Program-made: the position numbers and the translations under genes | From: Gemmatimonadota bacterium | Lineage (GTDB): Bacteria > Gemmatimonadota > Gemmatimonadetes > Longimicrobiales > Gaopeijiaceae | Length of the DNA stretch: 56,299 bases | Assembly (NCBI GenBank): GCA_009692205.1 | Contig: SHZR01000018.1 | Coordinates: forward strand, 1-56,299 | Reading direction: 5' to 3' | Notes under the pieces: model-generated | Told to the model about the DNA's origin: nothing | Database searches by the model: none | The model's input: only the letters and a program-made list of their open reading frames with translations | In this document: positions 1 through 56,299 of the stretch, in pieces | Numbering within the stretch: the stretch's first letter is position 1 | Layout: the number at the start of each line of letters is the position of its first letter

Positions 1-149
1 TGTTCGTGATGAGGCGAGCGGCGCCCGACGTCCCCATGGCCGAGATCTTCATGGGCGTGATGCCCTTCGTGCTGGGCGAGATGGTGATCATCGCGCTGCT
101 GATCGCGTTCCCGGAGATCGCGACTTGGCTGCCCAACCAGATGCGCTAG
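1..149 (+). CDS. TRAP transporter large permease, C-terminal end (partial)
   Basis: The window opens inside a gene; the first whole codon is at base 3 and the stop is TAG at 147-149. The 48 visible residues hold one hydrophobic helix and end in 'FPEIATWLPNQMR'. The pattern 'RRAAPDVPMAEIF...GVMPFV' followed by a final helix and '(F)P.(I/L).(T/L)WLP' is how DctM-type large membrane subunits of TRAP transporters usually finish. Such transporters take up organic acids with a periplasmic binding protein. The rest of the gene and its partners lie upstream, outside the window, so the call rests on the C-terminal pattern only. Confidence 0.6.
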   Translation, partial: FVMRRAAPDVPMAEIFMGVMPFVLGEMVIIALLIAFPEIATWLPNQMR

Positions 150-156
150 GGCTGCC

Positions 157-753
157 CTACAGCTCGACCCAGACCCCCCCCGGCCCCGCGTTGACGATGC
201 GGGTGTCGCCCACGCTCGACTCCTCGGTCCAGCACCCGTGGATGTGGCCGCAAACGACGAGCCGGGGCCGAGCGCGCTCGATCGCCTCGAGGATCGCGCG
301 GCTCCCCAGATGCCGTCCGCCCGCGCAGTCCACGTGGCCGAGCGGCGGAGAGTGCGTGACGAGCACGCCCCCTTCCGGGCAGCCGGCGAGCAGGCTGGCT
401 GCTTCGTCCTCGGGGAGGTCGTAGCTCCAGGGTCCGAACGGCGTCACCGGGACCGCGCCGCCGAGTCCCCAGAACTGAATGCCTGCGATCTCGCACCCGG
501 ACCCATGCAGCACGCGCGCGCTCGGCCACTCGGCGCAGGCGACCGCAAGCTCCTCGTAGGACTCGCCGTTCCCGGCGACGAGCACGGTGGGTGCGAGTGA
601 GGCCGCCAGCACGTCGACGGTCTTCCGCAAACCCGTGCGCATCACCCCAAGGTCGCCCGCGCACACGAACGCGTCCGCTTTGGCGGCGCGCTCTACGAGG
701 CTACGCGCCGCTCCCAGGTCGCAGTGGAGGTCGCTAGAGAGGAGCAGTCGCAT
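157..753 (-). CDS. Calcineurin-like metallophosphoesterase
   Basis: A 198-residue soluble protein with the ordered metal-site motifs of the calcineurin-like phosphoesterase superfamily: 'SDLHCD' at residues 7-12, 'GDLG' near 33, 'GNGE' near 61 (the usual GNHE with His replaced by Gly), 'THSPP' near 133 and 'GHIH' near 168. It probably hydrolyses a phosphomonoester or phosphodiester; the substrate cannot be read from sequence. The GNHE to GNGE change removes a residue normally involved in metal or phosphate contact, so activity may be altered. The start codon lies inside the end of the upstream MATE gene (20-base overlap), so the two are probably co-transcribed. There is no signal peptide. Confidence 0.85.
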   Translation of the reverse strand: MRLLLSSDLHCDLGAARSLVERAAKADAFVCAGDLGVMRTGLRKTVDVLAASLAPTVLVAGNGESYEELAVACAEWPSARVLHGSGCEIAGIQFWGLGGAVPVTPFGPWSYDLPEDEAASLLAGCPEGGVLVTHSPPLGHVDCAGGRHLGSRAILEAIERARPRLVVCGHIHGCWTEESSVGDTRIVNAGPGGVWVEL

Positions 754-2122
754 CGAGTGCGGCCTGCGGCGCGGCGTAGCCGGATTCGTCCGTCATCTTC
801 CGCCTTAGCGCCACGGAGAGCATCCACCAACTCGCGGCCGCCTGGAGCGTGACCGTCGCGACCGACGTGTACCAGAGGTGATGGAGCTCGAACCAAGGCT
901 GGCCGGAGAGCCAAATCGCGGGGACCGCGAACGTGACGATGCGGGTGGCGCTCGCGATGAGCGCTGGCATCGTATTGCCGATCGCCTGGAACATCCCGGA
1001 GCACGTGAACACAATGCCACTGCAGATGAAGTTCAAGGATATGATCCGCAGGAAGCCCGCGCCGTCGGCGATCACCTCGGGGTCGTCCGAGAACACTGCG
1101 ATGAGCACGTCGGGCCGTATCCGGCAAAGGAGCGTCAGCAAGATCATGAGTCCGCTGAGCGTCATCATCGCCGTCCGGAACGTCTCGCGTACCCGGTCAT
1201 GTTTGCGCGCGCCGAAGTTCTGGCCCGCCAGCGGCGCGGCCGCGAACGCGATTGCCATCGCGGGCAGGAATATCGCCTGCATGACGCGCGAGCCGACGCC
1301 GAACCCAGCCTGCGCTTCGGGGCCGAATCCCCTGATGACCCAGTAGATAACCGCCATGTAGACGAACATCAGGGCGAACTCGCCTCCGGGCGGCAGCCCG
1401 ATGGCGAGGATGCGCTTCCACGCGTCGGCGCGGGGATGGATCAGGCTCCGGTCGATGCCGACGTAGTGCTCGAGCCGCACGAAGTAGCCGACCATCATGA
1501 CCACGGCGGCGACGATCGCGATGGTGCTGGCGATGCCCGCGCCCGCGATGCCGAGTTGGACGCCCGTGAGCCATCCCGAGATCAGGATCGGGGCCAGGAT
1601 CGCGTTGAGGATGACCGTCAGCACCTGGACCACGATGGTCGGAGTCACGATCCCGGTGCCGCGGAGCGCCGAGCCCATGGAGATCATGCCGAACTGGAGG
1701 GCGAGTCCCGGCAAGAACCAATAGAGGTACGTGACCCCCGCGGTCGCGGTCGCCGCATCCGCGCCGAGCCTGTTCATGTACCAGCCGGTCAGCGTATAGC
1801 CACCGACCAGCGTCACCAGCGCGCAGACTGCCGCGAGCACCAGGCTCTGATTGAAGATCAGGTTGGCGTCCGCACGGTCCTTGCGCCCCGCGGCCTGCGC
1901 GATCAGCGCCATCGTTCCCACGCCCAAGATCTGCGTGATGGCCATGACCAAGAACTGCACGTTACCCGCAGCTCCGAGGCCCGCGATGGCGGCGTCTCCA
2001 AGCCGGCCCACGAAGTAGAGGTCAACCAGGTAGTACGCGGTCTGGAAGACCATGCCGATCGCGATGGGAATCGCGATCCGCATCAGGTGGCCGGGGATGG
2101 GGCCCTCGGTCAGGTCGTTCAT
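734..2122 (-). CDS. MATE family multidrug/Na+ antiporter
   Basis: A 462-residue integral membrane protein with about twelve hydrophobic segments and the twofold MATE architecture. It begins 'MNDLTEGPIPGHLMRIAIP', the usual 'l.eGpi...ll.la.P' opening of NorM/DinF-like MATE proteins. 'GAAGNVQFLVM' and 'GMISMGSALRGTG' match the conserved parts of the first half, and 'LAGQNFGARKHDRVRET' is the second-half 'GQNxGA' motif. Such proteins export cationic drugs or metabolites using Na+ or H+ gradients. The phosphoesterase gene follows with a 20-base overlap. The substrate is unknown. Confidence 0.9.
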   Translation of the reverse strand: MNDLTEGPIPGHLMRIAIPIAIGMVFQTAYYLVDLYFVGRLGDAAIAGLGAAGNVQFLVMAITQILGVGTMALIAQAAGRKDRADANLIFNQSLVLAAVCALVTLVGGYTLTGWYMNRLGADAATATAGVTYLYWFLPGLALQFGMISMGSALRGTGIVTPTIVVQVLTVILNAILAPILISGWLTGVQLGIAGAGIASTIAIVAAVVMMVGYFVRLEHYVGIDRSLIHPRADAWKRILAIGLPPGGEFALMFVYMAVIYWVIRGFGPEAQAGFGVGSRVMQAIFLPAMAIAFAAAPLAGQNFGARKHDRVRETFRTAMMTLSGLMILLTLLCRIRPDVLIAVFSDDPEVIADGAGFLRIISLNFICSGIVFTCSGMFQAIGNTMPALIASATRIVTFAVPAIWLSGQPWFELHHLWYTSVATVTLQAAASWWMLSVALRRKMTDESGYAAPQAALDATAPL

Positions 2123-2309
2123 CTTGGATCAGGCGCGCTCGTGTGTGGACTCGGTGCCGGGGGGAAGCGTAACCTCCCTGGACACCACCCCCAACCGCGG
2201 CCGTCCGCGTCAGCGCGTGGGGGTTCGGCTCTCGGCTCTCCTACATCATCCGCGCCTTGAGCGACTTGGCCTGCTCGGCGCTCAGGCCGAGCGGCCGACG
2301 CGCCAGCGG

Positions 2310-4037
2310 CGGTGGAATGACGAGTACGGCGACACGCACACCATCTCGTCGGAGTTCCACCCGATCTTCGCGTCGGATCTTCGCACCGAGCTGCTCGGAG
2401 ACGTGCGTCCCGCGCTCCTGCTCCTAGTGGGCGCGGTGAGCTTCGTGCTCTTCATCGCGTGCGCGAACGTGGCCAGCCTGCTGTTGGCACGCTCCGAAAG
2501 CCGCTCGGGGGAGATCGCGGTGCGCGTCGCGATGGGCGCCGGCCGCGGCCGCATGACCCGTCAGCTGGTCACCGAGGGGCTGGCTCTGTCGCTCTTGGGT
2601 GGCGGCCTCGGGCTCCTGCTCGCGCATTTCGGGACGCGCGTGCTGCTGGGCATCAACCCCGAGGCGGTCCCTCGCATGGAGGGGATCAGCCTGGACGCGC
2701 GTGTCGTCGGGTTCACGGTCCTGGTGGCCGTCGCAACGGGGGTGCTCTTCGGGTTGGCTCCGCTGCTCGGCACGACCATGCAGCGTGTCGGCTCCACGCT
2801 GAAGGAGGGGGGCGCACGCACGACGCGCTGCTCCGCGGGTGCGCGCGTGCGCAAGACGCTGGTCGTCGCCGAGTTGGCGTTCGCCGTCGTGCTGCTCGTC
2901 GGATCGGGCCTCATGCTTCGGTCGGTCGCTGCGCTCCAAGACGTCGACCTTGGCTTCGAGGAGGAGAACGTCCTGACCATGGAAGTTTCATTGCCGGTCG
3001 GCGACTACTCCGAGTCCTCAGCAGTCGCCCAGTTCTATGCCGACGTGATCGAGCGCGCTGGCGCGCTCCCGGGCGTGGTCGCGGTGTCGGCGACGTCGGG
3101 GTTGCCGCCGGTGCGGACCCTGAACGCCAACGACACGGAGTTCGAGGGCGTAGCGCAGACGAACGACGGGCCGCCGCACAACGTCGACTACTACACGGCG
3201 ATCGAGGGGGGATACCTCGAGACGCTGGGGACCGAGGTGACGGAGGGGCGTGGCTTCCAGCCTGCCGATGCGCTCGGCCAGGCGCCGGTCCTCCTCGTGA
3301 ACGAGCGGCTCGCCGAGACGTTCTATCCTGGTGAGAGCCCGGTGGGGGGCCGCATCCGGCCGTCCGGGGACGAGACGGATCCATGGTTCACGGTGCTCGG
3401 CATTGTGGCCGACGTGAAGCAGGCCGGCATCAGTGAACCTGCCGGCACCGAGCTGTACTTCTACAATCCACAGCTCGCACAATTCGATGCCGTGTTCCTC
3501 ACGATGTCGCTCGTCATCCGGGTCGAACGTGACCCCCTCGCGCTCGCGTCCGCAGTCGAGCGTATCGTCAGGGAACTCGACCCAGCGCTCCCCGTCGCGA
3601 ACGTACAGACACTGGAGGAGACCATCGCCGGTGCCATGGCGCAGCCTCGTTTCCTCACGCTGCTGCTCGGTGTCTTCGCGGGCATCGCGCTCCTGCTCGC
3701 CTCGGTCGGGACGTACGGGGTGATGGCCCACTCCGTGGCGCAGCGCAATCGCGAAATCGGCATTCGCATGGCGATGGGGGCGGAGCCGGGCAGCGTTCGC
3801 GCCCTGGTGTTGAGGCAGGGTGCCGGACTCGCGGCCGCGGGCCTCGCGCTCGGCGTGCTGGGTGCGCTCGGGCTGACGCGGTTCCTGGCTTCGCAGCTCT
3901 ACGAGGTCGGCCCGACCGACGTGCGCACGTTCGTGACCGTCCCACTCATCCTCGGGGGCGTCGCGCTGCTCGCGTGCTACATCCCGGCGCGACGCGCGAC
4001 GCGGATCGACCCGGTCGAGGCGCTCCGGGAGGCGTAG
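2310..4037 (+). pseudogene. ADOP/MacB-type ABC permease, 5'-truncated remnant
   Basis: From about 2310 ('RWNDEYGDTHTISSEF') to the stop, about 575 codons align in pattern with the C-terminal two thirds of ADOP (acidobacterial duplicated-orphan-permease) proteins. Visible blocks are 'GDVRPALLLLVGAVSFVLF', 'IACANVASLLLARSESR', the periplasmic MacB domain, and the final FtsX domain ending 'IPARRATRIDPVEALREA'. Family members are usually about 800-880 residues with an N-terminal FtsX unit and a first MacB domain; those are absent. No ATG with a good ribosome site lies at the new 5' end (GTG at 2403 is the first plausible in-frame start), and the frame continues upstream only as antisense of the MATE gene. 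It is most likely a non-functional fragment. It has no ATPase partner nearby, as is usual for ADOP genes. Confidence 0.75.
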
Positions 4038-4043
4038 CCTGCT

Positions 4044-4187
4044 TCAGCGGCCCCGCCGTGCGGGTGCGGGTGACGATGGGCGCGTCCTCGGCGCGGGACG
4101 GGGCGGAGGGACGGGCTGCTTGGCGCCACTCTTCCTATCTTCGTCCCGATCGAGCGGGGCCGGGCGCTTCTTCTTCCTGCGTCCCAT
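4044..4187 (-). CDS. Small Lys/Arg/Pro-rich protein (47 aa)
   Basis: An ATG at 4187 is preceded by a strong ribosome site (GAGGAGG, 6-7 nt spacing) and opens a 47-residue frame beginning 'MGRRKKKRPAPLDRDED' and ending 'PAPARRGR'. About a third of the residues are basic, and the C-terminal half is Pro-rich and low in complexity. No domain is recognised; it may bind nucleic acid or ribosomes, but that is inference. Its start is only 24 bases from the divergent start of the cystathionine gamma-lyase-like gene, so the two ribosome sites sit back to back and any promoter must lie inside the neighbouring coding sequence. The main support is the ribosome site and the strongly basic start. Confidence 0.5.
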   Translation of the reverse strand: MGRRKKKRPAPLDRDEDRKSGAKQPVPPPRPAPRTRPSSPAPARRGR

Positions 4188-4211
4188 CACGCACCTCCTC
4201 CGGAGACCGTC

Positions 4212-5321
4212 GTGCATCGCGACACGTTGATTCTCAATGCGGGATGCCATCCCACCAAGGACCCGGGCCCCATGGTGCCCGGTCCGCAGTTCGCGGCGAC
4301 CTACGTGACTCCCGGTGATCCTGCGGCGCACGCGCTCACCTACGGACGCTTCGAAAATCCGACGTGGAGCATGTGGGAGGAGGGGCTGAGCGTGCTCGAG
4401 GGCGGCCCGGCCGTGAGCTTCGCGTCGGGCATGGCCGCAGTCAGCGCGCTGCTCGGCGTGTGCCTCAAGCCAGGCGACGTGGTCGTGCTTCCGTCCGACT
4501 CCTATTACGCCGTGCGCATCCTGGCATCGACGTGGCTGAAGGCGATCGGCGTTCAGGTTCGCCTCGCGCCGACGCGGGGCAACGCGCAGGCAAGGATGCT
4601 CGATGGCGCGCGTCTGCTCTGGCTCGAGACGCCGAGCAATCCGCAGCTCGACGTGTGCGACATTGCCGAGCTCGCAGCGGCCGCTCACGCCGCGGGCGCG
4701 CTCGTCGCGGTCGACAACACCACCGCGACAGGGTATCTGCAGCAGCCCTTGGCGCTCGGTGCCGACTACGTGGTCGCGTCGGATACCAAGGCCGTGGCGG
4801 GCCACGCGGACCTCGTGCTCGGCCACGTGGCGACCGCAGACCCGGCGCGCTTGGCCGCCCTCCGCGACTGGCGCGGGCGTCACGGCGCGATCCCCGGACC
4901 GATGGAGACGTGGCTCGCGCACCGCTCTCTGGCGACCCTGCCGTTGCGTCTCAACTGCCAGTGCGCTTCGGCGGAGCGCCTCGCTGCGTTCTTGGCGTCC
5001 CATCCCGGGGTGGAGGCGGTGTACTACCCGGGCCTACCTGCCCATCCCGGCCACACCATCGCGAAGAAGCAGATGCGGGCGTTCGGGAGCGTGGTGAGCT
5101 TCGACCTGTCGAATCGCGAGCGCGCCGAGACCTTCTTGCGCGCACTCACCCTCGTGCGGGAGGCGACGAGCTTCGGAGGCGTGCACTCGACCGCCGAGCG
5201 TCGGGCTCGGTGGGGTGGGGACGCAATCGGAGAGGGCTTCATCCGCTTCAGCGTTGGCTGCGAAGCGGTTGACGACATTTTGGGTGACGTCGAAGGGGGG
5301 CTGAACGCCGCGAGCGCCTGA
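4212..5321 (+). CDS. Cys/Met metabolism PLP-dependent enzyme (cystathionine gamma-lyase/synthase-like)
   Basis: The start is GTG at 4212 with GGAG six bases upstream. The 369-residue product has the fold-type I trans-sulfuration layout: 'YGRFENPTWSMWEEGLSVLEGG' near 44-65 (phosphate and subunit contacts), 'SFASGMAAVSALL' near 69-81, 'DNTTATGY' near 168-175, and the PLP Schiff-base lysine K193 in 'ASDTKAVAGHADLVLGH'. Enzymes of this family break or make C-S bonds of cystathionine, homocysteine or methionine. The exact reaction (gamma-lyase, gamma-synthase or methionine gamma-lyase) cannot be separated here; the short length and the 'GHADLVLG' form resemble gamma-lyase-like members. It stands alone between a permease remnant and a lipoprotein gene. 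Confidence 0.88.
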   Translation: MHRDTLILNAGCHPTKDPGPMVPGPQFAATYVTPGDPAAHALTYGRFENPTWSMWEEGLSVLEGGPAVSFASGMAAVSALLGVCLKPGDVVVLPSDSYYAVRILASTWLKAIGVQVRLAPTRGNAQARMLDGARLLWLETPSNPQLDVCDIAELAAAAHAAGALVAVDNTTATGYLQQPLALGADYVVASDTKAVAGHADLVLGHVATADPARLAALRDWRGRHGAIPGPMETWLAHRSLATLPLRLNCQCASAERLAAFLASHPGVEAVYYPGLPAHPGHTIAKKQMRAFGSVVSFDLSNRERAETFLRALTLVREATSFGGVHSTAERRARWGGDAIGEGFIRFSVGCEAVDDILGDVEGGLNAASA

Positions 5322-5322
5322 G

Positions 5323-5354
5323 GCGGGGTCGAGGACTCGCCCGAACGACCCCGC
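5323..5354 (+). terminator. Possible hairpin terminator after the Cys/Met enzyme
   Basis: GCGGGGTCG (5323-5331) and CGACCCCGC (5346-5354) form a perfect 9-bp stem with a 14-nt loop just after the stop codon. There is no T-tract, so this is a candidate only; it may be a 3'-end stabilising hairpin. Confidence 0.35.
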
Positions 5355-5395
5355 ACTCGCAGATTGCCGGTCCCGCACCCTGTCGGAGGTACACC

Positions 5396-6298
5396 ATGAG
5401 ACTCGTCGCCACGCTTCTGCTCTCCATCGCCCTGGCGGCCTGCGGCGGTGGCAGTCCCACGAATCCGGGCGGAGGCGGCAACGGCGTCACCAACTTCACG
5501 GCGAAGATCGACGGCGCGGACTGGAATGCGGAGTTCGCGGTCCAGGCGATCAACTCGACGGCCGGTCTCTACTCGATCACGGCCCTCCGGACCTCCGGAT
5601 CCAACAACTACACGATGGTATTCACCCTCTAGAACATCACGGGCCCGGGAACGTACCCTCTTGGGGTCGGGGTCTTCGCCTTCGGGGGTGCCGCGCAACT
5701 CTCCCAACCGCCCTCGGGCGGATGGAGCACGCCGCTCAACGGAACCGCGGGCCAGATCGTGATCACGACGCTCTCCGCCACGCAGATGGTGGGGACGTTC
5801 CAGTTCACTACGACCGAGCTCACGGGGCCTGCGAGCACGAAGACCGTGACGCAGGGTGTCTTCGACATTCCGGTCAGCGGCACGGGTGGGGTGGTGTCGG
5901 CCACCGGCAACCAAGGAAATTCCCTGACGGGCAACGTCGGGGGGACGTTCGTGGCCTCTTCGGCGCTCGCGACGGTTGCGGGTGGCACGCCCGTGCTCAC
6001 GATCGTCGGCAACAACGGCGTGCGCACCGTCTCGATCAGCCTGGGCAACATGACCGGCCCAGGCACGTACACGCTCAGCGCCACAGCTCCTTCACGCACG
6101 ATCAACGTGGGCGGCGCCCCCAGCATTCCGTTGGCCGCGTGGATGAGTGAGCTCACGGGCGGCAGTGGCTCGGTGATCATCACGAGCGTGACGGGGACTC
6201 GGATCATGGGCACGTTCACCGCAACCCTGATCTCGGTGCCCGCGAGCGGCGCGATCGGAAATCTCGCGGTCAGCGGGACATTCAACATGGGCCGGTAG
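5396..6298 (+). pseudogene. Two-domain secreted lipoprotein interrupted by an in-frame TAG
   Basis: ATG at 5396 with GGAGG upstream opens a lipoprotein signal peptide with the lipobox 'LAAC' (Cys16). The frame is stopped by TAG at 5630-5632, yet the same frame continues open to TAG at 6296-6298 with the same composition. The two halves are tandem copies of one beta-rich domain: 'NITGPGTYPL' then 'IVITTLSATQMVGTFQFTT' in copy 1, and 'NMTGPGTYTL' then 'VIITSVTGTRIMGTFTATL' in copy 2. Copy 1 opens 'NFTAKIDGADWNAEF', as in DUF6252-like proteins. The amber codon falls two codons before the first 'TGPGTY' block, so the upstream product (78 residues) would lack most of domain 1. It is either a recent nonsense mutation, a base error, or suppressed in vivo. 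Function unknown. Confidence 0.75.
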
Positions 6299-6315
6299 CA
6301 CACGGCCCCTCGACC

Positions 6316-7176
6316 TCAGTGGCTCATCGCCCAGAGGAAGACGTTGATCGCGAGCCCGTAGGCCTCGGGCGAGAAGTTGTAGAAGAACTCGGGCACGTCG
6401 CCCTCGCGCTCCCAACCGTCGGCGATGTCGGTGTTGAAGCTGATGAGCACGAGGAGCCGACCTTCCTCGTCGAAGATGGCTCGGATGTGGGGCACGTCGG
6501 TCTCCGGGGGGAACTCCGAGGTGCGTCCGCCGCTGCGGCTCCACGACTGGAACGACGGGATCTGCGGGATCTCCGGTACGACGTAATGCGTGGTGAAGAG
6601 CGGATGCGATACGTCCATCTCCACGATGGGCCGATCCGGCAGGATCCGTTGGATCTCGGCCTCGAAGTATGCCCACCCCCGGTCGGTCCAGAGGTCGTCC
6701 GCCCAGAGGAACCCTCCCTTCTGGAGGTACGTCCTCAGGCTCTCGACCTCGGCTTCGCTGAAGCGGACCGAGCCCGGATCCGTCATGAAGAGGAACGGAC
6801 ACCGGAAGAGGTCCGGGTCGGTCGCGCGCACCGCGGCGATCCCCGGCTCCCCGTTCTGCCAGCGCTCGATGCGCGTCGGCGTCAACTCCTCGAGGCGGGT
6901 CATGAAATTGCCGTCCGCAGCCGGGTAGTCGGTGCTCCATCCGAGACCGGAGGGCATGCTCCGCACCTGGTCGTACCAGAGGCGACAGAAGACGAAGCCA
7001 CCCCTGTTGGCGGGGATCCCCTCCCGGATGGGCGATCCGTAGCGACCCTCCTGCGAGCGCCAGATCTGCGCGGCTGCGTCGCCCGGGAGCGTCGCGCTCA
7101 CGGTCAGGAGACAGGCCAGCACCAGGCGTCGCAGTCCCGCGGCGGGACGGACTCCTCGATAGAACCGTCGGGTCAT
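6316..7176 (-). CDS. Secreted DUF4159 domain protein
   Basis: I chose ATG at 7176 ('MTRRFYRGVRP'), which gives a normal signal peptide with cleavage after 'GDAAA'; an upstream ATG at 7209 only adds a polar tail. The mature part begins 'QIWRSQEGRYGSP' and carries the DUF4159 signature: 'GFVFCRLWYDQVRS', 'YPAADGNFMTRLEELT', 'FLFMTDPGSVRFSEAEVESLRTYLQKGGFLWADD' (quoted in shortened form as the central Rossmann-like block) and a C-terminal 'FNTDIADGWEREG' to 'INVFLWAMSH'. The fold resembles ThuA-like or class I glutamine amidotransferase domains. Its biochemical role is not established. It is expected in the periplasm. It is transcribed toward the lipoprotein pseudogene, with no obvious partner. 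Confidence 0.82.
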   Translation of the reverse strand: MTRRFYRGVRPAAGLRRLVLACLLTVSATLPGDAAAQIWRSQEGRYGSPIREGIPANRGGFVFCRLWYDQVRSMPSGLGWSTDYPAADGNFMTRLEELTPTRIERWQNGEPGIAAVRATDPDLFRCPFLFMTDPGSVRFSEAEVESLRTYLQKGGFLWADDLWTDRGWAYFEAEIQRILPDRPIVEMDVSHPLFTTHYVVPEIPQIPSFQSWSRSGGRTSEFPPETDVPHIRAIFDEEGRLLVLISFNTDIADGWEREGDVPEFFYNFSPEAYGLAINVFLWAMSH

Positions 7177-7342
7177 CCGATGGTCATCTCCGGCGCGTGG
7201 GTCGGGCATCAGCCACTCTACCCCGAACAGTAGCGCGCGGTGGGCCGCCTCGCCTCACCGGCTTGTGAAGGTCGCGGACCCCCATCTATGATGGCCGTTC
7301 CGCACACTGCCAACACCTGCCCCATTGGATGGAGGATGTGAG

Positions 7343-8032
7343 ATGAGACGAATGACCGGTGTGAACCTCACCCTAGCCCTGGCCGCTTTCGGGCTCGCAG
7401 CCGAAGACGCACGTGCTCAGGCAGCCCAGCAGCCGACGCAGCCCATGAGCTTCTTCGTCACCAGCCGGGGCGTCGGAGACGGCGCCAACCTCGGCGGCCT
7501 CGAGGGCGCGGACCGCCACTGCCAGACGCTCGCCGCGGCTTCGGGTGCGCCCGGCGCGGGCGCCCGGGTGTGGCGCGCGTATTTGAGCACGATCGCCGCT
7601 GGCGCCGTGCTGGGCGTAGACGCCCGCGACCGGATCGGGACAGGCCCCTGGTACAACAGAGCGGGTCAGCTGATCGCCGCCAACGTCGCCGATCTGCACG
7701 GCGACTTCGAGCGGGACCGCAACAACATCCGCAAGCCGAGCGCGACGAACGAGAGCGGCCAGCCGGTGAACGGCGTCGGCGACACGCCGAACCAGCACGA
7801 CATGCTCACCGGCTCCAACTCACTCGGCCGCGCGCCTCTCGGCGCGGCGAACACGGTCACCTGCAATAACTGGACGGCCAACGCGGAAGGTCGCGCGATG
7901 CTCGGCCACCACGACCGCCTAGGCGGCGGGAACGCGTCGTGGAACGCGGTGCACATCAGCAGCGGCTGCAGCCAGGCGAACCTGGTACAGACGGGCGGCG
8001 CGGGGCTCTTCTACTGCTTCGCGGCGAACTAA
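7343..8032 (+). CDS. Secreted lectin/endostatin-like protein
   Basis: ATG at 7343 lies seven bases after GGAGG (7331-7335); the in-frame TTG at 7325 is less likely. The 229-residue product has a signal peptide ending near 'EDARAQA' and a mature domain beginning 'MSFFVTSRGVGDGANLGGLEGAD', with 'HCQTLAAASG', 'WRAYLST', 'RIGTGPWYN', 'LTGSNSLG', 'CNNWTANAEGRAMLGHHD' and a final 'FYCFAAN'. This order resembles bacterial secreted proteins related to the C-type lectin/endostatin-like fold that are often labelled 'lectin'. The conserved Cys residues probably form disulfides outside the cytoplasm. Ligand and role are unknown. A strong hairpin terminator follows. Confidence 0.7.
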   Translation: MRRMTGVNLTLALAAFGLAAEDARAQAAQQPTQPMSFFVTSRGVGDGANLGGLEGADRHCQTLAAASGAPGAGARVWRAYLSTIAAGAVLGVDARDRIGTGPWYNRAGQLIAANVADLHGDFERDRNNIRKPSATNESGQPVNGVGDTPNQHDMLTGSNSLGRAPLGAANTVTCNNWTANAEGRAMLGHHDRLGGGNASWNAVHISSGCSQANLVQTGGAGLFYCFAAN

Positions 8033-8046
8033 CCCGCGCGTCTCGA

Positions 8047-8089
8047 GTTCACCGAGGCGGGGGGCTCACGGCTCCCCGCCTCGGTGCGT
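8047..8089. terminator. Bidirectional hairpin between convergent genes
   Basis: CACCGAGGCGGGG (8050-8062) pairs perfectly with CCCCGCCTCGGTG (8074-8086); three more inner pairs (one G-T) shorten the loop to about five bases. It sits between the convergent lectin-like and cupin genes and is followed by only a weak T run, so it probably serves both strands. Confidence 0.7.
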
Positions 8090-8109
8090 TTCAGGGCTCA
8101 GCGGCGCGC

Positions 8110-8508
8110 CTAGCGGATGAAGATCTCCATGATCTCCACGGCGTCCGAGTTGCGGTTGCGGAACCCATGCTGCGTGCCTCCGGGCATGTAGTAGGGGTGC
8201 CAGGGCTGGACCTCCACCGATCCCGCGCCGTCGAGGTCGAGCGTCATCGCGCCCGAGATGGGAACGAACAGGTGGAATTTCACGTCGGCGTGCGCATGCA
8301 CCGCGCGCGTGCCGCCTGGGTCCACCATGACGCGCAGCGCCCGGACCTCCGGCTGGTCACGCAGCGTGGCATTGCTGATGCCGACGTTGCCTTCGCCCGC
8401 GACGGGGCGGAGCGGCGTGGAGCGGTCGCCCGTTACCACGGGCGTCTGCGCGACGAGGGTGACGGACAGCAGCGCGAGCCCGACGGCTACCGCGGTAAAC
8501 CTCAGCAT
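8110..8508 (-). CDS. Secreted cupin-domain protein
   Basis: ATG at 8508 has a perfect AGGAGG ribosome site seven bases upstream. The 132-residue product has a signal peptide ending near 'LLSVTLVAQ' and a single cupin barrel. Cupin motif 1 is seen around 'PGGTRAVHAHADVKFHLFVPISG' (residues about 65-88, quoted for its His residues) and motif 2 around 'HPYYMPGGTQHGFRN'. The His residues could bind a metal. The substrate is unknown; secreted small cupins can be binding proteins rather than enzymes. It is convergent with the lectin-like gene. Confidence 0.8.
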   Translation of the reverse strand: MLRFTAVAVGLALLSVTLVAQTPVVTGDRSTPLRPVAGEGNVGISNATLRDQPEVRALRVMVDPGGTRAVHAHADVKFHLFVPISGAMTLDLDGAGSVEVQPWHPYYMPGGTQHGFRNRNSDAVEIMEIFIR

Positions 8509-8587
8509 ACGGATTCCTCCTGTTGCGTTGTCGACCTACTACCTCGGGACCTACGAGCGTTCGTGCGCGCCGCGCGAGCCGCGGCGG

Positions 8588-9364
8588 TCAATGCATGCCG
8601 GACCCGCCGTCGATCGCGATCGCTTGCCCGTTGATCCCCTCGCCGTCCTTGTGGCAGAGCATGACCGCGACGTGGGCGATCTCCTCCGGGCGAATCAAGC
8701 GATGCTGCGGGCTGAGCGCGAGGATGCGCTCGAGCGCTTCCTCCTGGCTCACGCCGGTCTTCTCGACGATGCGCGACACGGACAATTCGGTCATGGGCGT
8801 GTCCACATAGCCCGGACAGATCGCGTTCACCGTGATGCCCCGGTCGGCGACCTCGGCCGCCAGCGCGCGGGTGAAACCAATCTGCGCGTGCTTCGACGCC
8901 GTGTAGGCTGCGATGTAGCGCGAGCCGCGCAGCCCCGCGACGGAAGCGACGTTGATCACGCGGCCCCAGTGGCGGTCGATCATTCCTTGGAGGAAGGCGC
9001 GCGAGCAGAGGAACGTGCCCGTCGCGTTGACCGCCAGGATGCGGTTCCACTCCTCGAGCGGGAGTCGCTTGACCGGATTCGAGAGGGCGATGCCGGCGTT
9101 GTTCACGAGGATGTCGACGGTGCCGAGGCGCTTGACCGCCGCCTCTGCCATGGCCCGAACGCTCGCCTCGTCGGCCACGTCGCACGTGATGGCGTGGGCC
9201 TCGAAGCCCGCGGTCGTGAGTTCTTTCGCGACACCGTCGATCTCGGCCGTCGTGCGTGCGCTCACCACCACGGCCGCGCCTCGCTCGGCGAGCGCGCGAG
9301 CGACCGCCCTGCCGATGCCACGACCCCCACCCGTGATGACCGCACCGCGTCCGGCGAGGCTCAT
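8588..9364 (-). CDS. Short-chain dehydrogenase/reductase (FabG/3-hydroxybutyrate dehydrogenase-like)
   Basis: A 258-residue classical SDR. The cofactor motif is 'TGGGRGIG' (residues 11-18), followed by 'CDVAD', 'NNAGIALS', the catalytic Ser in 'NVASVAGLRGS', the Tyr and Lys in 'YTASKHA' and the 'ICPGYVDTPM' loop, then a C-terminal 'IDGGSGMH'. It is an NAD(P)H-dependent oxidoreductase of the 3-oxoacyl-ACP reductase/3-hydroxybutyrate dehydrogenase type. The residue after the second beta strand ('VVSART') suggests NADP(H) preference, but this is weak evidence. It is not in an obvious operon, so its substrate is open. Confidence 0.88.
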   Translation of the reverse strand: MSLAGRGAVITGGGRGIGRAVARALAERGAAVVVSARTTAEIDGVAKELTTAGFEAHAITCDVADEASVRAMAEAAVKRLGTVDILVNNAGIALSNPVKRLPLEEWNRILAVNATGTFLCSRAFLQGMIDRHWGRVINVASVAGLRGSRYIAAYTASKHAQIGFTRALAAEVADRGITVNAICPGYVDTPMTELSVSRIVEKTGVSQEEALERILALSPQHRLIRPEEIAHVAVMLCHKDGEGINGQAIAIDGGSGMH

Positions 9365-9473
9365 CGGGCGAAGCGGCGCGGGGCGCGGACTGGAGTGGGG
9401 GCGGCGGACATCGCGTCACAGTAGGCCGTGGCTCGCGCCCCGGCCAGCGTGGCATGGACAATGTACGGTATAT

Positions 9474-9502
9474 TTGACACCAAGACTGCCATAACATACA
9501 CT
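9474..9502 (+). promoter_or_regulatory. Sigma-70 type promoter for the membrane protein/XRE operon
   Basis: A perfect -35 hexamer TTGACA (9474-9479), 17-bp spacer and -10 TACACT (9497-9502, 4/6) lie in an AT-rich island that is unusual for this genome. The predicted start is near 9509, about 31 bases before the GTG start at 9540. The XRE protein of the same operon may regulate it; that is inference. Confidence 0.7.
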
Positions 9503-9539
9503 GTGTCGCGTTCACTAGACTCAAGGGGAGGGGCGCTTC

Positions 9540-9959
9540 GTGTCGTTCCGAGAGAAGACGGTCTGGGTTTCGTTCGTCCTGATGTTCGTCCTGTTCGGCT
9601 ACTACTTCTGGCATGTGAGCCAGATCATGGCGGGCCGAGCCGACGCCGACACCTCGTTCCACCTGTTCCTGCTGGTGGTCGTCGTACTGATCGTTGCGGA
9701 GATCGCCGTGCGCGCGGTCCTCAGGATCCGGAATCCCAAAGAGGCGCGCGCGCCTCGCGACGAGCGCGAGCGCCAGATCGAGCTACGGGCCCGGGGCATC
9801 GCGTACTACGTGCTGCTCGCGGCGGCCCTCCTCTCCATCGGCTCGATCCACCTCTCCACGAATCCCTACGGGCTCGCCCAACACGTGCTGCTCGCGCTCG
9901 TGGTCGCGGAACTGACGCGGCTCGGCGGCCAGCTCGTGCTCTTCCGTCGAGATTCCTGA
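9540..9959 (+). CDS. Four-helix membrane protein (DUF2178-like), partner of XRE regulator
   Basis: GTG at 9540 follows a purine-rich AGGGGAGGGG site. The 139 residues hold two pairs of hydrophobic helices (about 8-30, 43-62, 88-106, 112-130) separated by a charged loop containing '[19 protein letters not shown]'. That loop pattern and size resemble DUF2178-like proteins, which are often coded next to a short XRE regulator, as here. The function is unknown. The next gene starts one base after this stop codon, so both are clearly in one operon. Confidence 0.65.
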
Positions 9960-9960
9960 G

Positions 9961-10200
9961 ATGTCCGAGCACGGCATCCTGAACCAGATCCGGCGCCTCC
10001 GCTTCGACCATCAGGAGATGACGCAGCAGGAGCTCGCCGACAGCGTCGGAGTCACGCGCCAGACCATCAACGCGATCGAGCTGGGCAAGTACTCGCCGTC
10101 GCTCGAGGTGGCGTTCCGCATCGCGGCCGTCTTCGGCGTGCCCCTGGAGCAGGTGTTCCAACACGAAGGCCCGCCCACCAAGCCCGAGGCTGCTCCATGA
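9961..10200 (+). CDS. Short XRE-family HTH transcriptional regulator
   Basis: A 79-residue protein that is almost wholly a Cro/CI helix-turn-helix domain: '[20 protein letters not shown]' spans the two core helices (about residues 20-39) and continues '[20 protein letters not shown]'. It resembles the YozG-like small regulators that control neighbouring membrane protein genes. It starts right after the membrane protein stop and overlaps the next gene by four bases (ATGA), so translation is probably coupled. Autoregulation of the promoter at 9474 is likely but inferred. Confidence 0.9.
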
Positions 10201-10973
10201 TGGACCTCTTCCGCTACGACTTCGACTACACCTGGCCGTGGACGCTCGGTCACGTCATGGCCACGGTCGTGTTCGGCCTCCTCACCGTCCTGGTCTGGCG
10301 TGCGGGTTGGTCGCGACTGGCTGCCGCCGCGACCGGCACTCTGGCCGTGTGGGCGCTGGTCGGCGCGTTCATCGTCCATGGTCCCATGCGCTTCAACCGG
10401 CCGATGGACCTCCCCACCGAGCGGTTCCTGTCCTCGGGGTCGGGCCGTGTGCTGGACGCCGGCGCCGGCTCGGGCCGCTCGGCCCTGATGGTTCTGCTCG
10501 GGCGACCCCAGGCGAGCGTCGTGGCCCTCGATCTGTTCCTGGAAGGATACGGCATCGGGGAGAACACGCCCGACCGTCTACGCGCCAACGCGCGCGTCGC
10601 CGGCGTGGAGGATCGTCTCGAGGTCCAGACCGGGGACCTTCGCCAGATGCCGCTCGAGAGCGCGAGCTTCGATGCCGTGGTGAGCGCGTACGCCATCGAT
10701 CACCTGGACCCCGACGGCATTCGCAGTTCGCTGTCGGAGGTCTCGCGGGTGCTGCGGCCGGGCGGAGAGTTGCTTCTGATGGTGGTCAATCCGGACGGCT
10801 GGACGCGCGTGGCCTTTCCGCTGTTCGGGGCGCACGGCTACTTCGGGGGACGAGGCGCGGCGGAGCGGTGGCGAGGCGCCGTCGTCGAGGCGGGATTCGA
10901 GATCGTGGAGGAGGGCACCGCTGCCGCCACGCTCTTCCTGCTGGTGAGGAAGGGCGCGGCGGCAACGGACTGA
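10197..10973 (+). CDS. Membrane-anchored SAM-dependent methyltransferase
   Basis: A 258-residue protein with two hydrophobic helices near the N-terminus (about 17-37 and 42-62), then a class I Rossmann methyltransferase. Motif I is '[13 protein letters not shown]', motif II 'VVALDLF', motif III '[19 protein letters not shown]', and '[16 protein letters not shown]' is the post-II block. The acceptor could be a lipid or envelope small molecule given the membrane anchor; this is inference. Its ATG overlaps the XRE stop codon. The gene is convergent with, and only two bases from, the following lipoprotein gene. Confidence 0.82.
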
Positions 10974-10975
10974 GG

Positions 10976-12304
10976 CTACAACCCAGCGATCAACGTTCGA
11001 AGCCCGGTCGCGGCCAGGGTCGCCGCGGAGTAGTTGTGGGCATTGGCGGCGCTGCGCAGCTGCGACACGAGCGAGTTGAGCTGGGCCCGGTCGGCAGCAC
11101 TGAGCGACTGGACCACGCGATCTCGAACCCATTCCACGGTAGCGGCGTTGCCTGAGACTCCCGCGGCGTCGCCCGCCGCCGCGTCCACCTGAACCTGTCG
11201 TGCCCACAGCTCGAGGCGCGCCAAGTCGATGGCGGCCGGGGTGACGTGCCGGAGCCGGAAGTCGTGCGCGGCGGAGGCCACGCCGATGGCCCGCTGCCGG
11301 GCGTTGGCGGGCTGCTGCGCGTTCACTGCGCTGGTGAGCGCCGCGACCGCACCGCTCATCTGAGTCTCGAGCAGTGGCGGGTGAGTGCCTCCTGCGAAGG
11401 AATTCCACGCGGCGGTGAGCGCGGCGAGCGCGGTTCCGGCCTTGGTCCAGTTTCCGGCCTGAGCCGCGTCGAAGATGCTGTCAGCTCTCGCGAGAATGGT
11501 GACCAGCTCAGCGGGCGGGGCGCCGTTCAGGGCATCTACCGGAACCGCGACGGCCATGGACTCGCTGTCTCCCGGGAAGCCGGTGGTGAACTCGTCGTAC
11601 CCCGGCGCGAAGGTCTTGTCCTCATAGGCCCCGTCCTGGTGCAGCTCCTTCACCTGGATTGCGCCGGTCACCGGCCCGGTCGGGCCGTTGACCGTGAGTC
11701 CGGTGGCCTCGACCGTGACTTCCTCGAACACCGCGCCGCAGATGTTCTCGGGGCGGTACACGTTGTTCACCTGCGGGCTCCCCGGCATGATCATCGCGGC
11801 GGGGCCGTCGCGCCCTGCCTGCCAGGTGCCATTCCGGTCCGCCACGACGCCGGCCGCGTAGTTGAAGACATCCTCGCCGAGGTACCAAACCGAATTGTCG
11901 TCCGCCTGGGCGTACCAGTCGATCGCGGTCTCGTGGAGCCGGCCGCCGAGGAACGCCATGTACTGCGACTCGACCACCTCGATCGGCTGCCCGTTCCAGG
12001 TGATGACGCGAGTGCTGGCGAGCAGAGTGACCTCCGCGCGGAACGGAAGCCCGTCCACGGTCCCGAGCTGGAGATACGAAGTGACCTGGTCCACCGGGAA
12101 GAGTGAGTTGGTCCCCACGGTGGGGTTGGAGAACGTCGGGGCCCCCAGGTCCACGCGCAGGCTCTCGGGCTGGAGCGGAAGGGGATTCCCCTCGTCGTCG
12201 AGGCAGCCGATCACCGGGCTCATGCCGTTGTCACAAGCGCCGAGTAGCGCCGAGAGGGTCACCGCTAGGCACCGATGTGGCCAGGCTGTTGATGGTCTCG
12301 ACAC
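10976..12304 (-). CDS. Large secreted lipoprotein of unknown function
   Basis: A GTG start at 12304 gives a 442-residue protein with a lipoprotein signal ending in 'LSALLGAC' (Cys24). The N-terminal half is beta-rich ('LFPVDQVTSYLQLGTVDGLPFRAEV' region, 'VITWNGQPIEVVESQYMA', 'AIDWYAQADDNSVWYLGED'), and the C-terminal part (about 290-442) is Ala-rich and helical with repeated 'A..AL..A..N' patterns. The phrase 'DWYAQADDNSVWYLGEDV' resembles a motif seen in uncharacterised bacterial extracellular proteins. No catalytic signature is recognised. It should sit in a membrane facing the periplasm or outside. Confidence 0.72.
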   Translation of the reverse strand: MSRPSTAWPHRCLAVTLSALLGACDNGMSPVIGCLDDEGNPLPLQPESLRVDLGAPTFSNPTVGTNSLFPVDQVTSYLQLGTVDGLPFRAEVTLLASTRVITWNGQPIEVVESQYMAFLGGRLHETAIDWYAQADDNSVWYLGEDVFNYAAGVVADRNGTWQAGRDGPAAMIMPGSPQVNNVYRPENICGAVFEEVTVEATGLTVNGPTGPVTGAIQVKELHQDGAYEDKTFAPGYDEFTTGFPGDSESMAVAVPVDALNGAPPAELVTILARADSIFDAAQAGNWTKAGTALAALTAAWNSFAGGTHPPLLETQMSGAVAALTSAVNAQQPANARQRAIGVASAAHDFRLRHVTPAAIDLARLELWARQVQVDAAAGDAAGVSGNAATVEWVRDRVVQSLSAADRAQLNSLVSQLRSAANAHNYSAATLAATGLRTLIAGL

Positions 12305-12493
12305 GGTAAGACTCCGGGGTCATGGGCCAGGGACGAGGAACTGTCCATGGAGCCCACGAGGGGCCGGGGTTGTGACACGTGAGGGGCGTGGGCACCATCG
12401 AGGGTTCAAGTCGGAACCAAGCCGGCGCTGCCCTGTAGTCTCCCTTTAGGGCGCCGTATCGCGCGGATGGTGGGAACCGGCAGGAGGTGCGCA

Positions 12494-12910
12494 GTGAACG
12501 CAGCCAGAGCATCAGGTCCGCCGACCACGACGCGCCGTGTGGGGCTCGCCGTTGCGGCCTTATCGCTGTCCTTCGCGGCCTGTGCCACCGCTTTCCCCAG
12601 CGACGACCCGTTCGGCCGCGGTGGCAGTGGCGCCGTGAGCATCAGGCTCGACGTCGAGAACCGGAACTTCTACGACGCCACGATCTACGTGATCGAAGAC
12701 TCGGGGCGCGCGCGGCGGGTCGGAGACGTGGTCGGGAACGGCAATCGGTCGTTCCAGGTTCCGTGGGAGTTCGCGGCCGCCATGAGCTTCCGGATCGACC
12801 TCCTCGCGGGCGGGTCGTGCACGACGCCGCCTCTCGTGGTCAGTCCGGGAGAGGTGCTGGGACTACAGGTCGTGTCGAACGTCGAGTCGTCGTCGGCCTA
12901 CTGCAGGTAG
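12494..12910 (+). CDS. Small lipoprotein, unknown function
   Basis: GTG at 12494 is six bases after AGGAGG (12482-12487), a better start than ATG at 12467. The 138-residue product has a long basic N-region, a hydrophobic core and the lipobox 'LSFAAC' (Cys30). The mature domain is a small beta sandwich-like segment: 'VSIRLDVENRNFYDATIYVI', 'VGNGNRSFQVPWEF', 'LVVSPGEVLGLQV'. Two conserved-looking Cys residues occur at 'GSCTTPP' and the C-terminal 'AYCR'. It is convergent with the thiolase gene ten bases away. Confidence 0.65.
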   Translation: MNAARASGPPTTTRRVGLAVAALSLSFAACATAFPSDDPFGRGGSGAVSIRLDVENRNFYDATIYVIEDSGRARRVGDVVGNGNRSFQVPWEFAAAMSFRIDLLAGGSCTTPPLVVSPGEVLGLQVVSNVESSSAYCR

Positions 12911-12920
12911 GCCGCGCGCG

Positions 12921-14102
12921 TCACGCCACCTCGAACAGCCCAGCCGCGCCCATGCCGCCGCCGACGCACATCGTGACCACGACGTGCTTGGCGCCGCGTC
13001 GCTTGCCCTCGATGAGGATGTGCCCCGCCAGGCGTGCGCCCGTCATTCCGTAGGGATGCCCGATCGAGATCGAGCCTCCGTCGACGTTGAGGCGCTCGGC
13101 GGGAATCCCTAGCCGATCGCGGCAGTAGACGACCTGCACCGCGAACGCCTCGTTGAGCTCCCAGAGGTCGATGTCGTCCATGCGGAGGCCGGTGCGCTCG
13201 AGCAGACGCGGCACCGCGAACACAGGCCCGATGCCCATCTCGTCGGGCTCGAGGCCGACGACGACGAGCTTCCGGAAGAACCCGAGGGGCTCGAGGCCGC
13301 GCCGCTCGGCCTCCCGCGCCTCCATGACCACGCACGCGGACGCTCCGTCGGAGAGCTGCGATGCGTTGCCCGCGGTGATGGTCTTGCCTTCGCCCTGCAC
13401 GGGCTTGAGCGCCGCGAGACCCTCGGCGGTGGTGTCGGCGCGGTTGCCCTCGTCCTTGGCGAGCGTCACCTCACGCTCGCTCGTCGCGCCGGTGGCCTTG
13501 TCGGTGACGACCATGCGCGTCGTGAGCGCGACGATCTCGGCGTCGAAGCGGCCGGCGGCCTGCGCGGCGGCGGTGCGCTGCTGGCTCGAGAGCGCGTAGG
13601 CGTCCTGCACGTCGCGGCCGACGCCGTATCGCTTCGCCACCACTTCCGCGGTGTCGAGCATGCTCATCCAGACCTCCGGCTTGTGCTGCGACAGCCACTC
13701 CTCGTTGGCGTGCGTCTGGTTGAGGTTGTTCTGCACGAGGCTGATGGACTCGACGCCCCCCGCGACCGCGACAGGGACGTCGTCGAGCACCACGCGGTTC
13801 GCAGCGATCGCGATCGCCTGGAGCCCCGAGGAGCAAAAGCGGTTCACGGTGGTGGCTGCGGTGGTCACGGAGAGCCCGGCACGCAGCGCCGCGAGGCGCG
13901 CGATGTTCTTGCCGGTCGCGCCCTCCGGGAGGCCGCAGCCCAAGATCACGTCCTCGACCTTGCCCGGCTCGACGCCCGCGCGGCGCACCGCGTGCTCGAT
14001 GGCATGGCCCGCCAGGGTCGCGCCGTGCGTGTTGTTGAACGCGCCGCGAAACGCCCTGCCGATGGGTGTGCGCGCGGTCGAGACGATGACGGCTTCCCTC
14101 AT
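12921..14102 (-). CDS. Acetyl-CoA acyltransferase (thiolase family)
   Basis: I place the start at ATG 14102 ('[15 protein letters not shown]'), the usual thiolase N-terminus; the longer open frame upstream is toxin debris. The 393 residues contain the acyl-enzyme Cys90 in '[10 protein letters not shown]', 'NEAFAVQV', His349 in '[10 protein letters not shown]' and the second catalytic Cys379 in 'CVGGGMGAA'. It should cleave 3-ketoacyl-CoA (or condense acetyl-CoA) in beta-oxidation. The acyl-CoA ligase and hydratase/dehydrogenase genes lie upstream on the same strand, separated only by a decayed toxin-antitoxin pair, which suggests that pair was inserted into a fatty-acid or aromatic-acid degradation cluster. 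Confidence 0.93.
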
Positions 14103-14342
14103 GGTCCTGATCTCCGCGTGCGGTGGCGTGTGACGATCATGCGCATCTCTGGCGTGGCTCCGTCGTCGGCTCCTCGCAGGGCGTGGACTCGGAGGAGGGG
14201 CCGGGCCCGCACCTTCACGGAGTCGACATCCGTCACGAGGTGGCCCGCGAGGGGCGCCGTCATCGCGCAGCCACTCATCCACTCGAGGCGACGCGGATTG
14301 CTGCACGACGAGGGGGACGACCGCCGAGCTGTCCCAGAACAC
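14099..14342 (-). pseudogene. VapC-like PIN toxin remnant (internal deletion and frame change)
   Basis: GTG at 14342, two bases after the antitoxin stop codon, opens '[19 protein letters not shown]' and 'RVDEWLRDD', the first 30 residues of a PIN toxin with the first metal-binding Asp. The expected middle of about 65 residues is missing. In another frame, '[16 protein letters not shown]' resembles the C-terminal 'VHPLRAADALQLA' block of VapC. The remains end at the thiolase start. The original RNase toxin cannot be active. The gene order antitoxin-toxin is retained. Confidence 0.7.
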
Positions 14343-14343
14343 C

Positions 14344-14631
14344 TCACCGGCCGTTCCGGCGCTCGTCGAGCAGTGCCTCCACGACGTCGACACCGACCGC
14401 CGGCCGGCGACCCGGCCACCCCGCATCGAGCGTTCCCGTCGCGCGTCGCAGCACGCCGCGTCGCTCCAAGTCCGCTAGCCAGCGGGCATCGTCATCCGCG
14501 GGCACCGCGGCACCCCCAGCCGGCTCGATGCGCGCGATCACCGTGTCTCGGTCGCACACCACGATCGTCTCGCCGCTGCGCACGCGGTGAAGATAGTAGC
14601 TCAACCGACTCTTCAGCTCGGAGATCGTCAC
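14344..14631 (-). CDS. Phd/YefM-type antitoxin
   Basis: A start at GTG 14631 (AGGG eight bases upstream) gives 95 residues beginning '[20 protein letters not shown]', followed by '[17 protein letters not shown]'. This is the Phd/YefM pattern: an N-terminal operator-binding part and a strand-loop-strand, then an unstructured toxin-binding tail ('[15 protein letters not shown]'). GTG at 14637 and TTG at 14658 are alternative starts. The cognate VapC-like toxin just downstream is broken, so this is an orphan antitoxin that may still autoregulate or neutralise related toxins elsewhere. Confidence 0.82.
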
Positions 14632-14709
14632 GGTCACGGCCCTAAACTGGCCCCGCAAATCAGGGCATCACAAGACCCGCGTGACGTCCCAGCCTCAGGG
14701 CCTACTCCC

Positions 14710-16302
14710 TCAAGACGATCGTCCGAGGGTGGCCGCCTCGCGTTCGATGAGCACCCGCCGCAGGATCTTGCCGGAAGGCGACTTCGGGATGGCGTCGACG
14801 AACTCCACCCGCCGGATCTTCTTGTGTGGCGACACCCGCTCGGCGACGAAGTCGAGCACGTCGTCCGCGCTGAGGGTGCCGTCGCTCACGATGAACGCCT
14901 TGGGCACTTCGCCCGCCTCTGCGTCCGGGCTGCGCACGACTGCCGCATCCTTGATGTGCGGGTTCGTGAGCAGCACCGCCTCGAGCTCGGCGGGGGCGAC
15001 CTGGTAGCCCTTGTACTTGATGAGCTCCTTCACGCGATCGACGATGCGACAATACCCTCCCTCGTCGACGTAGCCGATGTCTCCCGTGTGCAGCCACGCG
15101 TCCTTGTCGATGGTCGCGGCGGTCGCCTGCGGCTGGCCCAGGTACCCTGCCATCACCTGCGGGCCACGGATCCACACCTCGCCGCGCTGGCCGGGCCCGA
15201 GCGGCTGGCCCGTGGCCGTGTCCGCGATGAGGATCTCGGTGTTGGGGAGGCTCGGGCCGATCGAGTCGTGAGGCGATTGGCCCCTGCGCTGGTTGGGCGC
15301 GGTGTGCGTGACGGGGCTCGTCTCGGTGAGGCCGTAGCCCTGGCCGACGACGCATCCCAGGCGTTCCTCGACGCTGAGCGCCAGTTCCGCGCCGAGAGGG
15401 GCCGCCCCCGACATGATGCCTTGGAGGCTCGACAGGTCGTACTGGCCCACCATCGGGTGCTTGGCGAGCGCCACCAGGATGGGGGGGACGAGGTGCGCGA
15501 ACGTGACCCGGTACTCCTGCATGGCCTTGAGGAACTGCTCGAGGTCGAACCGCGGGAGGACCACCAGCGCCGCGCCCTTGGAGAGCGCGTAGTTCATGAT
15601 CACGACGAGCCCGTAGATGTGGAAGAACGGCAGCACGGCCATCAGGGTGTCTTTCTCCGTGACGGCTCGGCACAGGCTGTAGGAGCCCCGGAGCTGCACC
15701 ATGTTCGCCACCAGGTTGCGGTGCGTGAGCATGACGCCCTTGGAGATCCCCGTGGTCCCGCTGGAGTACGGGAGCGCGACGAGGTCTTTGGCCGGGTCGA
15801 TGGGTGGCCCCTTCTCGAGCTCGGGTGCCTCCAGAAGCTGAGCGAACGGCGTCGCGCCGGGCGCGGCGTCGAAGGTGAAGATCTCCTGCACGGTGCCGGC
15901 TCGCCTCGCGGCCTCGGTGGCCTTGTCGAGGAGCGGGCCCACGGTGACCAGGAAACGCGCACCCGCGTCGCGCAACTGGCTCGCCAGTTCCTCGGGCGTG
16001 TAGGTGGGGTTCACCGTGGTCACGATGCCGCCCGCGTGCGCGGCACCGTGGAAGGCCACCGGATATCCGATGGTGTTGGGGCTGTAGATCGCGATCACGT
16101 CGCCCTTCGCGAGCCCGCGCGCGGCGAAGCCGCCGGCAGCCCTCCGGATCCTGCTCCTGAGCTCGGCGAACGACACGGTCGTGCCGGTCGCGGCGTCGAT
16201 GAGCGCGGTTCTATGCGCGCGGCTACCGAGATCCGCGAAGACGTGGTCGGTCACCGTGACGTCCGGGATCACGACGTCGGGGTAGGGACTGCGGAAGATC
16301 AT
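14710..16302 (-). CDS. AMP-forming acyl-CoA synthetase (4-coumarate--CoA ligase-like)
   Basis: ATG at 16302 is preceded by GGAGG at five bases and overlaps the stop of the upstream gene (ATGA). The 530-residue enzyme has the ANL signatures: P-loop 'YSSGTTGISKG' (179-189), 'GYGLTETSPV', 'WLHTGDIGYVDEGG', 'VDRVKELIKYKGYQV' and the adenylation Lys512 in 'SPSGKILRR'. The sequence looks closest to 4-coumarate/long-chain acyl ligases. It activates a carboxylic acid with ATP and CoA and would feed the adjoining hydratase/dehydrogenase and thiolase. Chain length or aromatic preference cannot be set from sequence alone. Confidence 0.9.
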   Translation of the reverse strand: MIFRSPYPDVVIPDVTVTDHVFADLGSRAHRTALIDAATGTTVSFAELRSRIRRAAGGFAARGLAKGDVIAIYSPNTIGYPVAFHGAAHAGGIVTTVNPTYTPEELASQLRDAGARFLVTVGPLLDKATEAARRAGTVQEIFTFDAAPGATPFAQLLEAPELEKGPPIDPAKDLVALPYSSGTTGISKGVMLTHRNLVANMVQLRGSYSLCRAVTEKDTLMAVLPFFHIYGLVVIMNYALSKGAALVVLPRFDLEQFLKAMQEYRVTFAHLVPPILVALAKHPMVGQYDLSSLQGIMSGAAPLGAELALSVEERLGCVVGQGYGLTETSPVTHTAPNQRRGQSPHDSIGPSLPNTEILIADTATGQPLGPGQRGEVWIRGPQVMAGYLGQPQATAATIDKDAWLHTGDIGYVDEGGYCRIVDRVKELIKYKGYQVAPAELEAVLLTNPHIKDAAVVRSPDAEAGEVPKAFIVSDGTLSADDVLDFVAERVSPHKKIRRVEFVDAIPKSPSGKILRRVLIEREAATLGRSS

Positions 16303-18416
16303 GTCGGCCTCCAATCGCCGAACGTACCTCCCTCGCGCGCGAGCCGCCCGAGGAGCGGCGCGGGCTCGAGCCAATCCATGTGGATCTCGTAGAACCGGTG
16401 CATCACCTCGTGCACGTGGTCCAGTCCGAGCGAGTCGGCCCAGAACATGGGACCGCCGCGGTAGCGCGGGAACCCGTAGCCGTGCAGCCAGACCAGGTCG
16501 AGATCACTCGAGCGCTCGGCGATGCGCTCCTCCAAGATCCTCGCGCCCTCGTTGATGAGCGGATACAGGCAGCGCTGGAGGATCTCCTCGTCCGAGATCT
16601 CGCGCCGCTCGATGCCGAGATCCTTGGAGGCCGCCACGATCAAGGCCGTCACCTCGGGGTCCGGGATCGGCGTGCGGCTGCCCGTCTCGTACAGGTACCA
16701 GCCCTTTCCGGTCTTCTGCCCGTAGCGCCCCATCTCGTACAGCTTGTCCGCGATGGCCGAGTAACGGAGATCCTTTGGGCGCACATGCTCGCGGTGCTGG
16801 CGGATCTTGTAGCCGACGTCGATCCCGGCGATGTCGCCCACCGCGAACGGCCCCATCGGGAAGCCGAACTCGTAGAGCACGCGGTCGACCTGCTCGGGGA
16901 GCGCGCCCTCCTCGAGGAGGAACTGTGCCTGGCGCGAGTAGGGGTAGAGCATGCGGTTGGCAGCGAACGAGTCGCAGACGCCGACGACGACGCCGACCTT
17001 CCCGAGCCTCTTCGACAGCGTGAGCGTCGTCGCGAGCACTTCGGGAGATGTCTTCGCGCCGCGCACGATCTCGAGGAGGCGCATGACATTGGCCGGGCTG
17101 AAGAAGTGCGTGCCCACGACCTGCCCCGGCCGTGACGTCACGTCCGCGATCTCGTTCACGTCGAGCGAGGACGTGTTGGTCGCCAGAATCGCGTCAGCGC
17201 GGCAGAGCTTGTCGAGCTTGCCGAAGATCTCCCTCTTCAGGTCCATGCTCTCGAACACGGCCTCGATCACGATGTCCGCGCCCGACACGCGGTCGAAGTC
17301 GAGCGTGGGTTCGATGAGCGCGAGGCGCGCCTCCGCGTCCGCGGCCGACAGGCTCCCTTTCGAGACCGAGGAGGCGTAGTTCTTCCGGATCGTGTCCATG
17401 CCGCGGTCGAGCGCCGCGCGGTCGCCCTCGGTCACCATCACGGGAATGCCCGCGTTGGCGAAGCACATCGCGATGCCGCCGCCCATAGTGCCGCATCCGA
17501 GCACGGCGCCCTTCCGGATGGTGAGCTCCTTGGTGTCCTCGCCGACGCCGCGAACGCGCCGCGCTTCCCGTTCGGCGAAGAACGCGTGCCGCTGCGCCTT
17601 CGATTGCGACGAGGTCCGACAGTGCTGGAACGTATCGCGCTCGAAGGCCAGTCCCTCGGCGAAGGGCCTCGTCACCGCAGCTTCCACGCAGTCGATGCAC
17701 GCGAGCGGGGCCTCGAAGCCGCGGGAGCGCTTCGCCACTGCCTTGCGCGCCTCGGCGAAGAGCCCGGGGTTGGCCCGCGCCTCGGCCAGCCGCTCTTCAC
17801 GGTCGCGCGTTTTCGTGGGTGGCTTCTCGGCTGAGGCGAGCTGTTGGGCGAGCGCCACGGCCGCCTGCACTAAGTCGCCGCCCCTGGGGACGAGGACATC
17901 GACGAGTCCGAGCTCGTGCGCCTTCTCCGCGCTCAGGAACTTGCCGGTGACGATCGCGTCGAGCGCGGCTTGCACGCCGATCAACCTTGGCAGGCGTTGC
18001 GTGCCGCCCGCGCCGGGCACGAGGCCGAGCGTCACCTCGGAGAGCCCGATCTGCGTCCCCGCCAGGGCCACGCGCGCATGACAGGCGAGCGGGAGCTCGC
18101 AGCCGCCACCGACCGCGGTCCCGTGGAGGGCGGCCACGACCGGCTTGGCGCTGTCCTCGACGAGCGCGATCAGCTCGGGAAGGTTCGGAGACTGGTTGGA
18201 GACGCCGGTGTCGAACTCGCGGATGTCGGCGCCGCCGCTGAACAGCTTCCCGCCTCCGGTGATCACGAACGCGCGCACACCCGCGTCCATGGTTCCCTCG
18301 GCGAGCGCGTCGCGAACCGCGGTGCGGACTCTGAGCGACATGGCATTCACGGGGGGGTTGTCGAGCGTGATGACGCCGATGGAGTCGATGCGCTCGAACC
18401 GGGCGGAGTTGGGCAT
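16299..18416 (-). CDS. Bifunctional enoyl-CoA hydratase/3-hydroxyacyl-CoA dehydrogenase (FadB/FadJ-like)
   Basis: I chose ATG at 18416 ('MPNSARFERIDSIGV'). The 705-residue protein has a crotonase domain (about 1-190) with 'GGGCELPLA' (Glu107) and 'LSEVTLGLVPGAGG' (Glu127), a linker to about 300, then a 3-hydroxyacyl-CoA dehydrogenase with the NAD motif 'GCGTMGGGIA' (308-317), 'GTHFFSPANVM' with the catalytic His, and a duplicated C-terminal domain ending 'RLAREGGTFGDWRPT'. It hydrates 2-enoyl-CoA and oxidises the product to 3-ketoacyl-CoA. The stop overlaps the start of the acyl-CoA ligase, so they are co-translated. The start has no clear ribosome site, so expression may depend on a nearby unseen promoter. 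Confidence 0.92.
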   Translation of the reverse strand: MPNSARFERIDSIGVITLDNPPVNAMSLRVRTAVRDALAEGTMDAGVRAFVITGGGKLFSGGADIREFDTGVSNQSPNLPELIALVEDSAKPVVAALHGTAVGGGCELPLACHARVALAGTQIGLSEVTLGLVPGAGGTQRLPRLIGVQAALDAIVTGKFLSAEKAHELGLVDVLVPRGGDLVQAAVALAQQLASAEKPPTKTRDREERLAEARANPGLFAEARKAVAKRSRGFEAPLACIDCVEAAVTRPFAEGLAFERDTFQHCRTSSQSKAQRHAFFAEREARRVRGVGEDTKELTIRKGAVLGCGTMGGGIAMCFANAGIPVMVTEGDRAALDRGMDTIRKNYASSVSKGSLSAADAEARLALIEPTLDFDRVSGADIVIEAVFESMDLKREIFGKLDKLCRADAILATNTSSLDVNEIADVTSRPGQVVGTHFFSPANVMRLLEIVRGAKTSPEVLATTLTLSKRLGKVGVVVGVCDSFAANRMLYPYSRQAQFLLEEGALPEQVDRVLYEFGFPMGPFAVGDIAGIDVGYKIRQHREHVRPKDLRYSAIADKLYEMGRYGQKTGKGWYLYETGSRTPIPDPEVTALIVAASKDLGIERREISDEEILQRCLYPLINEGARILEERIAERSSDLDLVWLHGYGFPRYRGGPMFWADSLGLDHVHEVMHRFYEIHMDWLEPAPLLGRLAREGGTFGDWRPT

Positions 18417-18568
18417 GAGGTGGGCTCGGTGTGCGGGCTCGGGGATGGCGCGAGTGTCCTCGTGGATAGCACGGTGTCCGACTCGGGGCAACCGGGCTTT
18501 GGCGAAGCGTCGCGCGCGACGCTATGATGACCCGACGCGCACCCGCACACGCACGAGGGGGGCAGCTG

Positions 18569-19036
18569 GTGATCGATTTCACGCTGAACGGCGGCCCGGC
18601 GAGCGTCGACGTCGCACCCGGAACGCCCCTGTTGTGGGCCATCCGAGAACAGGCCGGCCTGACCGGCACGAAGTTCGGTTGCGGCATCGGTGCGTGCGGC
18701 GCCTGCACCGTACATGTCGACGGTGTGGCCGTGCGGTCTTGCTCCGTCCCCGTGGAGAGCATCGCCGGTCGCGCGGTGACGACCATCGAAGGGCTCGCGG
18801 GGTCGGAAGAGCTGCATCGCGTGCAACGCGCCTGGATCGAGCAGCAGGTCCCGCAGTGCGGCTACTGCCAGTCGGGCATGATCATGGCCGTCTCGGCGCT
18901 CCTCGAAGACAACCCCACGCCGAGTGACGAAGAGATCACGACGGCGATCACCAACATCTGCCGCTGCGGTACCTACCAGCGCATTCTGGCCGCGATTCAC
19001 TCGCTCGTAGGAACAGCGGAGGTGTCCCGTGGCTGA
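18569..19036 (+). CDS. [2Fe-2S] subunit of a xanthine oxidase-family molybdenum hydroxylase
   Basis: GTG at 18569 follows GAGGGGGG; an ATG at 18524 lacks a ribosome site. The product (155 residues) has the plant-type cluster '[15 protein letters not shown]...RSC' in its first half and the alpha-helical cluster '[10 protein letters not shown]' and '[10 protein letters not shown]' in the second. This is the small electron-transfer subunit of isoquinoline 1-oxidoreductase or aldehyde-oxidase-type enzymes. The catalytic subunit gene overlaps its end by eight bases. There is no FAD subunit gene, which agrees with the two-subunit Ior-like type. Confidence 0.92.
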
Positions 19037-21221
19037 GGAAAAGAAGCGCCGATTCGGCAAGTGGACGCGCCGCGCCTTCATCGGCGCCGGCAGCGTCGCG
19101 GGTGGAGGTCTGGTCCTCGGTGTCGGAGGCGTCATGTTCGCCCCGAACCGGCTCAAGTACTTGCCGGAAGGCGCCGCGGGCGAAGGCCACCTGACGACGT
19201 GGATCAAGATCTCGCCGGACAATCAGACGACCGTGCTGATTCCGCACTGCGAGATGGGCCAGGGCGCCCTGACGGGCCTCGGCATGCTGCTCGCCGAAGA
19301 GCTCGACGCGGACTGGAGCCTCGTCCGGATCGAACAGGCGCCGTCGGAAGACGTCTACGCCAACGGCTACGTCGTGCGCGCGTTCCTCGAGGAGAGCGGG
19401 TTCGCGGTGCCCGGTTGGCTCGAGCGCGCCCTCGACTACGGCGCCTTCAAGATGGCTGACTTCGTGGGACTGCAGGTCACGGGCGGAAGCACGAGCACTC
19501 GCGGCACAGGCGCGTTCGGCATGCGGCTAGCGGGTGCTTCGGCCAAGGCCATGCTGCTCGAGGCGGGCGCCGAGCAGTTCGGCGTACCGATCGAGGAGCT
19601 GACGGCCCGCGACTCGCACGTCGTCCACGAGGCCTCCGGCCGCAGGGCGACCTTCGGTGAGCTGGCGAACCTCGCCGGGACGATGGGCGTGCCTCGGCGT
19701 CCGACGCTCAAGACGCGCGAGCAGTACCGGCTCGTCGGCACGTCGCGGAACCGTGCGGACATCCCGAGCAAGGTCCAGGGGCAGGCACAGTACGGCATCG
19801 ACGTGGTCCTGCCGGACATGCTGTACGCGGCCATCATGCGGGCACCCGTGCCCGGCGGTCAGCTGACGAGCGTGGATCCCGCGCCGGCGAAGGCGATGGC
19901 CGGCGTGCGCGAGGTGGTCGTCCTGCCCGACGCCGTGGCCGTCGTCGCCGACGGGTACTGGCAGGCGCAGCAGGGCTTGAATGCGCTCTCGCCGCAGTTC
20001 ACGGACGCGGGCGTGGGCGGAGTCGACACCGCCGCGATCCGTGGGATGCACGCGGCCGCACTCGACACGGAGGCCATGGATGCGGCTCCGGCGGGCGCGC
20101 GCACGATCGAAGCCGAATACACCGTGCCGTACCTCGCCCACGTGACGATGGAGCCGATGTGCGCGACGGTGCGGCTCACGGACGGGCTATGCGAGGTCTG
20201 GGCCGGAACGCAGGATCCGTTGAGCTCACGCGGCGTAGCCGCCGAGGCCGCGGGTCTCGACAGAGACGCCGTTATCATTCACAACCAGCAACTGGGCGGA
20301 GGCTTCGGGCGGCGTCTCCCCGGCACCTACGACTATATCGAGCAGGCGGTGCAGGTGGCCAAGTCGTTCTCGCCGCGGCCCGTGAAGCTGATCTGGAGCC
20401 GCGAAGAGGACATGCGGCACGGCTACTACCGCCCGTTCGTCATGTCGCGCTTCCGTGGAACCCTCGACGACCAGGGCCGACTCGTCTCTTGGGCGAGTCG
20501 CTTCACCGGGTCCCGCTTCGGGGATATGGTGGCGGCGAGGCCGCACTACGCCATCGACGACACCGCCGTCCGCGCCGTCGCGCCCCCCGAGCACCTCCGC
20601 ACCGGCGCCTGGCGCTCGGTGGCGGCCTCGCAGCACGGCTTCTTCGTGGAGTCGTTCATCGACGAGCTCGCGCACGCGGCGGGTCGCGATCCGGTAGAGT
20701 TTCGGAGCGAGCTGCTGGAGGAGGAGCCGCGCCATCGCGCGGTGCTGGAACGTGCCGCGCAGATGGCGGACTGGGGCACGAGGCCGCCCGAGGGTCGGGC
20801 GCGGGGCGTCGCGGTCGTGGAGTCGTTCGGATCGATCGTGGCGCAGGTCGCGGAGGTCGGTCTCGATGCAGACGGCGCGATCCGCGTCTACCGTGTCGAC
20901 GCCGCGGTGGACTGCGGCTTCGCCGTGAATCCGCAGCAGGCCATGGCGCAGATCCAGGGCGGTGTCGTCTTCGGTCTGTCGGCGGCGCTTTACCACCAGA
21001 TCACGGTGCGCGACGGCGCCGTCGAGCAGCGCAACTTCCCGGACTACCAGATGGTGCGGCTCGCCAACGCTCCGCACGTGAACGTCGAGTTCGTGGATAA
21101 TGGAGGACCGATCGGCGGACTCGGCGAGCCCGGCGTGCCCCCGGTCGCGCCGGCGGTTGCGAACGCGCTGTTCGTGCTGACCGGCCAGAGGCTGCGCAGC
21201 CTACCTCTCACGCTGGCGTAG
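19029..21221 (+). CDS. Molybdopterin-binding catalytic subunit, Tat-exported (isoquinoline 1-oxidoreductase beta-like)
   Basis: GTG at 19029 with GGAGG upstream starts a 730-residue protein. The N-terminus carries a Tat signal ('[12 protein letters not shown]', then a Gly/Ala/Val core). The body has '[13 protein letters not shown]', '[15 protein letters not shown]', '[16 protein letters not shown]', 'LGGGFGRRL' and the catalytic Glu in '[15 protein letters not shown]' near the C-terminus, all typical of the Ior/aldehyde-oxidase large subunit. With the small [2Fe-2S] subunit it should hydroxylate an N-heterocycle or oxidise an aldehyde in the periplasm, passing electrons to a cytochrome. No cytochrome subunit or MoCo chaperone gene is adjacent. 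The substrate is unknown. Confidence 0.9.
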
Positions 21222-21247
21222 GGACGGCACGGGTCGAACCCCGCGAG

Positions 21248-22312
21248 ATGACCTCGACGCGCCGGCGCTGGAAGAGGCCCGGGGAGCGGCGGCGCCGGGG
21301 CGTGGCCGCGCTCGGCGCCTTGGCGCTCGCCGTCGGGTGTGCCGGACCTCCGGCGGGTGCACCGCCCGTGCCTTCACCGAGCGACGCGGCGCTCGTCGTC
21401 CCGGCGGGACCCGTATGCAGCGAACAGACCGGCGCCACCGTGGTCTCGTTCGCCGACGCGAACCTCGAGCACGCCATCCGGATGGCGCTCGGGGAAGGCG
21501 CCAAGGAGGCGCTCACGTGCGCGGCGCTCTCGCGCCTCACGAGCCTGCACGCCCCCGATGCCCGCATCCAAGACCTGTCGGGGATCGAGAACGTCGTCGG
21601 CCTGACGGAGCTCTACATCTATGGGAACAACTCCATCCGCGACATCACGCCGCTGAGCTACCTGCCGGCGCTCGCCGACCTGAACCTCGCGCGCAACGAC
21701 ATCGCGGATGTCGGTCCGCTGGCGGCCATCCATACGCTCACGTCGCTCGACCTCACCGGGAATCCGATCACGGACATCGCTCCGATCGGGCGGCTCACGG
21801 CGCTGACGCGTCTTCGCATCGGCCACGGAGCGGAACTCGCGGACCTGGGAGCGCTACGCACCCTCGCGGGCCTGACGCGCCTCGAGCTCGACGCCAACGG
21901 CATCGTGGACCTCCGGCCGTTGGCCCTGCTGTCGCAGCTCACCCGCTTGTCGCTTCAGGACAACGAGCACCTCAGCGACCTCGGGCCCGTGAGCCATCTC
22001 AGGAACCTCGAGGTCCTGTCCGTCGGTGGGACGGCGGTGGCGGACCTCAGTGCGCTCGGCGGGCTCTCGCGTCTGACGACGCTCGACTTGGCGGGCACGC
22101 GCGTCCACGATCTCGGGCCACTCCTCGGCCTCGCGGACCTCGCCCGGCTCGACCTGACGGGCAACATGCAGCTCTCGGATGTCCAGCCGCTCCTCTTCCA
22201 CACGAGCTTCGGCGCGGGTGATGCGATCCGCCTGGAACGCACGGGTGTGAGCTGCACGGATGTCGCGGCCCTCGAGACCCGTGGAGTGACGGTGGTCTCG
22301 GGCTGCAGGTAG
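21248..22312 (+). CDS. Leucine-rich-repeat lipoprotein (internalin-like repeats)
   Basis: A 354-residue protein with a basic N-region and lipobox 'LAVGC' (Cys31), then about nine 22-residue leucine-rich repeats of the 'L..L..L.L..N.I.DI.PL..L' type, e.g. 'LNLARNDIADVGPLAAIHTL' and 'LDLTGNPITDIAPIGRLTAL'. A cap ends 'ERTGVSCTDVAALETRGVTV'. This is the internalin-like LRR pattern, used for protein binding at the cell surface. It follows the hydroxylase operon on the same strand after 26 bases. The binding partner is unknown. Confidence 0.85.
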   Translation: MTSTRRRWKRPGERRRRGVAALGALALAVGCAGPPAGAPPVPSPSDAALVVPAGPVCSEQTGATVVSFADANLEHAIRMALGEGAKEALTCAALSRLTSLHAPDARIQDLSGIENVVGLTELYIYGNNSIRDITPLSYLPALADLNLARNDIADVGPLAAIHTLTSLDLTGNPITDIAPIGRLTALTRLRIGHGAELADLGALRTLAGLTRLELDANGIVDLRPLALLSQLTRLSLQDNEHLSDLGPVSHLRNLEVLSVGGTAVADLSALGGLSRLTTLDLAGTRVHDLGPLLGLADLARLDLTGNMQLSDVQPLLFHTSFGAGDAIRLERTGVSCTDVAALETRGVTVVSGCR

Positions 22313-22444
22313 CCGACGGGGGATGTCGATGGGAGGCTAGGGTCGCCGGGTCGGTGGAAGGCGAAGCAGAGCCTCGAGCCGTATACTGAGCGCGTACGAT
22401 CCCGTCAGAGGTTTCACGGGAAGGCGATCCAAGCGGGGGTGCGC

Positions 22445-22930
22445 ATGGCGCTGCGAATCCGGCTCGACCGCAGAACTTTCCTGAGAGGCGCGGGGGCGTC
22501 GGTCCGCCCGGAAAGCGGGCCGCGCGTGATTGTGGCGGACGCCAGTCTTCTGGCGTATCTGGTGATGCCCGGCGAGCGCACGGAGGAGGCGGAGGCTGTC
22601 CTCGCCAAGGACCCCGCTTGGGTCGTTCCTGTTCTATGGCACAGCGAGCTTCGAAGCGTCGTCCACAAGTATGTCGCTCGAGGTGACATCACGATTGCGC
22701 GCGCTGAGGCATTGCTTGGGCAGGCAGAGGACGTTGTGGCCGGTCGGGAAGGCACCATCGAGTCCCAAGATGTCCTCGAACTGGCGTCCCGGTCGAAGTG
22801 CAGTACATACGACTGCGAGTATGTTGCGTTAGCAAACGCGCTGGGGGTTCCATTGGTTACGACGGACCGCGCCTTGCTTCGGGCATTTCCCGAGCGAGCG
22901 ATGTCGCCCGCGGCATTTCTGGGCGGATAG
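22445..22930 (+). CDS. PIN-domain RNase (VapC-like toxin) with an odd N-terminal extension
   Basis: The PIN core begins 'VIVADASLLAYLVMPGERTE' and has four acidic positions: Asp in 'VADAS', Glu in 'WHSELRS', Asp in 'TYDCEYVALA' and Asp in 'TTDRAL'. That is the normal VapC set for a Mg-dependent ribonuclease. GTG at 22526 would give a canonical 134-residue toxin. The start used here, ATG 22445 behind GGGGGT, adds 27 residues, 'MALRIRLDRRTFLRGAGAS' plus a linker, which look like a Tat signal start from another gene. No antitoxin gene is recognised upstream in the 130 bases after the LRR gene. A TATACT box lies at 22382-22387. Confidence 0.78.
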   Translation: MALRIRLDRRTFLRGAGASVRPESGPRVIVADASLLAYLVMPGERTEEAEAVLAKDPAWVVPVLWHSELRSVVHKYVARGDITIARAEALLGQAEDVVAGREGTIESQDVLELASRSKCSTYDCEYVALANALGVPLVTTDRALLRAFPERAMSPAAFLGG

Positions 22931-23059
22931 GTCCGCCTGGGGGCTCGGAGGGGTCGAACGCGCGCCCCCTTGCCCCGAGCGTCCGCGCCCCTTCCTATGC
23001 CACCCGCGTAGACGCCGGTCCACGATGCCCAGTCGCCGAGCGACACAGGGGGAGACCCG

Positions 23060-24871
<1,812 letters not shown>

Positions 24872-24890
24872 CAGCAGCGCGAGAGGTGGC

Positions 24891-24920
24891 GCCGGCCCAC
24901 GTCGTCCGACGTGGGCCGGC
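24891..24920. terminator. Bidirectional hairpin terminator
   Basis: GCCGGCCCACGTCG (24891-24904) pairs perfectly with CGACGTGGGCCGGC (24907-24920), a 14-bp stem (the innermost pairs must open to make a loop). It lies between convergent lctP and hppA. There is no T-tract. Confidence 0.65.
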
Positions 24921-24929
24921 GGCGGTCCT

Positions 24930-27035
24930 CTAGAGGTTGATCCAGTGGTACTGGGCGACCAGGCCCGCGATGAGCACCGCGATGGTGGTGATCGCCTTGA
25001 TGAACGGGTTGATCGCCGGGCCCGCCGTATCCTTGAGCGGGTCGCCGAGCGTGTCGCCGCCGACGGCCGCCATGTGCGCGATGGAGCCCTTGCCGCCGTG
25101 CGCGCCCTCCTCGATGTACTTCTTGGCGTTGTCCCACGCGCCGCCGGCGTTGGCCATGAAGAGCGCCATGGCGAGGCCGGAGACAATGACGCCGATGAGG
25201 AGGCCGCCCAGGGCCTCGCTCCCCAGCGTGAACCCGACCCCTATCGGAAGCGCGACGGCCATCGCGGCCGGCGCGATCATCTCCCGGAGGGCGCGTTTCG
25301 TGACGATGCGCACGCAATGCGCGTAGTCGGGCTTCTCGGTCCCCTTCATGATGCCGGGCTTCTCCCGGAACTGCCGCCGGACCTCTTCGACGACCTCACC
25401 CGCGGCATGACCCACGGCGCGCATGGAGAGTGCGCCGAACATGAAGACCGCGGCGGCCCCGATCAGTAGCCCGGCGATCACGGACGGGTTCTGTAGGCTG
25501 AAGTCGAGCGGTGCCGGGGACGCGGAGTTGGCGTGGTCGACGTAGTCCGCGAAGAGCACGAGCGAGGCGAGGCCCGCGCTGCCGATCGCATAGCCCTTCG
25601 TGGTCGCCTTGGTCGTGTTGCCGACCGCGTCGAGCGCGTCGGTGACCGTACGAACCTCGGCGGGCATCTTGCCCATCTCGGCGATGCCGCCGGCGTTGTC
25701 GGTGACCGGCCCGAAGGTGTCGAGCGCTACGACGAGGCCCGTGACGGAGAGCATGCCCACCGCCGCGAGGCCCACGCCGAAGAGGCCGTGGTCGAGCCCG
25801 CCGGAGTTGCCCAACGCGAAGGCAACGACCATTCCGGTAACGATCGTCCCCACAGGGATCGCAACGGACTCGAGTCCCACCGCCATACCCTCGATCATGA
25901 GCGTGCCGGTCCCTGAGGCAGAGGAATCGGCGATGCCGCGCACGGGCCGGAAATTCTTGGACGTGTAGTAGTCCGTCGTGAAGATCAGCACCACGGTGAT
26001 GACGAGTCCGACCGTTGCCGCCCCGAAGTACGCGATGGGCAGCTGCAGGAGCGGAACGGTGATGACGTAGAACCCGACCGCCGCGAGCGCGCAGGTCATC
26101 AGCGTCGCGCCGTGGAGCGCCGCCATGACGTTCCCGCTCTTCGGCAGACGGACGAACAGCAGGCCTACGGCCGACGCCAGCACCGCGACGGCGCCCAGCA
26201 GGAGCGGGTAGAGGATGTTGGTCTCGGTGGCCTCGGGCGAGAGGCCCACGCTGGCTGCGACGAGCATCGTCCCGATCAACGTCACGGCATAGGTCTCGAA
26301 GAGGTCGGCGCCCATGCCAGCGCAGTCGCCCACGTTGTCACCGACGTTGTCCGCGATGACACCCGGATTCCTCGGGTCGTCCTCCGGAATGCCGGCTTCG
26401 ACCTTGCCGACGAGGTCGGTGCCGACGTCGGCGGCCTTGGTGAAGATGCCGCCTCCGACGCGGGCGAAGAGCGACACCAGCGATCCCCCGAACGCGAATC
26501 CGACGAGCAGGATCGGGATCTCGGCGGGTGCGACGCCCATCCCACGCCAGGCCAGGTAGAACCCCGCGAGGCCGAGCAGGCCGAGGCCGACGACGGCGAA
26601 CCCGTTCACCGCGCCGGCACGAACCGCGAGCGACAGCGCCGGGCCGAGGCCCAGGGTCGCCGCTTGGGCCACGCGCACGTTCGCCCGCGTGCTGACGTAC
26701 ATGCCGATGAACCCGGCGAGCGCGGAAAGCGACGCTCCGGCGAGGAAGCCCGTAGCCGACGCGTGCCAGAAACGCGCGCTCGACGGGTCGACCATCGGCC
26801 CCACGAAGTAGAACAGCAGCGCCAGCAGCACCGAGAAGATCGCGATCACTCGGTACTCGACTCGGAGGAACTCCATCGAGCCTTCGCGAATGGCGTCGGA
26901 AATCTCCCGCATGAGCGGGGTGCCGGTGTCGGCCGCGAGGACGCTGCGAGACAGGAAGAAGGCGACGCCGAGGGCGAAGACGCCGGCGAGTATGGAGCCC
27001 CAGGGACCCCAGAAGGCGATTGTGGACACGCTCAA
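24930..27035 (-). CDS. hppA: K+-independent membrane-bound H+-translocating pyrophosphatase
   Basis: A 701-residue, about 16-helix protein that hydrolyses pyrophosphate and pumps protons. The active-site loops are clear: 'DVGTDLVGKVEAGIPEDDPR' (203-222; the usual GADLVGKVE has Ala replaced by Thr), 'ADNVGDNVGDCAGMGADLFE', 'DTFGPVTDNAGGIAEM' and 'GGDTLGDPLKDTAGPAINP' at the end. The cation determinant reads 'GNTTKATTKG' with Lys476, the form found in K+-insensitive enzymes (K+-dependent ones have Ala there). The start is TTG 27035 or GTG 27029; neither has a clear ribosome site. It is divergent from the DUF485/actP operon; small dyads lie at about 27055-27096 in the shared 199-base region. Confidence 0.95.
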   Translation of the reverse strand: MSVSTIAFWGPWGSILAGVFALGVAFFLSRSVLAADTGTPLMREISDAIREGSMEFLRVEYRVIAIFSVLLALLFYFVGPMVDPSSARFWHASATGFLAGASLSALAGFIGMYVSTRANVRVAQAATLGLGPALSLAVRAGAVNGFAVVGLGLLGLAGFYLAWRGMGVAPAEIPILLVGFAFGGSLVSLFARVGGGIFTKAADVGTDLVGKVEAGIPEDDPRNPGVIADNVGDNVGDCAGMGADLFETYAVTLIGTMLVAASVGLSPEATETNILYPLLLGAVAVLASAVGLLFVRLPKSGNVMAALHGATLMTCALAAVGFYVITVPLLQLPIAYFGAATVGLVITVVLIFTTDYYTSKNFRPVRGIADSSASGTGTLMIEGMAVGLESVAIPVGTIVTGMVVAFALGNSGGLDHGLFGVGLAAVGMLSVTGLVVALDTFGPVTDNAGGIAEMGKMPAEVRTVTDALDAVGNTTKATTKGYAIGSAGLASLVLFADYVDHANSASPAPLDFSLQNPSVIAGLLIGAAAVFMFGALSMRAVGHAAGEVVEEVRRQFREKPGIMKGTEKPDYAHCVRIVTKRALREMIAPAAMAVALPIGVGFTLGSEALGGLLIGVIVSGLAMALFMANAGGAWDNAKKYIEEGAHGGKGSIAHMAAVGGDTLGDPLKDTAGPAINPFIKAITTIAVLIAGLVAQYHWINL

Positions 27036-27234
27036 GCCATGATGTAGGGAGAAAGCCGGAGAATCGGCCTATTTGCGACGGCGTAGAGAATCGCCGCGAG
27101 TAGGGGAGGCGACAAGTCCGCCGGACGGCTCGGCGGGCGCGGCCCCGGCGGCTTCCGTGGCTTGCTCGCCCGCTCTCCGGCTGTAGGTTCGCTCTTCCCT
27201 CGCGTGCGCCCCTGCACGAGCCGCTGGAGACCAG

Positions 27235-27507
27235 ATGACCGATCGGCAGCAACGCCTGCGTACGCTGGCCGCGACGCAGTGGCGCTTGGCGCTCACGCTC
27301 ACGGGCACGATGATCGCCGTCTACTTCGGCTTCATCCTGCTCGTTGCCTATCGGAAAGAGCTCCTGGGGAGGCTCGTGGCGCCGGGGCTGAGCATCGGCA
27401 TCCTGCTCGGCGCGCTGGTGATCTTCGCGACGTGGCTCCTCACATGGGCGTACGTGTGGTGGGCGAACACGCGCTATGACGAAGAGCTGGCGAGGCTCCG
27501 CGAATGA
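27235..27507 (+). CDS. DUF485 inner membrane protein (YjcH-like)
   Basis: ATG at 27235 is five bases after GGAG. The 90 residues contain two hydrophobic helices (about 20-42 and 53-77) and the DUF485 phrase 'LTGTMIAVYFGFILLVAY', ending with a charged tail 'NTRYDEELARLRE'. DUF485 proteins are nearly always coded just before ActP-type symporters, as here, with a 4-base overlap. The role is probably accessory to the symporter. Confidence 0.9.
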   Translation: MTDRQQRLRTLAATQWRLALTLTGTMIAVYFGFILLVAYRKELLGRLVAPGLSIGILLGALVIFATWLLTWAYVWWANTRYDEELARLRE

Positions 27508-29045
27508 CGGAGACCGCGATCGGCGAACCGAACGCCGTGGCGATGAGCTTCTTCTTCTTGTTCATCGCCGTCACGCTGGGCATCACGTTCTGGGCGGCCC
27601 GCCGCACGAAGACCACCGAGCAGTTCTACGCCGCCGGCCGCAGCATCGGACCGGCCCAGAACGGCATGGCACTCGCCGGCGACTACATGTCGGCGGCGTC
27701 GTTCCTGGGCATCGCGGGCCTCGTCTCCACGTCGGGCTTCGACGGCCTCATCTACTCGACCGGGTGGCTCGTGGGCTGGCCCGTCGTGCTGTTCCTGATC
27801 GCGGAGCCGCTGCGTAACCTCGGCAAGTACACGTTCGCGGACGTGGTGGCCTTCCGCCTTCGGCAGACGCCCGTGCGCATCGCGGCCGCCTGCGGGACGC
27901 TCGCGACGGTCTCGTTCTACCTCATCGCGCAGATGGTCGGGGCGGGGGGGCTGATCCGCCTGATGTTCGGCATCGAGTATTCCTCGGCGATCGTGATCGT
28001 CGGCGCCGTGATGATCGCGTACGTGCTGTTCGGCGGCATGATCGCCACGACGTGGGTGCAGATCGTGAAGGCCGTGCTGCTGCTCGGTGGCGCGTCCCTG
28101 CTCGCCGTGCTCGTGCTCGCGCGATTCGGGATGAGCCCCACGGCCCTGTTCGCGGAAGCGGCCAGGCAGCAGGGGGGCGCCGTGCTCGCCCCGGGCCGCC
28201 TAGTCTCCAACCCGCTGGACGCGATCTCGCTGGGGATGGCGTTGATGTTCGGCACCGCGGGGCTGCCGCACATCCTCATGCGCTTCTACACGGTGCCCGA
28301 CGCGAAGGCCGCGCGCATCTCGGTCTTCATCGCCACGGGCCTGATCGGGTACTTCTACCTCATGACGTTCGTGCTCGGCTTCGGCGCCATGGTGCTCGTG
28401 GGTCCCGACGCGATTCGAGCCGTCGACGCGGGCGGCAACATGGCCGCGCCGCTGTTGGCGGAGGTGCTCGGCGGCACGCCGCTGCTCGGGTTCATCGCGG
28501 CCGTGGCGTTCGCCACCATCCTGGCCGTGGTGGCGGGGCTGACGCTCTCGGGTGCGGCCGCGCTGTCACACGATCTGTGGGTGAGCGTGGTGCGGCGAGG
28601 GCACTCCGATCAGGGCGAACAGATGAAGGTGGCGCGCGCGGCCACGGTGCTGCTCGGCATCCTGGCGGTGGCGCTGGGGCTCACGTTCGAGGGACAGAAC
28701 GTGGCGTATATGGTCTCGCTCGCCTTTGCCATCGCGGCCAGCGCCAACTTTCCTGCGCTGGTGCTTTCGATCCACTGGAAGAAGTTCACCACCGCGGGCG
28801 CGGTGGCGAGCATGGTCGTCGGCACGGTCAGCACGCTCGTGCTGATCTATCTGTCGCCCACGATTCAGATCGATGTGCTCCAGCACGAGGCGGCGTGGTT
28901 CCCGCTGCGCAACCCGGCCATGATCACCATCCCGCTGTCGTTCGCCGTGGGGATCGGGGTGTCGCTGTTCGCCGCCGAGGATGCCGCGGCGGAGGGCTTC
29001 GCCGAGGTCGAGCGCCGCACGCACATGGGGGCCACGACCGACTGA
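27504..29045 (+). CDS. actP: Cation/acetate symporter (sodium:solute symporter family)
   Basis: A 513-residue, 13-helix protein with SSS signatures: 'TTEQFYAAGRSIGPAQNGMA' (31-50 region), 'AGDYMSAASFLGIAGLV', 'GYLRKFGKYTFADVV'-like 'RNLGKYTFADVVAFRLRQ', 'GTAGLPHILMRFYTVPD' and 'SGAAALSHDLWV'. The 'GLPHILMRFYTV' motif is typical of ActP. It takes up acetate or other short carboxylates with Na+. Its ATG overlaps the DUF485 stop. The kup gene follows 38 bases later on the same strand. Confidence 0.92.
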   Translation: MTETAIGEPNAVAMSFFFLFIAVTLGITFWAARRTKTTEQFYAAGRSIGPAQNGMALAGDYMSAASFLGIAGLVSTSGFDGLIYSTGWLVGWPVVLFLIAEPLRNLGKYTFADVVAFRLRQTPVRIAAACGTLATVSFYLIAQMVGAGGLIRLMFGIEYSSAIVIVGAVMIAYVLFGGMIATTWVQIVKAVLLLGGASLLAVLVLARFGMSPTALFAEAARQQGGAVLAPGRLVSNPLDAISLGMALMFGTAGLPHILMRFYTVPDAKAARISVFIATGLIGYFYLMTFVLGFGAMVLVGPDAIRAVDAGGNMAAPLLAEVLGGTPLLGFIAAVAFATILAVVAGLTLSGAAALSHDLWVSVVRRGHSDQGEQMKVARAATVLLGILAVALGLTFEGQNVAYMVSLAFAIAASANFPALVLSIHWKKFTTAGAVASMVVGTVSTLVLIYLSPTIQIDVLQHEAAWFPLRNPAMITIPLSFAVGIGVSLFAAEDAAAEGFAEVERRTHMGATTD

Positions 29046-29083
29046 GTTCACAGGCGGGCCGCGTTGCGCGAGCTTGGTCGCGC

Positions 29084-30988
29084 ATGGACAGTCCCCCACA
29101 GGCCAACGAAAAGCACCGCCCCGCCGGGCGCTTTCTGTCGCTGACATCTCTCGCCGCCTTGGGCGTGGTGTACGGGGACATCGGGACCAGCCCGATCTAC
29201 GCCATCCGGGAGTCGCTCCATCCGGGCCACCAGGTCGCGGCGACGGCTCCCAACGTGTTCGGCGTGCTGTCCCTGATCTTCTGGGCGCTCGTCATCATCA
29301 TCGCGGTCAAGTACCAGGTCTTCGTTCTCCGCGCCGACAACCGGGGCGAGGGTGGGATTCTCTCCCTGACTTCCCTGGCCACGTCCTCGGGCACTCCTCG
29401 CCCGCGGGTGCACTCGTTCTTGGTGCTGCTGGGGCTTTTCGGCGCGGCGCTCCTGTACGGGGACACGATGATCACGCCGGCGGTCACGGTGCTCTCCGCA
29501 GTGGAAGGCCTCGAGTTGGTCGCTCCCGGCTTCGCGCCCTACGTCGTCCCCATCGCGCTCGTGATCATCGTGGGTGTCTTCGCGGTGCAGCGGCGAGGCA
29601 CGGCGCGCGTGGGGGCCCTGTTCGGACCGGTCATGCTGCTCTGGTTCACCACCATCGCGGCGCTCGGGATCGTGCACATCATCGAGACGCCGGGCGTGCT
29701 CGCGGCGATCGATCCACGCCATGCGCTGAGCTTCTTCGCCGCCAACGGCGGACGCAGCGTGCTCGTCCTCGGCTCGGTCTTCCTGGTCGTGACGGGGGGC
29801 GAGTCGCTCTACGCCGACATGGGCCACTTCGGCACCCGACCGATCCGTTCCACGTGGTTCGCGCTCGTCATGCCCGCGCTCCTGCTGAACTACTTCGGCC
29901 AGGGCGCGCTCATCCTGAACGATCCGGCCGCCGCCGAGAACCCGTTCTTTCTCATGGCGCCGGGGTGGGCGATCGTCCCGTTCGTGATCCTGACGGCGAG
30001 CGCCGCCGTGATCGCCTCGCAGGCGGTGATCTCGGGTGCGTTTTCCCTCACGATGCAGGCGGTGCAGCTCGGGTATCTGCCGCGCGTCGCTATCGAGCAC
30101 ACCTCGGAGCACGAGCGCGGCCAGATCTACGTGCCCAGCATCAACTGGTTGCTCATGCTGTGTTGTATCGGCTTGGTCATCGGCTTCCGGACCTCGAGCG
30201 CGCTCGCCGCCGCGTACGGGGTGGCGGTGGCGACCGCGATGGTGGTCACGACCTGCATGCTCTTCGTGGTGGCGAGGGAGCACTGGCGGTGGAGCTGGGC
30301 GGCTGCTTCACTGCTCTGCGGCGCGTTGCTGATCATCGACCTGGCCTTCTGGGGCGCGAACATGCTCCGGGTGCCACAGGGAGGATGGTTCGCCTTGGCG
30401 ATCGCCGCGGTGGTCCTGGGAATGATGACCACGTGGAAGACGGGGCGAGCCATCCTGTCGCGACGCATGGCTGCAAGCACCCTGCCGTTCGATTTCTTCC
30501 TGGCCGACCTGAAGGAGAACCCTCCGCGGCGCTTCCCCGGCACCGCCATCTTCATGTTCCGCGATGCGGCCGGCACCCCGCCCGCCTTGCTGCACTCCCT
30601 TCAGCACTTCGGTGTTCTCAGGCAGCGGGTGATCCTGTTGAGCGTGGAGACGGCCGAGGTACCGCGCATCCCGCCGGAGCAGCGGGCCACGACCAGGGCG
30701 CTCGGGGACGGATTCCATCGCATCGTGCTCAGGTACGGCTTCATGGAGGATCCGAACGTGCCCAGGGACCTGGCGATGGTGCGCGTCGAGGGGCGCCCGT
30801 TGGATCTCAAGGAGGCGACGTTCCTGCTCGGCCGCGAAACGGTCATCGCGAGCGAGCGAAAGGTGGGCATGTCGCTCTGGCGCGAGCGACTCTTCGGTGT
30901 GATGGCGCGCAACGCCCGTGCGGCCACATCCTTCTTCCACTTGCCGCACGAACGCGTGGTGGAGTTGGGCGTCCAAGTCGAGATCTGA
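29084..30988 (+). CDS. kup: Kup-type potassium uptake protein
   Basis: I chose ATG at 29084 ('MDSPPQANEKHRPAG'), giving 634 residues, the usual Kup length. The N-terminal hallmark 'LAALGVVYGDIGTSPIYAI' (about 24-42) is followed by 'ADNRGEGGILSLTSL', 'LLYGDTMITPAVTVLSAVEG', 'GGESLYADMGHFG' and 'NYFGQGALIL', with about 12 helices and a soluble C-terminal domain. It takes up K+ with protons. No ribosome site is evident, so it may be translated through the actP transcript. The next ATG (30988) overlaps its stop. Confidence 0.95.
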   Translation: MDSPPQANEKHRPAGRFLSLTSLAALGVVYGDIGTSPIYAIRESLHPGHQVAATAPNVFGVLSLIFWALVIIIAVKYQVFVLRADNRGEGGILSLTSLATSSGTPRPRVHSFLVLLGLFGAALLYGDTMITPAVTVLSAVEGLELVAPGFAPYVVPIALVIIVGVFAVQRRGTARVGALFGPVMLLWFTTIAALGIVHIIETPGVLAAIDPRHALSFFAANGGRSVLVLGSVFLVVTGGESLYADMGHFGTRPIRSTWFALVMPALLLNYFGQGALILNDPAAAENPFFLMAPGWAIVPFVILTASAAVIASQAVISGAFSLTMQAVQLGYLPRVAIEHTSEHERGQIYVPSINWLLMLCCIGLVIGFRTSSALAAAYGVAVATAMVVTTCMLFVVAREHWRWSWAAASLLCGALLIIDLAFWGANMLRVPQGGWFALAIAAVVLGMMTTWKTGRAILSRRMAASTLPFDFFLADLKENPPRRFPGTAIFMFRDAAGTPPALLHSLQHFGVLRQRVILLSVETAEVPRIPPEQRATTRALGDGFHRIVLRYGFMEDPNVPRDLAMVRVEGRPLDLKEATFLLGRETVIASERKVGMSLWRERLFGVMARNARAATSFFHLPHERVVELGVQVEI

Positions 30989-31041
30989 TGCGTCGCGTGG
31001 GGACCTGGCGCACCCCCTCGGCACCTCCGAGTTTTCGCCCT

Positions 31042-32268
31042 ATGGGTGCACCCACCGTGAGATGGCGCGTCGCCGCAGCCGTTCCCCTGCTCGTCGTCCT
31101 AGCCGCTTCCTGCGGAGGGGGAGTGACGCGCGAGGCCACCATCGTGCTCGACAGCGCGGGCGTGACGATCGTCGACAACGACGATGCGCAGCCTGCGTGG
31201 ACCCTGGAGACGACCTGGAGGCTGTCGCCGCGACCTCGCATCCAGGTGGGCAACCAACCAGGCAACCCCGACCAGATGCTCTATCGCGCGGCGCACACAC
31301 GGCGCCTGAGCGACGGCGGCATCGCGGTCGCGAACGGGGGGATGGGGGACGTGCGGGTCTTCGATGCCGGCGGCTACCACGTCACCACGATCGGGTTCGT
31401 CCTGGACCCCACCGTCGAGGCGCCGCGGCCCCAGCGCGTGTACCCGATCCCCGGTGACTCCCTGCTGGTCTACCTCACCGGAGGGGGCCTCTCGCTATGG
31501 GATCCACAGTACCGCCTGCGGCGAGAGTCGCAGATCGTGACTCCCGAGGCGCCCTTCGAGGGTGAGCTGGAACCTGCGGGGGTGTTCGACGACGGAACGA
31601 TGCTGATCCTCGGTCGGCTACCGCCCGACGCGGCGCTCACAGGCCTTCAGCGCTCCACCATGCGGCCGATGCGGTTCGGGGCGGATGGCCGGATGATCGA
31701 CTCGTTCGGTGACTTCCCCGACGAGACCGAGATCATGGGCGACGAAGTGCACGTCTTTGGTCCGACCGGCCACGTCGCCGCGGCCGACTCGACGATCTGG
31801 TACACGAGCTCCGAGACCTACGAGCTGCGGGAGATCGCGCGGGGTGGGCGCACGTTGCGGATCGTGCGGCTCGACCGGCCGCTGCCGCCGGTCACGGGCG
31901 CGGACCTAGGGGCGTTCCGCGTGGCGGCCGTTCGCCAAATGAGCGACGACGTGGGAAAGGAGGCCGCGGAGGCGACCGTCGACTCCTACGAGTACGCGGA
32001 GGTCTTCCCGACGTTCGGCCAGGTGGTCATCGACGAGCTCGGCAACATCTGGGCGCTCGACTACCGGTGGTTCGACATGGGGTCGGACTTTCGCTGGACC
32101 GTGTTCGACCACGAGGGCCGTTACCTCGGCCAGGTCGTCATGCCCTATCCCCTCACGGTGCACCAGATCGGCGCCGACTACGTGCTCGGGCACATGTCCA
32201 ACGGGCGGGGGGGAGAGGCGGTCTACATCTACGGGCTCAACAAGCCGGAGGCGGGGGCGGGCGGCTGA
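31042..32268 (+). CDS. Beta-propeller-like lipoprotein (6-bladed type)
   Basis: ATG at 31042 gives a normal lipoprotein signal 'MGAPTVRWRVAAAVPLLVVL' with lipobox 'LAASC' (Cys24). ATG at 30988, touching the kup stop, is possible but would add 18 polar residues. The mature protein (about 385 residues) contains repeated blade-like strands such as 'GGIAVANGGMGDVRVFDAGG', 'SLLVYLTGGGLSLWDPQYRL' and 'GNIWALDYRW...WTVFDHEGRYLG'. This matches the secreted 6-bladed beta-propeller proteins abundant in Gemmatimonadota-like genomes. Binding partner or activity is unknown. Confidence 0.75.
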   Translation: MGAPTVRWRVAAAVPLLVVLAASCGGGVTREATIVLDSAGVTIVDNDDAQPAWTLETTWRLSPRPRIQVGNQPGNPDQMLYRAAHTRRLSDGGIAVANGGMGDVRVFDAGGYHVTTIGFVLDPTVEAPRPQRVYPIPGDSLLVYLTGGGLSLWDPQYRLRRESQIVTPEAPFEGELEPAGVFDDGTMLILGRLPPDAALTGLQRSTMRPMRFGADGRMIDSFGDFPDETEIMGDEVHVFGPTGHVAAADSTIWYTSSETYELREIARGGRTLRIVRLDRPLPPVTGADLGAFRVAAVRQMSDDVGKEAAEATVDSYEYAEVFPTFGQVVIDELGNIWALDYRWFDMGSDFRWTVFDHEGRYLGQVVMPYPLTVHQIGADYVLGHMSNGRGGEAVYIYGLNKPEAGAGG

Positions 32269-32377
32269 GCCGACCACCCGCGACGAAGCGCGGCACTACT
32301 TGACTGCCCGGGGGGCAGGCGCAAACCTCCCCCCCGCTCACCACCGAAGTTCACGAGCACAGACGAGCGCGGCACCG

Positions 32378-32688
32378 ATGCTCCTACTGCAGATCTATGT
32401 CTTCCTGCTGGCCGCGTTCGTCGGCTACATGGTCATCTCGCGCGTGCCGCCGTTGCTGCATACGCCGCTCATGGCCGCGACGAATGCGATCTCCGGCATC
32501 TCGCTGGTCGGCTCGCTGATCGCGGCGGGCGCTCAGCGGAACGGTCTCTCGACCCTTCTCGGCACCGTCGCCGTCGTGGCGGCGACCACGAACATCGTCG
32601 GCGGGTTCCTGATCGTCGATCGCATGCTCGCCATGTTCAAGCGTGACGCCAAGCCAGGCACGCCCGCCAAACCCGGGCACGGCGGCTG

Positions 32689-32689
<1 letters not shown>
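32378..32689 (+). CDS. pntAB: NAD(P) transhydrogenase alpha subunit, membrane part (PntAB)
   Basis: A 103-residue protein with three hydrophobic helices: 'IYVFLLAAFVGYMVI', 'HTPLMAATNAISGISLVGSL' and 'LLGTVAVVAATTNIVGGFLI', ending 'DRMLAMFKRD'. This is the domain II part carried by the alpha-2 subunit in three-subunit transhydrogenases. 'TNAISGI' is the conserved motif. It overlaps pntB by one base. The NAD-binding alpha-1 subunit gene (pntAA), usually just upstream, is not in this window; the upstream gene is a beta-propeller lipoprotein. Confidence 0.92.
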
Positions 32690-34077
<1,388 letters not shown>

Positions 34078-34105
34078 AGGACCGCACGCTCACCTCGGGA
34101 GGCGC

Positions 34106-35635
34106 ATGTCGCAGCTCTTCGCACGCAAGACCGTCGACCAGCTGACGGCCGCGCTGCCTCCGGAAGGGCAGGGGCTGAGGCGGGTGATGGGCCGCTGGGA
34201 CCTCACGGCCCTGGGCGTCGGCGCCATCATCGGTGCGGGGATCTTCGCCACCACCGGAACTGCCATCGCGGGAGAGCTGGGCGTACGACCGGGAGCGGGC
34301 CCGGCCATCGTGCTGTCGTTCCTCCTGACCGCGGTGACCTGCGGGCTGGCCGCGCTGTGCTACGCCGAGTTCGCCTCCATGGTCCCCGTGTCGGGGTCGG
34401 CCTACACCTACGCGTACGCCTCTCTCGGTGAGCTCGTCGCGTGGATCATCGGCTGGGACCTCATCATCGAGTACGCGGTCGGCAACATCGCGGTCGCGAT
34501 CTCGTGGTCGGGCTACTTCCGTGAGTTGGTGGGGCACATCGGCATCTCGTTCCCCGCCTGGATGACCACCGACTACCGAACCGCGTTCCAAGCTGTCGAG
34601 GCGGTGGCTGCCGGCGCGAGCGACCCCCGCTCGCTCGAGCTGGCGGCCGCGGCGACGTCCGCTCCCGAGATCCTCGGGCTTCCGATCATCCTCAACATCC
34701 CGGCCGTCCTGATCGTAGCCGCGATCACCATGCTGCTGGTCTACGGCATCCGGGAGTCGGCGTTCTCCAACTCGATCTTGGTGGTGCTGAAGGTCGGCAT
34801 CCTGATGTTCTTCATCGCGGTCGGCGTGTTCTTCATCGACCCCGAGCACTACACGGCGCACGGAGGCTTCGCGCCCAACGGGTTCGCCGGCGTCCGCGCC
34901 GCGGCTGCGATCATCTTCTTCTCCTACATCGGGTTCGACGCCGTGTCGTGCGCGGCCGAGGAGGCGAAGGACCCGGCGCGGGACGTCCCGTTCGGGATCA
35001 TCATGAGCCTCGTGGTCTGCACGGTGCTCTTCGTGCTCGCCGCGGCGGTGATGAGCGGCATGGCCGAGTGGAGTCAGCTCGGCACCGCCGAGCCCATGCT
35101 CACCGCGCTCAACCTGGCCAGCGGAAACGAAGCGCTGCTCGGCTTCTCGCGCGTGGTCGTCGCCATCGGTGCCGTCGTCGCGATGACCACCGTCCTGCTC
35201 GTCTTCCAGATGGGGCAGCCCAGGATCTTCTACTCGATGGCGCGCGACGGGCTCCTGCCGGCCTGGGCCGCCAAGCTCCATCCCAAGTTCCGCACGCCGC
35301 ACGTCACCACGATCATCACCGGCGTGTTCGTCGCGTTCTTCGCGGCGTTCGCCAACATCAACGAAGTCGTCGACCTGACGAACATCGGGACGCTGTTCGC
35401 GTTCGCGATCGTCTCGATCGGCATCCTCGTGCTGCGGGTCAAGGAGCCGGATCGGGTTCGGCTGTTCTGCACGCCGTTCTCGCCGGTGGTGCCGCTCTTG
35501 GCGGCCGGGTCATGCGTGTTCCTGATGCTCCAGCTGCCCACGATCACCTGGATCCGCTTCGGGGTGTGGCTCGCGATCGGGCTGGTGATCTACTTCCTCT
35601 ACGGGTACAAGCGGAGCAGGATGCGGGGGGTGTAG
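34106..35635 (+). CDS. APC-family amino acid permease (cationic amino acid transporter-like)
   Basis: A GGGAGG site precedes ATG 34106. The 509-residue protein has about 12-13 helices and the CAT/YfnA-like features: 'LTALGVGAIIGAGIFATTGT' at the start of helix 1, 'CYAEFASMVPVSGSAYTYAY', 'WIIGWDLIIEYAVGN', 'FFSYIGFDAVSCAAEEAKDP' and 'GQPRIFYSMARDGLLP'. It imports amino acids by proton symport; the exact substrate is unknown. It follows pntB by 28 bases and ends next to the convergent metal operon. Confidence 0.9.
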   Translation: MSQLFARKTVDQLTAALPPEGQGLRRVMGRWDLTALGVGAIIGAGIFATTGTAIAGELGVRPGAGPAIVLSFLLTAVTCGLAALCYAEFASMVPVSGSAYTYAYASLGELVAWIIGWDLIIEYAVGNIAVAISWSGYFRELVGHIGISFPAWMTTDYRTAFQAVEAVAAGASDPRSLELAAAATSAPEILGLPIILNIPAVLIVAAITMLLVYGIRESAFSNSILVVLKVGILMFFIAVGVFFIDPEHYTAHGGFAPNGFAGVRAAAAIIFFSYIGFDAVSCAAEEAKDPARDVPFGIIMSLVVCTVLFVLAAAVMSGMAEWSQLGTAEPMLTALNLASGNEALLGFSRVVVAIGAVVAMTTVLLVFQMGQPRIFYSMARDGLLPAWAAKLHPKFRTPHVTTIITGVFVAFFAAFANINEVVDLTNIGTLFAFAIVSIGILVLRVKEPDRVRLFCTPFSPVVPLLAAGSCVFLMLQLPTITWIRFGVWLAIGLVIYFLYGYKRSRMRGV

Positions 35636-35636
35636 A

Positions 35637-35840
35637 TCACGAGGCGCGCCGCACCTCCCACTCTTTCCAGAGTGAATGGTCCATGGGCATCGCGCCCATG
35701 ACGTCGTCGCCAGTCTCGGCGACGGGAGCCCTCTCAGTCATGTCCGGCCCGCACGTAGCCGCTGCAATTCCCTCACTAAGGGAGAGCACAAGCGCAGCCA
35801 GGAGAACCAGGCCGGAGAGAAAGCGAATCCGCCGGATCAT
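35637..35840 (-). CDS. Small secreted peptide at the end of the metal operon
   Basis: A 67-residue frame with a clear signal peptide ('MIRRIRFLSGLVLLAALVLS', then 'LSEGIAAAT') and a short mature part with one Cys ('CGPDM') and Met/His-containing 'MGAMPMDHS'. No ribosome site is seen. Position, strand and Met/His content suggest a small periplasmic metal-related protein, possibly truncated: its C-terminal 'LWKEWEVRRAS' looks unlike the rest. It lies 62 bases downstream of the chimeric CopB gene. The function is inferred from context only. Confidence 0.5.
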   Translation of the reverse strand: MIRRIRFLSGLVLLAALVLSLSEGIAAATCGPDMTERAPVAETGDDVMGAMPMDHSLWKEWEVRRAS

Positions 35841-35902
35841 TGTACCGTCAATCTAGCGCAAGTGAATATCCAGCAGGTAGACGGCGCTCGAATGCCGTCC
35901 CA

Positions 35903-36832
35903 TCAGATCTCCTCCCTACGCATGAGTTGCGCGTTGATCGCCACGATCACGGTGCTCGCGGACATCAGGAGCGCAGCCAACGCGGGCGGCAGGAGGAATC
36001 CTCGGCTGGCGAGGACGCCGGCGGCCAGTGGGATGGCGAAAACATTGTAACCGGCCGCCCACCAGAGATTTTGCATCACCTTGCGATAGCTCGCCCGGGA
36101 GAGCTTCACGATTCGCGGAATGTCGCGCGGGTCGCTGCGGACAAGCACCACATCGCCGGCCTCCACGGCGACGTCGGTGCCTGCCCCGATCGCCACGCCG
36201 ACGTCGGAGGTCACCAGCGCGGGAGCGTCATTCACTCCGTCGCCGACCATCGCCACTCGCTTCCCCTGGCTCTGAAGCTCCCGGATCTTGTCCGCCTTCT
36301 GATTGGGGAGCACCTCAGCGAGCACGGTGTCGATGCCGAGCTCCTTCCCGACCGCGGCGGCGACGGCCCGGGAATCTCCCGTGAGCATCGCCACCTGGAT
36401 GCCCATGCGATGGAGGGCGTCGATCGCCTCGCGGGACTCTGGCCGGATCGCGTCCGCGACCGCGAACACCGCCAGGGCCCGGTTTCCCTCGAGTAGGTAG
36501 ATCGCAGACTGCCCGCGGGTCGCGTAGGACTCCGCAGCTCGCACCAGTTCGTCCGGCGGCGTCACGGACAGGCTGCGCAAGAGGTTGGGACCGCCGATCT
36601 GGAGGTCGCGGTTCTCGACCCGCGCGCGCACGCCGTGCCCTGGAATCGCCTCGAAGCCGCTCGCCGTCGGAATCGCGAGCTTCTTCTCCTGGGCGCTCGT
36701 CACGATCGCGTCTGTCAGCTGGCCGGAGATCTCCCCCGTGCCTTGAGCTGCGACTGCAGCGGGGGCCAGGTGAAGTATGAAAGCCAGTGCAGCGACGGCC
36801 GGCCGACACGCGCGTGAGGTCATCGATCCCAT
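35903..36832 (-). CDS. Chimeric protein: secretory signal fused to C-terminal half of a CopB-type Cu+ ATPase
   Basis: From ATG 36832 the product (309 residues) begins with a signal peptide ending 'LAPAAVAAQ' and 'GTGEISGQLTDA', the opening of a carboxypeptidase-regulatory or TonB-receptor-like secreted protein. At about 36706 it changes, in frame, to 'IVTSAQEKKLAIPTASGFEA', which is the nucleotide-binding domain of a P1B ATPase, then 'MLTGDSRAVAAAVGKELGID', 'VGDGVNDAPAL' and two terminal helices with 'AAGYNVFAIPLAAGVL' and 'MSASTVIVAINAQL', the CopB form. Missing are the metal-binding domain, helices 1-6, the actuator TGES loop and the phosphorylated DKTGT. It cannot be a working pump and is probably a deletion-fusion remnant. 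It is downstream of cusA in the metal operon. Confidence 0.8.
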   Translation of the reverse strand: MGSMTSRACRPAVAALAFILHLAPAAVAAQGTGEISGQLTDAIVTSAQEKKLAIPTASGFEAIPGHGVRARVENRDLQIGGPNLLRSLSVTPPDELVRAAESYATRGQSAIYLLEGNRALAVFAVADAIRPESREAIDALHRMGIQVAMLTGDSRAVAAAVGKELGIDTVLAEVLPNQKADKIRELQSQGKRVAMVGDGVNDAPALVTSDVGVAIGAGTDVAVEAGDVVLVRSDPRDIPRIVKLSRASYRKVMQNLWWAAGYNVFAIPLAAGVLASRGFLLPPALAALLMSASTVIVAINAQLMRREEI

Positions 36833-36915
36833 TCTCGTCAAAGGGGCCTAAAACATCCGGCTGGACGACCCAGCATGCCGCTCACGAAGTCAGTCCCGCC
36901 AGCCCCGTCAGCGCG

Positions 36916-39900
36916 CTAGCTGACACCCGTCGTTCCAGCCTCGCGCCCATGGCGTCCTCCCGAGCCCCACCGGTAGAAAAGCGCCGGCAGCACGACCATG
37001 TTCAGCGCCACGGAGGTCAGGAGCCCACCCAAGACCACGATCGCCATCGGTCGCTGGATCTCGTTTCCCGCCTCTCCGGCCGCCAGCGCCAGGGGCAGGA
37101 GCGCGAGCCCTGCCGTGAGCGCGGTCATCATCACGGGATTCAGTCGCTCCATCGATCCGCGGACCACGGCCGTGCGTAGGTCCGCTCCCTCCACCTCGAG
37201 CAGGTGGTTGTAGTGGCTCACCATGAGGATGCCGTTCCTGACGGCGATCCCGAAGAGCGTGATGAACCCGACCAAGGTGGCGACGTTGAGCACGCCGCCG
37301 GTGAGCAACACCGCGAACACACCGCCGACGAGCGCCAGCGGAAGGTTCACCATCACGAGGAGGGCCTGCCGTAGGGAGGCGAACTCCATGAACAGCAGCA
37401 GGAAAATCGCCGACAGGGACAGGAGCGACAGGAGCCCGATGGTGCGCGTCGCTTCGGCCGCGGACTCGAACTGTCCGCCGTACTGAACGTAGTAGCCGGA
37501 CGGTAAGGTGACCGATTGGCCCACGCGCTCCCGGATATCCTCGACCACGCTCCCGACGTCACGTCCGGCCACGTTGGCCTGGACCACGAGCTTGCGCTGC
37601 ACGTCCTCGCGGGTGATGGAGTTCGGGCCCATGTCGTAGCGGACGTCCGCCAGGGTGGCCAGCGGTACCTGCGCACCGACGGGAGTATCGATGCGCGCCT
37701 GGCGCACGGATTCGAGCGTCCCGCGGACCGAGGGATCGAAGCGCACGACCAGGGCGAACGCTCGCTGTTCCTCGAGGACCTGGGAGACCGTCTCGCCGGC
37801 GAAGGCCACGTCGATGGCCTCGGCGAGGTAGGCAGGCGTGACTCCGAAGCGCGCCATAGCGCCGCGATTCATCGTGACGTGGACCTGCGGCACGTCGGCC
37901 TGCTGCTCCGAAGCGACGTCGACCGTTCCCTCTACGCCGAGCGTCACCTGCTCGATCTCGCTCCCGAGTCGTCGAAGCTCCATCAAGTCGGGTCCGAAGA
38001 CGTCGATGGCGATGCTCGCGCGGGTACCGGACAGCATGTGGTCGATCCGGTGACCGATGGGCTGCCCGATCGTGATCTGGGTTCCCGGCACGGCGGTGAG
38101 GGCCGCGCGCAGGTCGGCGAGGACCGTCTCGTAGTCATGCCCGTCCAGGTCCAGGCGGACGTCGAGCTCGGCGGCGTTCACGCCCTGGGCGTGCTCGTCC
38201 AGCTCCGCGCGTCCCGTGCGCCGTGCCGTCTCCACCACGGCAGCGTGCGCCAGCAGGATCTCCTCGACCCGACGTCCGATCGCGTCCGACTCGTCCAACG
38301 AGGTGCCCGGAACGGTGAGGACGCTCACGACGAGCGTGCCTTCCTGGAACTCGGGCAAGAACGCTCTGCCGAGGAAGGGGAACGTGCCAGCGGCCGCGAC
38401 GACGAGCGCCACCGCTCCGGCGAGGACCGGAACGGGTCGGGCCAGCACGGCCTCGAGAGTGGGAGCGTACAGGCGCTTGAGCGTCCGGCTGACCCAGCTC
38501 TCAGTCTCGGTCTCGAGCGCCTTGGACTGGGGGAGCAGGTAGGTCGCGAGCGCCGGAGTCACGGTCAGTGCCACGACCAAGGAGGCGAGGATCGACACGA
38601 TATACGCGATCCCGAGGGGCCGGAGCATGCGACCCTCGACGCCCGACAGAAAGAAGATCGGGACGAACACGACCACGATGATGAGCGTCGCGTTGATGAT
38701 GCTGGCTCGAATCTCCTTGGATGCCTCGAACACGACCTCGTGCGCAGGGCGCTGCTCCGAGGGGGGTAGGTGGCGATTCTGGCGGAGTCGGCGAAAGACG
38801 TTCTCCACGTCGATCACGGCGTCGTCGACCAACGCTCCAATGGCGATCGCCATGCCGCCAAGAGTCATCGTGTTGATGGTGATGCCCAGGAGCCTCAGCG
38901 CGAACACCGCGGTGACCAGGGACAGCGGGATCGCCACGACCGAAATGAACGTGGTGCGCCCGCTCCACAAGAAGAGGAACAGGATCACGATCACGAGCAC
39001 GGCTCCGTCCCGCAGCGCGGCCAGCACGTTGTTCACCGCCGCCTCGATGAAGCTGGCCTGCCGGAAGATGCCCGGATTGATCGCCATTCCGGGCGGCAGA
39101 TCCGCCGCGATGTCGGACAGCTCGGCGTCGATGCGCTCGGTGAGCTCGAGCGTGTTCGTGTCGGGCTGCTTCTGGATCGTCAGGATGACCGCCCGGGACG
39201 CGTTCGCCGAGCCCTCGCCGAGGCGCGCGGCGGCACCGATGCGGACGTCCGCGACGTCGCCGAGCGTGACCGGGGTCCGATCATGCACGGCCACCACCGT
39301 GGCAGCGATGTCGTCCAAGCTCCGCACGCGTCCCGTGCCGCGGATGAGGTACTCCTGGCCGCGCTCCATGAACACGCCGCCCGAGGCGTTGACGTTGGAG
39401 CCGGCGGCCGCTTCGACGACGTCGTGCAGAGTCACGTCGTAGGCGGCCAGGCGCGTCGGGTCGACGAGGACCTGGTACTGCTTCACCTCGCCGCCGAGGG
39501 GAATGACCTGGGCCACACCCGGCACGGCCAAGAGTCGCCGGCGCACGGTCCAGTCGGCGACCGCGCGCATCTCCTCTGGGGAGACGTCCTCGGTCCCCGT
39601 GATCGCCACGAGCATGATCTCGCCCATGATCGACGTGATTGGGGCCAGCACCGGCGGGCCCGTTCCCACGGGAAGGGACGCCTGCACGAGCTGGAGCTTC
39701 TCGTTGACGATTTGGCGAGCGCGGAAAACGTCGGTGCCCCAGTCGAACTCGACCCAGACGATGCTGATCCCCTGCGTGGTCGAGGAGCGGACTCGGCGCA
39801 CGCCCGTCGCCCCGTTCACCGCCGTCTCCACGGGGAACGTGACCAGCGTCTCGACTTCCTCGGGCGCCATGCCGTGGGCTTCCGTCAGGACCGTGACGGT

Positions 39901-40035
39901 GGGGGCCGTGAGGTCGGGGAACACGTCCACGGGCATGCGTAGGGCCGTGACGGTCCCCGCCACGAGCAGGACGGTGGCCGCCGCGAGGACCAACAGTCGG
40001 TTCCCGATGGACCAGCGGATCAAATGGTCGAGCAC
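36916..40035 (-). CDS. Heavy-metal efflux RND pump (CusA/CzcA family)
   Basis: A 1039-residue RND transporter with 12 helices and two large periplasmic loops. It starts 'MLDHLIRWSIGNRLLVLAAA', and the helix 4 motif reads 'GGMAIAIGALVDDAVIDVEN', with the acidic pair of heavy-metal RND pumps. The second half contains 'GRAFLPEFQEGTLVVSV', 'IDVFGPDLMELRRLGSEI' and 'VGFITLFGIAVRNGILMVSH', all HME-type. It exports Cu+/Ag+ or divalent metals using the proton gradient, as a trimer with the adaptor and TolC partner coded just upstream. The gap to cusB is nine bases. Metal choice cannot be settled, but CopB and His-rich neighbours favour copper. Confidence 0.93.
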   Translation of the reverse strand: MLDHLIRWSIGNRLLVLAAATVLLVAGTVTALRMPVDVFPDLTAPTVTVLTEAHGMAPEEVETLVTFPVETAVNGATGVRRVRSSTTQGISIVWVEFDWGTDVFRARQIVNEKLQLVQASLPVGTGPPVLAPITSIMGEIMLVAITGTEDVSPEEMRAVADWTVRRRLLAVPGVAQVIPLGGEVKQYQVLVDPTRLAAYDVTLHDVVEAAAGSNVNASGGVFMERGQEYLIRGTGRVRSLDDIAATVVAVHDRTPVTLGDVADVRIGAAARLGEGSANASRAVILTIQKQPDTNTLELTERIDAELSDIAADLPPGMAINPGIFRQASFIEAAVNNVLAALRDGAVLVIVILFLFLWSGRTTFISVVAIPLSLVTAVFALRLLGITINTMTLGGMAIAIGALVDDAVIDVENVFRRLRQNRHLPPSEQRPAHEVVFEASKEIRASIINATLIIVVVFVPIFFLSGVEGRMLRPLGIAYIVSILASLVVALTVTPALATYLLPQSKALETETESWVSRTLKRLYAPTLEAVLARPVPVLAGAVALVVAAAGTFPFLGRAFLPEFQEGTLVVSVLTVPGTSLDESDAIGRRVEEILLAHAAVVETARRTGRAELDEHAQGVNAAELDVRLDLDGHDYETVLADLRAALTAVPGTQITIGQPIGHRIDHMLSGTRASIAIDVFGPDLMELRRLGSEIEQVTLGVEGTVDVASEQQADVPQVHVTMNRGAMARFGVTPAYLAEAIDVAFAGETVSQVLEEQRAFALVVRFDPSVRGTLESVRQARIDTPVGAQVPLATLADVRYDMGPNSITREDVQRKLVVQANVAGRDVGSVVEDIRERVGQSVTLPSGYYVQYGGQFESAAEATRTIGLLSLLSLSAIFLLLFMEFASLRQALLVMVNLPLALVGGVFAVLLTGGVLNVATLVGFITLFGIAVRNGILMVSHYNHLLEVEGADLRTAVVRGSMERLNPVMMTALTAGLALLPLALAAGEAGNEIQRPMAIVVLGGLLTSVALNMVVLPALFYRWGSGGRHGREAGTTGVS

Positions 40036-40044
40036 GGCTTCCTC

Positions 40045-41568
40045 CTAGTGGGCGTGACCGCCGGCGAACTCGTTCCCCGACATGGAGGCCAGTCGCACCT
40101 GATACGCCCCCGTGACGACCACCATCTCCCCTCCCTGAATGCCCTCCCGCACGATCACCTGCACCCCATCACTCGGGCCCAGCGTCAGAACGCGCCGCGC
40201 AAACGTCTCCCCTCCCGCCTGCACATAGGCTACGGGCGTGCCGTTGTCGTCGAGCACGGCAGACTCAGGGATCGCCACGCCCCTCTCGACTCCGCTCACC
40301 GGCACCACGGCGTTGGCGAGCTGCCCGAACGTGAACCGGCTACCTGTCCCCGCCACTTGGTAGACCACCGGGACCGTACGCGTGCGGGGATCCATGACCG
40401 TGCCGACCGACAGCAACCGCGTGGTCTCGTAGACCTCGGCAGAGCCCTCGAGGGTGAACCGAGCCGGACGAGCCTCCAGCGCGGTCGCTTGAGCCGCCGC
40501 CAACTGCACGCGCAGCCACGCCACCGAGGGATCCACGACGGTAAAGAGCGTCGTACCCGCGGCCACGCGTCCTCCCGGAACGAAGTCCCGGTGCGCGATC
40601 ACTCCGGTGATGGGCGCTCGCAGGCGGAGGAGAAAGTCCCCGGCCACAGCGCCGCCCATGGCGCCGAGCTCCGCCCGGGCGATATCCAGGTCGTGACGGG
40701 CTTCGTCGAGGCGTCGACGAGCGATCGCGCCCACCTCTGCGAGCCGTTCGAGCCGCGCCACCTCTCGCTCGAGACGCTCCACCCGGCCCCGCGACTCGGC
40801 GAAGCCGCCCTCCTGGGTGGTCGGGGCGAGCACCGCCACTACGTCACCCTGCTGAACGTGGGTCCCCACAGACGGCGCGTTGCGGTTGGCATCCGCGGGA
40901 GCGATCCCGTCCACGGGGGCGCTCACCTGGAACAGCGAGCCGTCGGGCGGCACGACCTCGGCCGGCGCCAGGACCGTGCGCTGCACGTCCTGCTCCGCCG
41001 CCGCAGCGACGTCGAATGGGATGACCCACTGCTGTTCCTTCAGGAATGCAATTCCCGCCGCCCCACCTTCCCCCGCGCCTTCGCGCGGCGCCAAGTCCAG
41101 GAACTCGTAGACCGTGACCGAGGGCAGCGCGTGCCGCCCGGTTACCTGTGGGCTCGTGAGCGCGAACTCCACCTCGTAGGTGCCCGCGCGCTGAATCACG
41201 GGGTCGAGCAGGAAGATGCCGTCCCTCGCCGGTGCCTCGAGCGTGAACGTCTCCGGCGTGCCTGCCTCGCCGGCGAGAGGCGTGAACCGCACCGTGAGCA
41301 CACCCGAGCGGATCGGCTTGAAGTCCGTCCGGTCCGTGAGGTGGATCGCCCAGTTGCCGGTTGCAGAGCCGGCCACAGGATGCGGGTACTCGAGAAAGAG
41401 CTCGGTGGAGTCGCTCCACTGGGTCACGACCACGGCGGCGATCCCGGGGGCCGCGGTCTCGACGGATGCGTCGGCACACGCTGCCACGGAGAGCGCGAGC
41501 AGGGGGATCATGCGCAGCCGATTGGCAGGCCGCGCGCTGGAGGTCCTTCTCGTCGTTGTCGGTCTCAT
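40045..41568 (-). CDS. RND efflux periplasmic adaptor (CusB-like), lipoprotein
   Basis: A 507-residue adaptor with lipobox 'LSVAAC' (Cys31). After an N-terminal beta domain (about 40-170), it has the lipoyl halves 'SAPVDGIAPADANRNAPSVG' and 'LRLRAPITGVIAHRDFVPGG' around a coiled-coil hairpin ('RVERLEREVARLERLAEVGA', 'RRRLDEARHDLDIARAELG'), and the beta-barrel and membrane-proximal domains to 'GAYQVRLASMSGNEFAGGHAH'. The final 'GHAH' could bind metal. It bridges the RND pump and TolC. Its ATG overlaps the tolC-like stop by four bases. Confidence 0.92.
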   Translation of the reverse strand: MRPTTTRRTSSARPANRLRMIPLLALSVAACADASVETAAPGIAAVVVTQWSDSTELFLEYPHPVAGSATGNWAIHLTDRTDFKPIRSGVLTVRFTPLAGEAGTPETFTLEAPARDGIFLLDPVIQRAGTYEVEFALTSPQVTGRHALPSVTVYEFLDLAPREGAGEGGAAGIAFLKEQQWVIPFDVAAAAEQDVQRTVLAPAEVVPPDGSLFQVSAPVDGIAPADANRNAPSVGTHVQQGDVVAVLAPTTQEGGFAESRGRVERLEREVARLERLAEVGAIARRRLDEARHDLDIARAELGAMGGAVAGDFLLRLRAPITGVIAHRDFVPGGRVAAGTTLFTVVDPSVAWLRVQLAAAQATALEARPARFTLEGSAEVYETTRLLSVGTVMDPRTRTVPVVYQVAGTGSRFTFGQLANAVVPVSGVERGVAIPESAVLDDNGTPVAYVQAGGETFARRVLTLGPSDGVQVIVREGIQGGEMVVVTGAYQVRLASMSGNEFAGGHAH

Positions 41569-42824
41569 TGTCCGTCCTCCGTCGAGGGGGCACCGGCGAA
41601 GCCGCCGACGGCCCGCTCAAGGTCGAAGTGCGCGATCCACAGTTGGGCCAGCAGGTGGGCCTCCGCAGTACGTGCTTGGTGCAGCGCCTCCGCCGCGTCG
41701 AGCAGCTCCACGAGCTCCATGTCGCCTGCGTCATAGGCCACCAGGGCGATCTCTAGCAGGTCTGCCGTATCGCCGATCGCGTCGTCGGTGAGGAGCGCGG
41801 CGCGGCGTCGCAGAGCCGCGTACGCATCCGTCGCTCGGAGGACGTCGTTCTGCAGCTGACGCTCTGTCAGCGTGAGGCGCTCCTGCGCTCCCCGAGCACC
41901 TGCGTCGGCGGCGTCCACGGCGCCTGCGTTCCGGTCGAAGATTGGGAAGGGAACCGACAGTCCTAGGAAGGCTCCGCGTAGGCCGTCGGACTGGCGCTTC
42001 AGGCCACCCGTGGCGGTCACGACGGGTATCCGTTCCGCGCGGGCGAACCGGGCCTGCGCTTCCTGCGCCTCGAAGTCGGCTCGAGCGGCCACGAGCTCCG
42101 GTCGCCGCTCGATCACGGTGAGTTGGAGTCCCTCCGCGAGCAGGTCAGGGGGTGTGTCCGTCGGTAACGGCTCCGCGGCCAAGCGAAGGGCGTCGTCCTC
42201 GGGCGCGACCACAAGCGCGAGCGCTCGCTGGGTGGCTGCCACGTCCAGGTCGGCGTCCAGCAGCAGCGTCTCGTAGCGAGCGCGCTCCACCCGAATTCTG
42301 CGGAGGGCGTAGAGCGAGATATCGCCGGCCTCATACCGCTCGGTCGCGCTGCGCGCCGCCTCTCGGAAGACATCTGCCACGCGCTCCGTGACGTCGAAGC
42401 TCTCTTGGGCGAGGGCCGCTTCCAGAAACGCTTCCTTGACCTCGAAGGCGAGGCGGGCGCTGTCGGCGTGGACGAGCGCGCGTGCGGCCTCCCACCTCAG
42501 CGCGCCCGCGTCCGCTCGGGCTCCCCGCGTACCCGAGATCTCCAGACGCTGACTCACGGTGAGGTACGTCTCGGAATAGGCGCGCCCCCCTCCCGAAAGC
42601 GGCTCGTGGGTCGCCATGAGGGAGGGATTGGCGAACGCGCCCGCTTGTCGCGCGAGCCCCGCGGCCTCGTCGGACCTGGCCCGGGCCGCACGCAGCTCGA
42701 GGCTGTTCGCAGCAAACATGCGCAGGGCCTCGTCGAGGCTCACGACAGGGGCTTCCTGTGCAACCAAGGGCGACGACGCCAAGGCGGCCACGAGGCCCCA
42801 CAGCACAACTGGATGATTGATCAC
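41565..42824 (-). CDS. TolC-family outer membrane efflux channel
   Basis: GTG at 42824, seven bases after GGAGA, gives a 419-residue protein with a signal peptide ending 'ALASSPLVAQ'. Two repeats of the OEP type are visible: 'VSLDEALRMFAANSLELRAA' and 'ARAEADFEAQ'-like 'AARADFEAQEAQARFARAE', with long amphipathic helices. 'GLSVPFPIFDRNAGAVDAA' is the conserved strand-turn in CzcC/CusC-type proteins. It forms the outer membrane exit of the RND pump coded downstream. GTG 42851 is an alternative start. Confidence 0.9.
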   Translation of the reverse strand: MINHPVVLWGLVAALASSPLVAQEAPVVSLDEALRMFAANSLELRAARARSDEAAGLARQAGAFANPSLMATHEPLSGGGRAYSETYLTVSQRLEISGTRGARADAGALRWEAARALVHADSARLAFEVKEAFLEAALAQESFDVTERVADVFREAARSATERYEAGDISLYALRRIRVERARYETLLLDADLDVAATQRALALVVAPEDDALRLAAEPLPTDTPPDLLAEGLQLTVIERRPELVAARADFEAQEAQARFARAERIPVVTATGGLKRQSDGLRGAFLGLSVPFPIFDRNAGAVDAADAGARGAQERLTLTERQLQNDVLRATDAYAALRRRAALLTDDAIGDTADLLEIALVAYDAGDMELVELLDAAEALHQARTAEAHLLAQLWIAHFDLERAVGGFAGAPSTEDGQ

Positions 42825-42926
42825 GAGGGCGTCTCCGGACGCACTTGCCACGGCCGCCGCGATGCGGCGACCGGGCAGGGGTTCAGGAAATGGAGGGGGA
42901 GGCGCAGCCGCGATTGCGGCTGGCCT

Positions 42927-43262
42927 TCAGACGGAGACGGGAGGGGCGCGCGGCTGGTCTGTGGGCGGAGGTCGACCCCGGATCACGGGTTGCCGTACGG
43001 GACGGAACGTGACCTCCGTTGTGGAGAGGTCGTCCCCCAGGTACAGCGTGGGCGCAGACGGCAGCGCCGCGACGCTCATCTCGGAGGTGAGGCGATCAGA
43101 CTGGTCGACGAGTTGGACGCCGTGGCCGTGGTGCCCCGCGTCAGCGAGCACCGGATGGAGGTCGGCTTCCCCATGATGATGCGACGGGACGCCACTCGTC
43201 AGCGCGCCGATGAGGACGGCGAGCAAGAGGGCCTGAAGCCGGATGAGGGGTCTCGGACGCAT
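42927..43262 (-). CDS. Secreted His-rich small protein heading the metal-efflux operon
   Basis: A 111-residue protein with a signal peptide ('RLQALLLAVLIGALTSG') and a His cluster 'SHHHGEADLHPV' then 'AGHHGHG', followed by a Pro/Arg-rich tail 'GRPPPTDQPRAPPVSV'. Similar short His-containing exported proteins are common before tolC-cusBA operons and may bind metal in the periplasm. The role is inferred from composition and position. There is no ribosome site; the predicted transcript starts within a few bases of the ATG. Confidence 0.7.
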   Translation of the reverse strand: MRPRPLIRLQALLLAVLIGALTSGVPSHHHGEADLHPVLADAGHHGHGVQLVDQSDRLTSEMSVAALPSAPTLYLGDDLSTTEVTFRPVRQPVIRGRPPPTDQPRAPPVSV

Positions 43263-43270
43263 CGTAACAA

Positions 43271-43299
43271 AATATGGTCGCCTGAATCGGACCCGTCAA
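43271..43299 (-). promoter_or_regulatory. Promoter of the minus-strand metal operon
   Basis: Read on the minus strand: -35 TTGACG (43294-43299), 17-bp spacer, -10 CATATT (43271-43276). Transcription would begin almost at the ATG (43262). An alternative -10 TATTTT at 19-bp spacing, with GGTC/GACC half sites inside the spacer, would be the layout used by MerR/CueR-type activators. No MerR gene is in the window. Confidence 0.5.
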
Positions 43300-43401
43300 A
43301 TTCGCGAGGCGGTCAGCCCCGCTCGGGATCGGGGCCAAAGTCCTGATCATGTTAGAGTAGGTCGCGTGCCGCCTACGGCAACAACTGAAGGGAGACCACC
43401 C

Positions 43402-45042
43402 ATGAAGGTCCTCGACGAGTCAGGGAAGGGTGTGGCGGCCGGGTCGAAGCTCGATCTCGCGAGTCTGGGTCTGCCCGTGGCCGGACGCCGCGGCACGCTC
43501 GTCGTCTTCTGGAAGCGACAATGACAGGGATGCCGGCAGGAGGCTCCTGTCATACGCAGTGTCTTCGAGCGCTTCAGGGAGAAGGGCCTCGAGGTCGTGT
43601 ACGTCGGCCCGTTCGAGACCACCGAGTCGTGCGACGAGTGGAAGAGGGAGTACGACCTGGCGTTCCCGGTCGTTCCGGACGCGGACGGTGCGCTCTTCCG
43701 GAGGCTCACCAGCGGCTGGGTGCCTTGGAGCATTCTTGTGGCGCCCGACGGAGAAGTCGTCTTCTCCGAGAACGAGTTCGACGAGGCGGGCTTTGGCGCG
43801 GCGATTTCCCAACTTCTCGCCAAGCAGACCGGGGTCGCACCGACAGCTACTGAGAGCACCCAGCGGACGCCGGCGGCTCGCCGAGCCTCCAAGGCGGCGA
43901 CCGTCGTCATCTTGGGCGGTGGCGTCGGCGGCATCGTGGCGGCGCACAATTTGCGCGCGAGCCTGGGTGAGGAACACCGGATCTTCGTCATCGATCGTTC
44001 ACCCGATCACCTGTTCCAGTCCTCCCTGCTCTGGCTCATGGTCGGAGACCGGCGTGAGCATCAGATCCGGAGACCCCTGGAGCGACTGACACGCCGTGGA
44101 ATCGAGTTCGTGCACGACGAAGTGGTGGAGATCGACCTAGAGCGCAGGCTCGTGCGGACGCGCGCGCGCACCCTCGACTTCGACTACCTGATCGTCGCGC
44201 TCGGCGCCCGCACCGTGCCCGAGTCGATCGAGGGGTTCGGCGAGATGGCCCACGATCTCTACAGTCTCGAGGGGAGCCGCGGCATCAAGAACGCGCTGGA
44301 CGCATTCACCGGCGGAAAGGTGGGCGTCCTAGTCACGTCCATGCCCTTCAAGTGCCCGGCGGCTCCGTACGAGGCCGCGTTCCTGGTGGAGTCGTTTCTT
44401 CGGGCCAAGGGCGTGCGAGACCGCTCGGAGATCCACGTGTATACGCCCGAGCATCAGCCTATGCCGGTGGCGCCCGCTGCCTTGGGTGCGTCGATCGTGG
44501 AGATGCTCAGCGCCCGCGGCATTCAGTACCACCCTCTCTTCACCTTCCAGAAGATGCGCCCCGAGACGCGGGAGATCGTCGCGGCCGACGGACATGCCGA
44601 GAAGGTGGATCTCCTGATCGCGGTCCCGCCCCACCAGGCACCGGAGGTCGTGCGGTCGTCCGGACTTCTCGGCGTGTCCGGCTGGATCCCGGTCGACCCG
44701 GGCACGCTGCGCACGGAGCACGAGGGTGTGTTCGCGATCGGCGACGTCTCGACGGTCAGGCTGCCCAGCGGTAAGTCGCTGCCGAAGGCCGGCGTGTTCG
44801 CGCACAACCAGGCCGTGGTGGTCGCGCGGCAGATCGCGGACGAGATCCGGGGGCGGAGAGACGGAGCCAGGTTCGACGGCGGAGGGTACTGCTGGATCGA
44901 GCTCGGGGATGGCCGGGCGGGCTTCGCCGGTGGCAACTTCTACCACGACCCCGAACCCCGGCTGCGAGTTGCCCGACCCGGCCGCGCCTGGCACTGGGGA
45001 AAGGTGGCCTTCGAGAAGTGGTGGCTGCGACGCTGGTTCTGA
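43402..45042 (+). CDS. Selenoprotein: thioredoxin-fold (UxxC) domain fused to SQR-like FAD/NAD(P) oxidoreductase
   Basis: ATG at 43402 follows GGAG at seven bases. The frame has one internal TGA (43522-43524, codon 41) and otherwise runs open to 45042: 546 residues if TGA is read as selenocysteine. Around it the protein reads 'TLVVFWKRQ-U-QGCRQEAPV', which lines up with the TlpA/redoxin active site 'FWxxWCxxCRxExP', TGA falling on the first Cys (U41, C44). The cis-Pro loop is 'GWVPWSILVAPDG' (P108). Residues about 165-546 are a pyridine nucleotide-disulfide/SQR-like flavoprotein: 'VVILGGGVGGIVAAHNL' (FAD), Cys318 in 'MPFKCPAAPYE', and 'EGVFAIGDVSTVRL'. The flavin probably exchanges electrons with the U-C pair in cis. 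A SECIS-like stem-loop follows the TGA. A downstream methyltransferase also has an in-frame TGA. Divergent from the metal operon. Confidence 0.85.
43522..43552 (+). promoter_or_regulatory. Candidate bacterial SECIS element 1
   Basis: After the TGA (43522-43524), GGCAGG (43535-43540) pairs with CCTGTC (43546-43551), including one G-U, around the loop AGGCT. The apical loop starts 16 nt after the TGA, is 5 nt long and has G at its second position, as in the published bacterial SECIS model. The loop is close to the AGGUCU loop of E. coli fdhF. An alternative fold pairs TGACAGG itself with CCTGTCA (43546-43552). Confidence 0.7.
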
Positions 45043-45072
45043 CACGATGGTCGACAACGGAGAAGGGGAGCG

Positions 45073-45879
45073 ATGAGTGAGCCCATGATTCCCGCGGCTG
45101 ATGCGCAGGCCTCGCTCGAGGCGGCGCTCAAAGGCGAGATCCTCAGGATGTACGAGGAGGTCGCCGAGCAACCCAACGGAGACTTCCACTTCTTCCATGG
45201 CCGCGCCGCAGCCGAGCTGTTCGACTACGATCCCGAGCTTCTGGACCGGGCCCCGCCGAGTGCGGTCGCCTCGTTCGCCGGTGTGGGAAACCCGCATCTG
45301 CGCAGCGAGCTCAAGCCGGGCGAGACCGTGCTCGACCTCGGGAGCGGGGCGGGACTGGACGGGATCATCGCCTCTTGGCAGGTCGGGCCCACCGGGACCG
45401 TCATCGGCGTCGACCTCAATCCCGCGATGTGCATGCGCGCGAAGGCCAACGCGGGCGCATCCGGGACCCAGCTCGAGTGCAGAGAGGGGCGGATGGAAGA
45501 TCTACCGCTCGACGATGAATCGGTCGACGTGGTGATCTCGAACGGCGTCATCAACCTGTCGTTCCAGAAGCGGAAGGTCGTCCGCGAGCTCTTCCGCGTC
45601 CTCAAGCCCGGCGGACGCATCGCCGTCACGGACATCGTCAGCGCGAAGCAGCTGTCGCAGAGCATCGTCAACGACCCCAAGCTCTGGGCGTCTTGAATCG
45701 GAGGCGCTCTCCCGGAGGGAGAGTTGTTCACGCTGCTGGAAGAGGCGGGCTTCAAGCGCGTGAAGTCGGTGGTCGTTCCGCGGTTCCGCTTCCGGCGTCA
45801 GTCGACCCAGAACGCCGCGGAGGCCTACGGAGTGAAGGCCGTGCTGATGACCGCCACACGCCCTGAGGCGCTCATTTGA
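45073..45879 (+). CDS. Selenoprotein: ArsM-like SAM-dependent methyltransferase
   Basis: ATG at 45073, 30 bases after the flavoprotein gene, with GGAG upstream. The frame contains one TGA (45694-45696, codon 208) and ends at TGA 45877-45879, giving 268 residues with Sec. The Rossmann core has 'VLDLGSGAGLDGIIA', 'VIGVDLNPAMC', 'EGRMEDLPLDDESVDVVISN' and 'LFRVLKPGGRIAVTDIVS'. The stop interrupts 'DPKLWAS-U-IGGALPEGELF', the place where arsenite methyltransferases have 'W.(G/S)C(I/L).GAL', so TGA replaces the conserved catalytic Cys. Other ArsM cysteines are not kept: 'SNCVINLS' is 'SNGVINLS' (G158) and 'GCGNP' is 'GVGNP'. The substrate may therefore not be arsenite. A perfect SECIS-like hairpin follows. 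Without recoding, the product would stop at 207 residues. Confidence 0.85.
45694..45724 (+). promoter_or_regulatory. Candidate bacterial SECIS element 2
   Basis: After the TGA (45694-45696), CTCTCCC (45707-45713) pairs perfectly with GGGAGAG (45717-45723) around the loop GGA; a further G-U pair extends it. The loop starts 17 nt after the TGA, and its first base is G. Spacing and loop match the bacterial SECIS model and parallel element 1. Confidence 0.72.
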
Positions 45880-45891
45880 GCCTGCGACCGC

Positions 45892-47034
45892 CTACTGCGG
45901 TGGGAACCCCGCCGTCGGCATCCTCGGGATGATCCGAAGCGCGTTCTCGAAGTAGACCTTCCGGAGCACGTCGTCCGGAAGCTCTAGGCCGTACAGCTTC
46001 CAGAACGCATGGTAGTCGCGGTAGTAGTCGAAGTACTCGTCCGCAGTCTCGAAGACGCGCCAGTAGTAGGGGTACTCCTCGGGAGCGAACGAGTCCTTCC
46101 CGAAGAGGATGCGGTCGGAGTACTTGATGAAGAACTCGCGTGCGAACCGCGGCTGGCGACCGAGGTCGTAGAGCACCGCGCCCAGCTCGCCCAGCACGTT
46201 GGGATTGCGGTCGAAGATCTCGCCGAGGCGCGCGAGGTCCTGCGTGTGCCACCCCAGGTGCGCGAGCACCCATGTCGTATTCGGGTGCTTCTCGATCATC
46301 CGGTTCCGCTCGGCCATGAGGTCGTCGAAGGGTAGGAAGCGCGACCGGTCGTTGAACTGCCGGTCCGGGAACAGAGCCATCTCGAGCCAGCGCTCGTTCT
46401 GGTAGTCGAGCGGCTCGAAGAACTCGGCCGGATCGCCCGTGTGGACGAACACCGGAATGCCGAGACGTGCCGCGGTTTCCCAGACGATGTCGAGCTCGGG
46501 GTCGTCCATCGCCAGGCGCGTGCCGTCCGCCTTTCTCGTCGACAGCCCGAAGCCCTTCATGATCTCGCCGATGCCGACCGCGCCGGCGCGCACGTCCGCC
46601 TCGAGCTGTGCGGCGATGCGCGCGCCCGAGCCGGGTGAGACGTTGTTCAGGTCGAGGGACGCGAAGAAGACGAAGCGGTCGGCGTAGCCCGCCGCGCGCA
46701 CGGCGTCGATCTGCTGGGTGAGCCTCTCGCCCGAGCTCGGCTGGGCCTGGACCATCACCTGGAGGTTGAGCGCGTTCATGGCGTCCACGACCGGCTGGAT
46801 CGCCGCGGGCGAGGTCAGCCTCGGCGGATGTCCATGGAAGTCCACCACCGGGAACTTGGCGCGCGGGACCTCATGCGCGGGAACCACGAGCGTCGACCGC
46901 GGCTGGTACTCGGTGATGCTGGGAGGAGGGAGCGTCGGCACGCGCGACTGCCGGCTCTGCGCATCGCAGCCCACGGCCGAGAGCGCGAGGGCGAGGAGAA
47001 CGGTGGTCGACAAAGACACGTCGGCGATGCGCAT
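45892..47034 (-). CDS. Amidohydrolase-family lipoprotein (TIM-barrel metal hydrolase)
   Basis: ATG at 47034 is six bases after GGAG. The 380-residue protein has a lipoprotein signal with 'SAVGC' (Cys23). The amidohydrolase-2 (ACMSD-like) barrel shows 'VVDFHGHPPRLTS' (first metal His pair), 'IPVFVHTGDPAEFF', 'TWVLAHLGWHTQDLARL' and 'DRILFGKDSFAPEEY' (the C-terminal acidic residue). Such enzymes hydrolyse or decarboxylate small molecules. The exported location is notable but common in this lineage. It is convergent with the selenoprotein operon, 12 bases away. Confidence 0.87.
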   Translation of the reverse strand: MRIADVSLSTTVLLALALSAVGCDAQSRQSRVPTLPPPSITEYQPRSTLVVPAHEVPRAKFPVVDFHGHPPRLTSPAAIQPVVDAMNALNLQVMVQAQPSSGERLTQQIDAVRAAGYADRFVFFASLDLNNVSPGSGARIAAQLEADVRAGAVGIGEIMKGFGLSTRKADGTRLAMDDPELDIVWETAARLGIPVFVHTGDPAEFFEPLDYQNERWLEMALFPDRQFNDRSRFLPFDDLMAERNRMIEKHPNTTWVLAHLGWHTQDLARLGEIFDRNPNVLGELGAVLYDLGRQPRFAREFFIKYSDRILFGKDSFAPEEYPYYWRVFETADEYFDYYRDYHAFWKLYGLELPDDVLRKVYFENALRIIPRMPTAGFPPQ

Positions 47035-47077
47035 CGTGAACTCCCTCTGCTGTTGTGTTGCTCCTGGCCGGGCGGTG

Positions 47078-47527
47078 CTACACCAACTCCGCTAGGAATG
47101 CCTCGAGGCCGTCCTCGGCCACGACGATCGCGCGTCCGAGCTCTTCATAGAGGGCAGGGGCCGACTCGAGCTGCTTCTGTCGTCCGGCCGCCTCGAGCCG
47201 CTCCGCGATCGAGCGTGCTGGCTCCACTCCGAAGACGCTCAGCGCCCCCTTCATAGTATGCGCCGACATAGTATGCGCCGAGTCGGCGAGCGCCACGGCG
47301 TTCCCCGCGAGGAGAGCTTCTTCGAGCGCGGCCATCATGCTGGGGCGGTCCGCCTTGAATACAGCCACCAGGGTACTCAGCAGCTCGACGTCCGACTCGA
47401 CTCTGGCCATGAGCGCGTCGCGGTCGAACGGCACCGGTGCCTCGGGTACCGCGGGCGCAGTGGGGGAGGCGGGCGCCGCGGGTGCGGCGGGGGGCCGCCC
47501 CTCCCGGCCGCTTCGTCCGGTCAACAT
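47078..47527 (-). CDS. Histidine phosphotransfer (Hpt) domain protein
   Basis: I start at ATG 47527 ('MLTGRSGREGRPP'), leaving the upstream palindromes non-coding. After an Ala/Pro-rich linker (11-32), residues about 33-149 form an Hpt helical bundle: 'FDRDALMARVESDVELLSTL', 'KADRPSMMAALEEALLAGNA' and the phospho-site 'SAHTMKGALSVFG' with His90. A 15-bp tandem duplication has doubled 'SAHTM', so His85 and His90 both occur. There is no kinase domain. It should relay phosphate between a hybrid kinase elsewhere and a response regulator, plausibly the sigma-54 regulator coded divergently 340 bases away. No clear ribosome site is seen. Confidence 0.8.
   Translation of the reverse strand: MLTGRSGREGRPPAAPAAPASPTAPAVPEAPVPFDRDALMARVESDVELLSTLVAVFKADRPSMMAALEEALLAGNAVALADSAHTMSAHTMKGALSVFGVEPARSIAERLEAAGRQKQLESAPALYEELGRAIVVAEDGLEAFLAELV
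47252..47281. repeat. 15-bp perfect tandem duplication in the Hpt active site
   Basis: CATAGTATGCGCCGA occurs twice in a row (47252-47266 and 47267-47281). On the coding strand it duplicates five codons (SAHTM) over the phospho-accepting His, keeping the frame. Confidence 0.95.
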
Positions 47528-47542
47528 GTCCGGATCGGCCAG

Positions 47543-47596
47543 GGCGACCGACGACACCGTCGGTCGCCAAAAGCGCCAAAACGTTTCTATGAAACG
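47543..47596. promoter_or_regulatory. Two palindromes upstream of the sigma-54 promoter (candidate activator sites)
   Basis: GGCGACCGACG (47543-47553) and CGTCGGTCGCC (47558-47568) make a perfect 11-bp inverted repeat. CGTTTC-TAT-GAAACG (47582-47596) is a second perfect dyad. They lie roughly 90 and 55 bases before the predicted start at 47644, where NtrC-type activators often bind. Which protein binds them is inferred. Confidence 0.55.
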
Positions 47597-47617
47597 ACTT
47601 ATGGAGGTGTGAGCTCG

Positions 47618-47633
47618 TGGCACCGCGATTGCG
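47618..47633 (+). promoter_or_regulatory. Sigma-54 (-24/-12) promoter
   Basis: TGGCACCGCGATTGCG matches the sigma-54 consensus TGGCAC-N5-TTGC exactly, with GG (47619-47620) and GC (47631-47632) separated by the required 10 bases. The expected start is about 47644. It faces the NtrC-type regulator gene, but a complete terminator lies between them. Confidence 0.85.
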
Positions 47634-47643
47634 TTATAGAGAC

Positions 47644-47817
47644 GGGGAAAGAGAAACGACGAGCTTGGGCCGCGGGGTCTTCCTTCAGCAAGACACCGAG
47701 TTGAATCCCCCCAGGGCTGGCCCCGTGGCCCGAGCTCACAACATGAGGGTGCCGCCACCCCCCCAAGATGTTGGTGGCCCCATCGAGGCCCTGCGGCTCA
47801 CGCCGCAGGGCCTTTTT
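47644..47817 (+). ncRNA. Candidate sigma-54-dependent structured small RNA (~174 nt)
   Basis: The unit runs from the -24/-12 promoter to an intrinsic terminator and has no convincing reading frame. Foldable parts: GAGCTTGGGCC (47661-47671) with GGCCCGAGCTC (47727-47737; one U-G), enclosing GTCTT/AAGAC (about 47677-47693); then CAACAT (47738-47743) with ATGTTG (47768-47773), enclosing GGGTG/CACCC; then the terminator. Unpaired C-rich runs (about 47707-47712 and 47758-47764) could pair with G-rich ribosome sites. It might instead be a 5' leader/attenuator of the regulator gene that starts at 47867. Ends are predicted, not mapped. Confidence 0.65.
47787..47817 (+). terminator. Intrinsic terminator of the small RNA
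   Basis: GGCCCTGCGGC (47787-47797), loop TCAC, GCCGCAGGGCC (47802-47812): a perfect 11-bp GC-rich stem followed by TTTTT (47813-47817). Confidence 0.92.
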
Positions 47818-47866
47818 GCTTTCGCCATCCTTGCGGTCGGGCGCCGACTTGGGTGAGAGTGTCGCG

Positions 47867-49300
47867 ATGGAGACCCGCGACACGCCCGTGATCTCGGTGC
47901 TGGTTGCCGACGACGACACGGACCAGAGGGTCCTGCTCGAGCGCATCCTCGAGGAGGCCGAGTGGGCCGAGCATCGTGTCACAGCGGTCTCGGATGGCCG
48001 CGCGGCACTGGCTGCGCTCCGGGAGCACGTGTTCGACGTCGTGCTCCTCGACCTGAGCATGCCCGGTCTCGACGGCTTGGAGGTCCTGGTGTCGATCGCC
48101 GACGATCCTCACCGGCCCCAGGTCATCTTCGTATCGGGAACGGGCACCGTCGCTACGGCCACGCGTGCGATGAAGCTCGGCGCGTACGACTTCGTGGAGA
48201 AGCCGGTCCGCGCCGAGCGCCTCGTCGCGCTCGTCTGGAAGGCCGCGGAGGCGCGTGCCGCCATTTCGAAGTCCGAGCGCCTAGAAGCGGTGGTCGAGCG
48301 CGAGGGGCGCGGGCCCGAGATCGTGACGGCGGACCCCCGATTCCTCAAGGCGCTCGAGTTGGTCGACAAGGTCGCCGCCTCCGACGTGTCGGTGCTCGTC
48401 GTCGGGGAGTCCGGCACCGGGAAGGAGCTCGTCGCGCGCGAGCTGCATCAGCGCTCGGCGCGCCGATCTCAGCCTCTTGTGGCGCTGAACTGCGCGGCGG
48501 TCGCGGAGACGCTCGCGGAGTCCGAGTTGTTCGGTCACGAGAAGGGCGCGTTCACCGGTGCGGGTGTTCGGAAGATCGGCCTGCTCGAGCTCGCCGACGG
48601 CGGGACGCTCCTCCTCGACGAGATCGGCGACCTCGCGCAGCCCTTGCAGGCGAAGCTCCTCCGTGTTCTCGAGACGAAGCACTTCCGTCGCGTCGGAGGC
48701 GTGAAGGAACTCCCCACGGACTTCCGCCTCGTGTCCGCCACGAACCGCCCGCTGGACGACCTCGTCGCGCGCGACGTGTTTCGCAGAGACCTGTTCTACC
48801 GCATCAACGCGGTCGTCATGAGCCTTCCGCCTCTGCGGGAGCGGCCGGGAGACGTGCCGCTCCTGACGCAACGCTTCCTGGAGGAGTTCCGACCGGGGGA
48901 GTTCGGCGCGTGGACCATCGCTCCGGAGGCCATGGCGCTTCTGGAGGGTTACCCCTGGCCGGGCAAAGTGCGTGAGCTTCGCAATGTGATCGAGCGCGCG
49001 ACGCTCCTCGCCCAGGGGCGCACGATCCGCGCGTCGGATCTGGGGACGGCGTTCGTGACGGCGGGGCCGACACAGGGCACGCCGACACAGAGCACTCCGA
49101 CACAGAGCACTCCGACACAGCCGGGCCTGCCGTCGCTCAACCTGGACGAACTGGAGCGCCTCGCGATCACGCAGGCGCTCGATCGGACCGACTGGCACCA
49201 AGGGACTCGCCGCGGAGACCCTCGGAGTTTCGCCTCGGACGCTCCATCGCAAGATCAGGAGCCTGGGTCTCACGCGCCCGCGCTGATGCATCGATCATGA
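47867..49300 (+). CDS. Sigma-54-dependent response regulator (NtrC family) with frameshifted DNA-binding end
   Basis: From ATG 47867: a receiver domain (1-120) with acidic 'DDD' (15-17), phospho-acceptor Asp62 and Lys112; an AAA+ domain with Walker A 'GESGTGKE' (180-187), the sigma-54 contact loop 'GAFTGA' (227-232), Walker B 'GGTLLLDEIG' and 'PWPGKVRELRNVIE'; a linker with PTQ(S/G)T repeats; then the start of a Fis-type HTH, 'ELERLAITQALDRTDWHQG'. The frame then runs into unrelated residues to 49300. One base fewer near GGG 49202-49204 restores 'LAAETLGVSPRTLHRKIRSL' and a stop at 49284-49286, a normal family ending. So the HTH is lost here, or there is a one-base sequence error. It probably receives phosphate from an Hpt. 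Confidence 0.88.
   Translation: METRDTPVISVLVADDDTDQRVLLERILEEAEWAEHRVTAVSDGRAALAALREHVFDVVLLDLSMPGLDGLEVLVSIADDPHRPQVIFVSGTGTVATATRAMKLGAYDFVEKPVRAERLVALVWKAAEARAAISKSERLEAVVEREGRGPEIVTADPRFLKALELVDKVAASDVSVLVVGESGTGKELVARELHQRSARRSQPLVALNCAAVAETLAESELFGHEKGAFTGAGVRKIGLLELADGGTLLLDEIGDLAQPLQAKLLRVLETKHFRRVGGVKELPTDFRLVSATNRPLDDLVARDVFRRDLFYRINAVVMSLPPLRERPGDVPLLTQRFLEEFRPGEFGAWTIAPEAMALLEGYPWPGKVRELRNVIERATLLAQGRTIRASDLGTAFVTAGPTQGTPTQSTPTQSTPTQPGLPSLNLDELERLAITQALDRTDWHQGTRRGDPRSFASDAPSQDQEPGSHAPALMHRS
49067..49122 (+). repeat. 15-bp tandem repeats in the regulator linker
   Basis: CCGACACAGAGCACT-like 15-bp units repeat about 3.6 times (unit starts 49067, 49082, 49097, 49112), coding PTQGT-PTQST-PTQST-PTQ. 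It lengthens the flexible linker between the AAA+ and HTH domains without changing frame. Confidence 0.9.
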
Positions 49301-50148
49301 CCGACACCCACTCCAAGCGAACGAGCTTCCAGGGCGCGCTCGGCGCGTTCAGTGAAGAGGCGGTCCGCATCCTGGTGCCCGGATCGACCCCCGTCCCGCG
49401 CCCGACGTTCGAGGCGGTGGTGCGCGCCGTGGAGGGCGGCGAGGATCCGTGGGGTGTGGTGGCGGTCGAGAACACGCTCGCGGGTGCGGTCGCGGAAGCC
49501 TACGACGCGCTGGAAGCCGGCGATGTCTCGGTCGTAGGCGAGGTCGCGATCCCGATCCGGCACTGCCTGCTCGGCGTGAAGGGTGCGGTCATCGAGCGCC
49601 TGCGCGAGGCGCGCTCGCACCCGGTCGCGCTCTCGCAGTGCAAAGGCTTCTTCGCTCGCCATCCCTCGATCCGCGCTCAATCCGTCTACGACACGGCGGG
49701 CGCCGCTCAGGAGGTCGCCGCGGCCGGAGTCCCGACGGTGGCGGCGATCGCTTCCCGCCGCGCGGGCGAGCGCTACGGGCTCGAAGTCCTGGAGGCGGAT
49801 CTCCAAGACCGAGACGACAACCAGACGCGGTTCTATCTGATCGCGCGCCAGGGAGGCTCGCCCAAGTCGGGTCCCTTCAAGACGGCGTGCGTCGCCGAGC
49901 TCGAGAATCGCCCCGGCTCGCTACACCAACTCCTGGGCGTGTTCGCGGCCCGCGGCCTCGACCTTTCGCACGTCGCGTCGCGTCCGGCGCCCTCGCCCTG
50001 GACGTATCGATTCATCTTGGAGTTCGGCCACGCCACGACGGCCGAGGCGGCCGAAGCGATCGCCGAGGCGAAGACGCTCTCGGCGAGCCTCCTGGTCCTC
50101 GGAACGTTCCCGGCCTGGCGCGGCGGGGCAGTTCCGCCGGCCCCGTAG
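49297..50148 (+). CDS. pheA: Prephenate dehydratase with ACT domain
   Basis: A 283-residue monofunctional enzyme. The dehydratase domain has 'SFQGALGAFSEEA' (10-22), 'GVVAVENTLAGAVAEAYD', 'HPVALSQCKGFF' and the catalytic 'DDNQTRFYLIA' motif with Thr-Arg-Phe. The C-terminal ACT domain contains 'ELENRPGSLHQLLGVFAARG' and 'LSHVASRPAP', the site where phenylalanine gives feedback inhibition. It makes phenylpyruvate from prephenate for phenylalanine synthesis. There is no chorismate mutase domain. Its ATG lies just after the true end of the regulator gene, and the leu operon follows. Confidence 0.93.
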   Translation: MTDTHSKRTSFQGALGAFSEEAVRILVPGSTPVPRPTFEAVVRAVEGGEDPWGVVAVENTLAGAVAEAYDALEAGDVSVVGEVAIPIRHCLLGVKGAVIERLREARSHPVALSQCKGFFARHPSIRAQSVYDTAGAAQEVAAAGVPTVAAIASRRAGERYGLEVLEADLQDRDDNQTRFYLIARQGGSPKSGPFKTACVAELENRPGSLHQLLGVFAARGLDLSHVASRPAPSPWTYRFILEFGHATTAEAAEAIAEAKTLSASLLVLGTFPAWRGGAVPPAP

Positions 50149-50173
50149 AGCGCCTCACTCTTCAGCGTGGGCC

Positions 50174-50203
50174 TTGACGCCCCACGGCGCCTGCGGTAAC
50201 AAT
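50174..50203 (+). promoter_or_regulatory. Promoter of the leu operon
   Basis: -35 TTGACG (50174-50179) and -10 AACAAT (50198-50203; 18-bp spacing; TAACAA at 17 bp is an alternative). The start would be at about 50209-50211, right at the ATG of the leader peptide, so the leader would be translated from a leaderless end. Confidence 0.5.
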
Positions 50204-50210
50204 CCACACC

Positions 50211-50321
50211 ATGCTGATGAATACCTTGGCGATCGGCCTCCTGCTTTCGGGCGCGCTCCGACTTCTCGGGCTCCTTACGGAGCTTGACCAGCGGGCCTGC
50301 CAAGGCGTTCGGACGAGGTAA
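50211..50321 (+). CDS. leuL: Leucine-rich leader peptide of the leuABCD attenuator
   Basis: A 36-codon frame, ATG 50211 to TAA 50319-50321, starting 'MLMNTLAIGLLLSGALRLLG' and then 'LLTELD'. Eleven of 36 codons are leucine (CTC, CTT, CTG, TTG), eight of them between codons 10 and 22. It is followed by a perfect intrinsic terminator and then leuA. This is the classic layout for ribosome-mediated attenuation: stalling at Leu codons when charged tRNA-Leu is scarce lets an antiterminator form. No ribosome site is present, in keeping with a start at the transcript end. Confidence 0.85.
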   Translation: MLMNTLAIGLLLSGALRLLGLLTELDQRACQGVRTR

Positions 50322-50376
50322 GAGAGACCGAAGACGACCTTCCGGCGGCGGGCCCCCCAAGGCCCGCCGCTTTTTT
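50224..50376 (+). promoter_or_regulatory. Leucine attenuator (competing hairpins)
   Basis: Three exclusive pairings can be drawn. 1:2: CCTTGGC (50224-50230) with GCCAAGG (50299-50305). 2:3 antiterminator: GGGCCTGCC (50293-50301) with GGCGGGCCC (50347-50355), one G-U. 3:4 terminator at 50345-50370. Pairing 2:3 overlaps both others, as in known amino-acid operon attenuators. Confidence 0.75.
50345..50376 (+). terminator. Intrinsic terminator between leuL and leuA
   Basis: GCGGCGGGCC (50345-50354), loop CCCCAA, GGCCCGCCGC (50361-50370), then TTTTTT (50371-50376). A perfect 10-bp GC stem with six T residues, 25 bases before leuA. Confidence 0.95.
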
Positions 50377-50401
50377 CGTGCATCCAACCAGGAAGACTAC
50401 G

Positions 50402-51955
50402 ATGGCTCGCATCACGGTGTTCGACACGACGCTGAGGGACGGGGAGCAGTCCCCGGGCTCGAGCATGACCGCGCCGGAGAAGCTTCGGCTCGGGCACGAG
50501 CTCGCAGAGCTGGGTGTCGACGTGCTCGAGGCGGGCTTCGCGGCGAGCTCGCCGGAAGACGCGGAGTCGATCCTTGCGATTGCACGTGAGGTGAAGGGCC
50601 CGGTGATCGCGGCGCTGGCGCGGTCGACGCGCGGGGACATCGAGCGAGCGGCGGCATCGTTGGAGCCGGCGGCCAAGGCGCGCATCCACGTCTTCATCGC
50701 CACCTCGGACATCCACCTGGCCAGGAAGCTCAACATCACGCGGGAGGAGTGCCTGACGCAGGCCGCCGCGGCCGTGGAGATCGCGCGGGGATACGTCGAC
50801 GACGTCGAGTTCAGCGCCGAGGATGCGATGCGCAGCGACCTCGACTTTCTGACCGAGGTCGTGAGGGTGGCGGTCGCGGCGGGCGCGACCACGATCAACA
50901 TTCCGGATACCGTCGGCTACGCCCTGCCGCACGAGATCGCACACACGTTCAGGACGCTGGCGAGCCGCGTGCCTGACCTCTCCAAGTGCGTGCTCAGCGC
51001 CCACTGCCACGACGACCTCGGCCTCGCGGTCGCGAATTCGTTGGCGGCGATCGAGGCCGGGGCGCGGCAGGTCGAGTGCACCATCAACGGCATCGGTGAG
51101 CGCGCGGGCAACGCCTCCCTCGAGGAGATTGTCATGGCGCTCAAGGTCCGCGGCGACAGCCTGGGCTACGAGACTGGCATCCACACGGAGCGCATCTATC
51201 GCACGAGCCGCCTGCTGTCGTACCTGACGGGCATCGAGCCGCAGCCCAACAAGGCTATCGTCGGACGCAACGCGTTCGCGCACGAGGCGGGCATCCACCA
51301 ACACGGCATGATCAGCGACCGTCGCACGTACGAGATCATGACGCCCGAGATGGTGGGTGCGCCCGGCACCGAGCTCGTGCTCGGCAAGCACTCCGGACGC
51401 CACGGGCTCGAGGCCCGATACGAGGCCCTTGGCTATTCGCTCACGCCTGAGCAGCTGAAGCGCGTCACGCACGACTTCAAGGCCCTCGCCGATCGCAAGA
51501 AGACGGTGCTCGACGAGGATCTGATCTCGATTCTCCACCATGGCGTGATGGAGGACGTCCCCGAGCTCTTCCGGCTCACATCGCTCGACGTGCATTGCGG
51601 CGGTGAGGTCTCGGACGCGACTGTGGAGGTCCTCACGGCAGGGAAGACGCTCAAGGGGCGCGGCAAGGGAGACGGTCCCATCGCCGCGGCCTTCGCGGCG
51701 ATGGAGTCCGTCCTCGACTACAGGATCGTGCTCGAACGCTTTACGATTCGCGCCGCGACTCCGGGTCAGGACGCGGTGGGCGAGGTCGCGATCGAGGCGC
51801 GCGTCGACGGGCACACGTTTACGGGTCGCGGCGCGCATACCGACGTCGTACGCGCTTCCGCCGAGGCCTTGCTGCATGCGGTCAACAAAGCGGCGGCCGC
51901 GCGCTCGCTCGAGGCGAGTCATTTGGTCGCGACTTCTGACTCTGGGGGGGTTTGA
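50402..51955 (+). CDS. leuA: 2-isopropylmalate synthase
   Basis: ATG at 50402 has AGGA eight bases upstream. The 517-residue enzyme has the HMGL-like barrel with 'FDTTLRDGEQSPGSSM' (metal-binding Asp), 'SAHCHDDLGLAVANSLAAIE' (metal-binding HxH) and 'NGIGERAGNASLEEIVM', and the C-terminal LeuA allosteric domain (about 385-517) for leucine feedback. It condenses acetyl-CoA with 2-oxoisovalerate, the first leucine-specific step. It is controlled by the attenuator upstream. leuB starts right after the stop. Confidence 0.96.
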   Translation: MARITVFDTTLRDGEQSPGSSMTAPEKLRLGHELAELGVDVLEAGFAASSPEDAESILAIAREVKGPVIAALARSTRGDIERAAASLEPAAKARIHVFIATSDIHLARKLNITREECLTQAAAAVEIARGYVDDVEFSAEDAMRSDLDFLTEVVRVAVAAGATTINIPDTVGYALPHEIAHTFRTLASRVPDLSKCVLSAHCHDDLGLAVANSLAAIEAGARQVECTINGIGERAGNASLEEIVMALKVRGDSLGYETGIHTERIYRTSRLLSYLTGIEPQPNKAIVGRNAFAHEAGIHQHGMISDRRTYEIMTPEMVGAPGTELVLGKHSGRHGLEARYEALGYSLTPEQLKRVTHDFKALADRKKTVLDEDLISILHHGVMEDVPELFRLTSLDVHCGGEVSDATVEVLTAGKTLKGRGKGDGPIAAAFAAMESVLDYRIVLERFTIRAATPGQDAVGEVAIEARVDGHTFTGRGAHTDVVRASAEALLHAVNKAAAARSLEASHLVATSDSGGV

Positions 51956-53017
51956 GTGGCTCAGTTGCATGTAGTGTCGCTTCCTGGTGACGGGATCGGG
52001 CCCGAGGTCACGCGTGCCGCGATGCAGGTTCTCGAGACGGTCGCTTCCCGGTTCGGTCACGAGCTCTCGGTGGAGGAGCACCAGGCGGGGTGGTGCGCGT
52101 ACGAGTCTACCGGGACTCCGCTTCCGGACTCGACGCTCGCAGCCTGCGTTCGGGGGCCCGCGGTCTTTCTCGGCGCGGTGGGCGACCCCCGCGCGGACGG
52201 CCTACCGCCGGGCAAGCGGCCTGAAGCGGCGCTGCTGAAGCTCCGCTCCACGCTTGGATGCTTCGCCAACCTGCGGCCCGCGCGCGTCGACGAGGAGCTC
52301 GTCGACATGTCCGCGCTCAAGCGCGAGATCGCCGCGGGGTGCGACATGGTGATCGTGCGCGAGCTCACGGGCGGTCTCTACTACGGGCAGCCGAGAAGCA
52401 GGGACGCCGACCGCGCGGTGAACACGTTGGTCTATACCAAGGCGGAGGTCGAGCGCGTGGCGAAGGTCGCGTTCGATCTGGCGCATGGCCGGCGCCGCCA
52501 CGTCACGTCGGTCGACAAGGCCAACGTGCTCGAGGTCTCGCAGCTCTGGCGCGCCGTGGTGGAGGAAGTCGCGAAGGGTTACCCCGACGTGAAGCTCGAC
52601 CACATGTTCGTCGACCGCGCCGCGATGGAGCTCGTGACGGCGCCGAAGCAATTCGACGTGATCCTCACCGAGAACCTGTTCGGCGACATCCTCAGCGACG
52701 AAGCCTCGGCCATGTGCGGGTCGCTGGGCCTGCTTGCCTCCGCGAGCGTGGGCGGCAAGGTCGGCCTGTACGAGCCGGTGCACGGCTCCGCCCCCGACAT
52801 CGCGGGTAAGGGGATCGCCAATCCGATCGCGGCGATCCGTTCGGCAGCGCTGATGCTCTCCTACAGCTTCTCGCTGCACGCCGAGGCGGCCGCGGTGGAG
52901 CGCGCGGTGAGCAAGGCGCTCGCCGATGGTCTCAGGACGGCCGATCTGGTTCCGCGAGGGATGGCTTCGGTCTCGACGACGACATTCGCAAACGCAGTCG
53001 CAGAGGCGGTGAAATGA
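51956..53017 (+). CDS. leuB: 3-isopropylmalate dehydrogenase
   Basis: GTG at 51956 directly follows the leuA stop. The 353 residues contain '[10 protein letters not shown]' at the N-terminus, '[18 protein letters not shown]' (substrate-binding Arg residues), '[16 protein letters not shown]', '[15 protein letters not shown]', and '[20 protein letters not shown]' with the metal-binding Asp residues, then '[18 protein letters not shown]' for NAD. It oxidatively decarboxylates 3-isopropylmalate. It overlaps leuC by four bases. Confidence 0.96.
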
Positions 53018-54420
53018 GCGCGAAGACCCTGATGGCCAAGATCTGGGAGAAGAACTTGGTGCGCGCGGGTGACGGCGAGCCCGATCTGATGTACGTGGAT
53101 CTTCACCTCGTCCACGAGGTGACATCGCCGCAGGCGTTCGAGGGTCTGGCGATGGCGGGGCGGAAGGTACGAAGGCCGGACCTGACGTTCGCCACGGTCG
53201 ATCACAACGTGCCGACCACGGACCGCTCGCTACCCATCCTCGATCAGCTGTCGAAGCGGCAGCTCGAAGTCATGCGTGAGAACGCCGAGCGCTTCGGCGT
53301 ACGACTGCTCGACATCCACGACCCTCGGCAGGGTATCGTGCACGTGATCGGGCCCGAGCTCGGGCTCACGCGGCCCGGCATGATCATCGTGTGCGGCGAC
53401 AGCCACACCTCCACGCACGGAGCCTTCGGCGCGCTCGCGTTCGGCATCGGCACGTCGGAGGTGGAGCACGTGCTCGCCACCCAGTCCATTCCGCAGCGGC
53501 GTCCGCGCTCCATGGAGCTCCGCCTGGAGGGCATGCCGCCCAAGGGCGTCACGGCGAAGGACTTGATTCTCGCGGTGATCGGCCGGATTGGGGTATCCGG
53601 CGGAGGCGGCCACGTGGTCGAGTACACCGGCGAGGCGATCCGCGCGCTCTCGATGGAAGAGCGCATGACGGTGTGCAACATGTCCATCGAGGCCGGAGCG
53701 CGCGCCGGCATGATTGCCCCCGACGAGACGACGTTCGCGTACATGCGCGGCCGCGAGCTCGGACCGTCGGATGCGGAGCTCGATATCCTCGTGGAGGAGT
53801 GGCGGCGGCTCCCGACCGACGAGGGAGCCACGTTCGACAAGACGGTCAGGATCGATGTGAGCAAGTTGGAGCCCCAGGTCACCTGGGGCACGAACCCGGG
53901 CATGGTCGTTCCGTTGTCGGGCAGGGTGCCCGGGCCGGACAGCTTCCCGGACGCCGCCGGCCGCGAAGGCGCCCAGCGCGCGCTCGAGTACATGGGCCTC
54001 GAGGCCGGCGTGCCCATCGAGTCGATCCGCATCGATCGCGTATTCATCGGCTCGTGCACGAACGGGCGCATCGGCGATCTGCGCGAGGCGGCCGCAGTGG
54101 TCGAGGGTCGGAAGGTGCACGACGGTGTGCACGCGATGGTGGTACCCGGATCCGCCGCCGTGAAGCGACAGGCGGAGGCCGAGGGTCTCGACCGAATCTT
54201 CAAGGCCGCGGGCTTCGAGTGGCGGGAGGCGGGGTGCTCGATGTGCCTGGGCATGAACCCGGACATCCTCAGCCCGGGAGAGCGCTGCGCTTCGACGTCC
54301 AACCGGAACTTCGAGGGCCGCCAGGGGAGGGGAGGGCGCACGCACCTCGTGAGCCCCGCGATGGCGGCTGCCGCAGCGGTCGCCGGCCACTTCACCGATC
54401 CACGAGCGCTGGAGGGCTGA
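53014..54420 (+). CDS. leuC: 3-isopropylmalate dehydratase large subunit
   Basis: A 468-residue aconitase-family protein with cluster ligands in '[16 protein letters not shown]' and '[11 protein letters not shown]', and the family blocks 'DHNVPTTDR', '[20 protein letters not shown]' and '[20 protein letters not shown]'. With LeuD it isomerises 2- to 3-isopropylmalate using a [4Fe-4S] cluster. ATG overlaps leuB; the stop overlaps leuD (TGATG), so the genes are tightly coupled. Confidence 0.96.
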
Positions 54421-55025
54421 TGGAGCCGATCAAGGTGCACACGGGTGTCGTCGCGCCGCTCGACCGAGCCGACGTCGATACCGACCAGATCATCCCGAAG
54501 CAGTTCCTGAAGCGCGTCGAGCGCTCGGGGTACGGGCCCTATCTGTTCTGGGACTGGCGGATGAACGCGGACGGCACGCCGCGACCGGACTTCGTCCTGA
54601 ATAGACCGGAGTACGCGGGCGCGTCGATCCTCGTCACGCGCGAGAACTTCGGCTGTGGCTCATCGCGTGAGCACGCGGCCTGGGCCCTTCGCGACCACGG
54701 AGTTCGTGCGGTGCTCGCGCCGAGCTTCGCCGACATCTTCCGCGAGAACGCCGACCAGAACGGCATCGCGGCACTCGAGGTGCCTGCCGCCGAGATCTCC
54801 GTGCTCCTGCGGCGCGCCGCCGCGGAAGCGCCCCTGCGCCTGACCGTCGACGTGGAAAAGGGCACGGTATCGGACGCGAAGGGGGTCGTGGCCAGGTTCA
54901 AGATCGACGACTTCCGTCGCATGTGTCTGACCCAGGGCCTCGACCGCATTGGGCTGACACTCCAGCACGAGAAGGACATCAGCGCGTACGAACGGAAGAG
55001 GTGGCCGTCGCTGGCCGCGAGATGA
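54420..55025 (+). CDS. leuD: 3-isopropylmalate dehydratase small subunit
   Basis: A 201-residue swivel-domain subunit: 'DRADVDTDQIIPKQFLKRVE' at 15-34, 'ILVTRENFGCGSSREHAAWA' with the 'GCGSSREHA' signature, and 'VRAVLAPSFADIFRENADQN'. It pairs with LeuC. It is the last gene of the leu operon; no terminator is evident before the DinB gene 52 bases on. Confidence 0.96.
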   Translation: MEPIKVHTGVVAPLDRADVDTDQIIPKQFLKRVERSGYGPYLFWDWRMNADGTPRPDFVLNRPEYAGASILVTRENFGCGSSREHAAWALRDHGVRAVLAPSFADIFRENADQNGIAALEVPAAEISVLLRRAAAEAPLRLTVDVEKGTVSDAKGVVARFKIDDFRRMCLTQGLDRIGLTLQHEKDISAYERKRWPSLAAR

Positions 55026-55077
55026 GACGTGCGGGGCTCGCCCTCTTCCAGACCACCAGCATGGGGGGGAGAACTGA

Positions 55078-55611
55078 ATGAGCACCGAGCTGCAACGCCC
55101 CAGGCCTGACGAGCACGCGCCGTATTTCAGCCGCTACATCGATCTCGTGCCCGACGGGGACATCGTCGAGACGCTGACGCACCAGCTCGGCGAAACGCTC
55201 GCGCTCCTCCAGGACGTGGCTCCCGAGCGCGAGACGCACCGGTACGCGCCTGACAAATGGAGCATCCGCGAGGTCGTGGGCCACCTGATCGACGTCGAGC
55301 GAGTGTTCGCGTATCGGGCGATCGCGATCGCCCGGTCCGATGGCGTCGATATCCCGTCTATGGAGCAGGAGGAGTGGGCGCGCCGGTCCAACGCGCACGA
55401 ACGGCCGCTCGACGACCTGGCTTTCGAGTGGGCGTCACTGCGCAGGGCGAACGTGCACATGTTCGCCACCCTAGGACCCGGGACGGGGATGCGGCGCGGT
55501 AAGGCCGGCGGCAACCCGGTCACCGTGCGGAGCCTGCCCTGGATGATCGCCGGGCACGAGCTCTGGCACCGCGAACTCCTGGCGCGCGACTACCTGACCG
55601 ACCGGGCGTGA
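55078..55611 (+). CDS. DinB-family protein
   Basis: A 177-residue four-helix bundle. The likely metal-binding His residues are in 'EVVGHLIDVERVFAYRA' (about residue 68) and 'GHELWHRELLARDYL' near the C-terminus (about 161 and 165), the usual DinB His triad spacing. 'YAPDKWSIREV' is the typical DinB entry to helix 2. DinB proteins are related to bacillithiol- and mycothiol-dependent S-transferases; the activity here is unknown. It may be co-transcribed with leuD. Confidence 0.88.
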   Translation: MSTELQRPRPDEHAPYFSRYIDLVPDGDIVETLTHQLGETLALLQDVAPERETHRYAPDKWSIREVVGHLIDVERVFAYRAIAIARSDGVDIPSMEQEEWARRSNAHERPLDDLAFEWASLRRANVHMFATLGPGTGMRRGKAGGNPVTVRSLPWMIAGHELWHRELLARDYLTDRA

Positions 55612-55636
55612 GCGCGCCGGCTGACCCAGGCAGCTT

Positions 55637-56005
55637 CTAGCGGGTCTTCAGCAGCCAGGCGCGCGCCTGGGCATGCGAGGCGCAGGCATGCACGCGCACT
55701 CCTGCCTCGCCCGCGAAGACGCTCTTGTCGTCGAACAGGTTGAACACGGTCGGCGCGGCGACGATGGCGATGCCGATGAGCCGGTCGCGGTACGCGCCGA
55801 AGATCGCGCCGGTGGCGGCGACATCCGCCATGGACTTGCTCGCCAGTCCAGCCGCGCCGCTCAGGTCGAACAGCACCGCCACCCGCTTGGGCGTGGTCTC
55901 GGCCTCGAACGCGCCGAAGCCGATGCGGCGGAGCTCGTTGGCAGTGTAGTCGCCATCCACGGTCAACACCAAGACTCCGTCACGGACGCGAGAGGACACG
56001 GGCAT
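55637..56005 (-). CDS. SpoIIAA/STAS-like single-domain protein
   Basis: ATG at 56005 with AGGAG ten bases upstream gives 122 residues beginning 'MPVSSRVRDGVLVLTVDGDY' and continuing 'TANELRRIGFGAFEAE', 'RVAVLFDLSGAAGLASKSMA' and 'IGIAIVAAPTVFNLF'. The strand-helix pattern, with a conserved Asp-Leu-Ser segment at 'FDLSGAAG', resembles SpoIIAA-like/STAS domains. The function is unknown. It is divergent from a partial gene at 56160. Confidence 0.65.
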   Translation of the reverse strand: MPVSSRVRDGVLVLTVDGDYTANELRRIGFGAFEAETTPKRVAVLFDLSGAAGLASKSMADVAATGAIFGAYRDRLIGIAIVAAPTVFNLFDDKSVFAGEAGVRVHACASHAQARAWLLKTR

Positions 56006-56159
56006 CTTCGTGGTACTCCTGAGGGAAGGAGTGGAAAAATGGCCGAGAGGCCGCACGTGGGTCAAGAAACCGACCGGTCTGGCCGACCTGGCAGGAGAAG
56101 TCCCTCCCAGCCGACCGGGGCCCATCCTAAATGGAGGGACCTCGAACCAGGGTGATGGC

Positions 56160-56299
56160 ATGGCCGAATCGGCCGAGACGCGGAAGCTGAGTGGGCTCGC
56201 TCGATCGATCGATGCTCTCTTTGCCCCGGCCCCCGCGGCTTCCCAAACGCCCTCGGCTCCTGCCGCCGTGATCTCTGCCCCGCCCACGGCGACCACCGA
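56160..56299 (+). CDS. Unknown protein, N-terminus only (runs off the window)
   Basis: ATG at 56160, preceded by AGGGTG, opens 'MAESAETRKLSGLARSIDAL' and then an Ala/Pro/Thr-rich linker ('FAPAPAASQTPSAPAAV'). The first 22 residues look like an amphipathic helix and the rest a disordered linker, so the main domain lies outside the window. No family is recognised. Confidence 0.5.
   Translation, partial: MAESAETRKLSGLARSIDALFAPAPAASQTPSAPAAVISAPPTATT

Follow-up and report, generated by a model that had tools for sequence, protein, structure and literature searches.

The question raised by this locus is whether two adjacent genes of a Gemmatimonadota genome, each carrying a TGA codon within its reading frame, are translated through it as selenoproteins and, if so, whether their products work together. 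The window, i.e., the whole stretch of DNA that was analysed, is 56,299 nucleotides long. A preliminary description had placed in it two same-strand genes 30 bases apart, each with one in-frame TGA, and the coordinates bear this out: both genes lie on the forward strand with a gap of 30 nt, and a single in-frame TGA precedes the stop in each, at codon 41 of gene 1 and codon 208 of gene 2. The features are as follows.

36916..42851, − strand: divergent RND efflux operon with an inner-membrane pump, an HlyD/CusB-type adaptor and an outer-membrane channel (Pfam ACR_tran, HlyD_3/HlyD_D23 and OEP)

43402..45042, + strand: gene 1, encoding a predicted 546-amino-acid selenoprotein that joins a ResA/TlpA (AhpC/TSA)-type redoxin to a type III SQR/FCSD-like flavoprotein (Pfam, NCBIfam and PDB matches, 12 full-length copies, AlphaFold, Foldseek)

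43477..43785, + strand: redoxin domain of gene 1, about residues 26-128, with the motif FWKRQU41QGC44 (AhpC-TSA match and ResA alignment)

43522..43524, + strand: predicted Sec41 TGA codon of gene 1, at the first Cys position of WCxxC

43535..43551, + strand: SECIS-like stem-loop of gene 1, with a 7-bp stem and the triloop GGC at 43542-43544

43897..45039, + strand: SQR/FCSD-like domain of gene 1, residues 166-546, with Cys318 (44353-44355), Cys497 (44890-44892) and a C-terminal helix

45073..45879, + strand: gene 2, encoding a 268-amino-acid ArsM-like SAM-dependent methyltransferase, also a predicted selenoprotein (NCBIfam and PDB ArsM matches)

45694..45696, + strand: predicted Sec208 TGA codon of gene 2, at the position of CmArsM Cys224

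45707..45723, + strand: SECIS-like stem-loop of gene 2, with a 7-bp stem and the triloop GGA at 45714-45716

TGA is not generally reassigned here, since it terminates 23 of the 46 long open reading frames predicted in the window. The earlier claim that frame and protein family run on beyond each TGA holds for both genes. In gene 1, Pfam matches AhpC/TSA at residues 27-119 and Pyr_redox_2 at residues 167-458, covering both sides of the codon, and in gene 2, methyltransferase and ArsM models from Pfam and NCBIfam match residues 50-231, spanning it. The stop codon of gene 1 is itself a TGA with gene 2 in the same frame downstream (45040-45072), and its decoding would yield a triple fusion; a SECIS-type stem was looked for at this TGA and is not there, and the position is TAA or TAG in 9 of 11 homologs.

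The preliminary description proposed searching the rest of the genome for selA, selB, selD and selC, and the complete set is present. In the source assembly (2.72 Mb in 61 contigs, 97.9% complete), selB (323 bits), selA (554 bits), selD (390 bits) and a tRNA-Sec with the anticodon UCA (66.5 bits) all score above their curated cut-offs. The selD gene holds an in-frame TGA of its own, at GAGUACKLG (L018, contig C27:29767-30690). Full-length homologs of gene 1, with 56-64% identity, come from genomes of Acidobacteria and Actinobacteria/Thermoleophilia. The TGA stands at the same codon (40 or 41) in 12/12 distinct full-length fusion copies, the window's included, within the motif FWKxQU(QG/LT)CR, and SelA was found in all five fusion genomes with a full-length copy that were tested. 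Codon 208 of gene 2 is likewise TGA in the 30 closest copies (the window's among them, the others 69-85% identical), and relatives in the same clade at about 39-54% identity have TGA in 10 cases and TGC in 6. The Cys/Sec exchange that was to be looked for at both codons is therefore seen at codon 208 but not at codon 41, where no Cys version of the redoxin–SQR fusion itself was found and Cys occurs only in its redoxin family.

A stem-loop had also been described after each TGA. Both are present with loops that begin with GG; the distance to the loop, given earlier as 16 or 17 nt, is 17 nt from TGA to apical loop at both sites, with the same 7-bp stem and GGN triloop. A loose bSECIS criterion (stem-loop 16-37 nt from the TGA, loop starting with GG) was discarded as undiscriminating because 389 of the 1269 TGAs in the window fit it. 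The exact shared geometry is found at only these two of the 1269, with about 0.24 expected from background over all start positions; as this geometry was set after both sites had been seen, its uniqueness is supportive and not a test, and the independent test is conservation in relatives. The gene 2 stem is paired in 93.7% of cells across 34 distinct methyltransferase sequences, with compensatory changes at three of its seven pairs (e.g., C-G to G-C), and its covariation score was reached by none of 500 shuffles, a control that the relatedness of the sequences inflates. The gene 1 stem is 100% paired in 8 distinct fusion sequences, with a compensatory change at one of seven pairs. Conservation of the stems thus appears strong for gene 2 and modest for gene 1, where covariation amounts to that one pair. 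An Rfam search across both genes returned no SECIS match.

On this comparative evidence, both genes are almost certainly translated through UGA as selenoproteins. The core claim of two neighbouring selenoprotein genes is upheld by the machinery, the UGA shared across phyla, the compensated stems and the Sec/Cys exchange at codon 208. A reading with the standard code stops each gene at its UGA, so both proteins are easily overlooked.

The TGAs had further been said to fall at important Cys positions, and they do: U41 lies on the Cys of the ResA WCxxC and U208 on Cys224 of CmArsM. For gene 1, direct reading of the motif alignment together with ResA matches in the PDB puts U41 at the first Cys of the ResA-type WCxxC, the nucleophile position, and FWKRQUQGC aligned with ResA has the thioredoxin-fold redox motif expected of ResA/TlpA redoxins. 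The protein starts MKVLDESGKGVAAGSKLDL, and direct reading of this start shows no hydrophobic segment that could serve as an N-terminal anchor or signal. Downstream, the FAD fold and the redox Cys pair place the second domain with the SQR/FCSD proteins, for which sulfide-dependent reduction of quinone or cytochrome is here only predicted. Cys318 (in FKCPAAPYE) and Cys497 are retained in all fusion copies. AlphaFold (pLDDT 79.3, pTM 0.76) predicts an SQR body to which a flexible linker connects a redoxin head, with low confidence for the linker at 147-166 and a helix at the C terminus, and the best Foldseek matches of the model are SQRs. In the tree, the fusions' SQR domains group in a single clade (100/100), which also holds L086, a copy whose N terminus is lost at a contig end. 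A second SQR-like gene of the source genome (contig C51) was rejected as a candidate; its TGA and a TAA lie upstream of the start, and it is an ordinary Cys SQR.

No redoxin–SQR fusion with Sec in the redoxin was found in the family-model libraries, by literature searches or in the reviews consulted, which cover the literature in part and leave room for an earlier mention. As a selenoprotein architecture, the gene 1 fusion is apparently undescribed, but its protein parts are of known kinds. Sec is present in every fusion copy found, across Acidobacteria and Actinobacteria/Thermoleophilia.

Gene 2 scores 211.7 bits against NF008823 (cut-off 263) and 211.2 bits against NF041537. Aligned to CmArsM among the ArsM chains of the PDB, its U208 corresponds to Cys224, G158 to Cys174 and V71 to Cys72. 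This V/G/U set is kept throughout the 30-member close clade, three-Cys ArsMs of the same phylum have C/C/C, and the two groups part in the tree (93/90). ArsM orthologs are defined by Cys at CmArsM positions 72, 174 and 224 (PMC5552862), and in human AS3MT, the equivalent cysteines are required to methylate arsenite (PMC3877260). Gene 2 has the SAM-methyltransferase fold and an ArsM-like sequence, but with V71, G158 and U208 in place of the three cysteines, it falls outside ArsM despite the fold. It retains just one of the three arsenite-binding Cys positions, as Sec, and the label arsenite methyltransferase is doubtful; we lean slightly toward a substrate other than free arsenite.

The wider Sec/Cys clade annotated as ArsM (L052-L081, L163-L182, L096, L097 and L099) reads SFAGxGNP, SNGVxNL and U or C at 208, and the three-Cys ArsMs of the same phylum, which stand apart from it, read GCGNP, SNCVINL and C. 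This clade probably has a substrate different from arsenite. Its Sec group is already known from NCBIfam Sec models and a 2026 inventory (PMC13188914), which lists Sec in a UxxG motif for the ArsM-type family; no discussion of the missing arsenite ligands in this group was found in the accessible literature. Widespread Sec methyltransferases are thus annotated as arsenite methyltransferases with two of the three arsenite ligands gone, and for gene 2, the arsenic label should be doubted.

Whether the two genes belong together is a separate matter. The pair is not conserved across genomes: among 12 fusion loci with flanks, a Sec methyltransferase neighbours the fusion only in the window and at L082, and the pairing is largely lineage-specific. 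At L082, from Acidobacteria, the methyltransferase is of a different subgroup and lies 243 nt downstream of the fusion, frameshifted and at a contig end. A methyltransferase-like match near the fusion at L143 was rejected as another pairing, being an ordinary methyltransferase with no U-x-x-G-A motif. Among 121 genomes from the source family and 395 in a phylum sample, only the source genome itself has the fusion, so the fusion was likely gained horizontally.

The two genes may accordingly be chance neighbours, the gained fusion having inserted in front of a native Sec methyltransferase, with no pathway in common. Besides the rarity of the fusion in family and phylum, this account fits a methyltransferase that is common there and is found, within the same genus, in genomes that do not have the fusion, and it fits the finding of just one similar pairing elsewhere. 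The 30-nt gap, shared strand, good ribosome-binding sites and identical SECIS geometry, however, suggest co-expression, and L082 provides a second, independent pairing with another methyltransferase subgroup. We give chance proximity a sizeable but minor share of the probability.

The surroundings bear on what the proteins might do. The preliminary description had noted a divergent CusCBA-like operon, and Pfam confirms the RND, HlyD and OEP set; the operon is a neighbour and at most a putative member of the gene 1/gene 2 system. Ahead of it, at 42927-43262 on the − strand, lies a 111-amino-acid open reading frame with a signal-like start and no Pfam match. Neighbourhoods were counted at 11 fusion loci with flanks outside the source genome. 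An ArsR-type gene is near the fusion in 11 of 11, a DsrE-type gene in 6, an ArsR–rhodanese in 5, a second SQR in 3, an ArsP_1 permease in 2 and TauE in 1; the window locus is without the ArsR and DsrE neighbours found at these other loci. The recurrent ArsR, ArsR–rhodanese, DsrE, SQR and TauE neighbours favour sulfide or sulfane-sulfur chemistry. Of the metal(loid), thiol or sulfide role suggested earlier, the sulfur part is therefore favoured by neighbours, whereas the metal part draws only on the neighbourhood of the window, and no CusCBA-type operon was seen at the 11 other fusion loci. Three fusion clusters (L143, L144 and L146) have a second, Cys-type SQR, with DsrE proteins at L143 and L144, and look like an Actinobacteria sulfide or sulfane-sulfur island. 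MMPL-like RND-superfamily proteins with a IKTDTDPKNMLP motif were seen by eye near three fusion loci (L083:1668-4010, L147:5006-5305 and L148:3-215).

The reading that we favour, and consider reasonably probable, is that the Sec-decoded pair combines a redoxin–SQR relay with a Sec208 methyltransferase and handles toxic chalcogenide or metalloid species. The gene 1 product would most likely be a cytoplasmic, membrane-associated thiol/sulfide oxidoreductase. Judging by its residues and fold, the Sec41–Cys44 selenol–thiol head would exchange electrons or sulfane sulfur with Cys318–Cys497 of the SQR, and the SQR body would pass two electrons via FAD to quinone, an acceptor read from the family; the prospects of this relay are about evenly balanced. 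In the gene 2 product, a SAM methyltransferase, Sec208 may be the sole residue that binds the substrate or soft nucleophile, for which sulfide, selenide, a persulfide and a metalloid already methylated in part are candidates. Together, the two proteins would oxidise and methylate a toxic chalcogenide or metalloid species. Such a shared pathway is the weakest step, plausible at somewhat below an even chance. A bolder version posits a new Se-dependent chalcogen pathway in which the fusion would oxidise sulfide, persulfide or selenide and the Sec clade of ArsM-like proteins would methylate a soft chalcogen or organometalloid on its single Sec, and this we hold to be unlikely.

An arsenic detoxification pair is similarly doubtful. 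Here gene 2 would work as an arsenite methyltransferase and gene 1, acting much as an inbuilt thioredoxin system, would re-reduce the thiols or arsenic intermediates oxidised in every round of methylation. ArsM is the closest sequence to gene 2, the efflux operon next to the pair is of a metal type, and in other genomes the fusion has ArsR-type genes beside it and, at two loci, ArsP_1 permeases. Neither of these families is arsenic-specific, however, and neither the vicinity of gene 2 nor, by eye, the surroundings of the relatives read showed a further recognisable ars gene. What weighs further against arsenic is that the positions of CmArsM Cys72 and Cys174, by which ArsM is defined (PMC5552862) and whose human equivalents are essential for arsenite methylation (PMC3877260), are occupied by V and G in the whole Sec clade. 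That each TGA is a sequencing error or a pseudogene stop could be argued from the metagenome-type assemblies and the comparative nature of the support for Sec, but is scarcely credible and refuted in practice by the recurrence of the identical UGA across several lineages in dozens of independent assemblies, the full Sec machinery of the genome, the compensatory changes in the stems and the normal use of TGA as a stop for many genes, which shows no general reassignment. Both the fusion architecture and the lost arsenite ligands convert an annotation into a question that experiments can address.

The preliminary description did not recognise the pair as a described system. That stands for the fusion, as no model or review was found with a Sec redoxin–SQR, but the Sec group that includes the methyltransferase has been described before, as have UxxC redoxins. 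Adjacent, co-oriented selenoprotein genes as found here also make up the grdA–grdB, SAO and Tso operons, reviewed in PMC13188914; those operons are of other families, and the pairing of gene 1 with gene 2 is rarely conserved. Among ArsM-type selenoproteins (NF008823, NF041537 ArsM_AhpD_UU, NF041536 ArsM_DUF2284_UU and NF047649 MTase_UXPK_star), gene 2 aligns with the Sec models over residues 19-239. It differs in being stand-alone, in scoring below all curated cut-offs and in being without equivalents of Cys72 and Cys174, the comparison with NCBIfam Sec members covering gene 2's side only.

Gene 1 shares Sec at the first Cys of CxxC with the UxxC redoxin and TlpA/ResA-like selenoproteins listed in PMC13188914, but differs in having its redoxin joined to an SQR and in showing no N-terminal hydrophobic anchor or signal. 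The selenoprotein subtype of type III SQRs (NF049943) has the same flavoprotein fold and is the closest NCBIfam model for residues 167-517 of gene 1, which at 242.4 bits falls short of the cut-off of 525 and thus outside the subtype. At L089, L121 and L122, stand-alone type III SQRs carry Sec (HTLU or HTIU) where gene 1 has Cys497, and the TGA of L121 is also followed by a 7-bp stem with GG in its triloop. In NF049943, the Sec of HxxU replaces the residue aligned to Cys497, whereas gene 1 keeps Cys497 and carries its Sec in the added N-terminal redoxin. Because the known Sec-SQRs have Sec at the Cys497 site, gene 1 represents a different use of Sec, a concrete selenoprotein architecture in which a selenol redoxin would be wired to a quinone-type flavoprotein.
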